DNA of 64,000 nucleotides from Chitinivorax sp. B (GTDB taxonomy: Bacteria; Pseudomonadota; Gammaproteobacteria; Burkholderiales; SCOH01): contig NZ_SCOH01000007.1 in assembly GCF_005503445.1 (NCBI RefSeq), positions 1 through 64,000 on the forward strand, read 5' to 3'. Each line of letters begins with the position of its first letter. Position 1 is the first letter of the stretch. The position numbers and the translations under genes are program-made. This document shows positions 1 through 64,000 of this stretch, one piece after another. The notes under the pieces were generated by a model. That model was not told the DNA's origin and ran no database searches. It saw only the letters and a list, made by a program, of their open reading frames with translations.

Positions 1-204
1 TGGAGCTGGAGCTGGAGCTGGAGCTGGAGCTGGAGCTGGAGCTGGAGCTGGAGCTGGAGCTGGAGCTGGAGCTGGAGCTGGAGCTGGAGCTGGAGCTGGA
101 GCTGGAGCTGGAGCTGGAGCTGGAGCTGGAGCTGGAGCTGGAGCTGGAGCTGGAGCTGGAGCTGGAGCTGGAGCTGGAGCTGGAGCTGGAGCTGGAGCTG
201 GAGC
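1..204. repeat. Hexanucleotide tandem repeat (TGGAGC)34
   Basis: Thirty-four perfect copies of TGGAGC run from the first base, followed by one TGGAGT copy at 205-210. The array is cut by the window edge, so its true length is unknown. It lies inside the minus-strand reading frame that starts at 477, where each unit reads Ala-Pro. A 6-bp unit means copy-number change never shifts the frame. Confidence 0.97.
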
Positions 205-477
205 TGGAGTGTCTGCGACCTGAGTGGTTGCGTTTGCTTCTTTTTCCAACTGCGCCAACGTCGGTTCTTGTATTGAATTCTGTGTGGTTTCGCCTTGCAC
301 GGCATTGGGTGGCATGCGCAGGGTATATGCTGCCATCTCCTCTACTTCGACAAGATGATTGAGGGCATTGAAAACGAAGGCACAGCGGCCGCAGCGGACT
401 TTGCCGTTGTAAAGCGCCAATTGCTCTGGCGTGACCTTGAAGCAGGTTTGGCAATTAGGGCAGTGCGTGACCTTCAT
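1..477 (-). CDS. Zinc-ribbon (MJ0042/DUF3426-type) protein with Ala-Pro repeat, 3' end outside window
   Basis: The minus-strand frame opens with ATG at 477 and is open to the window edge (159 codons). The N-terminus MKVTHCPNCQTCFKV and the later VRCGRCAFVF carry two CxxC pairs, as in the short zinc ribbon that heads DUF3426 proteins. Acidic and Gln/Thr-rich sequence follows, then TP and at least 34 Ala-Pro pairs. In the family a single membrane helix and a DUF3426 domain follow; these are not visible here. The start lies 8 bases after the prmA stop, so the two are probably cotranscribed, an order common in betaproteobacteria. The extreme Ala-Pro stretch would be a stiff extended spacer; that role is inference. 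Confidence 0.85.
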   Translation of the reverse strand, partial: MKVTHCPNCQTCFKVTPEQLALYNGKVRCGRCAFVFNALNHLVEVEEMAAYTLRMPPNAVQGETTQNSIQEPTLAQLEKEANATTQVADTPAPAPAPAPAPAPAPAPAPAPAPAPAPAPAPAPAPAPAPAPAPAPAPAPAPAPAPAPAPAPAPAPAPAP

Positions 478-485
478 TCACATCC

Positions 486-1376
486 TCAATGTTTTTTGGT
501 GCCTGAGATGCAGGTCCAGCCATCATCGAATACAGGCTCATCCAGATCAAACCAGGCGGAGTAGATCTCAACGATCTCTTGCGCCTGACTTTCCAGGATG
601 CCGGAAAGCGCAATTCGCCCACCAGGACGGCAGCTGCCAGCCAGTAATGGGGCTAACATGCGCAACGGGTTGGTCAGGATGTTCGCGACCACCACATCAT
701 AAGTAATACCAGGCATCGCGTCTGGTAAGCAGAATGTGGCCTGGACTTGATTTTGTTCGGCATTCTGATTGGACGCAACAATTGCCTGCGGATCGATATC
801 GACACCAAGGCAATCGCCGGCACCTAGCTTCTTGGCTGCAATTGCCAGGATGCCTGAGCCACAACCATAGTCCAGCACAGTTTCCCCGGCCTGCAGATGT
901 TTATCCAGCCACTGTAGGCAAAGGCGCGTAGTGGGGTGACTGCCTGTGCCAAAGGCCAAGCCTGGATCCAACTGCAGGTTGATGGCTTGTGGGTTGGGTG
1001 GTTCGTGCCAAGTGGGCGTAATCCAAAGACGATCAGAAATACGGATTGGATCGAACTGGGCCTGTGTGGCGCGCACCCAATCCTGTTCTTCCACCGTGGT
1101 GGACTGGTAAGCCGGTACTGCGATGCCGCATTGAGTAGCCGCCTCGGCAATAATGCCGCTCACATCGGCATCGGCATCAAACAGCGCAATCACGTGACTG
1201 GCCTCCCAGACGGTATCACTAGGTTCACCAGGTTCGCCGAAAATGGGTTGCTCGGAATCCGTTCCAGCGTGAGCATCCTCAATACTGGTGGAAAGAGCAC
1301 CCAAATCAAACAGGGCATCAGAAAGTGCATCTGCGTGACGTGCGTCAGTTGCAATGGTAACGGAAAGCCAGCTCAT
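486..1376 (-). CDS. prmA: Ribosomal protein L11 methyltransferase PrmA
   Basis: This 296-residue protein is the SAM-dependent enzyme that trimethylates ribosomal protein L11 in the cytoplasm. The family signature DPGLAFGTGSHPTT lies near residue 140, SAM motif I VLDYGCGSGILAI near 165, and VVVANIL near 230, all in the expected order. Length matches the family. It sits between accC upstream and the zinc-ribbon gene downstream on the same strand, a conserved betaproteobacterial block. About 100 bases with a hairpin separate it from accC, so it may have its own promoter. No strong Shine-Dalgarno is seen before the ATG. Confidence 0.97.
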   Translation of the reverse strand: MSWLSVTIATDARHADALSDALFDLGALSTSIEDAHAGTDSEQPIFGEPGEPSDTVWEASHVIALFDADADVSGIIAEAATQCGIAVPAYQSTTVEEQDWVRATQAQFDPIRISDRLWITPTWHEPPNPQAINLQLDPGLAFGTGSHPTTRLCLQWLDKHLQAGETVLDYGCGSGILAIAAKKLGAGDCLGVDIDPQAIVASNQNAEQNQVQATFCLPDAMPGITYDVVVANILTNPLRMLAPLLAGSCRPGGRIALSGILESQAQEIVEIYSAWFDLDEPVFDDGWTCISGTKKH

Positions 1377-1410
1377 GTTTCTCGATTCAAACGCTTGAAG
1401 ATAAAAGCAA

Positions 1411-1431
1411 CAGCCGGCATTGGGCCGGCTG
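1411..1431 (-). terminator. Hairpin terminator-like site after accC
   Basis: CAGCCGGC and GCCGGCTG form a perfect 8-bp stem with a 5-base loop between the accC stop and the prmA start. Read on the minus strand it is followed by TTGCTTTTAT, a broken T tract, so termination is probably partial. Confidence 0.6.
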
Positions 1432-1477
1432 GGTATTTTATCTGAATGACATCGCTAAGCGACAATAAAATTGCGGA

Positions 1478-2830
1478 TCAGCGCTTGTTTCGCTGTTCCA
1501 GCTTGTGTTCCAAGTAGTGAATGCTTGTACCACCACGCTGGAAGGACGAATCATTCAGTAGTTCGGTATGCAATGGGATGTTGGTCTGAATGCCTTCCAC
1601 CACCATCTCAGACAGGGCAATCCGCATTCTGGCCATGGCTTGTTCACGAGTATCACCGTAGGCAATTACCTTGGCAATCATCGAGTCATAGTTCGGCGGT
1701 ACGAAATAACCCTGGTAAATATGCGAATCCATACGAATTCCGGGGCCGCCAGGTGGGTGATAGGTCGTAATCCGGCCAGGGCTTGGTGTGAATTTGAATG
1801 GATCTTCAGCGTTGATACGGCATTCCATGGCATGCCCACGCAAAACCACATCTTTCTGGGTGTATCGCAGTTTTTCACCAGCGGCAATGCGAATTTGCTC
1901 TTGCACAATATCGATGCCAGTAATCAGTTCCGTCACTGGATGTTCAACCTGAACACGAGTGTTCATTTCAATGAAATAGAACTCGCCATTTTCGAACAGG
2001 AATTCGAAGGTACCAGCACCACGGTAACCAATCTTACGGCAGGCTTCGGCGCAAGCTTCGCCAACCCTTTTGCGCTGCTTGTCGGTAATGCCCGGAGCTG
2101 GTGCTTCCTCAATCACTTTTTGATGGCGACGTTGCATCGAACAATCGCGTTCGCCCAAGTAGATGGCGTTACCGTATTCATCTGCCAGTACCTGAATTTC
2201 AATGTGCCGTGGGTTTTCCAGGAATTTTTCCATGTAGACCGTCGGGTTGCCGAAAGCAGCTTGTGCTTCGGCACGCGTCATATTGACCGAGCTGATCAGG
2301 GCCGCCTCAGTATGGACCACGCGCATACCGCGACCACCACCACCACCGGCTGCCTTGATGATGATCGGGTAACCAATCTTCTTGGCGATCTTCGTGATTT
2401 CTGTCGGGTCTTCCGGTAGGGCGCCATCTGAGCCTGGTACGCATGGTACCGATGCGGCCTTCATTGAATCCTTGGCGGATACCTTGTCACCCATCAGTCG
2501 AATGGATTCCGGACGTGGTCCGATGAATACAAAGCCGGATTGTTCCACGCGCTCCGCAAAGTCCGCATTTTCCGATAAGAAGCCGTATCCTGGGTGGATT
2601 GCTTGGGCATCGGTGACTTCAGCTGCGCTGATGATGGCAGGAATGTTTAGGTAGCTTTGTTGACTGGGTGCCGGGCCGATACAGACAGATTCATCGGCCA
2701 GTTTGACGTACTTCGCCTCGCGGTCGGCTTCGGAATGCACGACCACGGTCTTGATACCCATCTCGCGGCAGGCGCGCAATACGCGCAGCGCAATTTCACC
2801 ACGATTGGCGATCAGTATTTTTTCGAACAT
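1478..2830 (-). CDS. accC: Acetyl-CoA carboxylase, biotin carboxylase subunit
   Basis: AccC (450 residues) performs ATP-dependent carboxylation of biotin on BCCP, the first half-reaction of acetyl-CoA carboxylase in fatty-acid synthesis. It begins [17 protein letters not shown], typical of the family. The ATP-grasp glycine loop [11 protein letters not shown] is near residue 165, HIEIQVLAD near 210, and the catalytic [13 protein letters not shown] near 290. Length equals that of E. coli AccC (about 449). It lies 69 bases downstream of accB on the same strand, forming the usual accBC operon. A GGAG sequence precedes the ATG. Confidence 0.98.
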
Positions 2831-2899
2831 GGATGACTCCGTGAGGAGTGAGGAATTGCATGCAGTCTGTATTTCAGACTGATACGTGCCTCACGAAAC

Positions 2900-3382
2900 T
2901 TAGCCGATGATGAACAGGGGTTCGCCGTATTCCACCGGTTGGCCGTTCTCGATCAGGATGGCCTTGATCACACCGGCTTTTTCAGCTTCGATTTCGTTCA
3001 GGAGCTTCATGGCTTCAATGATGCATAGGGTATCGCCAACATTGACTTGCTGACCTACCTCGACAAATGACTTTGAGCCGGGGCTGGGGGAGCGATAGAA
3101 GGTCCCAACCATAGGAGATTTGATTGTTTCTCCTTCAATCGCAGGCGCAGCTGCTGCGACTGGCGCTGCGGCCTGGGCGGGCACAGGTGCCATCATGGGG
3201 GTGCCACCCATTTGCATGGCTTGTGGCAGAATAACCTGGGTCGGTTGTGGTGCATAAGCAACTGGGGCATTGGCAGAAACACGACTGATGCGGACCTTCT
3301 CTTCGCCTTCAGTGACTTCAATCTCGGCGATGCCGGATTCCTCCACCATTTCGATCAGCTTTTTTAGTTTGCGCAAGTCCAT
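2900..3382 (-). CDS. accB: Biotin carboxyl carrier protein of acetyl-CoA carboxylase
   Basis: This 160-residue protein carries the biotin moved between biotin carboxylase and carboxyltransferase. The biotinylation motif [15 protein letters not shown] lies near the C-terminus; the Lys of AMKL is the biotin site. The N-terminal helix [19 protein letters not shown] is the usual AccC-interacting segment, and an Ala/Pro-rich flexible linker joins the two, as in other BCCPs. The ATG follows GAAAGGACAAGC, a good Shine-Dalgarno. It lies 30 bases after aroQ and before accC, all on the minus strand. Confidence 0.98.
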
Positions 3383-3412
3383 GCTTGTCCTTTCTTATCT
3401 GTATTCAGGGCC

Positions 3413-3874
3413 TTAGGCGATTTTGCCAGCGAGTTGGCGGAGGGCGTATTGCAATGCCAACTCATAACCCTGTGCGCCCAGTCCGCAAATGACACCTTCC
3501 GCCAAATCAGAGAAAAAGCTTTTGTGGCGGAACGGCTCGCGGCTATGAACGTTGGAGAGATGTACTTCAATAAACGGGATCTTCACCGCCGCCAGCGCAT
3601 CGCGAATGGCGACACTGGTATGCGTGAATGCGGCGGGGTTGATGATGATGAACCCGGTGTTGTCGTTATATGCCTGATGAATGCGCTCGATTAGAACGTG
3701 TTCGGCGTTGCTTTGCAGGCTGCTCAATTGCAAACCGGCAGCTAAGGCCACTTGCTGCAATCGGGCATCTATATCCACTAGGCGATCCGCACCATACAAA
3801 TGCGGCTCCCGCATGCCGAGCAGATTGAGATTGGGGCCGTGCAATACCAGAATGTCTCGCTTCACAGCGGTCAT
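3413..3874 (-). CDS. aroQ: Type II 3-dehydroquinate dehydratase
   Basis: AroQ (153 residues) converts 3-dehydroquinate to 3-dehydroshikimate in the shikimate pathway. It shows [18 protein letters not shown] at the N-terminus, including the catalytic Tyr and flap Arg region, [16 protein letters not shown] with the catalytic His, and [17 protein letters not shown] near residue 105. Length is normal for the dodecameric type II family. It is the first gene of the aroQ-accB-accC set; aroK and aroB lie elsewhere in this window. No strong ribosome site precedes the chosen ATG, but the N-terminus fits the family. Confidence 0.97.
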
Positions 3875-4004
3875 GGGTGCATCACAGGCGTTTTGAACAT
3901 CACAGCAGTTTGCAGCAAGATCAGCGAAGTTGTCTAGCGTTCACTGCAATTTTGCTGTTAAGGCATGCGTTTTGGATAGCTTGGATTGGCTGCGGAGCCG
4001 CGCT

Positions 4005-4066
4005 GCCGGTAGGGTTCACAGCATATATGCGGAGAAACCCTGAGGCAAGCAAAAGTTCCTACCGGC
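4005..4066. repeat. Inverted repeat between tlpA-like gene and aroQ
   Basis: GCCGGTAGG at 4005-4013 and CCTACCGGC at 4058-4066 are perfect complements. Inside them GGGTT pairs with AACCC around a CATATATG palindrome. This could be a structured terminator for the upstream thioredoxin gene or a REP-like element. No T tract follows on either strand. Confidence 0.5.
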
Positions 4067-4070
4067 CAGT

Positions 4071-4619
4071 CTAGCCAAGCACTTGCTCAATCGCCGCTTC
4101 CAGCTTGGCTTTCGACAGTTTTCCAGCCGCAATCGAGACAATCTTCCCTTGGCGATCAATGACTGCGGTGAACGGCAATCCACCTATCTTGTTGCCAGCA
4201 GTACGCATCATCTCCATAGCTTGTTCTTCACCGAGCAGGGTGGGGTAGTTGATGCCAAATTCTTTACTGAATTTAGCAACTGCCGCCTGCTCATCAAGCG
4301 CAATGCCGACAAATTGCACTCCTTTGTTACGATATTTTTGCTGTAATTCGACAAATTCGGGGATTTCCAACCGACAAGGTTGGCACCATGTCGCCCAGAA
4401 ATTGACGATCAGCACTTTTCCCTTCCATTCGCTCAATTTGTACTGTTTTCCGTCCAAACCGGGTAAGGAAGTTGAAAAAAAGTCCACCCCGATGGCTGCG
4501 GCTGGCGGGGTGACTGTTTGTGCGGAAAGTGGCTGCATGAAAGCGGTCAATACTCCGGCACCCAGGCCGGCGACTGCCACCGAGGTGGCAAGAAGCATTT
4601 GTTTGACTTTGGTCATCAT
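4071..4619 (-). CDS. TlpA/ResA-like thiol-disulfide oxidoreductase
   Basis: This exported thioredoxin-fold protein of about 182 residues probably handles disulfides in the periplasm. Its N-terminus is a hydrophobic signal or anchor ending near PLSAQ. The redox motif WATWCQPCRLE sits near residue 75, with AlkA/TlpA-type features such as FVGIALDE and a cis-Pro in GGLPFTAVID. An upstream TTG at 4628 would extend it by three residues; I prefer the double ATG at 4616-4619. The dsbD stop lies about 10 bases upstream, so the gene is cotranscribed with the reductant transporter likely to feed it electrons. The exact substrate cannot be read. Confidence 0.9.
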   Translation of the reverse strand: MMTKVKQMLLATSVAVAGLGAGVLTAFMQPLSAQTVTPPAAAIGVDFFSTSLPGLDGKQYKLSEWKGKVLIVNFWATWCQPCRLEIPEFVELQQKYRNKGVQFVGIALDEQAAVAKFSKEFGINYPTLLGEEQAMEMMRTAGNKIGGLPFTAVIDRQGKIVSIAAGKLSKAKLEAAIEQVLG

Positions 4620-4629
4620 GTTGTTCAAC

Positions 4630-6417
4630 TTAGGGTTGGATCAGACGATTAAGGGTATCCAGAAACTGATCAGCGGGTTGATAGCCGACTACCTGCTCCG
4701 AGTGTGGCTGGCCCTGACCATTGAAGAAGATGATGCCAGGTGGGCCAAATAGTCCAAACCGCTTCAACAACTGCTGATGTTCTTTAGTGTTGTCAGTCAC
4801 ATCGGCTTGCAACAGTACGACATTGCTCAATTTACTGACAACCCGGTCATCGCTGAACGTGAAACGTTCCATTTCTTTGCAGGATACACACCAGTCTGCA
4901 TAGAAATCGAGCATGATTGGTTTGCCTGCGTGGTTGACCAACGCGGCATCCAGATCAGCAGGGGAGTTGATTCGCTGAAATGCCAAGCTGGAATGCGCTG
5001 TGGGCGTGCCAGGTTGGTTTGCCAAGGTGAAGGATTTCAACGGTTGCAAGACATCCCGATTGCCAGCTAGCGCGCCTAGCAGCAATGCACTGCCACCTAT
5101 CAGGGCTATCACCCCTACGCCTTTCCATAGCTTTCTCCAACCACTGGCATTACTGGGCAAGGGATCAAGTGCATGCAGGTAGATGGCACATATGATCAGC
5201 AAGGCGGCCCAAGCCAGCATATATGCCAGCGGTGGCAGGATCGGTGTGGCGATCCAGATTGCAACGGCCAGCATGACGGTACCGAAAATTGCTTTAACGG
5301 TATTCATCCAACTGCCAGCGCGTGGCAGGATATGTCCACCGAACACACCGACTGCAATCAAGGGAGCGCCCATGCCCAATGCCATGGCATACAGTGTCGA
5401 ACCACCTAGCACGACATCCTTGGTGGCGCCGATATAGCCCAATGCCATTGCTAACGGCGGCGCTACACATGGCCCGACAATCAGTGCTGACAGTACGCCC
5501 ATCCCGAATACCGAGGCATAATGCCCCCCCTTGAGGCGGTTCGATTGGTTGGACAAACGACTTTGCAAGCTGCTGGGAAGTTGAATTTGATACAGGCCAA
5601 ACATTCCACCGGCCATGATGACAAAGAATATGCTGAACAAGCCCAGCACCCACGGCTTTTGCAGCGCATTACTCAATAATGTGCCTGTGAGGCCAGCAGC
5701 GATACCTGCCACTGCGTACGCAAGCGCCATACCCTGTACATACAACATGCTGAGCAGAAACCCACGGGCTTTACCAACGGTGTGCCCTTGTCCGACAATA
5801 ATGCCAGACAAGATGGGGATTAACGGGTACATGCAGGCAGTAAAAGCCAAGCCTAGCCCTGCCAAAAAGAAAAAGCCCAGCAGACTGACCAGGCTTTTGC
5901 TTGCAAATGGATTGGCGGTGCCTGGCGGGCCAGATGCATCTGCCCCGAACAGTTTGTCCAGCTTAGTGGTCCCGACGCCGTTGCTGCTGCCTGGGCTAAG
6001 CTTCAGATTATGTGTGTAGGGGGGATAACACACGCCGACGTCCGCACAACCTTGTGATGTAACCTTCAAGGTGATGGGGCCGGATAGGGGTTGTGACAGC
6101 GGTAGTGTGAATTTCAGTATGTCACGATAGGTTTCAACCTTGCCGAAGTAGTCGTCTTGTTTGATTTTACCCGGTGGAAACCTAGCTTCGGTCACGCTAC
6201 CAGCCGGTTCCAGCTTGAACTTGAAGCGTTCACGGTACATATAGTAGCCGCTGGCAATGTTGTAGCTGATTTCAACGGTTTGCGGATCAACCAGACGGGC
6301 CTGGGCAGCAAAAGCCTGCTCAGGTGGTAACAAATCTGTTGAACCTGCTGCATGGGCAGTCAGGGCTGCCATGCACAGTATGATCAATGCAATGAATGGG
6401 CGAAGCAGACGTGACAT
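4630..6417 (-). CDS. dsbD: Thiol:disulfide interchange protein DsbD
   Basis: DsbD moves electrons from cytoplasmic thioredoxin across the inner membrane to periplasmic reductases. Starting at the ATG for MSRLLRPFIALI gives a signal peptide ending in AHA and about 595 residues, the usual length. The N-terminal domain has paired cysteines in GCADVGVCYPP. The membrane domain has the two conserved cysteines, FTACMYPLIPILSG and LIVGPCVAPPLAMA. The C-terminal thioredoxin domain has FYADWCVSCKEME near residue 510. Two upstream in-frame ATGs (6453, 6444) would add residues before the signal peptide. It is followed directly by the TlpA-like gene. Confidence 0.96.
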   Translation of the reverse strand: MSRLLRPFIALIILCMAALTAHAAGSTDLLPPEQAFAAQARLVDPQTVEISYNIASGYYMYRERFKFKLEPAGSVTEARFPPGKIKQDDYFGKVETYRDILKFTLPLSQPLSGPITLKVTSQGCADVGVCYPPYTHNLKLSPGSSNGVGTTKLDKLFGADASGPPGTANPFASKSLVSLLGFFFLAGLGLAFTACMYPLIPILSGIIVGQGHTVGKARGFLLSMLYVQGMALAYAVAGIAAGLTGTLLSNALQKPWVLGLFSIFFVIMAGGMFGLYQIQLPSSLQSRLSNQSNRLKGGHYASVFGMGVLSALIVGPCVAPPLAMALGYIGATKDVVLGGSTLYAMALGMGAPLIAVGVFGGHILPRAGSWMNTVKAIFGTVMLAVAIWIATPILPPLAYMLAWAALLIICAIYLHALDPLPSNASGWRKLWKGVGVIALIGGSALLLGALAGNRDVLQPLKSFTLANQPGTPTAHSSLAFQRINSPADLDAALVNHAGKPIMLDFYADWCVSCKEMERFTFSDDRVVSKLSNVVLLQADVTDNTKEHQQLLKRFGLFGPPGIIFFNGQGQPHSEQVVGYQPADQFLDTLNRLIQP

Positions 6418-6611
6418 ACTTGTTTTTCTGTAAATCGGCGCCATTTGATACATAAATCGCGTCGTTTGGTTGATCGGGTGAGTGAGTCTACTCTTACCAT
6501 CAGCTCAAATCAAAGTGCCTTTGTTGCAGGCGCGGTGCCATCATTTGCTCGGTTTTCAGCAAGCATTTGGCCATAAAGTTAAGAAACGTTAGATCAAATG
6601 TGTTCGACAAA

Positions 6612-6938
6612 TTATTTCGAACCTGGCGAACTCTCGTTGGCGACCCAGTTCAAATATTCTGGTAAGCCTTTGTCGATGTTGACCGCGATGATTTCGGGAA
6701 GTTCATATGGGTGCGCTGATCGAATGGCGGCTTCTACGGCAGGATAGCGGTCCGCACGGGTTTTGATCAGTAGCGGGATTTCACAGGCCGTTTCGGTTTT
6801 GCCTTGCCATCGATAAACAGATGTCGTACTTGGCAGAATGTTGATGCATGCTGCCAGTTTTGCTTCGACCAGATCTGTTGCCAACCGATGGGCGCTCTCG
6901 GTATCTGGCAAAGTGGTAATGATGAGTAGCGTTGTCAT
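6612..6938 (-). CDS. cutA: Divalent-cation tolerance protein CutA
   Basis: CutA (108 residues) is a trimeric signal-like protein linked genetically to copper and divalent-cation tolerance. The sequence shows AACINILPSTTSVYRWQGK and the C-terminal HPYELPEIIAVNI signature of the family. Length matches bacterial CutA1. It is divergent from fxsA with only 15 bases between start codons, so each promoter must lie within or across the other gene's 5' end. The biochemical role of the family remains unsettled. Confidence 0.95.
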   Translation of the reverse strand: MTTLLIITTLPDTESAHRLATDLVEAKLAACINILPSTTSVYRWQGKTETACEIPLLIKTRADRYPAVEAAIRSAHPYELPEIIAVNIDKGLPEYLNWVANESSPGSK

Positions 6939-6953
6939 ATTGAAGGGTTAGTC

Positions 6954-7349
6954 ATGGTTCGAATTGTGTTGTTTATTTTACTTGGATTCCCGGTGCTTGA
7001 GCTGGCGACCACTTTGTGGGTTGGCTCAATGATTGGTGGGTGGATCTGGCTGTGGCTGCTTGGTTCGTTTTTAGGTGGGATGCTGATTCTGAAAGGTCAG
7101 CGTTTGGGTGCGCCATTGCTGATCATGCAAGCGTTGAAGAGCGGTAACCCCGTTGCTGGTATGTTGTGGAATGTGCGGATTGCGTTGTGCGGCATCATGC
7201 TGATTGTGCCTGGTGTGTTGAGTGATGCGTTGGCATTGCTATTGCTGCTACCGTGGCAGCCTAAGTTTGCAACTGTCAAAATGCCGCAGGACGATACCAT
7301 CGAAGGAGAGTATCGGCGAGTAGACGATAGTTTTACCCGTTTGCGCTGA
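6954..7349 (+). CDS. fxsA: FxsA family inner-membrane protein
   Basis: This 131-residue protein has the FxsA layout: an N-terminal helix pair (IVLFILLGFPVLELATTLWV, then WIWLWLLGSFLGGMLIL), a cytoplasmic segment with LKSGNPVAGMLWNVR, and a final helix ending VLSDALALLLLLPW. FxsA in E. coli lessens exclusion of phage T7 by the F plasmid; its cellular job is unknown. It is divergent from cutA and convergent with the DUF167 gene. Confidence 0.92.
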   Translation: MVRIVLFILLGFPVLELATTLWVGSMIGGWIWLWLLGSFLGGMLILKGQRLGAPLLIMQALKSGNPVAGMLWNVRIALCGIMLIVPGVLSDALALLLLLPWQPKFATVKMPQDDTIEGEYRRVDDSFTRLR

Positions 7350-7366
7350 TTGGGGTTCCTTTGACG

Positions 7367-7397
7367 AAAACGGCCCAGGTAGTCGCCGCCCGGGCCG
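7367..7397 (-). terminator. Terminator of the yggS-proC-yggT-DUF167 operon
   Basis: CGGCCC at 7371 and GGGCCG at 7392 form a 6-bp GC stem. On the minus strand TTTT follows immediately. It lies between the convergent fxsA and DUF167 stops. Confidence 0.65.
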
Positions 7398-7413
7398 ATG
7401 TATTTCTAAATGG

Positions 7414-7695
7414 TCATTCAAGCAAATGTTCTGGTGGCTTGGTGCTACCAGTAATGGCGACCACTTTGCGGCGAGATGTCTCACCTGATTTCAGGCGGAC
7501 CTCCCTAATGGGCACCTCAAACCGGTTTGCGATGAAAGCCAGCAAAGCGGCATTGGCCTTGCCATCAACGGGTGGCGCTGCCAGGCGTATTTTCAATGCA
7601 TCGCCATGGAGTCCGACAATCTCTGTTTTTTTGGCACCTGGCTGAATGTGTAGTGTCAAGGTCAGCACGCCATCCTGCAGTCGGTACCAACTCAC
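7414..7695 (-). CDS. yggU: DUF167 (YggU) family protein
   Basis: This 93-residue protein begins MSWYRLQDGVLTLTLHIQPGAKKTEIVG and contains KIRLAAPPVDGKANAALL and VRLKSGETSRRKVV, the core of the DUF167/YggU family. Its function is unknown. Its ATG overlaps the yggT stop by four bases, so translation is coupled. The order yggS-proC-yggT-yggU is conserved across proteobacteria. Confidence 0.94.
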   Translation of the reverse strand: MSWYRLQDGVLTLTLHIQPGAKKTEIVGLHGDALKIRLAAPPVDGKANAALLAFIANRFEVPIREVRLKSGETSRRKVVAITGSTKPPEHLLE

Positions 7696-8288
7696 CAGTT
7701 AGTACTCATCATGGCGAACATGGCACCCTCCATGTAGCTGATAGGTACCATCAGAATCAATTGCAGGATCAACAGTAGCACCAGTGGGCTCAAATCTACA
7801 CCGCCAACGGTTGGAATGCGTTTTTGCAAAGGGCGCAGGAATGGATCGGTGATACGGCCCAGAATAGGAGTCAATGGGTTGCCATAGGAGCTGACCCAGG
7901 ACAGGATGGCTTGAACGATCACCGCGCCAATCAGCAAGTACAACGACAGTTGCAATACATGCACCAGTGCCAATAACATCAATCCGATCAGTGCGGTGGG
8001 CATTGCAAAGCTGACCGAAATTGGGAACAGATGGATGATCAGGAAGTCCTTCAGCAGGATGGTGAGCCAAGCCAGTAGTAATGTTGCCGTATCATAACCG
8101 CCGACGGATTTGACCAAGCGTCGAGTAGGCAACACAATCCAATTGGTAAAGGCCAACAGGAATTGTGGCAGCGGATGCTGAAAGGGCGCCTTGACTACCT
8201 GTAGGTAAAAACGAAGTAGCAAGGCGAGGGCAAAAAAGCCCGCGATGTTTTCGATCAAGAAACGCAATGCTTGCGCCATTTGCGACAT
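7692..8288 (-). CDS. yggT: YggT family membrane protein
   Basis: This 198-residue integral membrane protein carries two YggT units, each with a hydrophobic helix pair and a conserved tail: first FTNWIVLPTRRLVKS near residue 50, then SWVSSYGNPLTPILGRITDPFLRPLQKR near residues 130-155 (quoted in part: NPLTPILGRITDPFLRPL). AAGAGGAATGGT precedes the ATG. It lies in the yggS-proC operon. Homologues are implicated in osmotic stress and envelope organisation; no function is proved by the sequence. Confidence 0.94.
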   Translation of the reverse strand: MSQMAQALRFLIENIAGFFALALLLRFYLQVVKAPFQHPLPQFLLAFTNWIVLPTRRLVKSVGGYDTATLLLAWLTILLKDFLIIHLFPISVSFAMPTALIGLMLLALVHVLQLSLYLLIGAVIVQAILSWVSSYGNPLTPILGRITDPFLRPLQKRIPTVGGVDLSPLVLLLILQLILMVPISYMEGAMFAMMSTNW

Positions 8289-8332
8289 ACCATTCCTCTT
8301 TAATATGTTTTGGTAACAGGTATCTGTGCAAA

Positions 8333-9145
8333 CTACTGTTTGCTCAATGCATCACCCAGCTCTTGTCCACGGTAGCTGGCTGCGGCGATTCCCGCGCCAA
8401 TACTTTCTTTGACACCCGATGCCTCCATGCTATTGAGGGCTGCCTCAGTAGTACCGCCCTTCGAGGTGACTTTGGCACGTAGGGTCGCGGCATCGTCAGC
8501 ACTATCCATTGCCAATTTGACTGCACCTTCAAAGGTGGCGTAGGTCAGCTTACGGGCATCGGTGTCTGAAAAACCTAGTGCCTTGCCTGCCGCCATCATG
8601 GCTTCCATAAAGTAAAACACATAGGCGGGGCCGCTGCCCGACATCGCAGTGATGGCATCCATCTTTTGCTCAGCATCTACCCACACGACCTGTCCAACAG
8701 CGCGCATGATTTGCTCCGCCTGATCGCGCGCATTGTGTCCTACCCCGGATGCTGCAAACAGACCTGAAATGCCGGCTTGTACCATGGCTGGGGTATTGGG
8801 CATGACACGCACAATGTGCTGGTAGCCATTCAACCAGCTAACCAGCGTGTCAATGCGGATGCCAGCTGCGATGGAAATCACCAACTGATGCTTGAGCTGG
8901 CCGGCCAGTTCACCAGCGACTTCTTTCATGCTCTGCGGCTTGACGGCAATCAGTACCACATCACTGCTAGGCAACCCAGTGGATAGCGAGGCCTGCGAGC
9001 GCACGCCGAATCGATTAGCCAGTTCAGCACGTTTTTCCTGACTGGGTTCGATCACGCTTAGGGATTTGGCATTGAATCCCTGTTGCAGCATACCGCCGAT
9101 GAGCGCGGTTGCCATATTGCCTCCGCCGATGAAAGTAATGTTCAT
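8333..9145 (-). CDS. proC: Pyrroline-5-carboxylate reductase
   Basis: ProC (270 residues) makes the last step of proline biosynthesis, NAD(P)H reduction of pyrroline-5-carboxylate. The Rossmann start MNITFIGGGNMATALIGGML, the VKPQ segment, and the C-terminal family signature AMSGSGPAYVFYFMEAMM near residue 165 are all present. Length is normal. It starts 9 bases after the yggS stop and is clearly in the same operon. Confidence 0.98.
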   Translation of the reverse strand: MNITFIGGGNMATALIGGMLQQGFNAKSLSVIEPSQEKRAELANRFGVRSQASLSTGLPSSDVVLIAVKPQSMKEVAGELAGQLKHQLVISIAAGIRIDTLVSWLNGYQHIVRVMPNTPAMVQAGISGLFAASGVGHNARDQAEQIMRAVGQVVWVDAEQKMDAITAMSGSGPAYVFYFMEAMMAAGKALGFSDTDARKLTYATFEGAVKLAMDSADDAATLRAKVTSKGGTTEAALNSMEASGVKESIGAGIAAASYRGQELGDALSKQ

Positions 9146-9154
9146 AGTGATCGT

Positions 9155-9853
9155 CTAATTGGGTTCAGTGGGTTGGCGTTTGCCAAAAATTGCGGTGCCG
9201 ATGCGCACAATGGTGGCGCCTTCGGCAATGGCGATGGGCATATCGGCAGACATACCCATCGACAACGTATCCAGACCAAAACCATGTGCATTCAGTTCCG
9301 TCAGGCAGTTGGCCAATGCCCGGAATTGCCTACGAAGCGCGGTGTCATCGTTGGTGGCTTCTGGAATACACATCAAGCCACGCAGCTGAATATTTGGCAA
9401 TTGCTGTATTGCATGGGCTATTTCTGGTACATCATTCAATCGGCAGCCGCTCTTGCTGGTTTCGCCGCTGACATTGACCTGGATGCAAACCTGCAGTGGT
9501 GACAGATTGGCTGGGCGTTGGGCTGATAGCCGCTCGGCAATTTTCAGCCGGTCGATGCTGTGAGCCCAGTCAAAGTGTTCGGCGACCAAGCGTGACTTAT
9601 TACTTTGTAACGGACCAATGAAATGCCATTCAATTGGTAGGTCTGCCAATGCCAGAATCTTGGCAACGCCTTCCTGAACGTAGTTTTCACCAAATGCACG
9701 TTGTCCTGCTTCGAATGCTTCTTGTACAGCTTCAGCAGGGAAAGTCTTGCTCACGGCCAGCAATCGAACTGACCCTGCTGGCCGATGGCATGCGGCTTCG
9801 GTGGCCCGGATATGACCGTTGACTGCTTGCAATGCGGTTTTTATTGTGCCCAT
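9155..9853 (-). CDS. yggS: PLP homeostasis protein YggS (PROSC/PipY family)
   Basis: YggS binds pyridoxal phosphate and keeps its cellular level balanced; it has no known catalytic reaction. The PLP-lysine segment LLAVSKTFPAEAVQEAF, then AFGENYVQEG, FIGPLQSNK and LSMGMSADMPIAI, are the family landmarks. The frame is open upstream to 10078, but that extension overlaps pilT on the other strand and is not protein-like. MGTIKTALQAVNG at 9853 gives 232 residues, the family length. It is divergent from pilT and heads the yggS-proC-yggT-yggU operon. Confidence 0.95.
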   Translation of the reverse strand: MGTIKTALQAVNGHIRATEAACHRPAGSVRLLAVSKTFPAEAVQEAFEAGQRAFGENYVQEGVAKILALADLPIEWHFIGPLQSNKSRLVAEHFDWAHSIDRLKIAERLSAQRPANLSPLQVCIQVNVSGETSKSGCRLNDVPEIAHAIQQLPNIQLRGLMCIPEATNDDTALRRQFRALANCLTELNAHGFGLDTLSMGMSADMPIAIAEGATIVRIGTAIFGKRQPTEPN

Positions 9854-9965
9854 AATGAATTTCAGCGTTTTCTGATGCACTTCTTGATGCACTTTAGTAC
9901 ATGCGCCAATCCGCATCTGGTGCGGGTTTGAAACAACTTTTGGCGTGAATTTCGGGAGATTATAA

Positions 9966-11006
9966 ATGGAAATATCGGAGCTGCTTGCGTTCGCGGTCAA
10001 GAATAAGGCCTCGGACTTGCATCTCTCTGCCGGCTTGCCCCCTATGATCCGGGTGCATGGCGACGTAAGACGCATCAACTTGCCGGCAATGGAGCACCGT
10101 GATGTTCATGACATGGTGTACGACATCATGAACGACGGACAACGTAAAGTGTATGAAGAAACGCTGGAATGCGACTTTTCGTTCGAGATCTCCAATCTGG
10201 CCCGTTTCCGGGTCAACGCCTTCGTTCAGAACCGCGGTGCAGGTGCGGTGTTCCGTACTATTCCATCCAAAGTGCTGACACTGGAAGACCTGAACGCACC
10301 ACGTGTGTTTACTGAAATCTCGCAACAACCACGAGGTATTGTACTGGTAACTGGTCCAACCGGTTCCGGTAAGTCGACCACGCTGGCAGCGATGATCAAC
10401 TATATTAACGAAAACGACTATGGCCACATCCTGACCGTTGAGGATCCGATCGAATTTGTGCATGAATCCAAGAAATGCCTGATCAACCAGCGTGAAGTTG
10501 GCCCGCACACCATGAGCTTCAACAACGCGCTGCGTTCTGCATTGCGTGAAGACCCGGATGTGATTCTGGTAGGTGAAATGCGTGACCTGGAAACTATTCG
10601 CCTGGCCTTGACGGCTGCTGAAACTGGTCACTTGGTGTTCGGTACCCTACATACCAGTTCTGCAGCCAAGACCATCGACCGTATCGTCGATGTATTCCCG
10701 GCAGCAGAAAAGGAAATGGTGCGGTCGATGTTGTCAGAGTCACTACGTGCCGTGATTTCGCAAACCCTGTTGAAGACCAAGGATGGCACCAGTCGCTGTG
10801 CAGCACATGAAATTATGATTGGTACACCGGCGATTCGTAACCTGATCCGCGAAGGCAAGATTGCCCAGATGTATTCCGCGATTCAGACCGGTCAGAATGT
10901 GGGCATGCAGACGCTCGATCAGTGTCTTACCGAATTGGTTCGCCGCAATATCGTATCGGTTGGTGAAGCAAGAACGAAAGCGGCCAACAAGGAAAACTTT
11001 ATGTAA
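9966..11006 (+). CDS. pilT: Type IV pilus retraction ATPase PilT
   Basis: PilT (346 residues) is the hexameric ATPase that depolymerises type IV pili for twitching motility. It starts MEISELLAFAVKNKASDLHLS, has Walker A GPTGSGKSTTLAAMI near residue 130, an Asp box with VEDPIEFVH, Walker B region DPDVILVGEMRD near 200, and GHLVFGTLHT. GGGAG precedes the ATG. A solute-binding-like gene and pilU follow on the same strand. Confidence 0.98.
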   Translation: MEISELLAFAVKNKASDLHLSAGLPPMIRVHGDVRRINLPAMEHRDVHDMVYDIMNDGQRKVYEETLECDFSFEISNLARFRVNAFVQNRGAGAVFRTIPSKVLTLEDLNAPRVFTEISQQPRGIVLVTGPTGSGKSTTLAAMINYINENDYGHILTVEDPIEFVHESKKCLINQREVGPHTMSFNNALRSALREDPDVILVGEMRDLETIRLALTAAETGHLVFGTLHTSSAAKTIDRIVDVFPAAEKEMVRSMLSESLRAVISQTLLKTKDGTSRCAAHEIMIGTPAIRNLIREGKIAQMYSAIQTGQNVGMQTLDQCLTELVRRNIVSVGEARTKAANKENFM

Positions 11007-11162
11007 TCGCATTTGCAGGATTGCTGAATGGTATGGGAACGGTGGCTGCTTATGCGGTTTTTCGTATGTATGTCTCGATGCTGGCAAACGGCGCATGTGT
11101 GTGACGCTGATTTATCAATGCTGATTGAAACTTGAGATGTACATGGTTTCAGGGGAGCTGAC

Positions 11163-11912
11163 ATGCTGGCCTCGATCCTGTACTCGCATCGTTGGTTGCC
11201 TGTGACGCTGGTATGGCTGGCCATGCCAGCTGTCGCTCGAGACATTAATGTGGCGTTGGGTGATGTGCCGCAGCATGATCTGTGGCGGCAGTTGATTGAA
11301 TCCATGAACCAGGTCGCTGCACCAAACCGATTTGTTGTGCAGGGTGTGTACCCGTTCAAAAGATCGCTTTCCATGTTGGAGTCAGGCTTGATCGACGCAC
11401 ATGTGCCGATCGTAGAATTGTCCCGCATCCAGCATGAGCCAGTGCCTTACACATACTCGACCGTCACATTGTTTGAAACCGTGTTTGTTGCATATACGCG
11501 ACGTGATAATGCTGATGTCTTACCAGGCAACATGCGGTACTATCGCGTTGAAACCGATCCAGGGCATCGTGACTATTTTGATTTTCCGGTGCAGCCGTCG
11601 GCCAGTATTGAATCCAGCCTGAGAAAAGTAGCAGCGGGGCGTATTGATGCTTACGTTTTTTCTTTCAGGCCGGTGGATGAAGTATTGTTGCGGCTCAAGC
11701 TCAGCAATATCAAGCGTACTCGTTATGCTGGCTTCAACGTCAAATTTGCCCTGCGGAAAGACGGCAATCAGGCTGAGGTGGACAGATTGATTTCAACTGC
11801 AATAGGCAAACTGTTGGCCAACGGGCGGTTCGATGCACTGTTGGCCTCGGTTACCGCCAACCCCTATCGAGACTGGCAGCCTTGGCAGTTGCCGCAGCAT
11901 TCGCCGCAATGA
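11163..11912 (+). CDS. Periplasmic solute-binding-like protein (family 3 type)
   Basis: This 249-residue protein has an N-terminal signal peptide (PVTLVWLAMPAVARD) and a two-lobe binding-protein-like body with DVPQHDLWRQLIESMNQ, a segment FKRSLSMLESGLIDAHVP like the gating region of family 3 amino-acid binding proteins, and a C-terminal AIGKLLANGRFDALLASV. AGGGGAGCTGAC precedes the ATG. It lies between pilT and pilU, where two motor genes are normally adjacent, and its stop is 20 bases before pilU. A sensory or binding role linked to pili is inference; ligand unknown. Confidence 0.7.
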   Translation: MLASILYSHRWLPVTLVWLAMPAVARDINVALGDVPQHDLWRQLIESMNQVAAPNRFVVQGVYPFKRSLSMLESGLIDAHVPIVELSRIQHEPVPYTYSTVTLFETVFVAYTRRDNADVLPGNMRYYRVETDPGHRDYFDFPVQPSASIESSLRKVAAGRIDAYVFSFRPVDEVLLRLKLSNIKRTRYAGFNVKFALRKDGNQAEVDRLISTAIGKLLANGRFDALLASVTANPYRDWQPWQLPQHSPQ

Positions 11913-11932
11913 GATTGCGGTAAGGAGACACC

Positions 11933-13069
11933 ATGGAAAGAGATCAAGCGTCCAAATTCATGCATGACTTGCTGAAGTTGATGCGCAGCAAGAATGCATC
12001 TGACTTGTTCATTACAGCGGATTTTCCCCCGGCGATTAAAATCGACGGTAAGTTGACCCCGGTGTCCAATCAGGCATTGTCACCCCAGCACACAAGAGAG
12101 CTGGCCCGAGCAATCATGAATGACCGCCAGACTGAAGAGTTCGAAGCTACCAAAGAATGTAATTTTGCCATCAGCCCCCCCGGCATTGGTCGTTTCCGGG
12201 TCAATGCCTTTGTACAGCAGGGCCGTATTGGTATGGTCCTGCGGACGATTACGACGGAAATCCCCAAATTCGATGACCTGGGCTTGCCTCAAGTATTGAA
12301 GGATGTGGCGCTGACCAAGCGCGGTTTGGTTATTTTCGTTGGCGGTACCGGGTCAGGTAAGTCAACTTCTTTGGCTTCCATGATTGGTTTCCGTAATGAG
12401 AAAACCTACGGGCACATCATCACCATTGAAGATCCAGTGGAATATGTTCACGAGCATATCAATTGCATCGTGACCCAGCGAGAAGTCGGTGTCGATACCG
12501 AATCCTGGCACGCAGCATTGCGTAATACACTGCGTCAGGCACCAGACGTGATTCTGATCGGTGAAATTCGTGATCGTGAAACCATGGATTACGCGATTGC
12601 CTTTGCGGAAACTGGTCACTTGTGTATGGCAACTTTGCACGCCAACAGTGCCAACCAGGCATTGGACCGGATCATCAACTTCTTCCCTGAAGAACGTCGT
12701 CAGCAGTTGTTGATGGACTTGTCGCTGAATTTGAAGTCATTCGTGTCACAACGTTTGATCCCACATCGCTCTGGCAAGGGGCGGGTTGCTGCTGTGGAGG
12801 TGATGCTGAATTCTCCATTGATATCGGACTTGATCTTCAAAGGTGAAGTGCATGGCATCAAGGAAATCATGGCCAAGAGCCGTGAACTCGGTATGCAGAC
12901 CTTCGACCAAGCCTTGTTTGATATCTATGAACAAGGCCGAATCACCTATGAAGATGCGCTGCGCAATGCGGACTCGGTAAACGACCTACGCCTCAAGATC
13001 AAGTTGGATTCCAAGGAATCGAAGAATCGCGATGTGATGGAAGGTATCGATCACCTCGATATTCTCTGA
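11933..13069 (+). CDS. pilU: PilT-like retraction ATPase PilU
   Basis: PilU (378 residues) is the accessory retraction ATPase that works with PilT. It has MHDLLKLMRSKNASDLFIT at the start, Walker A GGTGSGKSTSLASMI near residue 140, IEDPVEYVHEH, and the Walker B region PDVILIGEIRDRETM. The C-terminal tail after EQGRITYEDALRNADS is longer than in PilT, as expected for PilU. TAAGGAGACACC precedes the ATG. A strong terminator follows. Confidence 0.97.
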   Translation: MERDQASKFMHDLLKLMRSKNASDLFITADFPPAIKIDGKLTPVSNQALSPQHTRELARAIMNDRQTEEFEATKECNFAISPPGIGRFRVNAFVQQGRIGMVLRTITTEIPKFDDLGLPQVLKDVALTKRGLVIFVGGTGSGKSTSLASMIGFRNEKTYGHIITIEDPVEYVHEHINCIVTQREVGVDTESWHAALRNTLRQAPDVILIGEIRDRETMDYAIAFAETGHLCMATLHANSANQALDRIINFFPEERRQQLLMDLSLNLKSFVSQRLIPHRSGKGRVAAVEVMLNSPLISDLIFKGEVHGIKEIMAKSRELGMQTFDQALFDIYEQGRITYEDALRNADSVNDLRLKIKLDSKESKNRDVMEGIDHLDIL

Positions 13070-13090
13070 TGATTTGCTGCGGGTTGAAGA

Positions 13091-13121
13091 TGGGGGCACA
13101 TTGTTGTGCCCCCACTTTTTT
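13091..13121 (+). terminator. Rho-independent terminator after pilU
   Basis: TGGGGGCACA and TGTGCCCCCA form a perfect 10-bp stem with a 4-base loop, followed by C and six T. It ends the pilT-pilU transcript 22 bases after the pilU stop. Confidence 0.93.
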
Positions 13122-13132
13122 GGAGTATCGAA

Positions 13133-13351
13133 ATGACAATCTTTGCATCCGTTGCGTGCCCAGAATCCCCCTGCATTAAGTTGTGCAAGTTGGATAATGA
13201 GGGCAAATACTGTGTCGGGTGCTTGCGATTTCTGACAGAAATTGCCCAATGGAGGGATATGACGCCCGCTCAGCGTGCAGAGATCTGGCAGCAGCTAGAC
13301 AAACGGCATGCGGCGATCGCTGCTGGAATCTTGCTGGATCAACTCTACTGA
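13133..13351 (+). CDS. DUF1289 family protein
   Basis: This 72-residue protein starts at the ATG for MTIFASVACPESPCIKLC, preceded by GGAG. It has four cysteines in the pattern C-x-KLC then YCVGCLR, followed by TEIAQWRDMTPAQRAEIW, the hallmark of DUF1289 (YdhL-like) proteins. The cysteines suggest a small metal site; function is unknown. It begins 12 bases after the T tract of the pilU terminator, so it has its own promoter or depends on read-through. Confidence 0.85.
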   Translation: MTIFASVACPESPCIKLCKLDNEGKYCVGCLRFLTEIAQWRDMTPAQRAEIWQQLDKRHAAIAAGILLDQLY

Positions 13352-13431
13352 CAGTACGTTGTCAGTAGCCCTTGTTTAAAGTGTCTCCATTGAGCCAATG
13401 GGGCTCATTCACTCTGTCTAGGAGACTTGTC

Positions 13432-13803
13432 ATGAATGCCATTAACTGGTTTGAAATTCCTGCTGCAGATTTTGATCGTGCTGTTCGATTCTATCAAACG
13501 GTCTACCATGCCGATTTGCGTGTGGAGGCGTGTGCTGACGACACGCCCGTGGCTATTCTCCCTTATGATCAGCAAACTGGTGTGGGTGGGAGTATCGTCA
13601 AGGGACTGAATTTGCAACCCAACGAAGCTGGTGTGCGTATTTATCTGAATGGGGGACAAGACTTGACGGTGATGTTGGGTCGCGTGAACGAGGCTGGTGG
13701 CGAGATTGTGATGGAGAAAACCAAGCTGCCGGGCGACATTGGCTACATCGCACAGTTCCGCGATAGCGAAGGTAACGTGATCGGCCTGCATTCGACGCAT
13801 TAA
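13432..13803 (+). CDS. VOC (glyoxalase/bleomycin resistance) superfamily protein
   Basis: This 123-residue protein starts MNAINWFEIPAADFDRAVRFYQ after a clear AGGAGA. The opening beta-strand and DFDRAVRFYQ, then GGSIVKG, VMLGRVNEAGGEIVMEK and a final FRDSEGNVIGLHS follow the paired beta-alpha-beta-beta-beta layout of VOC proteins. A catalytic class cannot be given. It is followed by a second VOC gene and a WYL-type regulator on the same strand, suggesting a small regulated detoxification or resistance set. Confidence 0.85.
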   Translation: MNAINWFEIPAADFDRAVRFYQTVYHADLRVEACADDTPVAILPYDQQTGVGGSIVKGLNLQPNEAGVRIYLNGGQDLTVMLGRVNEAGGEIVMEKTKLPGDIGYIAQFRDSEGNVIGLHSTH

Positions 13804-13959
13804 GGTGGCTTGGCCTCGATGCCTCAACCGAGGTGGCGAGCAGTTCGGGGCGCATTTTTACGCCCTGTCTGTGCAGGCTGGCTTGGATTCTTTTCACTGC
13901 TCGTCAGGAGGAGGCTGATGTTCAGTTGTACGGCTACCTTATGGAGTCAAAGGAAATCG

Positions 13960-14355
13960 ATGAAATTTGCTTATACCATTGTGTACGTTGCATCAGTGCC
14001 GGAGACACTGGCATTTTACGAAGCAGCCTTTGGTTTGACATGTCGATTCCTGCACGAATCTGGCCAGTATGGGGAATTGGAAACGGGTAGCACGGTATTA
14101 GCTTTTGCCACACATGAAGTGGCAGAAGCAAACCTGGGCGGGCACTACAAGCCTGTCACGGTAGAGGGGGTGGTGATCGGTATTGAGCTGGCTTTTGCGA
14201 CGGTTGACGTGGTCGCGGCTTATCATAAAGCTGTGTCTGCCGGTGCAGCCCCATTAAGGCCGCCTGCAAACAAGCCTTGGGGACAAACCGTCGCTTATGT
14301 GAGGTCCCGTGAAGGAATGCTGATAGAACTCTGTACTCCTATGGGCGGATCGTAA
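13960..14355 (+). CDS. VOC superfamily protein, second copy
   Basis: The start MKFAYTIVYVASVPETLAFYEAAFG at 13960 is preceded by AAGGAA and gives 131 residues; the longer upstream frame is not family-like. GLTCRFLHESGQYGELETG and the C-terminal WGQTVAYVRSREGMLIELC carry His/Glu positions used for metal in many glyoxalase-fold enzymes. It resembles the glyoxalase/bleomycin-resistance group more closely than the preceding VOC gene. Substrate unknown. Confidence 0.85.
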   Translation: MKFAYTIVYVASVPETLAFYEAAFGLTCRFLHESGQYGELETGSTVLAFATHEVAEANLGGHYKPVTVEGVVIGIELAFATVDVVAAYHKAVSAGAAPLRPPANKPWGQTVAYVRSREGMLIELCTPMGGS

Positions 14356-14396
14356 CGCAGGCGGGTTTGTACCCCGATTCTGTTAGGAGGTGAACC

Positions 14397-15086
14397 ATGC
14401 GCCGCGCAGATCGTTTGTTCCAGATTGTGCAGTTATTGCGCGGCCGGCGTACCGTGCTGACTGCACAGGCGTTGGCCGATGCACTGAATATCTCAGTGCG
14501 TACGGTTTATCGTGATATTGCCGATTTAATGGCCAGTGGTGTGCCAATTGATGGTGAAGCCGGGGTTGGATATCGGTTGGCTCATGGTTTTGATTTGCCA
14601 CCATTGATGTTCGATCGCTCGGAGCTTGAATCCTTGTTGGTCGCCGCGCGGATGCTCAAGGCTTGGGGCGAACCACAGTTGGCGCGTTCAGCGCAAGCGG
14701 CCTTGTCAAAGATTGAAGCTGTATTGCCGAAGGACTTGCGCCCTTCGTTTGGACAGTCTGGTTTTTACGCAGTCGAGATGCGTAACTACCCAGTAGCACA
14801 GTTGACCCCACTGCGTGAAGCGATTCTGACGCAGCACAAGATTGGCTTCGACTATGTGCGTGCTGATGGAGAGTCTTCCCGTCGGACGGTTTGGCCTCTT
14901 GGTGTATTTTTTTGGGGGGCGGTCTGGACATTGTGTGCATGGTGCGAACTGCGTGAAGATTTCCGTAACTTCAGAGTGGACCGTATGGCCGCCATCATGT
15001 TGACTGACGATCAGTTTCACCATCAATCTGGGCGAACGTTGGATGATTTCCTGCGTTTGGTGTGTGCAGGTACCGCAAACAAATAA
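14397..15086 (+). CDS. YafY-type transcriptional regulator (HTH_11 + WYL)
   Basis: This 229-residue regulator opens MRRADRLFQIVQLLRGRR with the winged helix QALADALNISVRTVYRDIADL (residues about 20-42), then GEAGVGYRLA and a WYL-domain body ending at LREDFRNFRVDRM. The Shine-Dalgarno AGGAGGTGAACC is near perfect. Location 41 bases after the second VOC gene suggests it controls that pair. WYL domains bind small ligands or nucleic acid; the ligand is unknown. Confidence 0.9.
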   Translation: MRRADRLFQIVQLLRGRRTVLTAQALADALNISVRTVYRDIADLMASGVPIDGEAGVGYRLAHGFDLPPLMFDRSELESLLVAARMLKAWGEPQLARSAQAALSKIEAVLPKDLRPSFGQSGFYAVEMRNYPVAQLTPLREAILTQHKIGFDYVRADGESSRRTVWPLGVFFWGAVWTLCAWCELREDFRNFRVDRMAAIMLTDDQFHHQSGRTLDDFLRLVCAGTANK

Positions 15087-15198
15087 GTGCGGTTAGCTCC
15101 AGGGTTTGTCTTTAACATTATAGACCATGGGCTGCAGTTGACTGGGGAGCCGTAAGTTCGATGCATTCTGACAGTGAACCCTATCTGCCAATATCCTG

Positions 15199-16077
15199 AT
15201 GATGCCTGCCGCAATACTTTACCGTGTACTTTCTGACCTGACATCTGGCACGCCAAGACAGGTGCTGTTTCTTGAATTGGCACGGACAGTCGGGCTCACA
15301 TCTCCGTCATCGTTGTCCTGGACAACACGGTTTTTGGTATGGCTGTTACCTATGTTAGGTCCGTGGCATTTGCGTTGGTGGTTGCAGCAACAAGGTGTTG
15401 CCGGATTGGCTGTGTTCTGCCCCCCAAAGGGTTGGTACGGCAAATATTGGATCAGCGGGGGGCAGCGTGGTGCGGTGGCAGTGATGTGTGTTGTTGCTGG
15501 TGGCGTGGCTGCGGGTTTACCAGTGGCCGGAGTATTTTTGATGGCATTGGTGGGGCTGATGCTGGGTGTGTCGTGGCAGGGTCTTTCTGGTTACATTGAT
15601 GGTCGCCTGACCTGGTTGGATCGACAGGCCGAGCAGGCGTTCAGGCATGATGATCCAGCCCAGTATCCTCCAGAGGGAGCCGCAACGTTAGAACTGATTG
15701 CTTTGTCTAGAGGGCTGGCGCCTACTGTTGCAGCCAAGCTGGCTGAAATGATTCGGCATTATCCGGATCAGGCACTGGATGCCGTGACGCGAGAGTTGTT
15801 ATGTCTGGACGAGATGCCTTTGATCAGCCCGATGGCCGCTACATGGCGGGGTATGGCCGGTTTTGTGATGGGGTATGTGCCAAGTATGGTTTTGTTAGGC
15901 TTGGGAAACCACATGGGGTGGGTTTTATCGGCATATGTTGTGCCGTGTGCAGGGTTGTTGGCAATGATTTGGTTGCAACGAGGTGAATCGCTGGCGATGA
16001 GTAAAGTAGTCGGTGGTGCCATAGTGGTGTCTGGTTTGTTGTTTGTGCTCATCTGGTTGTTAAGGCATTTACTATGA
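15199..16077 (+). CDS. Divergent VIT1/CCC1-like membrane protein
   Basis: This 292-residue protein has at least four hydrophobic helices (GAVAVMCVVAGGVAAGLPVA, VFLMALVGLMLGVSW, MAGFVMGYVPSMVLLGLG, and GGAIVVSGLLFVLIWLL). Between them a soluble stretch, LIALSRGLAPTVAAKLAEMI then ALDAVTREL, matches in layout the cytoplasmic metal-binding segment of VIT1/CCC1 iron/manganese transporters, and GLSGYIDGRL sits where those proteins have their GEYVS motif. Most of the acidic metal ligands of that family are not obvious. An unusual 80-residue N-terminus precedes. I infer a degenerate or repurposed relative; confidence is moderate. Confidence 0.5.
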   Translation: MMPAAILYRVLSDLTSGTPRQVLFLELARTVGLTSPSSLSWTTRFLVWLLPMLGPWHLRWWLQQQGVAGLAVFCPPKGWYGKYWISGGQRGAVAVMCVVAGGVAAGLPVAGVFLMALVGLMLGVSWQGLSGYIDGRLTWLDRQAEQAFRHDDPAQYPPEGAATLELIALSRGLAPTVAAKLAEMIRHYPDQALDAVTRELLCLDEMPLISPMAATWRGMAGFVMGYVPSMVLLGLGNHMGWVLSAYVVPCAGLLAMIWLQRGESLAMSKVVGGAIVVSGLLFVLIWLLRHLL

Positions 16078-16121
16078 TGTGATCCAGGGCGCGCATCGTG
16101 CACGCCCCGGTATATGACTGA

Positions 16122-18017
16122 TCAGCTGCCTGGCACGACACCAATACGTTGGTACATTGATATGGCGGGTTGATTGAAACTACGGCTATACCAATGTGCG
16201 TTGGCCATGACTTTTTTTACATAGTCGCGGGTTTCGGTGAACGGGATGGTCTCGATATAGATCGCAGCTTCCAGTGGTCTACTTGCTTTCCAGGCCTTTG
16301 CTCTTCCCGGACCTGCATTGTAGGCTGCGGTGGCCAGTACTGGCTGGCCTCCCAATGTGTCCAGAACATGCTTCAGGTAATAGGTGCCTAGCTGCACATT
16401 GGTACCGATCTCGTTTACCATGTCCGCGCGGAACTTCTTGTAGCCCAAGCGTTTTGCAACCCACTGCGCGGTGGCTGGCATCAGCTGCATCAAGCCAGAT
16501 GCGCCGACGTTGGAGCGGGCTACTGTAACAAACCGACTTTCTTGGCGCATCAGGCCGAATACCCAGGCTTCATCCAGTTCGATCTGTTTGGCGGCATCTT
16601 GTACCACTTCCCGATATGGAGCGATGTATCGTAACGAAAAATCGTGGACGTCTTTGGTTCGTTCCGCCGTGTAGATTGCACGGTCATACCAGAAATTGCG
16701 GGCAGCCAGTTCTGCAGCAGCAATGAGTTGGGTATCTTCCATGCCCCTTACACCCCAGTTCCATTCCCGTACTGCATCACCACGTTGGTCCAGTCGATAT
16801 AAGGTGAGTGCGCGGGATAAGCTGGCCAGTCGTCGCATGCCGTTGATTTCGCTGTCGCTGGGGCGATAGCGACCGGCCGCCACATCCGCTACATTACCCA
16901 CTTCTTCACGTGCCAATAAGCCGTAGAAATGGTGTTCGCGAGACAGTGGTGCAAACAGTTCATTGGCCTCTGGTACACGGCCGAGTGCTTTCAAGCTGCG
17001 GGCTCGCCAATAGCGCCATGTCCCTTCAGCCTGCTGAGTATTACTCATGCTTTCAATGGTGGCCAGGACGGCTTGCCAATTTCCCGAGCGAAGGGCAGAA
17101 CGGGTTTTCCATTCCAGTTGGAGAGGAGAGAGGGCGATGTTCCCGGCCATTTGAAACCATTCCAATGCTTCCGGACGGTTTTTGCGAGCAGAGGCCAGTG
17201 CAAGTTGTCCCCAAATATAGGCTTGATCGGCAGCGTTGAAGTGATCCTTCATCTCGCGTAGCAATTCCACACCTTGATCTGGATCGGTACGCCCTATCCG
17301 TAACATGGCATAGATGGCGAGTTCCCGGCCACCGCGAGTACGATAACTAAACTGATCTTTCTTGAGTGCTGCTTGCGGACTAGCCGCAACTTGATCCAGC
17401 TGTTTGCTACTGAACGCTTGGTCGGTTGGGACCAGTTCAATCATGCGCTTCATCAGGCCCAGGTTGTTTTCTTCCTGAGCCAGCCGAATCCGTTCCCAAA
17501 TGTTGTCTTGTGTTACCAAACCATTGCTACGGAGCAGCTCAAACAGTGGGCCGCAACCATCAGATTGATCCTTGCCAGAAAACCATAAAGGTCGGGCCGC
17601 TTGCAGGGCGGTCATGTCCTTCAGAGCGTGTCGTGCACGGTATTGAAAGCAGTTCAGTTCTGCATCGCTGTTGATCAAGGCAGGCCATTCTGCACTGAAG
17701 GTCTCCCAGCGTTCTGCTTTACCCAGCTGTTTGAGCCAGTCGGCACGAAGGCGATCCGCAAGTTGGCTGCCAGAATAGGTCTGCAGAAACTGCTTGATCT
17801 GTGGCTCCGGTATCTCGTCGATTTGGGCTGTAATCAGCCAGTATCGTGGGTAAATCTCAAGTTCATCGCCTTGCATTTTTTCAGCAAGACGTTCCAGTCT
17901 GGGAATGTCCTTGGCACGGTAGGCATCTCGTGCTGTATTGAATTCATTGGCAGAAACGGCAGCGTATGAAATAGCTGGCGTCAATAGTAACAACAGGGGA
18001 AAGACAAATCGATTCAT
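16122..18017 (-). CDS. slt: Soluble lytic murein transglycosylase
   Basis: This 631-residue periplasmic enzyme cleaves peptidoglycan with formation of 1,6-anhydromuramic acid. It has a signal peptide (VFPLLLLLTPAISYA), a long alpha-superhelical region of about 430 residues, and a C-terminal SLT domain with the catalytic Glu in MRQESRF, followed by SNVGASGLMQLMPATAQWV and TAAYNAGPGRAKAW. Length matches E. coli Slt70. It is divergent from the aldehyde dehydrogenase gene. Confidence 0.95.
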   Translation of the reverse strand: MNRFVFPLLLLLTPAISYAAVSANEFNTARDAYRAKDIPRLERLAEKMQGDELEIYPRYWLITAQIDEIPEPQIKQFLQTYSGSQLADRLRADWLKQLGKAERWETFSAEWPALINSDAELNCFQYRARHALKDMTALQAARPLWFSGKDQSDGCGPLFELLRSNGLVTQDNIWERIRLAQEENNLGLMKRMIELVPTDQAFSSKQLDQVAASPQAALKKDQFSYRTRGGRELAIYAMLRIGRTDPDQGVELLREMKDHFNAADQAYIWGQLALASARKNRPEALEWFQMAGNIALSPLQLEWKTRSALRSGNWQAVLATIESMSNTQQAEGTWRYWRARSLKALGRVPEANELFAPLSREHHFYGLLAREEVGNVADVAAGRYRPSDSEINGMRRLASLSRALTLYRLDQRGDAVREWNWGVRGMEDTQLIAAAELAARNFWYDRAIYTAERTKDVHDFSLRYIAPYREVVQDAAKQIELDEAWVFGLMRQESRFVTVARSNVGASGLMQLMPATAQWVAKRLGYKKFRADMVNEIGTNVQLGTYYLKHVLDTLGGQPVLATAAYNAGPGRAKAWKASRPLEAAIYIETIPFTETRDYVKKVMANAHWYSRSFNQPAISMYQRIGVVPGS

Positions 18018-18112
18018 GAGCGCTATAGTTGAATGCTTTGCCCCTTATCAAACGACAGCCAGATATCCGGCTGCCGTCAGGAAGAGGGCGAATTCATAAC
18101 GATACCATATCC

Positions 18113-19468
18113 ATGCCGTACCTCAGCCTGAACCCCACAACCGGCGAGTGCTTGCAGGCATTCGACAATCACACAGCATCTGATGTTTCACATATTCTCG
18201 AAAAAGTTGCACATGCTCAGGTTGAATGGGCGGAGCGCTCATTAGTTGAGCGTGCAGCCGTCATTCGCCAAGCAGCCAATCTGCTACAGCAAGGCCGGGT
18301 GGACTTTGCCGCGTTGATTACACGGGAGATGGGCAAACTCAATCGAGAAGCCTTGGACGAAGTCGACAAGTGTGCTGCTTTACTGCGTTGGTTTGCTGAC
18401 AACGTTTCATTCATTTTAGCGGATGAATCGGTCGATGGTGATGGCAATGTCATCACTTACGCACCATTGGGTGTGGTGTTGGGGATCATGCCGTGGAATT
18501 ATCCGTTCTCGCAAGTGTTCCGATATGCAGGCGCTGCCTTGGTGGCAGGTAATGGTTGTTTGCTTAAACATGCCGCCAATGTGCCCCAGTGTGCATTGGC
18601 TATTGAGGCATTCTGGTACCAGGCGGGTTTGCCAGCAGATTTGTTCAGAGTTTTATTGATCGAACCAGATGATGTGCCTGTGGTGGTGGCGGCTCCACAG
18701 GTACAAGCTGTTGCATTAACAGGATCGGAAGCGGCAGGGCGCGCTGTTGCTGCGGTTGCAGGCGCCAATTTGAAGAAAACGGTACTGGAGCTGGGTGGTT
18801 CGGACCCGTTTATTGTGTTGGCAGATGCCGATCTGGATTGGACTCTGTCGCAGGCAACCCCAGCTCGGTTTACCAATTGCGGTCAATCCTGTTTATCTGC
18901 CAAGCGCTTTATTGTCGTGCCGGAAATCGCCGAACGGTTTGTCGAAGGATTGGCAAGTGTGGTTGCAAGGTTGACTCCTGGTGATCCCAATTTACCTTCG
19001 TCATGTCTGGCGCCCATGGCCCGTGCCATGTTACGTGACAAGCTTCACGAACAGGTTGTGACCACGCTGGCCATGGGGGCAGCGAAACAAGTAGGTTGCC
19101 AGCATGGGGACGGCAATGGATTGTTTTATCAAGCCAGTTTGATCGACCATGTGCCACCGGGGTCTCCTGCCTATATGGACGAATTGTTCGGACCTGTGGC
19201 GGCTGTGATTCGTGCGCGAAATGAGGCAGATGCGATTCGTATTGCCAATGACAATCGTTTTGGATTGGGGGGAAGCATCTGGAGCGAGGATCAGTCACGA
19301 GCCATTGAGCTGGCGAAACAACTAAAGGCGGGATATATCGGTATCAATCGGGTGTGTCGCTCAGATCCACGGTTACCATTGGGTGGGGTCAAGGCATCTG
19401 GCTATGGTCGGGAAATGGGTGCTGCGGGACTTCGGGAATTCGTCAATATCAAGGTTTTACGCGGTTAG
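18113..19468 (+). CDS. NAD(P)-dependent aldehyde dehydrogenase, succinate-semialdehyde dehydrogenase type
   Basis: Starting at MPYLSLNPTTGECLQAF gives about 451 residues, a usual size for the short SSADH-like class; the frame is open to 18029, only 11 bases from slt, which is less likely. It oxidises an aldehyde to its acid. Landmarks are GIMPWNYPFSQVFR, ALTGSEAAGR, the catalytic Glu in VLELGGSDPFIVL, the catalytic Cys in TNCGQSCLSAKRF, and LPLGGVKASGYGRE. The precise substrate cannot be fixed from sequence. Confidence 0.9.
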   Translation: MPYLSLNPTTGECLQAFDNHTASDVSHILEKVAHAQVEWAERSLVERAAVIRQAANLLQQGRVDFAALITREMGKLNREALDEVDKCAALLRWFADNVSFILADESVDGDGNVITYAPLGVVLGIMPWNYPFSQVFRYAGAALVAGNGCLLKHAANVPQCALAIEAFWYQAGLPADLFRVLLIEPDDVPVVVAAPQVQAVALTGSEAAGRAVAAVAGANLKKTVLELGGSDPFIVLADADLDWTLSQATPARFTNCGQSCLSAKRFIVVPEIAERFVEGLASVVARLTPGDPNLPSSCLAPMARAMLRDKLHEQVVTTLAMGAAKQVGCQHGDGNGLFYQASLIDHVPPGSPAYMDELFGPVAAVIRARNEADAIRIANDNRFGLGGSIWSEDQSRAIELAKQLKAGYIGINRVCRSDPRLPLGGVKASGYGREMGAAGLREFVNIKVLRG

Positions 19469-19492
19469 TTGGTAAGTATGATGCAAATAGAA

Positions 19493-19516
19493 ACCCGGGT
19501 AATAACCCGGGTATTT
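19493..19516. terminator. Bidirectional terminator between convergent genes
   Basis: Two copies of the self-complementary ACCCGGGT (19493-19500 and 19505-19512) form an 8-bp stem with loop AATA, followed by ATTTT on the plus strand. It separates the aldehyde dehydrogenase and the protease gene. Confidence 0.7.
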
Positions 19517-19532
19517 TCGTGCTGACAGATGA

Positions 19533-20693
19533 TTAGCTACGACGACGTCGCAGCGTGTAGCCGGCACCCAACAGACCTAAACCAAACAGGGCCAGAGCGG
19601 TAGGTTCTGGTACTGCCTTTGCACGGATCCAGTTGTGATAGGCACTCAGGAGCATACCGCCCATTGCATCGCCAAATGCACCTTTAGGATGATCCCAGTT
19701 GATGCATTCACCTGTATTTGGGTCTTTTTCCAGGCAGCCCACACGGAAACCGAATGTGTTGTTACCAACCAATTGCAGTTCACCATTTACTTCGATGAAT
19801 GAAGGGCCACCTGAGTCGCCACCACCGATGTTGGTTTCAACATCGTTGCCCAACGAGTCACCGCAGATAGCGACACCTAGTACGCTCGGGTCGCAGAATG
19901 CATCGCGCTTTTCGCCATTGCGATTGACTCCGTCAAAATCGGCATACCAGATCTCAGCTGGGCCGTTCGGGTCATAGCCTTGCTCGTCATCACCTTCCTG
20001 ATAATCGAAAACGTTCTTGCCAGAGCGCTTGGTACGGAATGCCGGGTTAACGTTATAACCATCCCAGCCATCACCACTTGTGCCATAGCCAGCCATGGTG
20101 AAAACGGTACCCGGGTCGATTTTGCCATCGTGCAGTTTGTACCATTGAGAGGTAGTAGGGATGGCGCGTGGCAAACGAACAATTGCTACATCATCGTTGA
20201 CGCAAAAGCCAGGCACGCCCACTGGGCAATTCCCAAACCCTTGGTAATCAGGATGCATGTCAACACGACTGGCTGTCACAACTGCACGACCATCGCTTCC
20301 AGGTGCGGATTCAGAATTGAAAATAACGCGTACATCATTACCAGGGCGGGTGATATCGATCACGTTACCTTGACCATTGGTATCCACGCAATGTCCGGCG
20401 GTGAGTACGTGCCATGGGCTGATGGCAGCGCCAGAGCAGATAAAGCTCTGACCATCATATCGGATGTTCAGGCTGACCACGCCGTTGAATTTGGACGTTG
20501 GCACATTGGGGTCAACTCGAGAATCGGGCGTGTCTGGTGCATGCCCTGAAGTGATGAGTGGTGTAGGTGCTTTGGCAATACCACTGTATACGCCAACCGG
20601 CACCGCAAATGCAGATACCCCAACGCTCGCCAGTACTGCGAACGAGACGGCCTTTAGGGTAGTGCGAAACTCTCTCCTGATTTTGGTATTCAT
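19533..20693 (-). CDS. Secreted trypsin-like serine protease with PEP-CTERM anchor
   Basis: Starting at MNTKIRREFRTTLKAVSF, after GGGAA, gives about 386 residues with a signal peptide ending SAFA. The S1-type catalytic triad is visible: LTAGHCVDT (His), CVNDDVAIVRL (Asp) and GGGDSGGPSF (Ser). The C-terminus is a PEP-CTERM sorting tail: VPEPTALALFGLGLL followed by RRRR. Such proteins are processed by an exosortase and anchored or released at the cell surface; no exosortase lies in this window. Cysteine pairs fit disulfides. The frame is open to 20813 but the upstream part is not protein-like. Confidence 0.92.
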   Translation of the reverse strand: MNTKIRREFRTTLKAVSFAVLASVGVSAFAVPVGVYSGIAKAPTPLITSGHAPDTPDSRVDPNVPTSKFNGVVSLNIRYDGQSFICSGAAISPWHVLTAGHCVDTNGQGNVIDITRPGNDVRVIFNSESAPGSDGRAVVTASRVDMHPDYQGFGNCPVGVPGFCVNDDVAIVRLPRAIPTTSQWYKLHDGKIDPGTVFTMAGYGTSGDGWDGYNVNPAFRTKRSGKNVFDYQEGDDEQGYDPNGPAEIWYADFDGVNRNGEKRDAFCDPSVLGVAICGDSLGNDVETNIGGGDSGGPSFIEVNGELQLVGNNTFGFRVGCLEKDPNTGECINWDHPKGAFGDAMGGMLLSAYHNWIRAKAVPEPTALALFGLGLLGAGYTLRRRRS

Positions 20694-21227
20694 TTTATTC
20701 CCAAGTATTGATAGCCGTACCTCTGACAGGTCACCAAGCTGGGGTGTTATCCGCCACGATGAACCCTGCCTCCCGCGATGTCCTTGCCCTTCAACATTCG
20801 ATAACGAAGTCACTGGTGCGAACGACTTAAGCGGACTAGCAATATTTGTTCCATATCTTACAGGCTTGATATGAAAAGACTTTGTATATATTACAAGACG
20901 AATTTATTTAACGTTGTAAGAACAATCGACAACATCACATGTCACCAATCGATGTAAGTATAAGTGATTACGTATTTATGCGTAATTATGTAATTTAATA
21001 TGTTTATGATTTTAATAATTTTTATTCGAAATCTTGACTGTAAAGAAAATCGACATAATCTAATGTGTACTACGTTTCAACCAATAGCAGAGAAAAATGA
21101 GATTGTTTTTCTAATATTCAGAAATCAAATATATGTATAGGAAATACATGCTATTCGATGTGACTTAAGCTATGGTAGGTGACATGCACTGAATTGGTGC
21201 ATGTCATTTGAGTTCATTCTCTGTGAG
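20694..21227. other. AT-rich intergenic region, no gene seen
   Basis: About 530 bases carry no convincing reading frame and are clearly richer in A and T than their neighbours. The part near 20694 must hold the promoter of the protease gene. A 6-bp inverted repeat ATTACG/CGTAAT lies at 20967-20986. A strong hairpin lies at 21180-21206. Confidence 0.7.
21180..21206 (-). terminator. Strong hairpin downstream of the ycgR-like gene
   Basis: TGACATGCAC and GTGCATGTCA form a perfect 10-bp stem with a 7-base loop, about 20 bases after the stop of the minus-strand PilZ gene. No T tract follows, so it may be an RNA-stabilising hairpin or a weak terminator. Confidence 0.45.
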
Positions 21228-22001
21228 CTAGGTTGCATTGCTCATTCTTGCGCGGAACCTTCTCTCTTGTTCAAGAATATAACGTTGTATTAGTTGTTCT
21301 GTCTGTGGCTGCAAATCCAGAAAGCGACACCCTGATCGATGAGTGCGAGTACCATTTCGCAAGGTGAAATCGAAGCTAGATCGGATTTGTAGAGACGTTA
21401 CGATCAGCCCTACACCTGGCAGGTTGATACTGCAGTGCTCAAAGGTGAGGCCTGGTTCAAAATTGACTTCCAGTGGATAGCCAATGACACCAATACCGCC
21501 AATGCTGATGTCCATGACCTCAACTTCGACAGGCATTTGACCCGCGAGTGGAATATGGCATTTCAAGGTCTGGCTATAGGGGATCGTCAACCGGTAATAG
21601 CTCCTACGTTGCAACTTCAGCAGCCTAGTCGGTAATGGGGTGGTAAAAGCTGGCCGTCCTTCGAAAGTAGTTAGCTGGAAGGGAGGGGTGTCGAACTGCA
21701 CTCGGACTCGGTCATGAGTGGAAACACACATCACGCGCTCGGTCAGTTGTAAATAGTGATTGGCTGCTTGGCTTGGCGTCAGGTCAAGGATAAGTTGTTT
21801 GGTGTCAGTTTGCGTGACCAAGATGGACGTCATTGCAAAATCTTGGCGGTCATTGAAGAATGCACTAATTGCGGCACGTTTTTTCGCCATTGCATTCAGG
21901 ATAAATAATATTTCGGCAGATGATCGCAACAAATACGGGCTGTCTTCGCCCAGCGGTTTGACTTCGGCGACGATCAGGCGGCGGAATGATTCTTCAGACA
22001 T
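21228..22001 (-). CDS. ycgR: YcgR-like flagellar brake / PilZ domain protein
   Basis: This protein of about 257 residues has an N-terminal YcgR domain and a C-terminal PilZ domain that binds cyclic di-GMP. The c-di-GMP signature is visible: LQRRSYYRLTI (RxxxR-type) followed about 40 residues later by DISIGGIG (DxSxxG). In E. coli YcgR slows the flagellar motor on c-di-GMP binding; here a role in motility or pilus control is inferred. I chose the ATG at 22001 because AAGGAG lies at good spacing; a GTG at 22013 has no spacing from it. Confidence 0.87.
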   Translation of the reverse strand: MSEESFRRLIVAEVKPLGEDSPYLLRSSAEILFILNAMAKKRAAISAFFNDRQDFAMTSILVTQTDTKQLILDLTPSQAANHYLQLTERVMCVSTHDRVRVQFDTPPFQLTTFEGRPAFTTPLPTRLLKLQRRSYYRLTIPYSQTLKCHIPLAGQMPVEVEVMDISIGGIGVIGYPLEVNFEPGLTFEHCSINLPGVGLIVTSLQIRSSFDFTLRNGTRTHRSGCRFLDLQPQTEQLIQRYILEQERRFRARMSNAT

Positions 22002-22204
22002 GAGGGCCTGCACTCCTTACACTCCGCCCCATAAATCAGGGTTCACGACTTTGAACGTGGTGGGAGATTTCTGTGGTGTGAGTCATGCTGTGCAAGCACC
22101 GCCATTCGATGTTAGCAATGGGGCGATGATCACCTGTGTTTGCTGCGCGCTTCATAGCATCGGCTTGTCACTTTTAGATATGAAACAGGAAATGACGTTA
22201 TCAA

Positions 22205-22819
22205 TTATGCGTGTTGAATGGCATATTCCTCAATCAACCTTTCAACTTGATCAATTCGTGCACGATCAAGGGTGTTATTCTCATCTCTACTGGTACTGTT
22301 GCGGCGCAACTCATCTCGAGGGTATACCGTTGCACTGATGGGAATGTCATTCGAATAGAAGCTGACACTCATTTCTGCGCGATCATTAGGTAACGTCAAA
22401 TGCCGGAACTTGATGGCATGGTTTAGCAAAAAAATCTCAACATCTTTGCTTGAGTCGGCAAACAGCTGGATGTTGATATCCGAATATCGACCAGCTGTTC
22501 CGCTTAAGACAGATCCCACCAAATAGGGATTGAACCGTTCCAGCAAGCGCATGACAACCAATGCCTCTTGCCGCAGGCTTGTCAGCAGCCTCCGGTGATC
22601 CTCCTTAAAATAGATATCACGATAAGTCTTAAGTGCCGATTCGATCTCATTATTGGTAGGCAGATTCTGTGGATCCTCTGTTCCAACCTGTCGCGCTGCT
22701 TTTTTCTTGGCTAGCCCAAAATCCTCAATGCCATCAACTGCGATCAACCGTGCTGCAATATGTGCGATTTGCTCACGAATTGACTGATTCCGGCCTGACC
22801 GTTCCCGTGGTTTTGGCAT
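22205..22819 (-). CDS. Nucleotidyltransferase-like protein of unknown function
   Basis: This 204-residue protein has a basic N-terminus (MPKPRERSGRNQSIREQI), a helical segment with ARLIAVDGIEDFGLAKKKAA, and a central stretch NPYLVGSVLSGTAGRYSDIN followed by IQLFAD. The GS-x9-SD pattern resembles the active-site strand of minimal nucleotidyltransferases, though further catalytic acids are not certain. It is fairly hydrophilic with no export signal. Neighbours are mrcA upstream and ycgR downstream; no operon is obvious. Function unknown. Confidence 0.7.
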   Translation of the reverse strand: MPKPRERSGRNQSIREQIAHIAARLIAVDGIEDFGLAKKKAARQVGTEDPQNLPTNNEIESALKTYRDIYFKEDHRRLLTSLRQEALVVMRLLERFNPYLVGSVLSGTAGRYSDINIQLFADSSKDVEIFLLNHAIKFRHLTLPNDRAEMSVSFYSNDIPISATVYPRDELRRNSTSRDENNTLDRARIDQVERLIEEYAIQHA

Positions 22820-22897
22820 GTTCGTATCACTCGAGATGGCTGCATCCGGATTGGATGCAGCCTATTGAGAAGCAGCTGTTTCAAGGGCTTGATCTTG

Positions 22898-25198
22898 CTA
22901 GAACAGCATATCCTTTACTTCATCCTGCACCTGGGCAGGTGAAGTGCCACTATCAATGCCCAAATTCGGATTGGTTTGCTGGAACTCCTCATAGAAGTAG
23001 TCGACTACAGTGCCGGTTTCGGTGTCCATTGAACGTGCTACTACGCCATCGGGTACGGATGGTTTGAATTCTGGCTCGTTCTTCAGTGCCTTGCCCATGT
23101 AATTGATCCAGATCGGCAGGGCTGCCTGACCACCGGTTTCAGCATTGCCTAATGACTTAGGTTGATCATAGCCCATCCATGCCACAGCAACCAGATTCCG
23201 CTGAAATCCAGCAAACCATGCATCAAATTGGTCGTTGGTCGTGCCTGTTTTACCTGCAAGATCTGTACGTCCCAGGGTCATGGCCTTGGCCGCCGTTCCT
23301 CGACGTACGACATCAGACATGATCGATGTCATGATGAAAGCATTTCGTGGGTCGATCACTTGTTTGGCATTTTTCCCGGCTTCTTCAGGCTGTGTCTTGG
23401 CCAGAATATTACCTTTGCCATCTTCAATGCGATCAATGAAGTAAGGCGTAACACGATAACCTCCGTTTGCAAACACAGAATAGCCACCTGCCATCTGAAG
23501 TGGCGTAACCGAGCCCGCACCCAATGCCATGGTCAAGTAAGGCGGGTGGTTCTTTGGATCAAAACCAAAACGGGTGATGTATTCCTGGCCGTATTGTGGT
23601 GTGATCGCCATCAGAATTCGAATCGATACCAGATTCTTGGATTTGGTCAGCGCATTACGTAGTGTCATTGGCCCACTGAATGAGCCATCATAATTTTTCG
23701 GTTCCCAATGTTGTCCACCAATAGTTGATGGATCAATGGACAGTGGTGCATCGTTGATGATCGATTGTGGGGTGAAACCCTTGTCGATGGCCGCAGAGTA
23801 AATGAAAGGCTTGAAGCTGGAACCTGGCTGTCGCCATGCTTGCGTGACATGGTTGAAGTTGTTGCGGCTGTAATCAAATCCGCCAATCAGGGCTCGAATT
23901 GCACCGCTATTTGGGTCTACGGCTACGAAAGCTGTCTCCACCTGGGGGAGCTGCGTAACCAGCCAATTGCCTTTGTCATCTCTTTGGACACGAATGATGG
24001 CACCTCGGGTGATTTTGTTGGCTGGGTTGACTTTGTCAGTCAGGTGCCGTTGTGCAAATTTCAGCCCATTTCCAGTAATTGAGACTGTTTCGCCGTTCTT
24101 TAGGTGAGCTGAGATGGATTTCACATTTGCAGACAACACGATAGCGGGCACCAAATCACCAGCATCGTTCACCTTTTGCAATTCGTCCTCAAGAAGGTCA
24201 TCCGAGGCATCAGTTGGTAATTCAACGATTCCTTCTGGGCCCCGATAACCGTGGCGACGGTCGTAGTCTTGCAAGCCTTTTCGAACCGCCACATATGCCG
24301 CATCCTGATGGGTCTTGTCGACGGTTGTATAGACCTTGAAGCCTTGGGTGTAGGCCGCCTCTTTATAGCGGTCATACATGACCTGTCGAACCATCTCGGC
24401 TACATACAATGCGTCTGAGTGGAAATTGACTGGGCTACGTTGTACATACAGCTTTTCTTCTTTCGCTTGGGCCAGTTGCTCATCATTGATGAACTTCAAC
24501 TCGCGCATACGGCGAATCACATATTCCTGACGTTGTTTGGCCCGTTTGGGGTTGGCAACCGGATTGTACGAAGAGGGTGCCTTTGGCAAGCCGGCAAGCA
24601 TCGCCATTTCAGCAATACTCAGTTGATCAAGGTTTTTGCCAAAGTAAGTCTGGGCGGCCGCTGCAAAGCCATACGCCCGTTGGCCCAGATAAATTTGATT
24701 GAAGTACAGTTCAAGAATCTTGTCTTTGCTCAAATTATGTTCAATCTTGAAAGCTAACAGAGCTTCGTTGAACTTGCGGCTGAAGGTGCGTTCGCCAGAG
24801 AGGAAGAAATTCTTGGCAACTTGTTGGGTGATGGTGCTCGCGCCTTGGCGCAATTGTGTAGAGGCCAAGTTAGATAGGGCAGCACGGGTAATGCCGATGT
24901 AATCGATGCCACCGTGTTCATAGAACCGCTCGTCTTCGGCTGCAAGAACGGCTTGTTTCATGAGCAATGGTACATTCTCGATTTTGACAAATGCGCGCCG
25001 TTCCTCACCGAATTCGCCAATTTGTACTCCATCACGTGTATATATGCGCAATGGAATCTTTGGTCGGTAGTCGGTAATCGTCTCAAGTGAGGGAAGCCGG
25101 GGGTATGTAATAGCGATCAACACGCCCACGACACCAACTGCTAACACGAGCAGACCGATCAGGGCTGCAAGTGGATATGTGATCCAACGTTTTGACAT
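22898..25198 (-). CDS. mrcA: Penicillin-binding protein 1A (class A PBP)
   Basis: This 766-residue bifunctional enzyme polymerises and cross-links peptidoglycan. A single N-terminal membrane helix (LAALIGLLVLAVGVVGVLIA) is followed by the GT51 domain (AAEDERFYEHGGID, GASTITQQVAKN, with catalytic Glu) and the transpeptidase domain with RQPGSSFKPFIYS (SxxK), TKSKNLVS (SxN) and LAGKTGTTNDQFDAWF (KTG). Length is normal. It is divergent from pilM, the standard arrangement in beta- and gammaproteobacteria. Confidence 0.97.
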   Translation of the reverse strand: MSKRWITYPLAALIGLLVLAVGVVGVLIAITYPRLPSLETITDYRPKIPLRIYTRDGVQIGEFGEERRAFVKIENVPLLMKQAVLAAEDERFYEHGGIDYIGITRAALSNLASTQLRQGASTITQQVAKNFFLSGERTFSRKFNEALLAFKIEHNLSKDKILELYFNQIYLGQRAYGFAAAAQTYFGKNLDQLSIAEMAMLAGLPKAPSSYNPVANPKRAKQRQEYVIRRMRELKFINDEQLAQAKEEKLYVQRSPVNFHSDALYVAEMVRQVMYDRYKEAAYTQGFKVYTTVDKTHQDAAYVAVRKGLQDYDRRHGYRGPEGIVELPTDASDDLLEDELQKVNDAGDLVPAIVLSANVKSISAHLKNGETVSITGNGLKFAQRHLTDKVNPANKITRGAIIRVQRDDKGNWLVTQLPQVETAFVAVDPNSGAIRALIGGFDYSRNNFNHVTQAWRQPGSSFKPFIYSAAIDKGFTPQSIINDAPLSIDPSTIGGQHWEPKNYDGSFSGPMTLRNALTKSKNLVSIRILMAITPQYGQEYITRFGFDPKNHPPYLTMALGAGSVTPLQMAGGYSVFANGGYRVTPYFIDRIEDGKGNILAKTQPEEAGKNAKQVIDPRNAFIMTSIMSDVVRRGTAAKAMTLGRTDLAGKTGTTNDQFDAWFAGFQRNLVAVAWMGYDQPKSLGNAETGGQAALPIWINYMGKALKNEPEFKPSVPDGVVARSMDTETGTVVDYFYEEFQQTNPNLGIDSGTSPAQVQDEVKDMLF

Positions 25199-25290
25199 GA
25201 GAGAAAAGAATTCTACTAGATGTAGTTGTTTAGACAGATGTTGAGCGAAATTATAGGCAGGAACAGGGTTTAAAAGAAGCCAGTTGATAC

Positions 25291-25319
25291 TTTACATGAC
25301 ATTTTCTTACTGCTACAGT
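25291..25319 (+). promoter_or_regulatory. Possible sigma-70 promoter of the pilMNOPQ operon
   Basis: TTTACA and TACAGT are separated by 17 bases and lie about 57 bases before the pilM TTG. The -35 matches 5 of 6 and the -10 4 of 6 consensus positions. A 7-bp inverted repeat TTAGCAT/ATGCTAA follows at 25329-25348. Confidence 0.35.
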
Positions 25320-25375
25320 TGAACCAGATTAGCATAATCTAATGCTAATAACTTATTAGAAAAAGGAAAAACGGT

Positions 25376-26449
25376 TTGAAATTCCTCGACTTTCTGAAAC
25401 CGAACTCTCCTCCTCTGATTGGCGTAGACATTAGCTCGTCTGCCGTGAAAATGGTAGAGCTGACGCATAACGGTAAAGCGTACAGCATTGAGCGATATGT
25501 CATTGAACAGTTGCCCAAGGATGCGGTCTCCGACGGCAATATTGCTAATCTGGAAGTGGTAGGGGATGCGGTCAAGCGCGCTTGGCGCTTGATGGGGACT
25601 CGCATCAAGAATGTGGCGCTGGCATTGCCGGCGGCGGCTGTGATCACTAAGAAGATCACCATTCCTGCTGGTCAGAATGAGAACGAAATGGAGCTTCAGG
25701 TCGAAACTGAAGCAAACCAGTATATTCCCTTCGCTCTGGATGAGGTGAATCTGGATTTTCAGGTGCTTGGACCCTCGCCAGCAGCACCAGACGAAGTCGA
25801 GGTCTTGGTCGCCGCATCCCGCAAAGAGAAAGTCGAGGACCGTGTCGGTGCCGTCGAGTCTGCAGGCCTTAAGGCTGTTGTCATGGATGTTGAGTCTTAT
25901 GCTACGCTGACAGCATATGATTTGATCAAGCGACAATTGCCGGGTGAAGGGGCAAATCAGATCGTTGCCGTGGTGGATATCGGTGCGACTATGATGCATA
26001 TCAACGTACTCCGTGATGGCCAACAAATCTATTTCCGCGAACAAGCTTTTGGTGGTAACCAACTGACGCAAGATATTCAGCGTCGCTATAACTTGTCCTC
26101 CGATGAGGCAGAAGCTGCCAAGCGAAGTGGTGGTTTACCTGAAAACTATGAACCTGAAGTGCTACAACCGTTCATGGACGGTTTAGCATTGGAGGTCTCT
26201 CGTGCACTTCAGTTCTTCTTTACTTCGACTCAGTTCAATAAAGTTGATCATATTCTGTTGGCGGGTGGCTGTGGCAGCATCCATGGCTTGGATGAGGTCG
26301 TGGCGAACCGTACCCAGGTTGGTACTATGATTGCCAACCCATTCCTGAATATGACTCAGTCAAGTCGTATCAAGCCGCGACAGTTACTCATTGATGCGCC
26401 ATCTCTCTTAATTGCCTGCGGCCTTGCCATGCGGAGGTTCGACGCATGA
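25376..26449 (+). CDS. pilM: Type IV pilus assembly protein PilM
   Basis: PilM (357 residues) is the actin-like cytoplasmic protein that binds the PilN tail and links the outer alignment complex to the motor. ATP-fold landmarks are LIGVDISSSAVKMVEL at the start, VVDIGATMMHI near residue 205 and LAGGCGSIHG near 295. It begins with a TTG codon, since AAAGGAAAAACGG lies just upstream and MKFLDFLKP fits the family. Its stop overlaps pilN by four bases. Confidence 0.96.
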   Translation: MKFLDFLKPNSPPLIGVDISSSAVKMVELTHNGKAYSIERYVIEQLPKDAVSDGNIANLEVVGDAVKRAWRLMGTRIKNVALALPAAAVITKKITIPAGQNENEMELQVETEANQYIPFALDEVNLDFQVLGPSPAAPDEVEVLVAASRKEKVEDRVGAVESAGLKAVVMDVESYATLTAYDLIKRQLPGEGANQIVAVVDIGATMMHINVLRDGQQIYFREQAFGGNQLTQDIQRRYNLSSDEAEAAKRSGGLPENYEPEVLQPFMDGLALEVSRALQFFFTSTQFNKVDHILLAGGCGSIHGLDEVVANRTQVGTMIANPFLNMTQSSRIKPRQLLIDAPSLLIACGLAMRRFDA

Positions 26450-27039
26450 TACGCATTAACCTATTACCTCACCGCGAGGCAAAACGAAAAGCACGAGCCC
26501 AACGCTTTGCTGCGATCATTGGATTCACTGTCATTGCCGGTGTTTTGATTGTGCTGGCTGGATATACGTTGCTTGAGGAGCGACTAAATACTCAAACAGC
26601 GCGTAATGACTTTCTAAAAGCTGAGATTGCAAGACTTGATCGCGAAATCAGTGAGATCGAAGTCCTTAAAGCCAAACGTAAGGATCTGCTTGACCGCAAA
26701 AAAGTGATTGAGAAGCTGCAAGCCAATCGAAGTGAAGTCGTTCGCATGTTGGATCAAATCACTCGGCAAACTCCAGACGGTATTTACTACAAGGAAATCA
26801 AGCAGAATGATGACGTTGTCACGTTGACTGGCTACTCGTTGTCAAATGCACGGGTTTCTACGCTTATGCGCGCCCTTAATGATACTCCTGCGTTTGAGAT
26901 GCCGAATTTGGAGCAGATCAAGGCAATGACGATTGAGAATCAGCGTTTGAATGAGTTCACCATGAACTCTAAGTTGAAACGTCAAGCTGATACTGATCAA
27001 AAGCCCGGTGATGCTAAAGCCAAGGAAGTGAAAAAATGA
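26446..27039 (+). CDS. pilN: Type IV pilus assembly protein PilN
   Basis: PilN (197 residues) is a bitopic inner-membrane protein. The N-terminus MIRINLLPHREAKRKARAQR contains the INLLP motif that docks into PilM. One membrane helix (FTVIAGVLIVLAGYTLL) is followed by a coiled coil (EIARLDREISEIEVLKAKRK) and a periplasmic ferredoxin-like domain. Its stop overlaps pilO by four bases. It is somewhat extended at the Lys-rich C-terminus. Confidence 0.96.
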   Translation: MIRINLLPHREAKRKARAQRFAAIIGFTVIAGVLIVLAGYTLLEERLNTQTARNDFLKAEIARLDREISEIEVLKAKRKDLLDRKKVIEKLQANRSEVVRMLDQITRQTPDGIYYKEIKQNDDVVTLTGYSLSNARVSTLMRALNDTPAFEMPNLEQIKAMTIENQRLNEFTMNSKLKRQADTDQKPGDAKAKEVKK

Positions 27040-27680
27040 CACTGGACGAGTTAAGACAACTTGACCCGAAAGATGCGGGCAATTGGCCACTACCGGTGCA
27101 ATTGGGTAGTTTGTTACTTATCTTGTTGATTGCTGTGGGTCTTGGCTATTGGCAAGTCTGGGCGCCTCAACTGGAGCAATTGGATGCGGGGCGTGCAGAA
27201 GAAGAGCAGTTGAAGACGACCTACCTAGATAAAAAAGGTAAGGCGATCAATCTGGATGCATATAAGCAGCAATTGCTTGAGATTGAACAGAGTTTCGGCG
27301 CGATGCTAAAACAGCTACCGAAAAAGTCGGAGATTGACTCCTTGTTGACAGAAGTTAACCAGGTGGGCCTGGGGCGAGGCCTCCAGTTTCTGCTCTTCAA
27401 GCCTGGGGCTGAGATCAAGACTGCAGAAATGGCAGAATTACCTGTTGAGATTCGTGTGGGTGGGAATTACCACGACTTTTCAGCGTTTGCCAGTGATATT
27501 GCCCAGCTATCCAGAATTGTTACACTCAATAATATCAACATTGCTGTTCCAATCGATCCAAAGGAGCGAAAAGACTATCCTTTGGTGTTGAGTGCATTGG
27601 CAAAGACTTATCGTTATCTAGACCCAGAAGAGGCTTTGGCAGTGAAAAAGGCCGAGGCTGACAAGAAGAAGAACAAGTGA
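27036..27680 (+). CDS. pilO: Type IV pilus assembly protein PilO
   Basis: PilO (214 residues) pairs with PilN in the inner-membrane alignment complex. A short cytoplasmic tail precedes one membrane helix (LGSLLLILLIAVGLGYWQVW), a coiled-coil segment and the PilO domain with LPKKSEIDSLLTEVNQVGL, PVEIRVGGNYHDFSAFASD and IVTLNNI. The C-terminus is Lys-rich. Translation is coupled to pilN. Confidence 0.96.
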   Translation: MTLDELRQLDPKDAGNWPLPVQLGSLLLILLIAVGLGYWQVWAPQLEQLDAGRAEEEQLKTTYLDKKGKAINLDAYKQQLLEIEQSFGAMLKQLPKKSEIDSLLTEVNQVGLGRGLQFLLFKPGAEIKTAEMAELPVEIRVGGNYHDFSAFASDIAQLSRIVTLNNINIAVPIDPKERKDYPLVLSALAKTYRYLDPEEALAVKKAEADKKKNK

Positions 27681-27693
27681 GGGCTGATAAATC

Positions 27694-28230
27694 ATGAATA
27701 AACAATATCTGATTTGGCCGATGCTGTTTCTTGGTTCTGTGCTGGCGGGATGTGCCGGTGAGGAATTTGGTGACTTGAAGACTTGGATGGATGAAAGCAG
27801 CAGAAATCTTCGTGGCAAGGTCGAGCCATTACCAGAAGTGAAGCCTTATGAGCCCTATGCTTATGAAGCATTCAATCTGACTGATCCGTTTAGCGCCATA
27901 AAGCTCAAGATGGATAAGAGCAAAGCCAGTGCGTTTGCTCCTGATACCAATCGTCCTAAAGAGCCATTGGAGTCCTTTGATCTTGAGAAGCTCAAAATGG
28001 TCGGTACGCTATCCCGTACAGGTGTAATTTATGCGTTGATCAAAACCCCGGACAACACCATGTACCGTGTCAAGACGGGGAACTACATTGGGCAGAATTT
28101 CGGTTTGATCACCGGCGTGACTGAATCTGAAGTGAAAATTAAGGAAATCGTCGAAGATAGCAATGGAGACTGGGTTGAACGAGCCAGTGCCATTGCGCTT
28201 GATGAGCAACAACAGGAGCAAAAAAAATGA
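27694..28230 (+). CDS. pilP: Type IV pilus lipoprotein PilP
   Basis: PilP (178 residues) is an inner-membrane lipoprotein that bridges PilNO to the PilQ secretin. The signal peptide ends in a lipobox LAGCAGEEF. A disordered segment is followed by the beta domain LEKLKMVGTLSRTGVIYALI and GNYIGQNFGLITGV. Its stop overlaps the pilQ start by four bases. Confidence 0.96.
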   Translation: MNKQYLIWPMLFLGSVLAGCAGEEFGDLKTWMDESSRNLRGKVEPLPEVKPYEPYAYEAFNLTDPFSAIKLKMDKSKASAFAPDTNRPKEPLESFDLEKLKMVGTLSRTGVIYALIKTPDNTMYRVKTGNYIGQNFGLITGVTESEVKIKEIVEDSNGDWVERASAIALDEQQQEQKK

Positions 28231-30353
28231 TAAGAAGTAATCGCAGATGGATTGCCTGCGTTGCTCGTGCGTTGATTGGACTAACGCTCCTGACGAAGGT
28301 TGGGGGGGCGATTGCTGCCGATTTGGTCGCAAACGCAATCAAGTCCATCGACGTATCGCAACAGGTCGGCGATAAGGTCGTGGTGAAATTTACGATGGAT
28401 GCAGCAGCAACGGCACCTGCCAGTTTTGCAGTCAATAGCCCGCCTCGTATTGCATTGGATTTTCCAAATACGTCAAATCGTATTGGTAAAAACAACGTCG
28501 ATGTTGGTGCTGGAGTGTTGCGTAGCGTCAATGTTGTTGAAGTGACAGGTCGTACCCGTGTTGTGTTGAACTTGGACAAAGCAGCCAATTACGAAACGCG
28601 CACCGAAGGAAATCAGCTGTATCTTACCCTCTCGAATGTTGCTGGGGGAAATCAGTCTGTCAACGTATCAACTCAATTTTCATCATCAACGGCAAGTTCA
28701 GCTGCTTCGACTGCAGGTCCTAATACGATTCAGAAAATCGATTTCCGCCGTGGCCGAGAAGGTGAGGGCAAGGTGGTAGTCGATTTGCGCAGTGGCAATG
28801 CGGGGATCGACATTCGTCAGCAAGGCAAGTCTTTGATTGTCGAACTGCTGAAGGTCAAGTTACCACGTGAGCTTGAGCGTCGCCTGGATGTAACGGATTT
28901 TGGAACCCCAGTGCAGCGTATTGATGCATTGTCGCAAGGGGGAAACACCAAGTTGGTGATTGAGCCCAAGGGGCTGTGGGAATATTCAGCATACCAGACT
29001 GATAATCAATTTGTTGTTGATGTCAAACCAGTTGTTGAAGATCCAACTCGCCTGACACAAGGTAGCAAACTGGGTTACAAAGGCGACAAATTGTCTCTGA
29101 ATTTCCAGAATGTAGAGGTGCGTACAGTTCTTCAGGTAATCGCAGAGTTTACTGGCCTTAATATTATTACCAGTGACACTGTGAAAGGTGATCTGACACT
29201 GCGTTTGAAGGACGTGCCTTGGGATCAAGCGCTGGAGATTATTCTGCAGAGTCGTGGTTTGGATCAGCGCAAGAATGGCAATGTTGTTTGGATTGCCCCA
29301 CGTGATGAGCTGGCCGCCAAAGAAAAAGCTGAGCTGACTGCTAAACAAGAGTTGTCCGAACTCGAGCCGTTGCGCACCGAAACTTTCCAACTTAAATATC
29401 ACAATGCAGAGGCTTTCCAAAAGATTCTGCAGGATGATAAGCAGAAACTGTTGTCCAAGCGTGGTAGTGCAGTTATTGATACTCGAACCAATACGTTGTT
29501 CATCCAGGATATTCCTTCACGCCTAGAAGAATTACGTGTTTTGATAAACAAGGTGGACGTAGCGGCTCGTCAGGTATTGATTGAGGCCAGAATTGTTGTT
29601 GCGGATGACAACTTTGGTCGTGAGCTTGGTGTGAAGTTGGGCCTGCAAGGTCAAAACATCAAGAATTCAACCAAAACAGGCATTTCAGGTAATTCTTCTA
29701 GTGCTACCAACTTAGCGAACAACGGTACAATTCCGTCTGCAGGTGACACGATGGTGAATTTGCCTCTGGCATCGACTACAACTGCAGGCGGTACGCTAGG
29801 TGTTGCCGTATTGAATGCTGCGCGTGGCATACTTTTGAATCTTGAGTTGCAGGCAATGGAAACCGACAAGAAAGGTAAAGTCGTATCCAGCCCGCGTGTC
29901 GTAACGGGTGATCGCCAAAAAGCTAAAATTGAACAGGGAACAGAAATCCCGTATCGAACTGTCACATCGACAAATAACGTGACAACGACAACCATCGTCT
30001 TTAAAAATGCTGCGTTGAGTCTGGAAGTTACACCGCGCATTACGCCTGATGGCAAGATTTCCATGGATTTGGAAATCAAGAAGGACCAGGTGGGTAGCGT
30101 TGCAGGCTTCGATGACTTTGTAATCAATAATAAGCGTGTGTTCACTACCGTCCTGGTCGGGAACGGTGATACAGCAATTATTGGTGGTATCTATGAGCAG
30201 GATGCAGAAGATACACAGTCCAAGGTACCATTCCTGTCTGATATTCCAATTCTTGGTAACCTCTTCAAGAGTACCAAGAAGAAGGATAACAAGTCAGAAT
30301 TGTTGATCTTCATTACGCCGAAGATTCTGGATGAGACATTGTCGCTTCGCTAA
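28227..30353 (+). CDS. pilQ: Type IV pilus secretin PilQ
   Basis: PilQ (708 residues) is the outer-membrane secretin through which the pilus passes. It has a signal peptide, AMIN-type domains ([16 protein letters not shown] and a second copy around [11 protein letters not shown]), the secretin N domain [20 protein letters not shown], and the C-terminal secretin fold with GREIG-type signature [20 protein letters not shown] and [15 protein letters not shown]. The pilMNOPQ order is complete. aroK follows immediately. Confidence 0.97.
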
Positions 30354-30373
30354 TCTTGCGTGATTTCGTTACA

Positions 30374-30934
30374 ATGCCTGCCATGAAAATGGCAGGCAAT
30401 ATTTTTTTGGTGGGTATGATGGGGGCCGGTAAGACATCCGTGGGACGTGTCTTGGCGCGGCGATTGCATCATGAGTTCATCGATTCCGATCATGAGATAG
30501 AGGCGCGCACAGGTGTGCGCATTCCTACTATCTTTGAGATCGAAGGGGAAGCGGGATTCCGTAGCCGCGAGCAAGAGGTGATTGCAGAATTGGTCACTTA
30601 TCCCAACATTGTTCTGGCAACTGGCGGTGGTGCCGTACTAAAACCCGAGAATCGTGCAGCCTTGCGAAAACATGGGGTGGTAATTTATCTCAGTGCAACG
30701 GTCAATGATCTACTGGAGAGAACGCTGCACGATAAGAATCGCCCATTGTTACGTACCGATAATCCGAGAGCACGGCTTGAAGCCTTGCTGAAGGAGCGAG
30801 ATCCTTTGTATAAGGATGTGGCGGATCTGGTCATTGATACAGCCAATCATAATGTGCATAGTTTGGCGACCTCGATTGAGCGCAGGCTGGCACGTCTTTC
30901 CGGTAGAAAGCCGCATGACACAACAGACACTTGA
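30374..30934 (+). CDS. aroK: Shikimate kinase
   Basis: AroK phosphorylates shikimate. The P-loop [17 protein letters not shown], the shikimate-binding [24 protein letters not shown] and the LATGGGAVL motif are present. Start choice is open: ATG at 30374 ([14 protein letters not shown]), 30383 or 30389; a TTG at 30356 just after pilQ is less likely. All three ATGs lie in a terminator-like hairpin. Length is about 182-187 residues. Order pilQ-aroK-aroB is conserved. Its last 20 bases overlap aroB. Confidence 0.95.
30375..30408 (+). terminator. Terminator-like hairpin spanning the aroK start codons
   Basis: TGCCTGCCAT (30375-30384) and ATGGCAGGCA (30389-30398) form a perfect 10-bp stem with a GAAA (GNRA) loop, followed by ATA and seven T. 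It meets the usual form of an intrinsic terminator, yet the candidate aroK start codons lie in its stem and loop edge. It could end pil transcripts or attenuate aroKB. Confidence 0.65.
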
Positions 30935-32006
30935 CTTGCATTTGATGGGGCATAGTTATCCCATTCACATTGGAACGGGCCTATTGAGTAATCAAGAAAT
31001 CTTTCGTCGTGCTATGGGTTCACAGCGCCGCGCAGTGATTGTTTCCAATGAGACTGTCGCACCACTTTATCTGACAGTGCTGACGTCAACGTTGGCGGCA
31101 ATTGGTTGTGAGACTGTTTCGATCGTTCTGCCTGACGGTGAGAGCTATAAAAACTGGGAAACCCTCAATAGCATCTTTGATGGCCTTCTTCAGAATGCTT
31201 GTGAGCGCAAAACACCTATCATTGCATTAGGTGGAGGTGTGATTGGTGACATGACAGGTTTTGCTGCAGCTACCTATCAACGTGGTGTTCCATTCATTCA
31301 AGTACCTACCACATTGCTGGCACAGGTGGATTCATCGGTTGGCGGTAAAACGGCTATTAACCATCCACTTGGTAAGAACATGATTGGTGCGTTTTATCAG
31401 CCCAATGCGGTCATTGCAGACATCGATACACTGAGATCGTTGCCAAATCGTGAGTTGTCTGCTGGATTGGCTGAAATTGTAAAGTATGGCGTATTGGGGG
31501 ACTACCCATTTTTCGAATGGCTGGAATCCAATGTCGAAATGCTGATGAGACGTGATCCAATTGCATTGAGGTATGCAATTCACCGCTCTTGTTCTGACAA
31601 AGCAGCTATTGTCGAGCAAGATGAAAAGGAAAATGATATCCGGGCATTGCTGAACCTTGGACACACCTTTGGGCATGCCATCGAAGCTGGATTGGGATTT
31701 GGTACTTGGCTGCATGGTGAGGCAGTTGCTGCCGGTATGGTTATGGCAGCTCATGTATCAGCGAGAATGGGTATGCTGAGTATGGAGGCTACTCATAGAG
31801 TTGAAGCGTTAATACAGCGTTGCAATCTTCCTATTCGGGGACCCAGACTTGGTGTGGATAGATATATGTCGTTGATGGCGCATGATAAGAAGGTAGAGGC
31901 AGGAAAGATTCGTTTCGTATTGATTGAGGCAATTGGTCGTGCGGTTCTACGAGCAGATGTTCCTGCGGATGTCTTGTCTGATGCAATTGAGTATTGCACC
32001 GTTTGA
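30915..32006 (+). CDS. aroB: 3-dehydroquinate synthase
   Basis: AroB (363 residues) makes 3-dehydroquinate from DAHP, the second shikimate step, using NAD and a divalent metal. The start [20 protein letters not shown] overlaps aroK by 20 bases. Motifs include [44 protein letters not shown], the metal region with [20 protein letters not shown] (His ligands) and [11 protein letters not shown]. Length is normal. Confidence 0.97.
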
Positions 32007-32094
32007 CTGTTCAAGGCAGCACACGTTAGTTTCACGGTTCAAAATGCTGAGTGCTACTAAGTGGCGGATTTATTCCAGGTGAAATGGATTGTGA

Positions 32095-32136
32095 CCAATA
32101 AAAAAGCGTGAGATGAAACTCACGCTTTTTTATTGG
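32095..32136. terminator. Bidirectional terminator between aroB and the cytochrome gene
   Basis: CCAATAAAAAAGCGTGAG and its exact complement CTCACGCTTTTTTATTGG (18 bp each) surround a 6-base loop. The A and T tracts flank the GC stem on both sides, so it works in both directions between two convergent genes. Confidence 0.93.
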
Positions 32137-32153
32137 TGGGTCATAGACCTGCC

Positions 32154-32894
32154 CTACTTGGCTAGATCAACCATGTATTCCACGATAGCTTTGAATTCTT
32201 CATCAGAGCCGCTGTAGCCACCTTTAGCTGGCATTGCACCTTTGCCTTTGATGGCGCTTGTAATCAAGGTTTCCATACCACCTGAGATGCGTGGCGCCCA
32301 TGATGCTTTGTCACCAAGCTTTGGCGCACCGGCAACACCTGCTGCATGACAAGTACTACAAACCGTGTCGACTACTTGCTTGGCCTGCGAAACATCGAAT
32401 GTTGCGGTTGCGCCTACTGCTATTTTAGGTTCGGTGAAGCTTGCACCAGATTTATTGGCCATGTAGGCCACTGCGCGTGCAACTTCGTCATCGGTTAGAT
32501 CTGGTGAGCCACCGCGGGCGGGCATGGCATTGAAGCCTTTAACTGCATGGTCAATTAAGGTCTGGAAGCCTGTGCTAATCCGCGATGCCCATGCTGCACT
32601 ATCACCCATTTTGGGGGAGTTGGCGGCGCCGGTAGCATGACAGGAGGCGCAAATGGCGATATAAACCTGTTCGCCGGAGCGAGAGCCAGCCGGAATCGGG
32701 ACACTGGCCTTCGAAACGCCAACTGGTTGAATGCGAGCTGTAATGGCTTCATTTGACATGGCGAGGCTGCCTATATCCGGGCTGCCCGAGCTAACACTGC
32801 TGACAAGTTTGACCAACAGGTAAATCGATACAACCGGAATAACAAAGCTAGCTACGATAATGCCTATGAGTTTTTTTGGCGACATGTTGCTCAT
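32154..32894 (-). CDS. Dihaem c-type cytochrome, membrane-anchored
   Basis: This 246-residue protein has one N-terminal membrane helix (IGIIVASFVIPVVSIYLLV) and two cytochrome c domains in tandem. Haem motifs are CASCH at residues 82-86 and CSTCH at 179-183; likely Met ligands lie in NAMPARGG and GAMPAKGG. The two halves are clearly duplicates (KMGDSAAWASRI and KLGDKASWAPRI). It resembles the cytochrome c5/CycB-type proteins of beta-proteobacteria that shuttle electrons to terminal oxidases or reductases. It stands alone, facing aroB. Confidence 0.92.
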   Translation of the reverse strand: MSNMSPKKLIGIIVASFVIPVVSIYLLVKLVSSVSSGSPDIGSLAMSNEAITARIQPVGVSKASVPIPAGSRSGEQVYIAICASCHATGAANSPKMGDSAAWASRISTGFQTLIDHAVKGFNAMPARGGSPDLTDDEVARAVAYMANKSGASFTEPKIAVGATATFDVSQAKQVVDTVCSTCHAAGVAGAPKLGDKASWAPRISGGMETLITSAIKGKGAMPAKGGYSGSDEEFKAIVEYMVDLAK

Positions 32895-33043
32895 CTGACT
32901 ATCCGTCCCTTATGGAAAACCCGCAAACAAAATAGGCTGATTATAGCCTTAAAAGTCATGCGGACAAACGACCGGCGTAGACGGGTAGAAAAAAAACCGC
33001 TATTCTTACGCCCTCGCTCGGGATATCAACCCCAAGCCGGCAG

Positions 33044-33119
33044 GCGCCTGTAGCTCAGTGGATAGAGCGTTGGCCTCCGAAGCCAAAGGTCGCGCGTTCG
33101 ACTCGCGCCAGGCGCGCCA
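33044..33119 (+). tRNA. tRNA-Arg (anticodon CCG)
   Basis: A complete 76-base cloverleaf is visible. The acceptor stem is GCGCCTG with CAGGCGC, the D arm starts TAGCTCAGTGG, the anticodon stem TTGGC/GCCAA holds loop CTCCGAA with anticodon CCG (reads CGG), and the T arm is GCGCG-TTCGACT-CGCGC. The discriminator G is followed by an encoded CCA at 33117-33119. Confidence 0.97.
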
Positions 33120-33370
33120 GCCATCTCAAAGTTGTTTACCTTATCTGTTCCATACAATTCTTTGTTTTATTTCTGATGAGCGTAGTCCGAGTGGTGGCGG
33201 CATGGTCTTATATGCTCCTATACCTATATCAATGTCTGTTGCCGAGTTAAGGGGGAATGGCCTAAGTCAATGATTGGATTAACCAATATATCTAACAAAA
33301 TATTAGAATTTTCTAATTAACTAATTTATAGTTCGTCCCGTGGTTGAATCAATTAACGGAGACGGACGCC

Positions 33371-35279
33371 ATGTTCTGCAAGCAGATTCCTCATCGAGTT
33401 AGTGCATTGATGGCAATGTCGCTGTTGTTGATAGGTACTCCGGTGGCTGCTCACCGTGCGCCTGTGGCGACTGAAATCTCACAGGATGGCATTGTATTCA
33501 ATGCGGGATTCGTATTGCCAAGCCAGGCTCTGTTTGCCATGCAGCCTGGTGAATCTTTTGCGGTAAATTTTCCATTGCTCGGTAAGAAGATCATCGTGCA
33601 TGAGTCTCATACAAATCTGATTAATGGCGTGGCCTTTTGGCGCGGGTATTTGGCTGGTGATGTTCGCGCAAGAGTGACACTCCGCTTCGATGGCCAGGTA
33701 TTTGTGGGTTCGATCCGATATAACGCGATTGACTACACTGTGGAGTCTGTTGGCGATAAATTGGCAATGCGTCCAGGTAAACCAGCCCAGTTTGAGCAAA
33801 AACAGGGCGACGTGGTTGGTTATCTGACTGACAAGCGTGGGCGCCCCATTGCAGTAAGGCCAGGCATGTACCAAGTGAATATGGCATTGAATACGCTGCT
33901 GAATGCCCAGGAAAATGACGTAATTCAGTTACCATTGCCAAATGGTCGCAAATTGCCGCTGGTGTTTACGGGCCGGGAAGTTGGTCACGAAGGTGCGGTG
34001 GATTGGTATGGCTATTCGCGTGATGACGGCAGAGCTTATCAGGCAACCCTTACCATGGGGCCCGATGCGACATTTGGTGTCATTACTACACCTGAAACAA
34101 TTTATCGCCTGGAAACGGAGTCTGGTCGTACCTATCTGGTGGACGTTAAAGCAAACAGGCTACCAATCCGCTGAGCAGCGTCACTATGATTTGACTGCAC
34201 CGACAACCGCCGCTGCCAATCTGGTAGAGCAAGTTAAGTCCATGCAGGGCTCGGTTGCAACTGCACCTATCAGTCAGCTTGTACCGACTAACAGCACGAA
34301 TACAGGGGCAACTGTTGACGTGTTGGTGTTGTTTTCATTGTCATTTCGCCAGTCGCTGGGTGACTCGGCCTATGTGACCCGAATTCAGAACATTTTTGCC
34401 ATTGCCAACCGGGCACTGGCGGATAGTCAAGTTGCTGGCAAGTTGCGTCCAGTCATGCAGAAAGAAGTTGCTTATGCTGACAACAACAATGGAACTGCCT
34501 TGGTTGAGTTGCAAGGTAATCGTGGCCCATTTGCTGGTGTTGAAGCATTGCGAACCAAGGTTGGTGCCGACCTGGTGACTTTCCTACGTCCATTCAGTTA
34601 CACCAAATCGGGTGGGAGCTGCGGTGTGGGTTATGTACTTGGGGCTAATTTGCGACCCGATTTGTTGCCTGCACAAAAAGGTTATGCTTATTCAGTGGTG
34701 TCTGATGGACGCGATAAGGCCAGTAACTATTATTGCGATGACACAACCTTGGCACATGAGGTTGGGCACAACTTTGGGGCTGTTCATGATGTAGCTAATG
34801 CGGGTAATGGCAAAGGGGCTTACCAAGATTCCTACGGTTATGGCGTGGTAGGTAAATTCGGTGATGTGATGAGCTATCAATGGCCGAAGGTCGGTGTGTA
34901 TTCCAATCCAAACCTGAAGACTTGTGCAAATCAAGCGTGTGGGTCGTCACAAGCCAACGTTGCGCGGACTTTACAGCTGAATATAAAGGTGATTTCCGAA
35001 TTCAGGACGGCAGCGCCAACACAGCCAGTGCAAGTTACGCTAGCGGGGATCGTGGTTGATCGCAACACGGGGCGAGCCATAACCAATGCAAGTATTGGTA
35101 GCACGGATGCGAAAGCAAAGTGCGCTGTTGGTAGTAACGGTGTATTTCGGTGCACCACCTTGGCAGGAGCAAGTGGTGTGCTCACTATCAAAGTGGCTGG
35201 CCGCATTGTTGAGCCGGGTAGCTACGCGTACAGCGGCATGAAATCGAGTCTGACTTCGTTGCGGTTCACTATTAGATAG
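33371..35279 (+). pseudogene. Reprolysin-like secreted zinc metalloprotease, broken by a frameshift
   Basis: Two overlapping frames make one protein of about 636 residues. The first (33371-34174) has a signal peptide (LMAMSLLLIGTPVAAH) and a propeptide-like region ending YLVDVKANRLPIR and stop. The second frame continues from about 34149 (KQTGYQSAEQRHYDL) with the catalytic LAHEVGHNFGAVHD, the HExxHxxGxxHD zinc motif of M12B-like peptidases, a Met-turn GDVMSYQWP, then a carboxypeptidase regulatory-like domain from LAGIVVDRNTG to the end. Joining them needs one base skipped near 34148-34152. It is either a sequencing error, a recent frameshift or, less likely, recoding. The catalytic half lacks a signal peptide if translated alone. 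Confidence 0.8.
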
Positions 35280-35299
35280 TCTGTTGTCTCCTCTGGTTG

Positions 35300-35322
35300 G
35301 GCCGGCTTGTCCGGCCTTTTTT
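35300..35322 (+). terminator. Rho-independent terminator after the metalloprotease
   Basis: GGCCGG and CCGGCC pair around CTTGT and are followed by six T. Confidence 0.9.
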
Positions 35323-35429
35323 CATTTCTGTTGAATGATTTAGTTTGAATGATGCAAGACTCCCAAAGAATGCTGCTATATTTCATGCCCCTGACGAGCG
35401 CACATGTCCTGTTATACTGTTCCGCTCTG

Positions 35430-35449
35430 CGGGCCAAAGCCCGATTTTT
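35430..35449 (+). terminator. Isolated terminator-like hairpin in the ABC permease leader
   Basis: CGGGC and GCCCG pair around CAAA and are followed by ATTTTT. It stands 174 bases before the permease ATG and 108 bases after the previous terminator. It may be an attenuator, or the end of a short transcript. Confidence 0.5.
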
Positions 35450-35623
35450 ATTCTGACATTGCCGATAACCCGTACTGTTGTATCTATGCGCAGGTCGATA
35501 TGATCGGTTGTTCATGTTGACGTGACTGCGTGATAGGCTGAATCAATATGTCGCAACTGCGACATTCTGAAGTCGAATCCCGCGCATAAAATGAAACAAT
35601 AGTTCGGAGGGGACTCTCGCAAC

Positions 35624-36409
35624 ATGGCTTCGTTTTTAGATAGCTTTTTCTCGATGCTTGGCGTCGATTTCCGTTGGCGTATCCTAGTGGAATACGCCCC
35701 GTTATTCTTGGACGGTATCAAGATGACCTTGATGGTCACGTTGATTGGCGTCGTCTGTGGAACCGTTCTGGGTTTGCTTTCCGGCATGGCTCGATTGGGT
35801 GAGGTCAAACATGGCCCGTGGAAATACCCAGTCAAATATTTGCTTCGTTTGCCGGCGTCGGCCTATGTCACTTTCTTTCGTGGCACACCGTTGTTTGTGC
35901 AGATATTGTTGATTCATTTCGCATTGATGCCAATGCTGATTCATCCGACCGATGGATTGTTGTTTACCGGTGATACGGCGAGGCATATCAAGCAAGAATA
36001 TGGTGCTTTCCTGTCTGGGATCGTGGCATTGAGTTTGAATGCGGGTGCTTACATTTCCGAAATCTTCCGTGCTGGTATCCAAAGCCTGGATAAGGGTCAG
36101 ACAGAAGCATCTCGTAGCCTTGGCATGAACTACCTGCAGACTATGTACCATGTCGTGGTGCCGCAAGCGTTCCGCCGCATGTTGCCGCCATTGGGCAACG
36201 AGGCAATCATGTTGTTGAAGGATTCTTCATTGATCTCCGCGATAGGTCTTGCCGAGCTGGCTTATGCCGCACGAACAGTGGCGGGTGCCTATTCCCGCTA
36301 TTGGGAGCCCTATCTGGCGATTTCGTTTATTTATCTGATCATGACGCTGTTGATGTCCGCGTTTGTTTCCCACCTGGAAAAGAGGTACGGCAAAGGTGAT
36401 TCACGTTAA
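35624..36409 (+). CDS. Polar amino-acid ABC transporter permease
   Basis: This 261-residue inner-membrane permease belongs to the HisM/GlnP group. It has about five membrane helices, the early [20 protein letters not shown], the [19 protein letters not shown] segment, and the EAA loop [20 protein letters not shown] with LGM that contacts the ATPase. A long hydrophilic loop around [17 protein letters not shown] is somewhat unusual. GGAGGGGACTC lies upstream. The ATPase gene overlaps its end by 14 bases. Confidence 0.94.
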
Positions 36410-37118
36410 AAGTTTGCAAAAGGCCTATGGCCAGGTCCAGGTGCTGCGCGGCATCAATTGTGAGATCGCAGAAAAAGAAGTGGTTTGTGTGATTGGGCCG
36501 TCCGGTTCTGGTAAGAGTACATTTCTTCGCTGTATCAACGCACTGGAGGAGATTTCTGGTGGGGAGGTCGTGGTGAATGGTGTCTCTGTGCATGACCCGA
36601 AGACCGACATCAACAAGTTTCGTGAAGATGTGGGCATGGTGTTTCAGCGTTTCAATCTGTTTCCGCATATGACTGTATTGGACAACATTTGCTTGGCGCC
36701 AATGACTGTTCGAAAAGTATCGCGTGACGAGGCTGTCAATCGAGCAAAGGAGTTATTGGTCAAAGTAGGTTTGTCCAATAAGGCTGATGCCTATCCAAAT
36801 CAGTTATCTGGGGGGCAGCAGCAACGAGTGGCAATTGCTCGTGCCCTGGCAATGCGCCCAAAAGTCATGCTATTCGACGAACCGACTTCTGCGTTGGATC
36901 CGGAAATGGTAGGTGAAGTGCTGGACGTGATGAAGAGTTTGGCCGAAGAGGGCATGACCATGGTAATCGTGACCCATGAAATGGGCTTCGCCAAGGAAGT
37001 CGCTGATCGGGTGTTCTTCATTGATCAGGGAGTGATTATGGAACAGGGCTCGCCTGATCAGATCTTCGGGGCTGCCCAAAATGAGCGGACTCGGGATTTT
37101 CTCAGCAAGGTACTGTAA
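36396..37118 (+). CDS. glnQ: Polar amino-acid ABC transporter ATP-binding protein (GlnQ-like)
   Basis: The GTG at 36396 gives 240 residues, the standard GlnQ length, and overlaps the permease by 14 bases. Walker A is [16 protein letters not shown] near residue 37, the Q loop [16 protein letters not shown], signature [17 protein letters not shown], Walker [16 protein letters not shown] and H switch [15 protein letters not shown]. It powers uptake of an amino acid together with the upstream permease; specificity cannot be read. The symbol is by resemblance. Confidence 0.93.
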
Positions 37119-37142
37119 GACGGTTGTTCATGAATTGACCCA

Positions 37143-37171
37143 ATGCCCGGCTACATCGCCCGGGCATTTTT
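37143..37171 (+). terminator. Terminator after the ABC transporter genes
   Basis: ATGCCCGG and CCGGGCAT pair around a 9-base loop and run into a T tract. Confidence 0.88.
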
Positions 37172-37245
37172 CATTTACAGACCAGTGCTATGAGCCATAA
37201 AGCGGCAGGTGTATGATGCGCGCTTTCCAGCATTGAAGTGAATTT

Positions 37246-38055
37246 ATGTCCCCGCATCCCAGCGCCCCGATCGGGGTGTTTGATTCCGGCGTCGGTGGTT
37301 TGACGGTTGTTCGAGCGTTAATGGAGCGCCTACCGTTTGAAGACATCGTCTATTTTGGTGACACAGCCCGGGTACCTTATGGTGTCAAATCCGTGGATAC
37401 CATTCGCCATTTTACAGGTCAGATAACCCAGTTTTTGCTGGATAAACAGGTAAAGATGTTGATCATTGCCTGTAACACTATGGCGGCGGTGGCGGTGGAT
37501 GTCGTACGAGATATGGCGAACGTGCCCGTGCTGGATGTAATCGAGGCTGGTGCGCGTAATGCAGTCTTGGTGTCAAAATCCAATGCGATCGGCGTGATCG
37601 GCACCCCGACAACGATCAACAGTAACGCCTACGCACGTAGTATTCACAGTTTGAATCCGGGAGTGCGGGTGTTTTCACAAGCATGTCCATTGTTTGTGCC
37701 ATTGGTTGAGGAAGGCTGGTTGGATCATCCGGTAACCCGCATGACGGCACATGAGTATTTGCGACCTGTTTTTGTTGAGCAGATTGATACGTTGGTGCTG
37801 GGGTGTACCCATTACCCATTGTTGAAACCCTTGTTGCAAGAGGTTGCCGGACCACAAATTGCATTGGTGGATTCGGCTTCAGCCATGGCTGAGCAGACTG
37901 CCCAGATATTGTCGGAGCGGCAGTTGGCTAATTCAAGTCGGCAGGCGCCCCATTATCATTTTCATGTGACTGATATCCCATTGCGTTTCCAGACGATTGG
38001 TGAGCGTTTCCTGGGTCGTTCCTTATCCAATGTCGACATGGTGAAGTGGAACTGA
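37246..38055 (+). CDS. murI: Glutamate racemase
   Basis: MurI (269 residues) makes D-glutamate for peptidoglycan. It has PIGVFDSGVGGLTVVRALM at the N-terminus, YFGDTARVPYG, the first catalytic Cys in IACNTMAAVAVD and the second in VLGCTHYPLLKP. Length is normal. It stands alone after the ABC transporter terminator. Confidence 0.97.
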   Translation: MSPHPSAPIGVFDSGVGGLTVVRALMERLPFEDIVYFGDTARVPYGVKSVDTIRHFTGQITQFLLDKQVKMLIIACNTMAAVAVDVVRDMANVPVLDVIEAGARNAVLVSKSNAIGVIGTPTTINSNAYARSIHSLNPGVRVFSQACPLFVPLVEEGWLDHPVTRMTAHEYLRPVFVEQIDTLVLGCTHYPLLKPLLQEVAGPQIALVDSASAMAEQTAQILSERQLANSSRQAPHYHFHVTDIPLRFQTIGERFLGRSLSNVDMVKWN

Positions 38056-38173
38056 CAACATAATGTTCCTGCATATTGTCTTTTGCTTATAATCAGTCAT
38101 AAAAATGGACTGTATTGGATAGCACGCTTGATTTGCTGTCTAAGCGTGTAGAAACAGAAATAGAGGAGAGTTC

Positions 38174-38638
38174 ATGAATTCGTTAGTTGTTCAGATTGCT
38201 CAACGAGGCTTGTTGGCCATAATTGTCGTGGCCCTGGCTGCATGCGCCACCCCGATGGCCGAACAACCAGCGTCAAAGCCTGCAGAGCCTGCATCTGTGG
38301 CCGCTGTACCTGCGCCTGTCTCAACTGTGGTTCAAAGTGAATGGGTTGGTGATTATCAAGGTAAATGGACTGTGGATGGGTTGGGTCATTCTGGTAAGGC
38401 AACCTTGACTATTACCGCAGTGAACGGCAACCAGATCATGGGTGAAGCCACTTGGTTTGACACACCGTTTGGTGATTTGACCGAACCGGTATGGCAAAGT
38501 GAGATCAAGACAGACGGTACACTGACGGTGCGCCACAAAAACAATGCCGAGTATATGTTGAAGCTGGTTGACCGTAAGTTGCGTGGCAACTTCAAGTATG
38601 AAGTGTATACCGGTACATTGGATATGGACCGCAAGTAG
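38174..38638 (+). CDS. Small lipoprotein with beta-rich domain
   Basis: This 154-residue protein has a signal peptide with lipobox ALAACATPM, a Pro/Ala/Ser-rich spacer of about 35 residues, and a compact domain EWVGDYQGKWTVDGLG, then GKATLTITAVNGNQIMGEAT and LRGNFKYEVYTGTLDM. The alternating pattern suggests a small beta-barrel of the kind that binds ligands. Lys/Asn follow rather than Asp at +2, so outer-membrane sorting is plausible (the +2 residue is Ala). A good Shine-Dalgarno GAGGAGAG precedes it. Function unknown. Confidence 0.8.
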   Translation: MNSLVVQIAQRGLLAIIVVALAACATPMAEQPASKPAEPASVAAVPAPVSTVVQSEWVGDYQGKWTVDGLGHSGKATLTITAVNGNQIMGEATWFDTPFGDLTEPVWQSEIKTDGTLTVRHKNNAEYMLKLVDRKLRGNFKYEVYTGTLDMDRK

Positions 38639-38672
38639 TTCTTGGAAATGGGTGCTTAAAATCCAAGCTGAT

Positions 38673-40156
<1,484 letters not shown>

Positions 40157-40183
40157 GTGGAGCGTTTTAACGGAGGTTGTCAG

Positions 40184-40210
40184 CAAAAGGCCCGTGTATC
40201 GGGCCTTTTG
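40184..40210. terminator. Bidirectional terminator between purB and the hybrid kinase
   Basis: CAAAAGGCCCG and CGGGCCTTTTG form a perfect 11-bp stem with loop TGTAT. The A and T tracts on either side serve both convergent genes. Confidence 0.9.
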
Positions 40211-40211
40211 T

Positions 40212-43200
40212 TTAAGGTGAACCTGGGATGTATTCAAGCAAAGCCTGGCAATGTTGAGTCAGCGTATTGGATAAATATGTTGCCGCAGGAAGATTGCCAT
40301 CGCGTGCGGCATGCTCAGTGGCTTCAGCCAAGTCAGCGGTGACGGCCAGCCCAAGTTGTCTTGCACTACCCTTCAGTCGGTGTGTGGCACGGCAGATGGC
40401 CGAGTGGTCACCAGATCGGGTGGCGCTGTCGAGCTGTTCTATGCTTTCTTGCAAACCGAGTCTGAAAGCAGCTAGAAGTTCATCGCCCAAGGTCGTTCCC
40501 AATTCAAGGGACAGCTGCGCCAAAGTATCGTGCATGGCCTGCAGGTCGTGATCGACATTCAAGGTGCCAGTTGGGGTTGAATGGTTATCTGTGGTGGAAT
40601 CGAGTGTTGTGGTTGTGTGGGTTGCTATGGCCATGCGATTAGGTTTCATACTGTTGAACCAGCGTTTCAGCACGCCTTCCAGTGCTGGTTGGGTCACAGG
40701 TTTGGATAAAAAGTCATTCATGCCAGCGTCGAGACAGCGCTGCCGATCGGATTCAAACGCGTTGGCTGTCAACGCAATGATGGGCACCAAGCTGTTTGGT
40801 GGAGGGAGACGGCGGATTTCTGTAGCTGCTTGATAGCCATCCATGACAGGCATCTGGCAGTCCATGAAAATCAGATCGTATGAGTGCTGACTTGCAGCAT
40901 CCAGTCCCTGTGCGCCGTTGTTGGCAACATCAATCCGGCAACCAAGTTTTTGTAGCATCAGCGTGGCAACACGTTGATTGACCGGGTTGTCTTCCACCAG
41001 CAGTAAGTGAGGCATGGCCGCTGCAGCTTGCTCAGCAATCGTGCGAGCGGTAATCAAGCCAGTTTCTTCTGGCCGGGTCTGACGGTTGAGGACTAATCGT
41101 AAGCATTCCAGCAGTTGTTCCTGGCGTATGGGCTTGGTGATATAGCCATCAAACCCGGATTCGGCTGCCAGCCGGCTATGGCCGTGCATCGCCAGAGACG
41201 TGGCCATCACCATGGGCAGGCTACGCCAACGAGGCATGTTGCGGATATGCTGGCCTAGCTCCACGCCATCCATATGGGGCATTTGCATATCAATCACCGC
41301 CATCTGGAAATCGGCCTCTGGCATGGCGAGTCGGGCCAGTGCCGCTTCACCACCCTCCAGTGCTTCAACTGTGATGCCAGCTTCAGCCAATTGCAAGGTG
41401 AGCAGTTCCCGATTTGTCGGGTTGTCATCTACTACCAGACAGTGTTTGCCCGCCAAATCTGCTGGCGGAACAAGTAACACCCGTCGATTGGTATAGGCTA
41501 ATGGCACTTCAAACCAGAACGTCGAGCCTTCGCCTTCTTCACTGTCTACCCCAATCTGACCGTGCATGGCATCAATCAGTCGTTGTGAGATTGATAGTCC
41601 CAGGCCAGTGCCACCAAAGCGGCGTGTGGTGGAGGCATCGGCTTGGCTGAACGGGTTGAACAACCTTTGTTGAATTGCAGTCGGAATGCCGATACCCGTA
41701 TCGCTGACCGTCACTTTGAAGCACACCTTGTCTGCACAATCTTCACATGGTGTTGCTTGCGCACGAACGGTCACTTCTCCTTGCTCGGTGAATTTAATGG
41801 CATTGTTGACCAAATTCAGTACTACCTGACGTAGGCGGCTTGGATCACCAATCAACCGGAAGGGTACAGACGGTTGTACCAAATGGGTAAGCTCCAATCC
41901 TTTGCTGCGTGCCCGTTCGGCGGCCATTCCCATAACGCTCTCCAGCAGCTGGCGAGGATCGAATTCGATGATTTCCAGCTCCAGTTTGCCGGATTCTATT
42001 TTCGATAAGTCCAGAATGTCGTTGATCAAGGTCAGCAAGGCGTCGCTGGCGGTGCGAACAGCTTCGGTATATTCATGTTGTTCGGTCGAGAGTGGGGTAT
42101 CTGCCAACAGGTTGGAGAATCCAATCACTGCGTTCATTGGTGTTCGAATCTCGTGGCTCATATTGGCCAGGAATTCCGATTTGGCCCGGCTGGCGGCTTC
42201 CGCTTCTTGTCGGGCAGCTTCCAAGGCGATTTCCTGTTGTTTGATCTCGTCAATATCGACATGAATCCCTAGCATGTGCGTTGGGGTACCGTCAGCAGCG
42301 CGCTTGACCACCTTTCCGATGCTGTTAATCCATTTCCAGTTCCCTTGCTTGGTCTTCATGCGGAAACGTACTGCATAGATACCGATTTCCCCCCTGAAAT
42401 GTGCATGCAGGGCAGCTTCGGCTGTTGGTCTGTCCTCTGGGTGCATCAGCTGAAGCCAAGTGGCGCTTTTTTGTGGCAATTCGTGTTCGGCATAACCCAG
42501 CATCGACATCCAACGACCGGCAAAAATCACCTCATCAATGTGTGGTTGCCAATCCCAGGTACCCAGTTCCGCACAGTCGATTGTCAGTTGCAGGCGACGT
42601 TCATGTTCACTCAGGGCTGCATCGCTTGCCAGTTTTGCCGTGATGTCCTTGGCCGCACCGACAATGCGTCGCACACTGCCATCGGCATTATGTTCGGCCA
42701 GCGCACAAATATGCAGTGTCCGTGTCAGGTTGTCTGTTTTACCCAGACAAGCCATGCATTCCCCTCGGTTTCGGCTTGGGGTACGCATTGAGTTCAGCAT
42801 GGACTGTAACGTGGCTTGCTGGTCTGGTTCAAAATGGCTCAGCCATTCAGACAGCGAAAGTGGTAATTCCTTTGCATGACAATTCAGCAAATCCTGCCAA
42901 TAAGGGGCCAACCACAACTGGTCTGTTTCCGGTAGCCATTCGAAAATGCCTTCGCCGATCGCTTCCACTGCCAGAATAAAGCGCTCGGCCTGGGTTCTGG
43001 CATTTTGGCTCATATGCTCTGCCAAACGCTGTGCCCGTGTACGGCCAGTCATCATCAGATGAATGGTTGCACTCAGTAACAGACTCAGCAGTATGCCCAA
43101 GATCAGAATGGCGCCAGGCAAACCCAAAGTACCAATGCGGCTGACTTGCTCGCCTACCTGCCCGGTGACACGGATAGTCCATTTTCTGCCAGCCACATCC

Positions 43201-44153
43201 ACTACCACGGTGTGGTTCAGCACATCGCTTCTTTTGTTACCCAATGTGGGCTGTATCAAGGAAGCGCGTGTTGGCTGGTGCTGGGCGTGCTGATGGCTGA
43301 CGACAAGGTAACGTTCATTGATGATGCTGCCATCAAATATCTCAAAGTCCAGCAGCCCATGCTGCAGTTTGATCACTTGTTCAACAATGGCATCTACATT
43401 GAGCGGTAGATACAACCAGCCATAGACCTCTGACTGTCGCAGTGATAATGACGGAGGTGCCACACCCGATAGATAAACCGGGGCTACCATGATGATCCCG
43501 GTCATTTCATGTCGCCCCTCCGCGACCTGTATGGGGCCAGAGATGGTCGGCAAGCCGGACGCAGTGGCATTTTCGATTGCTGCTCGACGTGCCAGCTCAC
43601 TGCGAAAATCCAGGCCGATTGACGAGTGTAGGGATTCAATGGGTTCTGCAAACTCGACCAGGTAGTGTTCCTGGCGAATAACCTGGGTACGGGAGAGCAC
43701 CTTCAATGTCACGGGAGCACCCAGTTTGGCACTGGTGATGTCCAGAAAAGCGTCAACATCTTGTCGATTGACCCGGCGTGCAAAACCCAGGCCGAGGATA
43801 CCTATAGCCTGCTTATCATGTGTTACCAGCATGGAGGCACGCTTGAATTCGTCAGCACTGGGCGATGGATTGGTCAGGAACAAGGTGCGTACACCCTGTA
43901 ATAGATGCGCATGAATGCGTAGCTGGGCTCGAATTTCCTCAACCAGCTTTTCGGCCTGATAGTTGAATTGTACGGATGCCTGGGTGGTTTGTTGTTGCCG
44001 CGCATAACTGGCAAAAAACAGCGTGGCTGCCAAACTGATGGCAAATGCGATGACCGCAGGCAGCAAACCTTTGATCCGCACCAGGGAAGGTCCATCCATC
44101 GTCATTCTTTTGATATAGCTTAATTCGTCATCATTTGGTGATGCTTCGTACAC
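40212..44153 (-). CDS. Hybrid sensor histidine kinase: CHASE, PAS, HisKA, HATPase, two REC, Hpt
   Basis: This 1313-residue kinase is membrane-bound. A helix near residues 28-48 (LLPAVIAFAISLAATLFFAS) and one near 345-370 enclose a periplasmic CHASE sensor domain. Two PAS domains follow (about 395-640). The HisKA H-box is LANMSHEIRTPMNAVIGFS near 675; HATPase has NLVNNAIKFTEQG and GGTGLGLSISQRL. Receiver domains start KHCLVVDDNPTNRELL (Asp in AVIDMQMPHMDG) and HLLLVEDNPVNQRVA (Asp in IFMDCQMPVMDG). A C-terminal Hpt has ATHRLKGSARQLG. The phosphorelay His-Asp-His is complete but no output regulator is adjacent. The signal is unknown. Confidence 0.94.
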   Translation of the reverse strand: MYEASPNDDELSYIKRMTMDGPSLVRIKGLLPAVIAFAISLAATLFFASYARQQQTTQASVQFNYQAEKLVEEIRAQLRIHAHLLQGVRTLFLTNPSPSADEFKRASMLVTHDKQAIGILGLGFARRVNRQDVDAFLDITSAKLGAPVTLKVLSRTQVIRQEHYLVEFAEPIESLHSSIGLDFRSELARRAAIENATASGLPTISGPIQVAEGRHEMTGIIMVAPVYLSGVAPPSLSLRQSEVYGWLYLPLNVDAIVEQVIKLQHGLLDFEIFDGSIINERYLVVSHQHAQHQPTRASLIQPTLGNKRSDVLNHTVVVDVAGRKWTIRVTGQVGEQVSRIGTLGLPGAILILGILLSLLLSATIHLMMTGRTRAQRLAEHMSQNARTQAERFILAVEAIGEGIFEWLPETDQLWLAPYWQDLLNCHAKELPLSLSEWLSHFEPDQQATLQSMLNSMRTPSRNRGECMACLGKTDNLTRTLHICALAEHNADGSVRRIVGAAKDITAKLASDAALSEHERRLQLTIDCAELGTWDWQPHIDEVIFAGRWMSMLGYAEHELPQKSATWLQLMHPEDRPTAEAALHAHFRGEIGIYAVRFRMKTKQGNWKWINSIGKVVKRAADGTPTHMLGIHVDIDEIKQQEIALEAARQEAEAASRAKSEFLANMSHEIRTPMNAVIGFSNLLADTPLSTEQHEYTEAVRTASDALLTLINDILDLSKIESGKLELEIIEFDPRQLLESVMGMAAERARSKGLELTHLVQPSVPFRLIGDPSRLRQVVLNLVNNAIKFTEQGEVTVRAQATPCEDCADKVCFKVTVSDTGIGIPTAIQQRLFNPFSQADASTTRRFGGTGLGLSISQRLIDAMHGQIGVDSEEGEGSTFWFEVPLAYTNRRVLLVPPADLAGKHCLVVDDNPTNRELLTLQLAEAGITVEALEGGEAALARLAMPEADFQMAVIDMQMPHMDGVELGQHIRNMPRWRSLPMVMATSLAMHGHSRLAAESGFDGYITKPIRQEQLLECLRLVLNRQTRPEETGLITARTIAEQAAAAMPHLLLVEDNPVNQRVATLMLQKLGCRIDVANNGAQGLDAASQHSYDLIFMDCQMPVMDGYQAATEIRRLPPPNSLVPIIALTANAFESDRQRCLDAGMNDFLSKPVTQPALEGVLKRWFNSMKPNRMAIATHTTTTLDSTTDNHSTPTGTLNVDHDLQAMHDTLAQLSLELGTTLGDELLAAFRLGLQESIEQLDSATRSGDHSAICRATHRLKGSARQLGLAVTADLAEATEHAARDGNLPAATYLSNTLTQHCQALLEYIPGSP

Positions 44154-44256
44154 ATGATCCGATAAGAAAACTCTATCGCATAATAGCCAAGTAAAATTGT
44201 CGGGTATTGGTGAGTGTGTGATAGATTGGCTCTATTGAAAATGGAGTGTAAATACC

Positions 44257-45177
44257 ATGATCGATGCATTGATGCCGGAAGCCTTACAAAGTCTTGCCAC
44301 CGTCACTCATAGCCACATGATCAAAGCAGCCTTGGCTGCAGACCGGTTGACCCGGCGTTTTCCTGACTGGGATGTCGAGCGTTGGACTCAACTGATTGAT
44401 CATGCCGAATGGCAGGGACGCAGCACGGTCGCATGCTTGTTGCATGAGACCGTGCGTGCCAGCCAGACCTACTCTGTACAGCAAGCTGAACGCGTTATCG
44501 CGCGTCGGTTGTTCCCGCTGGCCTATCGTGCCGGGCGGGATTGGTACGATGCCGAAGGTCTGCATGCCATGATCCATCACTATGCCTCGCGTGCTTCAAA
44601 CGAACCAGGCTATCTTGGCCATGGCTTTTCCATCTGGTGGTCGTTTGTTGAGGCTGAGCAACAAATCACTGATGAAATACAGCGATTGTGGTTGATGGAA
44701 CGCTTTGTCGAAATGGCTGCTCAGTCCTTTCCAGGTTTTCCACCTGGCCATCCAGACTGGATTCCCCCTGCTTGGGTGGCACATGGCAACGTCAGCCTGA
44801 CCAGTGCATGGCAGGTTTGTCTGCAACGCCCTGGTTGGTATGGCCATCATCTGTTGAGTCTGGCAGGTTTGTCGCGAGCGCAGGCGGGCCTCGCTCCCGA
44901 ACACTGGCAGCGGGCGCTCGAAACATTGGTGGCCAAGGCGCAACGGCAATATCTTGATCCTGCCGACAATGTACTGGTGTTGCCTGATGATATACCTGAG
45001 CAGCCTTGGTCGGATGACGAATGGGGCGGGAATCTGCTGGCTTTTTCATTGGCAATGCGCGCCAATATTCATGCTTTGACGCTGGCCGATGCACTGGCAA
45101 CACTGTGGGATGAGGCGACGTCTATACAGCGATGCGGCTTGCAAGGCGCCATGGCAAGGCTACTGATGGCGGTATGA
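44257..45177 (+). CDS. Unrecognised 306-residue protein
   Basis: I do not recognise this protein. It has no signal peptide or membrane helix and is rich in Trp, His and Ala. Helical segments include HSHMIKAALAADRLTRRF, ERVIARRLFPLAYRAGRDWY and AQAGLAPEHWQRALETLV; GYLGHGFSIWWSFVEAE and RPGWYGHHLLSLAGLS each carry Gly-His pairs. GGAG precedes the ATG at good spacing. It is divergent from the hybrid kinase, with about 100 bases between, and lies upstream of ahpC, but the AT-rich gap suggests ahpC has its own promoter. An all-helical enzyme or binding protein is inference only. Confidence 0.7.
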   Translation: MIDALMPEALQSLATVTHSHMIKAALAADRLTRRFPDWDVERWTQLIDHAEWQGRSTVACLLHETVRASQTYSVQQAERVIARRLFPLAYRAGRDWYDAEGLHAMIHHYASRASNEPGYLGHGFSIWWSFVEAEQQITDEIQRLWLMERFVEMAAQSFPGFPPGHPDWIPPAWVAHGNVSLTSAWQVCLQRPGWYGHHLLSLAGLSRAQAGLAPEHWQRALETLVAKAQRQYLDPADNVLVLPDDIPEQPWSDDEWGGNLLAFSLAMRANIHALTLADALATLWDEATSIQRCGLQGAMARLLMAV

Positions 45178-45181
45178 ATTG

Positions 45182-45218
45182 ATAGTTAAATACTATTAAC
45201 ATTATTTTAATAATCAAT
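45182..45218 (+). promoter_or_regulatory. OxyR-like operator upstream of ahpC
   Basis: Four tetramers lie at exact 7-base spacing: ATAG, CTAT, ATTT, CAAT (consensus ATAG-N7-CTAT-N7-ATAG-N7-CTAT). Thirteen of 16 core bases match. It lies about 75-110 bases before the peroxiredoxin ATG. The region is AT-rich, which raises the chance of a random match. Confidence 0.5.
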
Positions 45219-45292
45219 TTTATAAATATTTCGAAGGGCTTTAGCATTGCGTCATCACGATTCCCGTGCAGTTCGCTCTGAAAGGAAAGCTC

Positions 45293-45841
45293 ATGAAAAC
45301 CGTTGGCCAAAAAGTAGAAGCTTTTTCCGTTGTTGGTGTGAAACCAGGTTTCAATAACCATGAAGAAAATGGCGTATCGGCATTCGAAACCGTGACGGAA
45401 GCCTCGTTCGCCGGTAAATGGAAGATCATTTATTTCTACCCGAAGGATTTCACCTTCGTCTGTCCGACTGAGATTGTTGAATTCAACAAGCTGGCCAAAC
45501 AATTTGAAGAGCGCGATGCCGTGTTGCTGGGTGGTTCAACTGACAACGAATTCGTCAAACTGGCTTGGCGCCGTGACCACAAGGATTTGGATCGATTGGG
45601 TCACTGGCAGTTTGCGGATGTGACTGGTTCGCTGGTGGATCAACTGGGTGTACGTGACGCGGCTGCTGGCGTGGCACTGCGAGCTACTTTCGTGATTGAC
45701 CCGGACAACGTCATTCAGCACGTATCCGTCAATAACCTGAATGTCGGACGCAATCCGTCAGAAATCCTGCGGATCCTGGATGGTCTGCAAACGGACGAAC
45801 TGTGCCCGTGCAACCGTCCGGTAGGTGGTGCGACGCTGTAA
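45293..45841 (+). CDS. ahpC: AhpC-type 2-Cys peroxiredoxin
   Basis: This 182-residue peroxiredoxin reduces hydrogen peroxide and organic peroxides. The peroxidatic Cys is in PKDFTFVCPTE near residue 60 and the resolving Cys in DELCPCNR near 172. It starts MKTVGQKVEAFSV after AAAGGAAAGC. It lacks an AhpF partner here and is followed by ahpD, the arrangement of the mycobacterial-type AhpC/AhpD system, in which AhpD re-reduces AhpC. Confidence 0.96.
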   Translation: MKTVGQKVEAFSVVGVKPGFNNHEENGVSAFETVTEASFAGKWKIIYFYPKDFTFVCPTEIVEFNKLAKQFEERDAVLLGGSTDNEFVKLAWRRDHKDLDRLGHWQFADVTGSLVDQLGVRDAAAGVALRATFVIDPDNVIQHVSVNNLNVGRNPSEILRILDGLQTDELCPCNRPVGGATL

Positions 45842-45899
45842 CGTCCGATTTTATACCTGAGTGGTGTCCAGCCTTGTCTGGACACCTGGAGAGCAAAAC

Positions 45900-46421
45900 A
45901 TGGAATTTCTTGAACCGATCAAAGCTAGGATTCCGGACTTTGCCAAGGATGTCCGACTGAATCTCGATGGTGTCATTCTGCGTTCCAGCTTGACTCCGCA
46001 GGATGCAGTGGGTGCGGCATTGGCTGCGGCCTTTGCTGCCAAAAGTGCTGAGCTGGTTGCTGCATTCAAGGCCAGTGGTGTGTTGTCACCCGAAGAAGAA
46101 CAGGCCGCGTTGAGTGCTGCTGCGGTGATGGGCATGACCAATGTCTATTACAGCTATGTGGATATGGCGAATGACGCCGATCTGAAAACCTTGCCAGCCC
46201 AGATTCGCATGAATGTCTACCAGAACCACGGTGGTGTGGACAAGCGGCGCTTTGAATTGTATGCCTTATCGGCTAGTGCTGTAGGTAAGTGTAAGTTCTG
46301 TGTGGCATCGCATGCCGATGTGTTGAAGCAGGAAGGAATGAATGCCACGGCCTTGCGCGATATCGGGCGCATTGCCGCAGTCGTGAATGCCGCAGCCCAG
46401 GTTCTTGCGTTAACTGCTTGA
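45900..46421 (+). CDS. ahpD: Alkyl hydroperoxide reductase AhpD
   Basis: AhpD (173 residues) is an all-helical thiol enzyme with the active-site motif GKCKFCVASHADVL (CxxC-x3-H) near residue 130. The helical N-terminal half carries a second AhpD-like repeat. CTGGAGAG precedes the ATG; the longer frame to 45861 is not family-like. It is 58 bases after ahpC and is followed by a strong terminator, so ahpCD form one unit. Confidence 0.96.
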   Translation: MEFLEPIKARIPDFAKDVRLNLDGVILRSSLTPQDAVGAALAAAFAAKSAELVAAFKASGVLSPEEEQAALSAAAVMGMTNVYYSYVDMANDADLKTLPAQIRMNVYQNHGGVDKRRFELYALSASAVGKCKFCVASHADVLKQEGMNATALRDIGRIAAVVNAAAQVLALTA

Positions 46422-46434
46422 ATTTGGTGATCTC

Positions 46435-46459
46435 ACGCGCCGAAGTCGGCGCGTTTTTT
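46435..46459 (+). terminator. Terminator after ahpD
   Basis: ACGCGCCGA and TCGGCGCGT pair and end in six T. Confidence 0.92.
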
Positions 46460-46467
46460 CGTTTTTA

Positions 46468-46490
46468 AAGTTGCATTTTAAATACAAGTT
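46468..46490 (+). promoter_or_regulatory. nsrR: NsrR-type operator upstream of nsrR
   Basis: AAGTTGCATTT, one T, then AAATACAAGTT form an 11-1-11 inverted repeat with 9 of 11 paired positions. This is the form of known NsrR sites (AAGATGCATTT-type arms). It ends 39 bases before the nsrR ATG, so autoregulation is likely. Confidence 0.72.
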
Positions 46491-46529
46491 AAATATCATG
46501 ACCAGCAGATGACCTGAAAGCTGACCACC

Positions 46530-46979
46530 ATGCAACTGACTCGTTTTACTGATCTTGGCCTGCGCGTGCTGATGTATCTCACATACCGTGATCGAACGGC
46601 ATTTGTCACGATTGGCGAGATTGCCGAGCAGTTCGAGGTACCGCATAACCACCTGATCAAGGTAGTCAATAAACTGGGTAAGTTAGGTTGGCTGCATGCC
46701 ACCCGTGGCCGCAATGGTGGGCTCAAGCTGGTGGCAGATCCACAGTATTTGAAGCTGGGAACCATTTTGCGAGAGCTGGAAGGGAGTACCCAACTGATTG
46801 ATTGCGAATCGCCACCCTGTGCACTGAAGGCGGGTTGTCGCTTGAAATCTGCGCTGGATGTGGGGTTGGAGGCATTCTATCGTGCGATGGACGATGTCCG
46901 GTTGGCTGATATTGTGGCAGCGCCAACAGGCGACAAGATTGTGACTCTGCACCACCATTACCTGTCCCTGCATCACTGA
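46530..46979 (+). CDS. nsrR: Nitric-oxide-sensing repressor NsrR (Rrf2 family)
   Basis: NsrR (149 residues) is an iron-sulfur Rrf2 repressor released by nitric oxide. It starts MQLTRFTDLGLRVLMYLT, has the winged helix NHLIKVVNKLGKLGWLHATRG with GRNGGLKL, and cluster cysteines in CESPPCALKAGC (C-x4-C-x5-C), the spacing of E. coli NsrR. The TrHb, small membrane protein and hmp genes follow on the same strand, and two matching operators frame the set. Confidence 0.95.
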   Translation: MQLTRFTDLGLRVLMYLTYRDRTAFVTIGEIAEQFEVPHNHLIKVVNKLGKLGWLHATRGRNGGLKLVADPQYLKLGTILRELEGSTQLIDCESPPCALKAGCRLKSALDVGLEAFYRAMDDVRLADIVAAPTGDKIVTLHHHYLSLHH

Positions 46980-46985
46980 GTACCC

Positions 46986-47369
46986 ATGAAAGACATTGCA
47001 CATCAAATCGGCAAGGCACGCGTGGCGGCAGTTGTCAGCCACTTTTATGCTCAGATCCGTGAACATCCTACCTTGTCGGCGCCATTTGCCGGTGTCCAGG
47101 ATTGGCAGGAGCACGAAGCCATCTTGACCCACTTCTGGTGGGTGACCCTGGGGGGCGAGCGCTATTTGGACTATGACTATCAGGTTGCACCCAAGCACAT
47201 GCAGGCGGGTTTTACCCCGGCTTTGCTGGCAGATTGGCTGGCCTTGTTTGCAGCCGTTGTCTGCGCCATGTTGCCAGAAGAATTGGCCAGCCCTTGGCTG
47301 GAACGCGCCCGCCGCATTGGGCAATCACTGACATTAATGCATCAATTCACCGTTGCAGAGACCACTTGA
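46986..47369 (+). CDS. Group III truncated haemoglobin
   Basis: This 127-residue globin is of the group III (trHbP) type. It has VSHFYAQIREHPTLSAPFAG, then WQEHEAILTHFWWVTLGGERY, and VAPKHMQAGFTPALLADWLALF, where the proximal His is expected. Such proteins bind oxygen or nitric oxide. It begins 6 bases after the nsrR stop, so it is likely cotranscribed. The NO-related role is inferred from neighbours. Confidence 0.9.
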   Translation: MKDIAHQIGKARVAAVVSHFYAQIREHPTLSAPFAGVQDWQEHEAILTHFWWVTLGGERYLDYDYQVAPKHMQAGFTPALLADWLALFAAVVCAMLPEELASPWLERARRIGQSLTLMHQFTVAETT

Positions 47370-47382
47370 AAAGGAGCCCATC

Positions 47383-47643
47383 ATGACCATGAACCATCCC
47401 GATGCCTTTTTACCTTTGGCTAATTCCCTGGTGATCGGTGGCGGTGTCGTCACTGTTGCTACAGTCTGGCTGGCCTATGGTGCACCCGCAACCCAATTGC
47501 CACTGCCCGCCCAGGTGGCGACCCATATGTTGCTGATGGTTGTGCCTGGTGTGTTCAAGATCGGTTGTGTGATTCGCCTGGCGGCATTGCATGCCAAGCG
47601 GGAGCAGCAGGCTGGTGCTGGTTCGTCCATTGCCATCGGTTAA
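47383..47643 (+). CDS. Small two-helix membrane protein, resembling PpyR
   Basis: This 86-residue protein starts at the ATG at 47383 after AAAGGAGCCC. It has two hydrophobic helices, SLVIGGGVVTVATVWLAY and THMLLMVVPGVFKIGCVIRL, then a basic tail RLAALHAKREQQ. The final K-x-G-x-V-x-RLAA stretch recalls small membrane regulators annotated as PpyR, but that is a faint likeness from memory. It lies between the truncated globin gene and hmp, inside the NsrR-linked block. Function unknown. Confidence 0.7.
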   Translation: MTMNHPDAFLPLANSLVIGGGVVTVATVWLAYGAPATQLPLPAQVATHMLLMVVPGVFKIGCVIRLAALHAKREQQAGAGSSIAIG

Positions 47644-47666
47644 AAGTTGTATTTTATATGTAACTA
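47644..47666 (+). promoter_or_regulatory. hmp: Second NsrR-type operator, upstream of hmp
   Basis: AAGTTGTATTT, one T, then ATATGTAACTA form a weaker 11-1-11 repeat. The left arm matches the nsrR-upstream arm at 10 of 11 positions. It ends 14 bases before the hmp GTG and overlaps the region where a promoter would lie. Confidence 0.6.
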
Positions 47667-47680
47667 TATGAGGAGTCATT

Positions 47681-48886
47681 GTGCTGACACCCGAAGCGTT
47701 GTCTTTGATTCAAGCCACTGTCCCGGTTTTACGTGAGCAGGGTGAGGCGATTACCCGCCACTTCTATCACCGGATGTTCAACCATCACCCGGAGCTCAAG
47801 AATCTGTTCAATATGGGCAATCAGGCTGCAGGCGAACAGCAGCAAGCATTGGCTGGCGCGGTGTATGCCTATGCGGCAAACATCCACAATCCCGCAGCAT
47901 TGGCCCCAGTGCTGGAGCGCATTGCACACAAACACGTCAGCCTGGGGATCACGCCAGCACAGTATTTGATTGTGGGGCGTCATTTGTTGGCTTCGATTGC
48001 CGAAGTACTGGGCAGCGTGGCAACACCCGCCATTCTGGCCGCATGGGATGAGGCCTATTGGCTATTGGCGATGGAGCTGGTCGCTATTGAGGCGAAACTC
48101 TATCAGCAGGCAGGTTGGCAGGCCGGCCAAGCTTGGCGGCAGGTGAAAGTGTCCAGAATTGAGCCGGCATCGTGTGATGCGTTGTCCTTTTATCTGCAAG
48201 ATCCAGCTGGTGCCGACTTGCCTGTGTTCGAGGCCGGGCAGTATCTGAGCGTGGCATTGGATGTCCCAGCAATCGGTTTGCGCCAGATTCGCCAGTACAG
48301 TTTTTCTGATGCGCCGGATCATCGTACCTGGCGTATCACTGTGCGCCGAGTGGCACAGACCAATACACCGGCCGGCATGATGTCCAATCTGCTGAATGAT
48401 ACGGTCAAAGTCGGGGATTGGCTGGAGGTCGGCCCACCAGCGGGCGAATTCGTACTTAATCAGGTTTCCGACCACCCCATCATGTTGTTGAGCGCGGGGG
48501 TTGGCGTGACACCGATGGTGTCAATGTTGAAACAACTTGTACTCAGTCAGCCACAGCGACAAGTGTTGTTCGGCTTTGCGGGAACGTCAGTTCAGCAATT
48601 CCCGCTTTGGCGGGATGTGCGTACCGCTTTTACCGCCTTGCCCAATTCGGACTGCTACCTGTGGTTTGAGGGGGAAAGCGAAATGGATTTGCCGGTCGCA
48701 CAGGTTTACAGTGGTCGCATGCAGTTGTCTGATGTGGCGGTGCTGCCGCTGGATGCCGACATCTATTTGTGTGGACCGCTGCCTTTCATGCGTACCCAGC
48801 GGCAATGGCTATTGGCACATGGCTTCGATCCGTCGCAGATCAGATATGAAGTATTTGGCCCGGATCTGTTGGGTGGTTTGGATTAA
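47681..48886 (+). CDS. hmp: Flavohaemoprotein, nitric oxide dioxygenase
   Basis: Hmp (401 residues) turns NO and oxygen into nitrate using NADPH and FAD. It begins with GTG (MLTPEALSLIQATVPVL) after AGGAG. The globin part has EQGEAITRHFYHRMF and the proximal His in HKHVSLGITPAQY. The FAD domain has RQIRQYSFSDAPD; the NAD domain starts IMLLSAGVGVTPMVSML and includes IYLCGPLPFM. Length is standard. An NsrR-like site lies just upstream. Confidence 0.97.
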   Translation: MLTPEALSLIQATVPVLREQGEAITRHFYHRMFNHHPELKNLFNMGNQAAGEQQQALAGAVYAYAANIHNPAALAPVLERIAHKHVSLGITPAQYLIVGRHLLASIAEVLGSVATPAILAAWDEAYWLLAMELVAIEAKLYQQAGWQAGQAWRQVKVSRIEPASCDALSFYLQDPAGADLPVFEAGQYLSVALDVPAIGLRQIRQYSFSDAPDHRTWRITVRRVAQTNTPAGMMSNLLNDTVKVGDWLEVGPPAGEFVLNQVSDHPIMLLSAGVGVTPMVSMLKQLVLSQPQRQVLFGFAGTSVQQFPLWRDVRTAFTALPNSDCYLWFEGESEMDLPVAQVYSGRMQLSDVAVLPLDADIYLCGPLPFMRTQRQWLLAHGFDPSQIRYEVFGPDLLGGLD

Positions 48887-48914
48887 GCACGCAATAACAG
48901 CACTATTAGAATAA

Positions 48915-48944
48915 ACAAACCCCAGGCTGGTGGCCGGGGTTTGT
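48915..48944. terminator. Bidirectional terminator between hmp and fumC
   Basis: ACAAACCCC and GGGGTTTGT pair around a 12-base loop between the two convergent genes. Confidence 0.7.
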
Positions 48945-48957
48945 AATCGATGGTAGA

Positions 48958-50352
48958 TCAAGAATGCGTCATATCCAATGGCACAATCCATTCCTGGTAT
49001 TGCGTGTCGGTCAGATAACCTAAAGCCAGCGCCGCATCCTTCAGCGTTGTTCCTTCATGATGGGCCTTTTTGGCAATCTGGGCGGCCTTGTCGTAACCAA
49101 TATGACGGTTCAGTGCAGTCACCAGCATCAGGTTTTTATTCAGATTCTCGCTGATTTTGCCAGTTTCAGGTTCGATGCCCTGTGCGCAGTGTTCGTCAAA
49201 CGCAGTGACGGCATCGGCGATCAGCTCGATGCTTTCCAGCACGTTATGCACCATGACCGGCTTGAAGACATTCAGCTGGAAATTGCCTTGGCTGCCCGCA
49301 AAGGCCACCGCCGCGTCATTCCCGAAGACCTGCACGCACACCATGGTCAGTGCCTCGCATTGGGTGGGGTTGACCTTGCCCGGCATGATGGATGAGCCGG
49401 GTTCATTTTCCGGAATGCGTAACTCGCCAATGCCACAGCGTGGGCCACTGGCCAGCCAGCGTACGTCGTTGGCCAGTTTCATCAGCCCGCCTGCCAGCGT
49501 GCGAAGGGCGGCAGAGGTATTCACCAACGCATCGTGGGCTGCCAATGCAAAGAACTTGTTGTTGGCAGATCGGAATGGGAAGCCTGTCAGTGCACTGATT
49601 TTGGATGCGGTCGTATCGCCGAACCGGGGATGGGCATTCAAGCCGGTACCGACGGCAGTGCCGCCGATCGCCAGGTCATACAGACCAGGTAGCGCGGCGT
49701 TTACGGTGTCCAGGCCGAAATCCAGCTGGGCGACCCAGGCGCCGATTTCCTGGCCCAAGGTAATTGGCGTGGCATCCTGCAGATGGGTACGGCCTGTCTT
49801 GACCAATGATTCATAAGCTTTAGCCTTGGCAGCCAGCGTGTTACGCAACTGCTTGATGGCCGGCACCAGGCGATGGTGCAACTCTTCTACCACCGCGATA
49901 TGCATGGCAGTTGGAAAGGTATCGTTGGAGGATTGGCCGCGATTGACATGATCGTTCGGGTGAACAGGGCTTTTGCTGCCCAGCGTGCCGCCTGCCAGCT
50001 CAATGGCACGGTTTGAGATTACCTCGTTCGCGTTCATGTTGGATTGTGTACCAGAGCCGGTTTGGAATACGACCAACGGGAAATGGGCATCCAGTTTGCC
50101 GGCAATCACCTCATCGGCTGCCTGCACAATCAATTTGGCCTGCTCGGCAGGCAGTTCGCCCAGCTCTGCATTGGCTTCAGCCGCCCCCCGCTTGAGAATG
50201 CCCAGCGCACGAATGACTGGCCGTTGCCATTGAAAACGCGCGACCCCAATCGGGAAATGATGAATCGAGCGCTCTGTTTGCGCACCCCAGTAGCGGTCTG
50301 ATGCAACCTCAATGGCACCCATGGAGTCGGTTTCGATGCGTGTAGAAGACAT
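48958..50352 (-). CDS. fumC: Fumarate hydratase class II (iron-independent)
   Basis: FumC (464 residues) hydrates fumarate to malate in the TCA cycle without an iron-sulfur cluster. It starts [20 protein letters not shown] after AAGGA. Landmarks are [30 protein letters not shown] and the fumarase/aspartase signature [16 protein letters not shown]. Length equals known class II enzymes. A Fur-box-like site lies 87-105 bases upstream, so it may serve under iron limitation or oxidative stress. Confidence 0.98.
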
Positions 50353-50438
50353 TCTGCAGTCCTTGCGATGGTCAAAGGTAGAGGAAAACGGCCAATCTTG
50401 AGCGGCCCGTTGGCATGGTCGCATAAACTTGGTTATTT

Positions 50439-50457
50439 GATAATGATTGTTATTATT
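50439..50457 (-). promoter_or_regulatory. fumC: Fur-box-like site upstream of fumC
   Basis: The 19-base stretch matches the classic Fur consensus GATAATGATAATCATTATC at 15 of 19 positions, including the whole first nonamer. It lies 87 bases upstream of the fumC start and 350 bases before the next plus-strand gene, so fumC is the likelier target. Confidence 0.65.
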
Positions 50458-50460
50458 GAT

Positions 50461-50804
50461 GTGGGTCGCGATATGAGGTGGTCATGGTTCAACTGCCCTG
50501 TTGTCAGCATAGTTTGCAAGGTTTGATCTGCCATCATATGTCGGGCTCAATGATCGGTCCGACGATGTACCCAGGCATGCTGGGGGCAAGTCCGATTCTG
50601 CCTTGTTTTTTGAAGCAGTCAGCTGCAATACAGTCTACCTGATCTTGAATGTAGATCATGAAGCCACTAAATTGGCACCCAAGATGGCGGTTGTCTGATC
50701 GGGTGAATCCAGGTGCTGCAGTTGCAAATGGTTTCATTCTGATAATCGTGCAGAAGAGCCGGATGTAATCAATGACCATATCGTAGGCAAGATCGAGGTG
50801 ATCC
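50461..50804. other. Intergenic region; doubtful short minus-strand reading frame
   Basis: No sure gene lies here. A minus-strand frame from 50779 to 50534 (82 residues) has somewhat protein-like composition with four Cys and ends GYIVGPIIEPDI, but has no clear ribosome site. It could be a small gene, a remnant of one, or chance. The plus strand from 50484 also has a short frame of about 50 codons. Confidence 0.35.
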
Positions 50805-51545
50805 ATGAATTTCGTTAAACACGTAGTCTGGGTGATGGCTGGGTTGGCAATGGCTGGCTTGGCCCAGGCGGCGGATGAAGCTTGCACGCGTGCCTTGAAC
50901 CTGGCACCGGTGTCGATCAAGTTGTTGAGTGCGGCACAGGTGCAGGTAGAACGCGGTGCGATCCCCTTGGTTGGGTTGTTGCGCCAAACCGCTGGCAATC
51001 TCCCGGAAGGTGCTGTGCTCCAGTCGTTGAAGGTTGAATCGGCTGTGGTGCGGTTGCAACTGACAACCGTGACTGCGGCCATGGCAGCGCAGCTGAGCTC
51101 GGATTTGGCCCAATCATTGGGGTTTCGTCCACGCGCTGAGGTCACTACCGAAACGAACGTGCTACTGCAGGCGAGTTATGCTGATCTGGCATCCGCCTTT
51201 GCCTGCCCGGCTGCGACCGCTCGAGCTGTCCACCTGCGTAGTGCAGAAGATCAGTTTGATGCGCTTTATCAACGTGCAGTCAAACGGGATTTGAGCATCA
51301 GCCTGTTTCGACCCAAGGCGGTGATGAAGGCCAGCAGTTTCAAGCAAATCAGCCAGTATCCTGTCGAATTTGAAGCCAGTGGCAGTTTGGCTGAATTGGT
51401 GAACTGGCTGGATGGTGAGGCCAGGCAGTCTTATGCCGCAGCCATCCACCAATTCGAGCTGACACGGTTGAAAGATGGCCAATATCAGACCCGGTTTGAG
51501 TACCGTTTGGCTGGGGAGCCGGTACTGCTGCTGGCGCCCCGCTGA
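50805..51545 (+). CDS. Exported protein with PilO/GspM-like C-terminal half
   Basis: This 246-residue protein has a signal peptide (VVWVMAGLAMAGLAQAAD). The first half, with QVQVERGAIPLVGLLRQTAG, has no relative I know. The second half (ISQYPVEFEASGSLAELVNW and IHQFELTRLKDGQYQTRFEY) follows the pattern of the periplasmic PilO/GspM ferredoxin-like fold: a YPV strand, a helix and two strands. GAGGTGATCC precedes the ATG. It stands alone between fumC and aidB. A link to pili or secretion is inference from pattern only. Confidence 0.7.
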   Translation: MNFVKHVVWVMAGLAMAGLAQAADEACTRALNLAPVSIKLLSAAQVQVERGAIPLVGLLRQTAGNLPEGAVLQSLKVESAVVRLQLTTVTAAMAAQLSSDLAQSLGFRPRAEVTTETNVLLQASYADLASAFACPAATARAVHLRSAEDQFDALYQRAVKRDLSISLFRPKAVMKASSFKQISQYPVEFEASGSLAELVNWLDGEARQSYAAAIHQFELTRLKDGQYQTRFEYRLAGEPVLLLAPR

Positions 51546-51572
51546 TACGTGCTTGATCCGATGCTGTCGGAT

Positions 51573-53201
51573 TTATTGCCAGGCTCTGGCCAAGATCCCG
51601 TCAAAATCCACATCGGCAGGCAAGGTGCCGAAATGCTCACCCCATTCGCCACCTAGCCTGGATCGGCAGAATGCATCGGCAATGGCTTCCGGTGCATGTT
51701 GCAGCAACAAGCTGCCTTGCAGCGCCAGTGCCAGATCCTGAGTAATGCGGCGAGCGCGGGTTTCCAAGGTGGCAGCATCACGCAGTTGATGTTGCAGCTG
51801 ACTGAGGAAGCGATCAAAAGCGGGGTGCCGGCCAACTGCCAGTGCCCATTCAGCCTGGAGCACCTCGACGGTTCTGGGTGATTTGCTCAACGCTCGCAAT
51901 ACATCCAGGCACATGATGTTGCCAGAACCTTCCCAGATTGAATTCAGCGGCATTTCACGATAGAGGCGGCCGAGTAGTCCATCTTCGACATAGCCATTGC
52001 CGCCCAACACCTCCATCGCCTCGGCAGCGAATTCCGGGCCGCGCTTGCAAACCCAATACTTGGCAGCTGGCGTGGTCAGGCGACGGAATAGGGTCTCCGC
52101 TTCATCAGTCTGCGCATCGAAGGCCCGCGCCATGCGAATGCCAAGCGTGACAGCGGCTTCGACTTCCAGTGCCATATCCGCCAGCACATTTTTCATCAAT
52201 GGCAGGTCGATCAAGCGTTGGCCAAATGTCTTGCGATGGCGTGCATGATGTAAAGCCTGCACCAATGCTTGCCGCATGCCGCCAGCGGTTCCGATCACGC
52301 AATCCAGGCGGGTGTAGGTGCCCATCTCCAGTATGGTCGGTATGCCCCGGCCTTCTTCACCAAGCAACAATCCCCAAGCCTGATGAAATTCTACCTCGCT
52401 GGACGAATTGGCACGATTGCCCACTTTGTCTTTCAGGCGCTGGATATGAATCGGGTTCTTGCTGCCATCCGGCTGCCAACGTGGTACGAAAAAGCAGCTG
52501 AGCCCACCGGCAGCCTGGGCAAGCACCAAATGTGCATCACACATCGGCGCCGAAAAGAACCATTTATGGCCAGTGATCAGGTATTCACCCTGACCGATTG
52601 ATTGGGCTGTGGTGGTATTGGTCCGAACATCTGATCCCCCTTGTTTTTCCGTCATGCCCATACCAATCAGCCCACCACGTTTTTGAGCGAAGGGTAGATC
52701 CCGGGCGTCGTATTCCTTGGAAAACAAGGTGGGTAGCCACGCCTGCACTGCAGCCGGGCCTTTGGCCAAGGCAGGGATGGCGCCATAGGTCATGGTGGTC
52801 GGGCATAACGAACCTGCTTCCACCTGTGCCTGCATGACATACGCCACAGCGCGTGCGACATGCGCCCCTGGCTTTGGGTCAGCCCATGGGCCAGTGTGGA
52901 GACCACGGTTGGCGATACCTTGCAACAGCTGGTGCCAGCTGGGGTGGAATTCGACTTGATCAATGCGATTGCCGATGCTGTCAAATGGTTTGAAGACCGG
53001 CGTGAATTGATTGGCCAGCCGGGCGTGCTCGAATGCCGTGGCTTGCCCTAGCTCGGCGCCCGCCTGAGTCAGCCACGCGTGCGCCCAGCCCGCACCTTCA
53101 CGTTCGGTTGCCGCCTGCAGGACTGGGTCTGTGGTGAACAGGTTCCAGTCGGTTAGTGGTGGCGTCTGGTTGGTGACTTCATGGGTTTGCCAGTTTTGCA
53201 T
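51573..53201 (-). CDS. aidB: AidB-type acyl-CoA dehydrogenase family protein
   Basis: AidB is a flavoprotein of the acyl-CoA dehydrogenase fold that binds DNA and is induced by alkylating agents in E. coli. The start MQNWQTHEVTNQTPPLTDWN follows AAGGAGG and gives 542 residues, one more than E. coli AidB. Close matches include QVEAGSLCPTTMTYGAIPAL, GMGMTEKQGGSDVRTNTT, GHKWFFSAPMCDAHLVLAQ, EVLGGNGYVEDG and SIWEGSGNIMCLDVLRAL. It lies 41 bases after a TetR gene on the same strand. Confidence 0.95.
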   Translation of the reverse strand: MQNWQTHEVTNQTPPLTDWNLFTTDPVLQAATEREGAGWAHAWLTQAGAELGQATAFEHARLANQFTPVFKPFDSIGNRIDQVEFHPSWHQLLQGIANRGLHTGPWADPKPGAHVARAVAYVMQAQVEAGSLCPTTMTYGAIPALAKGPAAVQAWLPTLFSKEYDARDLPFAQKRGGLIGMGMTEKQGGSDVRTNTTTAQSIGQGEYLITGHKWFFSAPMCDAHLVLAQAAGGLSCFFVPRWQPDGSKNPIHIQRLKDKVGNRANSSSEVEFHQAWGLLLGEEGRGIPTILEMGTYTRLDCVIGTAGGMRQALVQALHHARHRKTFGQRLIDLPLMKNVLADMALEVEAAVTLGIRMARAFDAQTDEAETLFRRLTTPAAKYWVCKRGPEFAAEAMEVLGGNGYVEDGLLGRLYREMPLNSIWEGSGNIMCLDVLRALSKSPRTVEVLQAEWALAVGRHPAFDRFLSQLQHQLRDAATLETRARRITQDLALALQGSLLLQHAPEAIADAFCRSRLGGEWGEHFGTLPADVDFDGILARAWQ

Positions 53202-53242
53202 GGAATTGCCTCCTTCGATCAGGTGTCGGTTCGCGGCATGAC

Positions 53243-53863
53243 TCAGTCGGTGTGATAACCGACTGCACGTAAACACAGGGCAACCAGTTCATGGGCCAAT
53301 GCACCTCGGCTGGCTGCGTCCATTTCAGCCTGATCCGGCGCCAAGGGGCCGACCAGCGCTTCGGCCAGGGCGCCGACCAGGCAAGCTGCCGTCACCGATG
53401 TCATCTGGCGGGGTACGTCGCCCTGCTGCACGGCCTCGTCAATCAGTTGCACCAGCACTTGTGCATAGGCTTGTCGCAAGGCCAGTCGTTCAATATCCAA
53501 GGTGGCGTCCACCGGTTCTGCAATCAGTGACCAAGCCATGCGGGGTGCTTGCAGCGCACGTTGTGCAAAAACCCGGATCGTGTCGGTCAGACGATCTCGT
53601 GCAGGCCCGGACTGAGCCGCGACCTCTGCCATGACCTCGACTTCTCGCATGCTGGCTTGCCGAAAGACTTCTGCGAACAGATCGGCCTTGGCTGGAAAGT
53701 GCCGGTACACGGTCCCGGTTGCCACGCCAGCGGCGGCCGCCACATGGCTGATCTGTGTTTCCATGAATCCGCGTTCACTGATCAGTTGTCGTGCAGCATG
53801 GACGATGCGAGCACGTGCATCGGCTTTCCTTGCTTCGGTATGAGACGTCGGGCGATAAACCAA
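53243..53863 (-). CDS. TetR family transcriptional regulator, probable controller of aidB
   Basis: This 206-residue repressor-type protein has the N-terminal TetR helix-turn-helix: ARIVHAARQLISERGFMETQ, then ISHVAAAAGVATGTVYRHFP and AKADLFAEVFRQ. The C-terminal ligand domain is not class-assignable. The start is a TTG (MVYRPTSHTEARKADAR); no in-frame ATG lies upstream. A perfect palindrome begins 3 bases before the TTG. It is cotranscribed with aidB, whose regulation in E. coli is by Ada instead. Confidence 0.92.
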   Translation of the reverse strand: MVYRPTSHTEARKADARARIVHAARQLISERGFMETQISHVAAAAGVATGTVYRHFPAKADLFAEVFRQASMREVEVMAEVAAQSGPARDRLTDTIRVFAQRALQAPRMAWSLIAEPVDATLDIERLALRQAYAQVLVQLIDEAVQQGDVPRQMTSVTAACLVGALAEALVGPLAPDQAEMDAASRGALAHELVALCLRAVGYHTD

Positions 53864-53866
53864 GGT

Positions 53867-53882
53867 ATGAATCCGGATTCAT
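53867..53882 (-). promoter_or_regulatory. Perfect 16-bp palindrome, probable TetR operator
   Basis: ATGAATCCGGATTCAT is self-complementary over all 16 bases and lies just upstream of the TTG start of the tetR-aidB pair, where a Shine-Dalgarno would lie. The size suits TetR dimer sites. Confidence 0.65.
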
Positions 53883-54013
53883 TTTTTGAATAAGGCTACG
53901 CCTTGGGGTGTCAAGCCGTCAAGATGGTTCAATGAGAACAGGAGGCTGGATCAAGCCATGGCCTTCTTGTGCTGACACCGCCAGCACAACGTATCAACGA
54001 CACGATGCGATGA

Positions 54014-54400
54014 TCAGGATGGTTTGTCTTTGCATTCCGGTCGACTTTCCACTTCGTCGATCTGCGGGGTCCAATCCTGCGCCAGGCTGCTGGTTTTGCG
54101 CGCCACAATGTAATAGCGCTTGCACGGTTCCACTTTCAACTTCAGCAGCCGGGTTTCCGGTACCCGGAAGCCGGCAGCCGGGGCGGTAACCAGCTTCAGG
54201 ACATGATGACCCGGTTCGATGGGGACTGGGTTCTGGTTCAGCATGGCGGCTTCGCCATCAATGGAGACGAGATGAGTTAGGTAGGTATGCATCGCGGCGC
54301 GGTGATAGCGTTCACCATGAATGAAGCTGACCTGATTGGAATAGGTGGCGCAACCACTGGCCAACAAAGATGCGCTGATCACTGTAAGCGATTTCCACAT
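54014..54400 (-). CDS. Small lipoprotein of unknown function
   Basis: This 128-residue protein starts MWKSLTVISASLLASGCATYS after AGGAGG, with lipobox LASGC. The mature part has IEPGHHVLKLVTAPAAGF and LKVEPCKRYYIVARKTS, a pattern seen in small beta-sandwich lipoproteins that carry a PEGA-like or DUF-type strand pair. The +2 residue is Ala, so an outer-membrane site is likely. It is divergent from the DUF4331 gene, with about 180 bases between. Confidence 0.82.
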   Translation of the reverse strand: MWKSLTVISASLLASGCATYSNQVSFIHGERYHRAAMHTYLTHLVSIDGEAAMLNQNPVPIEPGHHVLKLVTAPAAGFRVPETRLLKLKVEPCKRYYIVARKTSSLAQDWTPQIDEVESRPECKDKPS

Positions 54401-54579
54401 GGTGGCCTCCTGACGAGCGGTACAACATGTGTTGGCAATGCAATGGGTGCTGCGTTGTAGGACGCTTGAAGAAGGCGGCAGTTCGCAAACATTCTGCAAA
54501 TTTCTGTTTTACTGCATCCAACCACCCGGGTTGTCCGTATTTGAGTGTGCAATCACACAAACTGGTAAGGAGACCCGTC

Positions 54580-56103
54580 ATGAACCGTCAATCTCTTCCT
54601 CTGCTCATCTTGTCCGCGTTGGGCATCTTGTCGCAAGTCACGACTGAAGCGGTTGCTTCCAGCCATCGCGAAGCACCGTTCATTACCCGCCATCCCAAAG
54701 TGGATGGTACCGATTTATATCTGTTCCGTTCGTATGAACCAGGCCGAAGCGACTATGTCACGCTGATCGCCAATTACAGCCCATTGCAGGATGCATATGG
54801 CGGCCCGAATTATTTTCAGATGGACCCGGATGCCCTATATGAAATCCACCTTGACAATGATGGCGACGCGAGAGAAGACCTGAGTTTTCAGTTCCGCTTC
54901 CAAAACACTTTGAAGGATCTGCAGCTATCGATAGGTGGCAAGCAGGTGTCTGTACCGTTGATCAATATTGGCGGCATCAACAACGTAAACCCGGATGTGC
55001 TGAATGTGCGGGAGACGTTTAGTGTCAACATGGTCAACGGTGATCGCAGGGGCGGGCGGCGCATGGCGGTGACCAATGCTGATACCGGCGCAGCCAGCTT
55101 TGACAAGCCAGTGGACAATATTGGCAACAAGTCTATTGCCGATTATGCGGCCTATGCAGCCAAGCACCGCTACAACGTCAATATCCCGGGTTGCAGTAAG
55201 CCAGGGCGCATGTTTGTCGGACAGCGCAAGGAAGGCTTTGGGGTCAATCTGGGCGAGATTTTTGACCTGATCAATGTCAAAGCCCCGGCCACGGTATTTG
55301 ACCCAGGTGCTGAAGATAAGGGGCTGAATACCATTGCAGACAAAAACGTGACGTCGATTGCGCTGGAACTGCCGATTGCTTGCGTGGTGAAAGGCAATGA
55401 CCCGGTGATCGGCGCCTGGACAACGGCGAGCTTGCGTCAGGGGCGTTTGCTCAACCCAATGCCTGCCAGCGACATCAAATCAGCTTCGCGTGAAGGTGGT
55501 GCATGGGTGCAGGTATCACGCCTGGGTATGCCACTGGTCAATGAACTGGTGATCGGCCTGAAGGACAAGGACAAATTCAACAGTAGCAAGCCGAAAGACG
55601 ATAGCCAGTTTGCCAGCTATGTCACCAATCCGACCTTGCCAGCGTTGGTCGAGGTGTTGTTTGGTGCCGCAGGTGTGCGGGCGCCGACCAACTTGCCGCG
55701 TCAAGATCTGGTCACCGCTTTTTTGACAGGGGTACCGGGCCTGAATCAACCCCTGAAGGTGACACCGTCCGACATGCTGCGGCTCAATACCAGCATGGCA
55801 CCCGTTGCCAGGGGCGCGCAGAAGCGATTGGGCGTGATTGCGGGTGACAATGCCGGGTTCCCGAATGGTCGGCGGCCCGGCGACGATGTGGTGGATATTG
55901 AGTTACGTGTGGCCATGGGTCGCCTGTGCACATTGAACTTGGACTGCAAGCCGGCCGATGCACCATCTGGTGCAGTGGATTTCACTGACGGTGCACTGGT
56001 CAACGATGGTCAGTTCGACATGACATTCCCCTATCTGACCACTCCGATCCCAGGCTCGCCATTTGTCACTGGCAACGCCAATATCATGGCCGCGAAACGT
56101 TGA
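54580..56103 (+). CDS. DUF4331 family exported protein
   Basis: Starting at MNRQSLPLLILSALGILSQV after AAGGAGACCC gives 507 residues with a signal peptide ending AVA. The mature start SSHREAPFITRHPKVDGTDL is the hallmark of DUF4331, followed by VTLIANYSPLQDAYGGPNYF and LYEIHLDNDGDAREDLSFQF. DGTDLY and the Asp-rich DNDGDARED loop could bind calcium. Function of the family is unknown. A small lipoprotein, a TPR protein and a HupE/UreJ-like protein follow on the same strand with short gaps. Confidence 0.93.
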   Translation: MNRQSLPLLILSALGILSQVTTEAVASSHREAPFITRHPKVDGTDLYLFRSYEPGRSDYVTLIANYSPLQDAYGGPNYFQMDPDALYEIHLDNDGDAREDLSFQFRFQNTLKDLQLSIGGKQVSVPLINIGGINNVNPDVLNVRETFSVNMVNGDRRGGRRMAVTNADTGAASFDKPVDNIGNKSIADYAAYAAKHRYNVNIPGCSKPGRMFVGQRKEGFGVNLGEIFDLINVKAPATVFDPGAEDKGLNTIADKNVTSIALELPIACVVKGNDPVIGAWTTASLRQGRLLNPMPASDIKSASREGGAWVQVSRLGMPLVNELVIGLKDKDKFNSSKPKDDSQFASYVTNPTLPALVEVLFGAAGVRAPTNLPRQDLVTAFLTGVPGLNQPLKVTPSDMLRLNTSMAPVARGAQKRLGVIAGDNAGFPNGRRPGDDVVDIELRVAMGRLCTLNLDCKPADAPSGAVDFTDGALVNDGQFDMTFPYLTTPIPGSPFVTGNANIMAAKR

Positions 56104-56115
56104 GGAGGGCTGATC

Positions 56116-56352
56116 ATGTCTCAACAAACATTAGTGCTGATCGGTCTGCTGGCTACGTTATTGGCGGCTTGTGGCGGTGGTGGTGGCGGGGAGGGCACGC
56201 CAACGCCCAATCCCGGCCCTGCAACGACAGATGCCTTTACGCAGTCGGTGACCTCAACAGTGGCCAGTGCCCCGGACGATGCCGAACCGGTTGCGATTGA
56301 TTCGGTCATGCTCAGCCAGCCGGACGACAGGGAACCTGTGGCGATCAACTGA
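56116..56352 (+). CDS. Small lipoprotein with a duplicated PDDxEPVAI motif
   Basis: This 78-residue protein follows AGGAGGG, 12 bases after the DUF4331 stop. It has a signal peptide and lipobox LLAACGGGGGG, a Gly/Pro/Thr-rich spacer and a tail in which PDDAEPVAID and PDDREPVAIN are separated by SVMLSQ. The mature protein is mostly low complexity. It resembles no family I know. Cotranscription with the DUF4331 gene is likely. Confidence 0.8.
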   Translation: MSQQTLVLIGLLATLLAACGGGGGGEGTPTPNPGPATTDAFTQSVTSTVASAPDDAEPVAIDSVMLSQPDDREPVAIN

Positions 56353-56360
56353 TACGTTGG

Positions 56361-56407
56361 TGACAACTAACTGACACACAGGTTGATGCAGTTGTCAGCC
56401 TGTGTGT
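56361..56407 (+). promoter_or_regulatory. Interleaved inverted repeats in the leader of the TPR gene
   Basis: Arm A1 TGACAACT (56361-56368) pairs with A2 AGTTGTCA (56390-56397), and B1 ACACACAGG (56374-56382) with B2 CCTGTGTGT (56399-56407). The order A1-B1-A2-B2 is that of a pseudoknot or of two exclusive hairpins. CTGACA at 56371 can also pair with TGTCAG at 56393. The ribosome site GGAG follows at 56411. Confidence 0.5.
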
Positions 56408-56423
56408 TCTGGAGATCACAATC

Positions 56424-57623
56424 ATGATGTCGTTATCCAGACCGTGGAGACGGCTGCTTGCTTACCTGATTTGTCTGGGGATGGTGATGTTGACCACCTT
56501 ATCGCAAGCAGCCAATTTTGTACCGGCAAGTGACGAAATGGTGGTGGAAACGCTGCCGACCAAAACCGATCCGGCCCTACGTGAACTGAAATCGTTGCGT
56601 CTGCAGGCAAACCGGTCACCAGAGAACTTGACGCTGGCCTTGCAGGCCGCACAACGCAGTATCGAGCATGCGCGACACAGTGCCGATCCGCGTTTTCTGG
56701 GTTATGCCGAAGCGGTGCTGGTACCTTGGTTACGGCAACCTGTAGTACCGATCGATGCGTTGGTGATGCAAGCGGTGATTTTGCAGAGCAGCCATCGCTT
56801 TGCTGAGGCCATCAACATGCTGCAAGTTGCATTGAGGCGTGACCCACACCATGCGCAAGGTTGGCTGACGCTGGCCAGTATTCATCAGGTGCGTGGTGAG
56901 TTGACGATGGCTCGTCGGGCTTGCCTGAAACTGGTGCCATTGCTGGACAGCGAGGTGGCACTGGACTGTGTGGCCGGTGTGGACGCGATGACCCATCGTG
57001 CAGCCGCCAGCTATCGGCGGTTGCAGCTGCGCGTGAATCATCCCGATACGCCAACCTGGTCACGCCCGTGGCAACGGGTTCAGTTGGCAGAGCTGGCAGT
57101 ACGTCTGGGGCAACCGGACGAGGCCGGCGCCTGGTTTGCACAAGCCATGCAACAAACGCCAGATGGCTATGTGAAGGCCGCCTACACCGATTGGTTGCTA
57201 GATCGTCAAGCCTATCAAGCGGTCGTGGAGGCCCTGGGTAACGATAGCCGAGCCGACTCGCTGCTGTTGCGTTTGGCATTGGCGCGGCAGGGCTTGCGGC
57301 TGCCGCAGGCCACTCGGGATATCGAGACCTTGGCCAGCCGATTTGCCGCCGCTCGTCTGCGTGGCGATTCTACTCATGCCCGGGAAGCGGCCCGTTTCGA
57401 ACTGCATTTACGGCGCCAGCCCAAGCTGGCATTGGCCTTGGCTCAACGCAACTGGCAACAGCAAAAGGAACCTGCCGATGCGCGTATCTTGCTGGAATCC
57501 GCTCTGGCTGCGGGCCAGTATGAGGCTGCCAGGCCCGTGCTGACTTGGTTGGCGACAACAGGGGTGGAGGATGCCTCGCTGACGCCACTGATCCGCCAAT
57601 TGAAAAAAGGGATGACATCATGA
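56424..57623 (+). CDS. Exported TPR-repeat protein
   Basis: This 399-residue protein has a signal peptide (LAYLICLGMVMLTTLSQA) and a series of helical pairs of TPR type: ALVMQAVILQSSHRFAEAIN, AQGWLTLASIHQVRGELTMA and LAELAVRLGQPDEAGAWFAQ, with further repeats toward the C-terminus. No enzyme domain is seen, so it is likely a periplasmic scaffold. CTGGAGATC precedes the ATG. Its stop overlaps the HupE-like gene by four bases. It lies in the DUF4331 cluster. Confidence 0.87.
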   Translation: MMSLSRPWRRLLAYLICLGMVMLTTLSQAANFVPASDEMVVETLPTKTDPALRELKSLRLQANRSPENLTLALQAAQRSIEHARHSADPRFLGYAEAVLVPWLRQPVVPIDALVMQAVILQSSHRFAEAINMLQVALRRDPHHAQGWLTLASIHQVRGELTMARRACLKLVPLLDSEVALDCVAGVDAMTHRAAASYRRLQLRVNHPDTPTWSRPWQRVQLAELAVRLGQPDEAGAWFAQAMQQTPDGYVKAAYTDWLLDRQAYQAVVEALGNDSRADSLLLRLALARQGLRLPQATRDIETLASRFAAARLRGDSTHAREAARFELHLRRQPKLALALAQRNWQQQKEPADARILLESALAAGQYEAARPVLTWLATTGVEDASLTPLIRQLKKGMTS

Positions 57624-58750
57624 CGCGTATTCAGTGCATTGGACGCTTGCTCATGGCCCTGCTGTGCAGTGCGTGGGTAGCAACGTCTGCGCAAGCTCAC
57701 AAGGCGAGCGATAGCTATCTGGTACTCCAGGCTGCTGGCAACACGGTGACCGGGCAGTGGGATATCGCCTTGCGTGATCTGGATGAAGTCATGGGGCTGG
57801 ATGCCGACCAGGATGGGCAATTGACCTGGGGTGAAGTCCAGGCTCGGCACGGCGCCATCGCTGCCTATGCGTTGTCCAGGCTGGTGCTGACTGGCAACGG
57901 TCAGGTCTGCCAGTTACAGGCGGGTGGCCAGCAACTGACTCGTCATACCGATGGCACCTATACTGCCCTGCCGATCCGGGCCGATTGCCCGGCCGGCGCA
58001 GATACCTTGCGTATTGGCTATCGGCTGCTGTTTGATATTGACCCACAACACCGTGGTCTGGCCAATCTGACCCTTCAGGGAACGGTGCGGTCATTGTTGT
58101 TCTCGCCGGGCAACGTTGAACAGCAGATTGATCAACATGGCCTATGGGATACCGTGCTGGCATTCGTCGGCCAGGGGACTTGGCATATTTGGATCGGGTT
58201 TGATCACATCCTGTTTCTGTTGTCGCTGTTGTTGCCAGCCGTGCTGGTATGGCGTGATGGCCGTTGGGAAGCAGCGAACAGCCTGCGTGATAGCGTCGTC
58301 GATGTGGTACGGATCGTGACTGCCTTTACCGTCGCGCATTCCATCACCTTGTCGCTGGCGACGCTGGGGGTGATTGGTCTGGATAGCCGTTGGGTGGAAT
58401 CTGCCATTGCGGCTTCGGTGCTGCTGGTGGCCGCAAACAATGTTTATCCGTTCATTCGGGGTAAACGTTGGCTGGTCGCGTTCGGGTTCGGCTTGATCCA
58501 TGGCTTTGGTTTTGCCGGCGCATTGGCAGCACTTGGGTTGCCGACCACGCAGCTGACGGCTGCGCTGGCCAGCTTCAATATCGGCGTGGAACTGGGCCAG
58601 CTGTGTATCGTGCTGGTATTCGTACCCCTTGCGTTTGCTTTGCGGCAGCGTTGGCTCTATCGCCGCTTTGCGGTGTTGGCCGGCTCGTTGGCCATCATGG
58701 TGCTGGCCGGTACTTGGTTCATCGAACGGGCATTCGATGTGGCGATTTAA
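57620..58750 (+). CDS. HupE/UreJ-type membrane protein with EF-hand-like loop
   Basis: This 376-residue protein has a signal peptide (LMALLCSAWVATSAQA), a periplasmic domain of about 190 residues and six to seven C-terminal helices. The periplasmic domain holds LDADQDGQLTWGEV, a canonical-looking EF-hand loop near residue 60. The membrane part has GTWHIWIGFDHILFLLSLL, TAFTVAHSITLSLATLG and GFGLIHGFGFAGALAALG, where His and Asp positions of HupE/UreJ metal permeases are kept. Nickel or another metal as substrate is inference. Its TAA lies in the TTAA at the edge of a MITE-like element. Confidence 0.88.
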   Translation: MTRIQCIGRLLMALLCSAWVATSAQAHKASDSYLVLQAAGNTVTGQWDIALRDLDEVMGLDADQDGQLTWGEVQARHGAIAAYALSRLVLTGNGQVCQLQAGGQQLTRHTDGTYTALPIRADCPAGADTLRIGYRLLFDIDPQHRGLANLTLQGTVRSLLFSPGNVEQQIDQHGLWDTVLAFVGQGTWHIWIGFDHILFLLSLLLPAVLVWRDGRWEAANSLRDSVVDVVRIVTAFTVAHSITLSLATLGVIGLDSRWVESAIAASVLLVAANNVYPFIRGKRWLVAFGFGLIHGFGFAGALAALGLPTTQLTAALASFNIGVELGQLCIVLVFVPLAFALRQRWLYRRFAVLAGSLAIMVLAGTWFIERAFDVAI

Positions 58751-58916
58751 CCTGGATATTTCGCAAATTCGCGAGGTGATGGTGCAGGATTTTGATTCAT
58801 AGGGAGATGTCGTGAAGGAGTCGCGTAGTGGTTCTTACGCGCGACAGAACGAAAATCTTCATATGGATCAAAAGACAAGCTAGCACTCGCGTCAATTTAT
58901 GAAATATCCAGGTTAA
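58747..58916. mobile_element. MITE-like element with perfect terminal inverted repeats and TTAA duplication
   Basis: TTAACCTGGATATTTC (58747-58762) and GAAATATCCAGGTTAA (58901-58916) are exact complements, with further imperfect pairing inside (CGCAAATTCGCGAG against CTCGCGTCAATTTAT). A third hairpin, GTCGCGTA with TACGCGCGAC, lies in the middle. Taking TTAA as target duplication leaves a 162-base element starting CCTGG, with no coding frame. IS1380-type transposons use TTAA-like targets and CC-starting ends, so it may be a derivative of one; that is inference. Both neighbours take their stop codon from the TTAA copies. Confidence 0.75.
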
Positions 58917-59686
58917 TCAAATCGGAACATGTCCATGGCCAAGACACCGGCTTCTACACCGGTGTAAGGTCGGCAGGCCTTTGCATCTGGCCCGGCTGCA
59001 CCGGCTGCGACGACCAGTGGCAACCAGTGCTCGTCAGTCGGGTGGGCGCGCTGGGCCGCCGGCGCGTACTTGGACATATCGCACAGTTCGGCATGGCGGC
59101 CATGTTGCAGGTTCTCCCATACCCACTGTTGAAATGCGGTGACATAGGGCTCGGCCGCGTTGGCGTGCGGGTCGATTTCGTAAAGATTATGGGTCAGGCT
59201 GCCCGAGGCGACGATCAGGATATCTTGGTCGCGCAATGGGCGAAGTGCCTCGCCCAATTGGTAATGGTGTTCGCCAGCGGCCTTGGCCTGCAGGGCAACC
59301 TGCACGATCGGGATGTCGCCAGCCGGGAACATTTCGCGTAGCGGTACCCAGGCGCCATGATCCAGACCACGTTGTGGGTCGATGACAACTGGCTCACCCA
59401 GCGTGCGCAATTGGGCTGCCACCTGCTCGGATAAAGCCTGACTACCGTGCGCCGCATAGGTTTGTTGATAGAGTGCGGGCGGGAAGCCGTAGAAATCATG
59501 GATGGTTGGCAACTCACCGCCATCGGTCAGGCTGATGTGTCGAGCCTGCCAGTGGGCTGATATGACCACAATGCCTTTCAGCCCAGTCAATGGTGCCACG
59601 GCAGCTCGCCAGGCTTGGCCAACCTGACTAGCATCCAGCGCCAGCATGGGCGAGCCATGGGAAACGAACAGCACAGGCAATGGCAT
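58913..59686 (-). CDS. ygiD: LigB-type (4,5-DOPA) extradiol dioxygenase family protein
   Basis: This 257-residue cytoplasmic enzyme is of the class III extradiol/DODA family, related to E. coli YgiD, which opens the ring of catechols. The zinc/iron ligands are expected in VLFVSHGSPMLALD (His), ISAHWQARH, GLDHGAWVPLREMFP and ASGSLTHNLYEID. The start MPLPVLFVSHGSP at 59686 follows GGAG and matches the family; the frame to 59728 is longer. It is convergent with the HupE-like gene. Confidence 0.92.
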   Translation of the reverse strand: MPLPVLFVSHGSPMLALDASQVGQAWRAAVAPLTGLKGIVVISAHWQARHISLTDGGELPTIHDFYGFPPALYQQTYAAHGSQALSEQVAAQLRTLGEPVVIDPQRGLDHGAWVPLREMFPAGDIPIVQVALQAKAAGEHHYQLGEALRPLRDQDILIVASGSLTHNLYEIDPHANAAEPYVTAFQQWVWENLQHGRHAELCDMSKYAPAAQRAHPTDEHWLPLVVAAGAAGPDAKACRPYTGVEAGVLAMDMFRFD

Positions 59687-59879
59687 GATGGGGACTCCAC
59701 ACAGATAATGTCGATAGTGTGGCACCAATGATCACGCCGATAAATCCGCCCGGGCAGGACACACTGTTCCAACCATCACGCCAATGCATCCAAATTGGCA
59801 TCTGCTACGTATAAAGAAGCTGTTCCCAACCGTTGGTAAAAAACGGGCTTCCAATCAACCAACAGGGCTGCGCTCCATC

Positions 59880-60434
59880 ATGATAGACCCAGGAATGCTG
59901 TCGAGCCTGCTGCTGCAATCGGCGCGGGGCGACCAGCAGGCATTTTCGGCATTGTATCGACACACATCGGCGAAACTGTTTGCGGTGGCACTACGTATAT
60001 TGCAAAGGCGCGACTGGGCGGAAGAAGTGCTGCAGGATTGTTATGTCAAGATCTGGCAACACGCCGGCGAGTATGGCGCGGATAAAAGCCAGCCGATGAC
60101 CTGGATGACCAGCATCGTGCGTAATCGCTGTATTGATTGGTTGCGGCGGCCACGCGAAGAACATTTGCCGGAAAATGAAGATGGTGAGCAGTGGATCGAT
60201 CTGGAAGATGAATCCGACGGGCCCTTGCAATTGTTGGCGCAGAACCAGGATACCGCCTGGTTGGCGCGGTGCATGGAGAAGTTGACCCCACGCGAGCGAC
60301 AGAGCATCTCGTTGGCTTTTTATCATGGCCTGAGTCACAGCGAGCTGGCAGATCACCTTCGGGAGCCGCTGGGCAGTGTCAAAACCTGGGTGCGTCGTGG
60401 TTTGGAGCGACTGAAAGGGTGTCTTGCCATATGA
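59880..60434 (+). CDS. ECF RNA polymerase sigma factor
   Basis: This 184-residue sigma factor has region 2 SALYRHTSAKLFAVALRILQ with EEVLQDCYVKIWQHAGEY, and region 4 LTPRERQSISLAFYHGLSHS with GSVKTWVRRGLERLKGCL. The start MIDPGMLSSLLLQSARGDQQ is chosen by family fit; the frame to 59784 is longer. It overlaps the anti-sigma gene by four bases. It resembles the SigK/RskA-linked ECF group. Its targets are unknown but could include the nearby exported-protein genes. Confidence 0.94.
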   Translation: MIDPGMLSSLLLQSARGDQQAFSALYRHTSAKLFAVALRILQRRDWAEEVLQDCYVKIWQHAGEYGADKSQPMTWMTSIVRNRCIDWLRRPREEHLPENEDGEQWIDLEDESDGPLQLLAQNQDTAWLARCMEKLTPRERQSISLAFYHGLSHSELADHLREPLGSVKTWVRRGLERLKGCLAI

Positions 60435-61144
60435 ACTACCGGAATCCCGAACTGTTGGACAAATTGGCTGGTGAGTATGTGCTGGGTACCTTGCGCGGCT
60501 TGGCCCGAAAACGCTTTGAACGATTGATGGAGGATAGCGCCTTGGCCCGTTTGCAGGTCACCGAATGGGAATCTCGCTTGAATTCGCTGGCAACCATTAC
60601 AGAGGAAGTAAAACCGCCGCAGTGGGTATGGCGGGTGATCGAATCACGGATTCGGTCTAACTCGTCGGCCAAGGCGCGTGTTGCCCAGGTGGGGCGCTGG
60701 GGGACGGCATGGTGGCGTGGCCTTGCACTGGCGATGTCGGGTGTGGCGGCCTTGCTCGCGGTTTATGTTGGCATGGCCCCGCCATCGGATACGGTCGCCG
60801 TTCGCAGTTATGTGGTGGTACTGAACAACGACAAGATGAAGCCAGTCATGTTGGCGGAAGCAGACCCAGAAAAAGGAGAAATCCGTGTGCGGGTGCTGAT
60901 TGGTCAGCAATTGGGTGGCCGTAACAGTCTGGAACTGTGGGGCGTGCCGAAGGCAGGGCAACCCCGGTCTTATGGGTTGCTGCCGGCCTCAGGCGTGGTG
61001 CGTTTGAAAATGGATAAGCCCATGGATCAAGTGCTGGTAGATATTGCCGCCCTGGCCGTGAGCCTGGAGCCGCCAGGTGGATCGCCAACTGGCCAGCCGA
61101 CCGGGCCAGTGCTCTACAGCGGCGAAGTGATTCGGCCAATATGA
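60431..61144 (+). CDS. Anti-sigma factor, RskA type
   Basis: This 237-residue protein has an N-terminal sigma-binding segment (LDKLAGEYVLGTLRGLARKR and FERLMEDSALARLQVTEWES), a single membrane helix (GLALAMSGVAALLAVYVGM) and a periplasmic RskA domain with YVVVLNNDKMKPVMLAEAD and SLELWGVPKAGQPRSYGLLP. It has no zinc motif, as usual in the RskA group. Translation is coupled to the ECF sigma gene by an ATGA overlap. It should hold the sigma factor at the membrane until released by proteolysis. Confidence 0.93.
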   Translation: MNYRNPELLDKLAGEYVLGTLRGLARKRFERLMEDSALARLQVTEWESRLNSLATITEEVKPPQWVWRVIESRIRSNSSAKARVAQVGRWGTAWWRGLALAMSGVAALLAVYVGMAPPSDTVAVRSYVVVLNNDKMKPVMLAEADPEKGEIRVRVLIGQQLGGRNSLELWGVPKAGQPRSYGLLPASGVVRLKMDKPMDQVLVDIAALAVSLEPPGGSPTGQPTGPVLYSGEVIRPI

Positions 61145-61444
61145 TCTGGTAAGCCGGGTGGGTTGTCGGATGGCGGCCTGCCCGTATCGGAAACGAGCCA
61201 GTGCAGGCTTGTGCCAATCACCTGCTTTTTGCTACTTCCCCTCGTCAGTGCTTTTTGTTGAATGATTTCGCAAGTATGAATACAAAAAATTAACGTCGTT
61301 AATAACTATGCAATCGTCATTTGAGTGTTAGTATGTAAATGGCATTAATTGCCCAGGATCTGCGCCAGGCTTCAGCTACAGCGAACCGTCCCGTCATTTG
61401 GCCGGCGTGGAACCATGAAATCCAACACTCATCGGAGGATTGAT

Positions 61445-61996
61445 ATGCAACGTCAACGTTCTCGTCGTGTCGTCATGATTGTGGTTGCCGCCTTGACATC
61501 CGTATTGACGACCGCCAATGCGGTACCTGTGACCAGCCAGTACATTCAGAAGTCTGCATCCGAAATCAGTGGCATGCTCGGCCGTTATGCACAACCACGT
61601 GTGTATGTGAACCAGATGGCGTGCGGTGAACCGCAACTCAGTGCCGTTGCTTGCGGTCCGTACACCATCAGTGTCGGTAGCCAGTTTCTGAATTCCATTG
61701 AATCCCGTTTCGGCAACTACACAGCCAAGGCCGTATTGGCACACGAATGGGGGCACAGCATCCAATTCAGCTATGGTATTCGGCTGAATCCGCCCTACCA
61801 GGAATTGCAGGCAGATTGTGTTGGTGGTTCATTCATTCGCTATGCAGAAACGACGTTGCGTTACCCATCGTTTATTGCCGGTGCTGCCAATTCAGCCCGT
61901 GCTGCTGCCGATTACCGTGAGCACGGTACACCTTCACAGCGCGACTATCACACCAGGGCTGGATACAGCCGTGGTTTCAACTATTGCTTCAGCTAA
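61445..61996 (+). CDS. Small exported zinc metallopeptidase
   Basis: Starting at MQRQRSRRVVMIVVAALTSV after CGGAGGATTG gives 183 residues with a signal peptide ending TANA. The zinc motif VLAHEWGHSIQ (HExxH) is followed by YQELQADCVGGSFI, the third-ligand region of the neutral zinc metallopeptidase (YpfJ-like) group. It is much shorter than YpfJ. Three Cys pairs may form disulfides (ACGEP, ACGPY, plus C-terminal NYCFS). Substrate unknown. Confidence 0.85.
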   Translation: MQRQRSRRVVMIVVAALTSVLTTANAVPVTSQYIQKSASEISGMLGRYAQPRVYVNQMACGEPQLSAVACGPYTISVGSQFLNSIESRFGNYTAKAVLAHEWGHSIQFSYGIRLNPPYQELQADCVGGSFIRYAETTLRYPSFIAGAANSARAAADYREHGTPSQRDYHTRAGYSRGFNYCFS

Positions 61997-62090
61997 AGCA
62001 ATACTGGCCTGATTGTCGGAAAGACGACGGTGAGCAGGTAATTCGTCGTTGTCTTTCCGTATGCCTGATGTCTGGTTTTCTGGAGAGACC

Positions 62091-62873
62091 ATGAGCAAAC
62101 TACGCATAACTTATAGCCTGCTGGTGGTAGCAGCGATTGGTACGCTGGCTTGGCTGAATGGCCACGAGGAGCAACAATCCGTTCCGTCGGTGGTCAAGGT
62201 GCCGGACTATCTGCAGGATAGTGCGGACGAGACCCCGCTCCAAATCGAGCCAGATGTCGGCAAGAGCCCATTTTTGCCAACCGCAGTGCAATCCCCATTT
62301 CCGGGTATGCCAATGCTGAATACACAGGGAGGGAAGGTCGCTGGCGAGCCTGATATCCAACTGCCCACGCCAGAAGAAGTGGCGCAAAAGCAGCAAATGG
62401 AAAAGCTAGGCTATCTGATACCACCTGAGTATTACCAAATGGAGCTATCCGCCTTGCGTGAATTAGCTGAAAAAGGGGACACTTTTGCGCTGGTGCACTT
62501 GGGAGAACGTTACTATTTTGACATCAAGAAGCGTCAATCCGGTCCGGATTTTGAGGCTGGTGTCGATTACACTCAGTTGGCAATCAAATCGTTGGCTGAA
62601 GCGCTGGCACGGGGCAATGCCCATTCTGCGGCCATGATCTCCGAAATCTATTTAGTCGAGAATAAACCGGTTGAAGCCACTGCCTGGAACCTGATTGCCG
62701 AACGCATGGGTGACCAGCTGAGCGTGGATTGGTTTCGTCGAACCAAGGATTATCAGCAGCTGAGCGCCAATGACCGGCGCACTGCCGCCCAACAGGCTGA
62801 GCAATTGCAGCAGGCTTTGGAGCAACAACGGGCTTCGCTGGTGTCTAAATCGCGTGACACCAAGACTTCATAA
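62091..62873 (+). CDS. Membrane-anchored helical repeat protein
   Basis: This 260-residue protein has one N-terminal helix (ITYSLLVVAAIGTLAWLN) and a mainly disordered Pro-rich stretch, followed by SEL1/TPR-like repeats (LSALRELAEKGDTFALVHLG and AIKSLAEALARGNAHSAAMI). A Gln-rich coiled coil (QQAEQLQQALEQQRASL) ends it. GGAGAGACC precedes the ATG. Most of the protein would lie in the periplasm. Role unknown. Confidence 0.8.
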   Translation: MSKLRITYSLLVVAAIGTLAWLNGHEEQQSVPSVVKVPDYLQDSADETPLQIEPDVGKSPFLPTAVQSPFPGMPMLNTQGGKVAGEPDIQLPTPEEVAQKQQMEKLGYLIPPEYYQMELSALRELAEKGDTFALVHLGERYYFDIKKRQSGPDFEAGVDYTQLAIKSLAEALARGNAHSAAMISEIYLVENKPVEATAWNLIAERMGDQLSVDWFRRTKDYQQLSANDRRTAAQQAEQLQQALEQQRASLVSKSRDTKTS

Positions 62874-63338
62874 GGGAAGGTGGTGCAGGGCAAGTCTGTA
62901 TTGCCTGATGCGTTGTTATGGGTTGCAGTCGATACTGGCCTTTCTGCACCCAGAGAAAGTGTCCAGCACCAGTTCGGCAATTGTTATATCCAACTCAGCC
63001 TTATTGGCTTTGGCTTGCTTGATTTGCTCTCGGTGCGTCATCGTTTGCCAATGTCCGGCAAAGTGTATTCGTACAAGGCGAATGAGGTGACTGGCGAGTA
63101 AGACCATGCATTGATGGCTGCATTGTCATCCACAAGATGCTTGAGTGTTTCTGTTCCAAGCCATCCGGCTGGGATTGTCTGGTCTGACGCATGCAAATTT
63201 CAAATAGGGCCAGACAGTTCAATCTCGTGTGCAATCCTGTCCACAGGCCATTTCAATCGGCTCTCCCAAAGGTACATAGACCCTGAACCAGATTACGCAG
63301 CCGGCCTGGGTTGTGACCCAGGCCATTGCCGGCAAGGC
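62874..63338. other. Intergenic region with remnants of reading frames
   Basis: No convincing gene lies in these 465 bases. On the minus strand two short protein-like stretches in different frames (IPAGWLGTETLKHLVDD around 63120-63180 and KANKAELDITIAELVLDTF around 62935-63000) suggest a decayed gene. A plus-strand frame from 62880 to 63101 starts with GTG and has no relative I know. A hairpin at 63303 follows the hcp stop. Confidence 0.4.
63303..63324 (-). terminator. Hairpin downstream of hcp
   Basis: GGCCTGGGT and ACCCAGGCC form a perfect 9-bp stem with a 4-base loop, 15 bases after the hcp stop. No T tract follows on the minus strand. Confidence 0.5.
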
Positions 63339-63818
63339 TTAATAAGTTGCGTTCTTTTGCAGGTCCCATTTTTTCGGTGTACCTGGCTTGATGGTGTCGC
63401 CACTGAATGCGTCATATTGGTAGCTGATCTTGGTGAAGTTCAGCGAGAACGATTCGCTCGGGCGGTCGCCACCACTACTGACAGAGTAGGAGCTGACGAT
63501 TGGTGCTTCCAATTCGATCTTCAGGTAAACCTGTTGCTTCTTGTCAGCCCCGCCAGTGTGCAGGAAGTGGATCTCAGCCTTGGTTAGCGATTTGCCACAA
63601 ATACTTTGCATGAACAGCTCAGGCGAAGCAATATCGGTCGCCTTGGTGAACGTCAGTTCGGAAAATGACGGGTTGCTGGTTTCTCGATCTGTTCCACCAC
63701 TGACAGCGGAAATGGCACGACCGACACCAAACTGCATGGACTCAATGGTGATCCAGTCAGTGTGGCCGTCAATAGTGGATGTACCTTTGATTTCAGTACC
63801 AAATTTCAAGAGGATCAT
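63339..63818 (-). CDS. hcp: Hcp family type VI secretion protein
   Basis: Hcp (159 residues) makes the hexameric rings of the type VI secretion tube. The start MILLKFGTEIKGTSTIDGHT has AAGGA 8-12 bases upstream and fits the family. TDWITIESMQFGVGRAIS, SELTFTKATDIASPELFMQS and ESFSLNFTKISYQYDAF are the three strand blocks of the Hcp1 fold. No other type VI gene is in the window, so it is an isolated or edge copy; neighbours on the right are unknown. Confidence 0.95.
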   Translation of the reverse strand: MILLKFGTEIKGTSTIDGHTDWITIESMQFGVGRAISAVSGGTDRETSNPSFSELTFTKATDIASPELFMQSICGKSLTKAEIHFLHTGGADKKQQVYLKIELEAPIVSSYSVSSGGDRPSESFSLNFTKISYQYDAFSGDTIKPGTPKKWDLQKNATY

Positions 63819-64000
63819 GATGTAAGTCCTTAAAGGTTGATAAAAAGCGGCCATTTGGCCTGCCAACGGCGAGTAATCATTGGCATTGGTGTTAAACAGG
63901 CGTCAGGGTCATTGTTCTGATCAATTACGGCATCTCATTTTATTGGGGTCGAATATTAGGTGGTCGGATTCTGAAGTGATATGAGCGCTAGTTCAGATGA

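Follow-up and report, generated by a model that had tools for sequence, protein, structure and literature searches.

Judged from sequence comparisons, the DUF4331-lipoprotein-TPR-HupE set of Chitinivorax sp. B is a real, widely conserved envelope gene unit, and both the unit and its regulation, apparently by its own dedicated sigma factor, are well supported. The cluster is probably a bacterial metal-capture machine that has so far not been described as a unit, a reading proposed because a permease of the Ang-1 “anglerase” type travels with the exported, possibly metal-binding DUF4331 protein. More specifically, we see about even chances that it is a dedicated sigma-controlled envelope system for the capture of a transition metal, copper or nickel being the likeliest. 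The analysis links DUF4331, an exported and unstudied family, with a recently described metal-capture permease and a dedicated sigma factor, and copper/nickel capture is suggested as a conserved envelope trait. The promoter and the N-terminal metal motif are directly testable features.

Gene organization and conservation

The window, i.e. the whole stretch of 64,000 nucleotides analysed, carries the genes for the DUF4331 protein, a lipoprotein, a TPR protein and a HupE/UreJ_2 permease head to tail on the + strand, with the permease gene start overlapping the TPR stop (Table 1). The small lipoprotein has a C-terminal pair of acidic EPVAI repeats. Located 1.1 kb beyond the permease are the genes of an ECF sigma factor and its RskA anti-sigma; sigma regions 2 and 4 and the RskA_C anti-sigma are found within one unit, where the anti-sigma start overlaps the sigma stop (ATGA overlap). 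Gene calls and family profiles thus confirm the arrangement described in a previous sequence-only reading of this DNA, and both kinds of loop to which that reading pointed, Asp-rich in DUF4331 (HLDNDGDAREDL) and EF-hand-type in HupE, are present and conserved.

A chance neighbourhood is ruled out because DUF4331, HupE_UreJ_2 and RskA_C have exactly one match each in the 5.66-Mb genome, all within 7 kb, and TPR and HupE recur at the loci of relatives; the broad conservation and the common promoter argue likewise. Among related loci whose sequence extends 5 kb or more downstream of DUF4331, a TPR gene adjoins DUF4331 in 59/64, TPR and HupE occur together in 52/64, and a gene similar to that of the small lipoprotein lies 3' of DUF4331 in 46/64. 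The co-occurrence in other genomes on which the sequence-only reading depended therefore held up in this neighbourhood survey. The set recurs across Pseudomonadota, and the DUF4331-TPR-permease core also in Actinomycetota and Cyanobacteria. Acinetobacter possesses DUF4331-lipoprotein-TPR and a TonB receptor without HupE and without the promoter, and at some other loci DUF4331 has no TPR-HupE nearby; DUF4331 is thus not strictly dependent on an adjacent permease. A TonB receptor of one family lies near DUF4331 in 27 of the 55 loci that have 7 kb or more of flank on each side, and some of these linked receptors are preceded by the same ECF-type promoter. The cognate receptor family was not found in the window genome, apart from a partial match of 28% identity elsewhere (E=4e-6).

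Two further genes were considered as members and rejected: the divergent lipoprotein-like gene, matched at L032 only among 80 related loci, and the LigB dioxygenase gene, with no match among the same 80. The divergent gene is also found in a genome of the same family (L002).

Table 1. Features of the cluster and its surroundings, with positions in the window.
Feature	Position	Strand	Details
Divergent lipoprotein-like gene	54014-54403	-	outside conserved set
Promoter TGCATCCA-N15-CGTAT	54513..54540	+	exact match; 39 nt 5' of DUF4331 start codon
DUF4331 protein	54580-56103	+	507 aa; PF14224 E=1.8e-154
Predicted mature N-terminal Ser-Ser-His (ATCUN pattern)	54658..54666	+	predicted cleavage
Asp-rich loop DNDGDARED, residues 92-100	54853..54879	+	D92, N93, G95, D96, D100 at least 90% conserved
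Small lipoprotein	56116-56352	+	78 aa; lipobox LLAAC
Exported TPR protein	56424-57623	+	399 aa; TPR repeats
Ang-1-type HupE/UreJ_2 permease	57620-58750	+	376 aa; PF13795 E=3.4e-47
Predicted mature N-terminal His codon (residue 27 = His1)	57698..57700	+	invariant 30/30
EF-hand-type loop DADQDGQLTWGE, residues 61-72	57800..57835	+	D61, W70, E72 invariant
H-x5-D-H motif, membrane domain, residues 189-196	58184..58207	+	H189, D195, H196 invariant
LigB/DOPA-dioxygenase gene	58913-59683	opposite strand	within 1.1-kb gap
Promoter, second copy	59785..59812	+	exact match; 67 nt 5' of sigma start codon
ECF sigma factor	59880-60434	+	184 aa; sigma-70 r2/r4
RskA-type anti-sigma factor	60431-61144	+	237 aa; RskA_C E=1.3e-18 to 2e-18

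A common promoter of the cluster and the sigma gene

One ECF-type promoter, TGmATCCr-N15-CGTAh, precedes both DUF4331 and the sigma gene. Before DUF4331 it is exact in 59/103 upstream regions, with 20 more at high score, and it is kept in several orders; shuffled upstream regions gave no match in 200 rounds, and the reversed pattern is absent from 1.58 Mb. The promoter also lies 5' of the ECF gene in five related loci and goes with the genes where the cluster is split, as in Andreprevotia (L009, L022), where it precedes the split-off TPR-HupE unit. It is missing 5' of most opposite-strand ECF genes in Oxalobacteraceae, which speaks against universal ECF autoregulation. Sigma control, as suggested in the sequence-only reading, is supported by this promoter common to the sigma gene and the cluster, and it is unlikely that the sigma factor leaves the operon unchanged.

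A genome-wide scan of the window genome with TGMATCCR-N14..16-CGTAH returned 9 sites, and its reversed control 4. Restricting the spacer to 15 bases leaves four sites, two of them at this cluster; of the others, one is inside an opposing frame and one is intergenic, with no clear gene in the nearest 320 nt. No wider regulon was thus found in this genome. In a check for ECF group 19, the NCBIfam SigK model matched the ECF protein with E=8e-41, at 139.8 bits below its 226-bit cut-off and not as the best match.

The permease and Ang-1 anglerases

By fold and N-terminal His, the permease is an anglerase of the Cu/Ni-binding Ang-1 type, an architecture published in October 2025 (Nat Commun; PMC12537917). 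Predicted cleavage between AQA and HKASDSYL (AxA pattern only) puts His first in the mature protein, and this His1 aligns with residue 1 of the Cu-bound Ang-1 structure 9GCE. For the permease model (pLDDT 90.8), 9GCE was the top PDB fold match (Foldseek E=3.5e-6; VIA Z 11.7, rmsd 3.1, 135 residues aligned), and in the Ig-like beta domain of the model, as in that of 9GCE, helices are inserted between strands 2 and 3. The C-terminal membrane domain corresponds to PF13795 and contains H-x5-D-H, which we take to be the motif defining HupE; a literature search for H-X5-D-H found no paper. Further, HupE gave a weak DUF6702 match, and the only matches of the HupE profile in a PDB sequence search were to unrelated stretches of TPR, aquaporin and EF-hand proteins. 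The sequence-only reading knew of no described function for the cluster, which no longer applies to HupE now that the anglerase proposal is published (PMC12537917).

The DUF4331 protein

The PF14224 match comprises the full domain (profile 1-421; 515 bits vs a cut-off of 27). A signal peptide is predicted for residues 1-26, with the mature start SSHREAP from 54658. Across 105 DUF4331 sequences, the AxA site before SSH is present in 104, judged by the -1/-3 residues only, and SSH itself in 102. Given the near-invariant AxA|SSHREAP, mature DUF4331 is expected to start with Ser-Ser-His. This corresponds to the ATCUN pattern known for Cu/Ni binding, so that DUF4331 may bind the same metals as the permease; an alternative cut after Ser-Ser would leave His1. 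Foldseek gave no match for DUF4331 at E<=0.001, antibody-like beta sandwiches were discarded as relatives (VIA Z 6.0 or below, uninformative), the PDB sequence search found no match, and no mention of DUF4331 was found in 5.39 million open-access papers.

Proposed mechanism and alternative explanations

From the promoter common to the operon and the ECF gene it follows that release of the sigma factor from the RskA-type anti-sigma should activate the operon and amplify the sigma factor itself. Signal peptidase would expose Ser-Ser-His on DUF4331, where it might chelate Cu(II)/Ni(II) on the outer side of the inner membrane, while the small lipoprotein and the TPR protein would keep DUF4331 close to the permease. 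There, His1 of the Ang-1 domain could accept the metal and deliver it for uptake to the membrane domain with its H-x5-D-H motif. The TonB-dependent receptor encoded in the neighbourhood in many relatives might bring the metal or a chelate across the outer membrane. We infer the identity of the metal, its direction and the role of DUF4331 from sequence features that do not distinguish uptake from sensing or efflux. As a wider and tentative proposal, DUF4331 might found a new exported ATCUN-type capture class that passes Cu/Ni to N-terminal-His permeases across phyla, displayed by machinery that differs between lineages, be it a TonB receptor, a type II secretion system or a sortase, and, in many Pseudomonadota, governed by a dedicated SigK-like ECF sensing the metal state of the envelope.

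Alternatively, DUF4331 could itself be a metalloenzyme that is exported, or a structural protein of the surface, with TPR and HupE serving to mature it, load it with metal or export it; the goal would then be a finished surface protein and not a metal supply to the cell. This would fit DUF4331 as the longest and most conserved member of the cluster (61-74% identity within the set) and the type II secretion system and class F sortase adjoining it in Rhodobacterales and Streptomyces, respectively. However, the permease, whose capture domain faces outward, resembles uptake permeases (PMC12537917), and the neighbouring TonB receptors point to import, making this explanation rather unlikely.

The sequence-only reading had envisaged an envelope system for metal or calcium; the metal part is strengthened by the anglerase fold and the N-terminal His, while calcium has lost ground, copper or nickel being likelier. 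A calcium-dependent surface or adhesion system, in which Ca2+ is bound by the DUF4331 and HupE loops and sensed or handled by the cluster, could draw on the canonical, mostly conserved EF-hand spacing in HupE, the conserved DxDGDxxxD-type loop of DUF4331, weak profile matches to EF-hand loops of calcium proteins, and fasciclin genes that carry the same promoter in two loci only (L009 and L069). It is nevertheless highly improbable: the HupE loop drops ligands in several relatives but the N-terminal His is never lost, and Cu/Ni is the ligand of the closest structure, Zn that of the next ones. Any Ca bound at the EF-hand-like loop may have a structural role.

Many ECF systems respond to envelope stress and the wider permease clan contains exporters, but metal tolerance, with the sigma factor answering excess metal and the system binding or exporting it, deserves very little credence given that the linked TonB receptors are importers and that, single RND pumps beside two of them excepted, the annotated neighbourhoods that were read showed no sign of a copper ATPase, efflux pump or multicopper oxidase. 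HupE/UreJ proteins are, moreover, associated with nickel uptake (PMC12537917 and citations therein).

Comparison with known systems

Among known systems, the Ang-1 permeases (RbAng-1a, 9GCE; PMC12537917) are close to the permease, which shares with them the predicted mature N-terminal His, the Ig-like domain and PF13795 but is only about 16% identical in sequence to RbAng-1a. In contrast to these, it is part of a conserved unit that also comprises DUF4331, the lipoprotein, the TPR protein and a dedicated pair of ECF sigma and anti-sigma, and the neighbourhood survey in the main text of the Ang-1 paper does not name DUF4331, TPR or ECF partners (PMC12537917). DUF4198 and DUF6702 (PMC12537917) are exported like DUF4331 and bind Ni/Cu via an N-terminal His, but they are other domains, and the DUF4331 His is at predicted position 3, not 1. 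The NicO nickel permeases of Streptomyces and Nostoc (HPLGNF start) likewise have an extracytoplasmic domain with a predicted mature N-terminal His, first after the signal peptide, and adjoin TPR and DUF4331 genes as HupE does here. However, they belong to another family (PF03824), and neither RskA nor this promoter was found at their loci.

The regulatory pair resembles SigK/RskA of M. tuberculosis and Yersinia (PMC7509140) in combining an ECF sigma and an RskA_C membrane anti-sigma in an overlapping unit, and the fasciclin genes under the same promoter in the two related loci recall MPT70/MPT83. Here, by contrast, the apparent target is the DUF4331 operon, and the window genome gave no match to a fasciclin domain. 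The inducing signal of SigK/RskA-type systems is unknown even in M. tuberculosis (PMC7509140), and such systems could gain a physiological context from the DUF4331 cluster.

Gene organisation, conservation and promoter

Gene calls confirmed every gene that the sequence-only reading had assigned here (DUF4331, lipoprotein, TPR, HupE, ECF sigma and anti-sigma), and the whole 5.66-Mb genome holds one match each for DUF4331, HupE_UreJ_2 and RskA_C, all three within these 7 kb. Judged by its sequence, the cluster is conserved as a unit, shares one promoter element and includes a permease of the Ang-1 (anglerase domain) type.

Features of the cluster and its surroundings in the window
Feature	Position	Strand	Remark
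Lipoprotein-like gene	54014-54403	-	Divergent; faces DUF4331 promoter
ECF promoter copy 1	39 nt 5' of DUF4331 start codon		Exact match
DUF4331 gene	54580-56103	+	First of four head-to-tail genes
78-aa lipoprotein gene	56116-56352	+	
TPR protein gene	56424-57623	+	
HupE/UreJ_2 permease gene	57620-58750	+	Start overlaps TPR stop
LigB/DOPA dioxygenase gene	58913-59683	opposite	Between permease and sigma genes
ECF promoter copy 2	67 nt 5' of sigma start		Exact match
ECF sigma factor gene	59880-60434	+	
RskA-type anti-sigma gene	60431-61144	+	ATGA overlap with sigma gene
Exported small protein gene	61349-61996	+	HExxH-type motif AHEWGHSIQ; weak match to neutral zinc metallopeptidase; adjoins anti-sigma gene
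Frame	63339-63866	-	Resembles, by eye, Hcp-type type VI secretion tube protein

The cluster genes co-occur elsewhere. A scan of genome contigs gave 80 DUF4331 loci, mainly from Oxalobacteraceae, Chitinibacteraceae-type genera and Moraxellaceae. Of these, 64 extend 5 kb or more beyond DUF4331 on its downstream side; among them TPR is present in 59, TPR plus HupE in 52 and a similar small lipoprotein gene in 46. This lipoprotein family, found 3' of DUF4331 in many loci, corresponds to no named family and carries two acidic C-terminal repeats of the type S-P-[DE]-[DS]-x-E-P-V-x-[IV]. Whole-genome searches detected DUF4331 in 22 of 398 Pseudomonadota genomes (full-length in 16), and annotated plasmids extend the range of the cluster to Comamonadaceae, Marinobacter, Pseudoalteromonas and Lichenicola. 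The same-family genome L142 shares the gene arrangement of the window, and ECF-RskA lies immediately upstream of DUF4331-TPR-HupE in six fetched regions (L146, L147, L148, L150, L152, L154). The divergent lipoprotein-like gene has a counterpart adjoining DUF4331 in same-family genome L002 and is absent from the wider set.

The window holds exactly two occurrences of TGCATCCAA-N14-CGTAT; when up to two mismatches are allowed the number rises to four, where 0.7 would be expected, and none of 100 shuffles yielded as many. The exact element TG[AC]ATCC[AG]-N15-CGTA[ACT] was found in 59 of 103 DUF4331 upstream regions and never in 200 shuffle rounds, and 20 further regions scored at least 13 with a matrix learned from the exact sites; these counts take in related species and are not independent. 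In 1.58 Mb of fetched sequence the reversed pattern never appears, against 71 occurrences of the true one, among them a few duplicates. The element is common to Burkholderiales, Moraxellaceae (not Acinetobacter), Pseudoalteromonas-like genomes and Marinobacter. In Andreprevotia, TPR-HupE is split off and inverted, yet has its own copy (L009, 16332; L022, 16096, one mismatch). Further copies precede the ECF gene (L070, L076, L142, L143, L147) and TonB receptor genes (L008, L027, L028, L044; L030 and L035 with a 16-base spacer). In two loci the element also stands before fasciclin-domain genes (L009, 9118-9672, +; L069, 18563-19114, -), which recall MPT70/MPT83, SigK targets in mycobacteria. By analogy with other ECF systems, the shared element would make transcription of the cluster sigma-dependent. 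The only convincing sites in the own genome are the two in the cluster. Another exact match, intergenic, lies at C1:133002-133029 (-); no frame above 90 aa starts within 320 nt downstream, and it might belong to a small gene or an RNA, or have arisen by chance.

The DUF4331 and HupE proteins

Across 105 distinct DUF4331 sequences (Pseudomonadota, Actinomycetota, Bacteroidota), Ser-Ser precedes the conserved His in 102; in 104, the last residue ahead of the predicted cut is Ala and position -3 is small or aliphatic. Cleavage there would leave N-terminal Ser-Ser-His, an ATCUN (Xaa-Xaa-His) pattern for Cu(II)/Ni(II) (PMC7701195); a cut after Ser-Ser would give an N-terminal His, likewise a chelator. 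All of 50 aligned sequences share H29, R30 and E31. The beta-rich model (pLDDT 73.6, pTM 0.79) has no recognisable PDB relative.

Mature HupE is predicted to start with His directly after A-Q-A, and this residue is invariant in 30 aligned sequences. Its confident AlphaFold2 model (pLDDT 90.8) comprises a beta domain, which has helices inserted between strands 2 and 3, followed by a helical membrane domain. PDB entry 9GCE was the best match by both Foldseek (E=3.5e-6) and VIA (Z 11.7, rmsd 3.1, 135 residues; model 27-172 on chain 1-156), followed by zinc-binding ZrgA and PA4063. The invariant H189-x5-D195-H196 of the membrane domain resembles the H-X5-D-H motif ascribed to HupE, a nickel permease of Rhizobium. 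The EF-hand-type loop proposed earlier is present (D61-E72) and mostly conserved, its ligands being lost in several relatives; the loop may bind Ca2+ in a structural role or be situated close to the metal site. Calcium handling, also raised by the sequence-only reading, is a less likely role, as is metal tolerance.

Proposed mechanism and variants in other lineages

We propose that DUF4331 would bind Cu/Ni outside the inner membrane, with the TPR protein and lipoprotein as a scaffold, that the Ang-1 domain would pass the metal to the membrane domain, and that a metal-related signal might lead RskA to free the sigma factor. The main rival explanation takes DUF4331 itself as what the system produces: a metalloprotein at the surface, matured with help from the TPR protein and permease. 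The occurrence of DUF4331 with type II secretion or sortase genes in some lineages agrees at least equally well with this rival. In Rhodobacterales, a type II secretion system lies beside DUF4331 (small lipoprotein-like gene in two of three records). On plasmids of Jannaschia, Paracoccus and Sulfitobacter (L129, L131, L132), a whole type II set plus prepilin peptidase replaces TPR-HupE; because this set adjoins DUF4331, gene context suggests DUF4331 to be its dedicated substrate. In Streptomyces, a class F sortase, TPR and a NicO-type nickel permease accompany DUF4331. Streptomyces-type plasmids L134 and L138 carry fasciclin, molybdopterin oxidoreductase and DUF4394 genes near DUF4331 and the class F sortase, and their DUF4331 ends in a membrane segment and Arg-rich tail like cell-wall-anchored proteins. 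Nostoc has TPR and a NicO-type permease with DUF4331. In Adhaeribacter, DUF4331 and TPR are accompanied by a divergent TonB receptor matching the receptor family of the proteobacterial loci. Acinetobacter loci lack HupE, TPR being followed by a TonB receptor; eight (L072, L073, L075, L077-L079, L081, L085) have the operon DUF4331-lipoprotein-TPR-TonB receptor-TonB-like protein, by its gene content a permease-free version that also lacks the ECF promoter.

Comparison with known systems

The literature searched, in which most subscription journals and preprints are missing, made no mention of DUF4331, nor did it describe the conserved unit of several genes, the ECF promoter of this unit or the DUF4331 N-terminal motif. 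The anglerase-permease was already published in 2025, and the closest fold to the window HupE, 9GCE, is a HupE/UreJ-2 Ang-1 domain with bound Cu (RbAng-1a). For RbAng-1a, a Kd of 74 nM for Cu2+ and of 220 nM for Ni2+ is reported, and capture and uptake have been proposed (PMC12537917).
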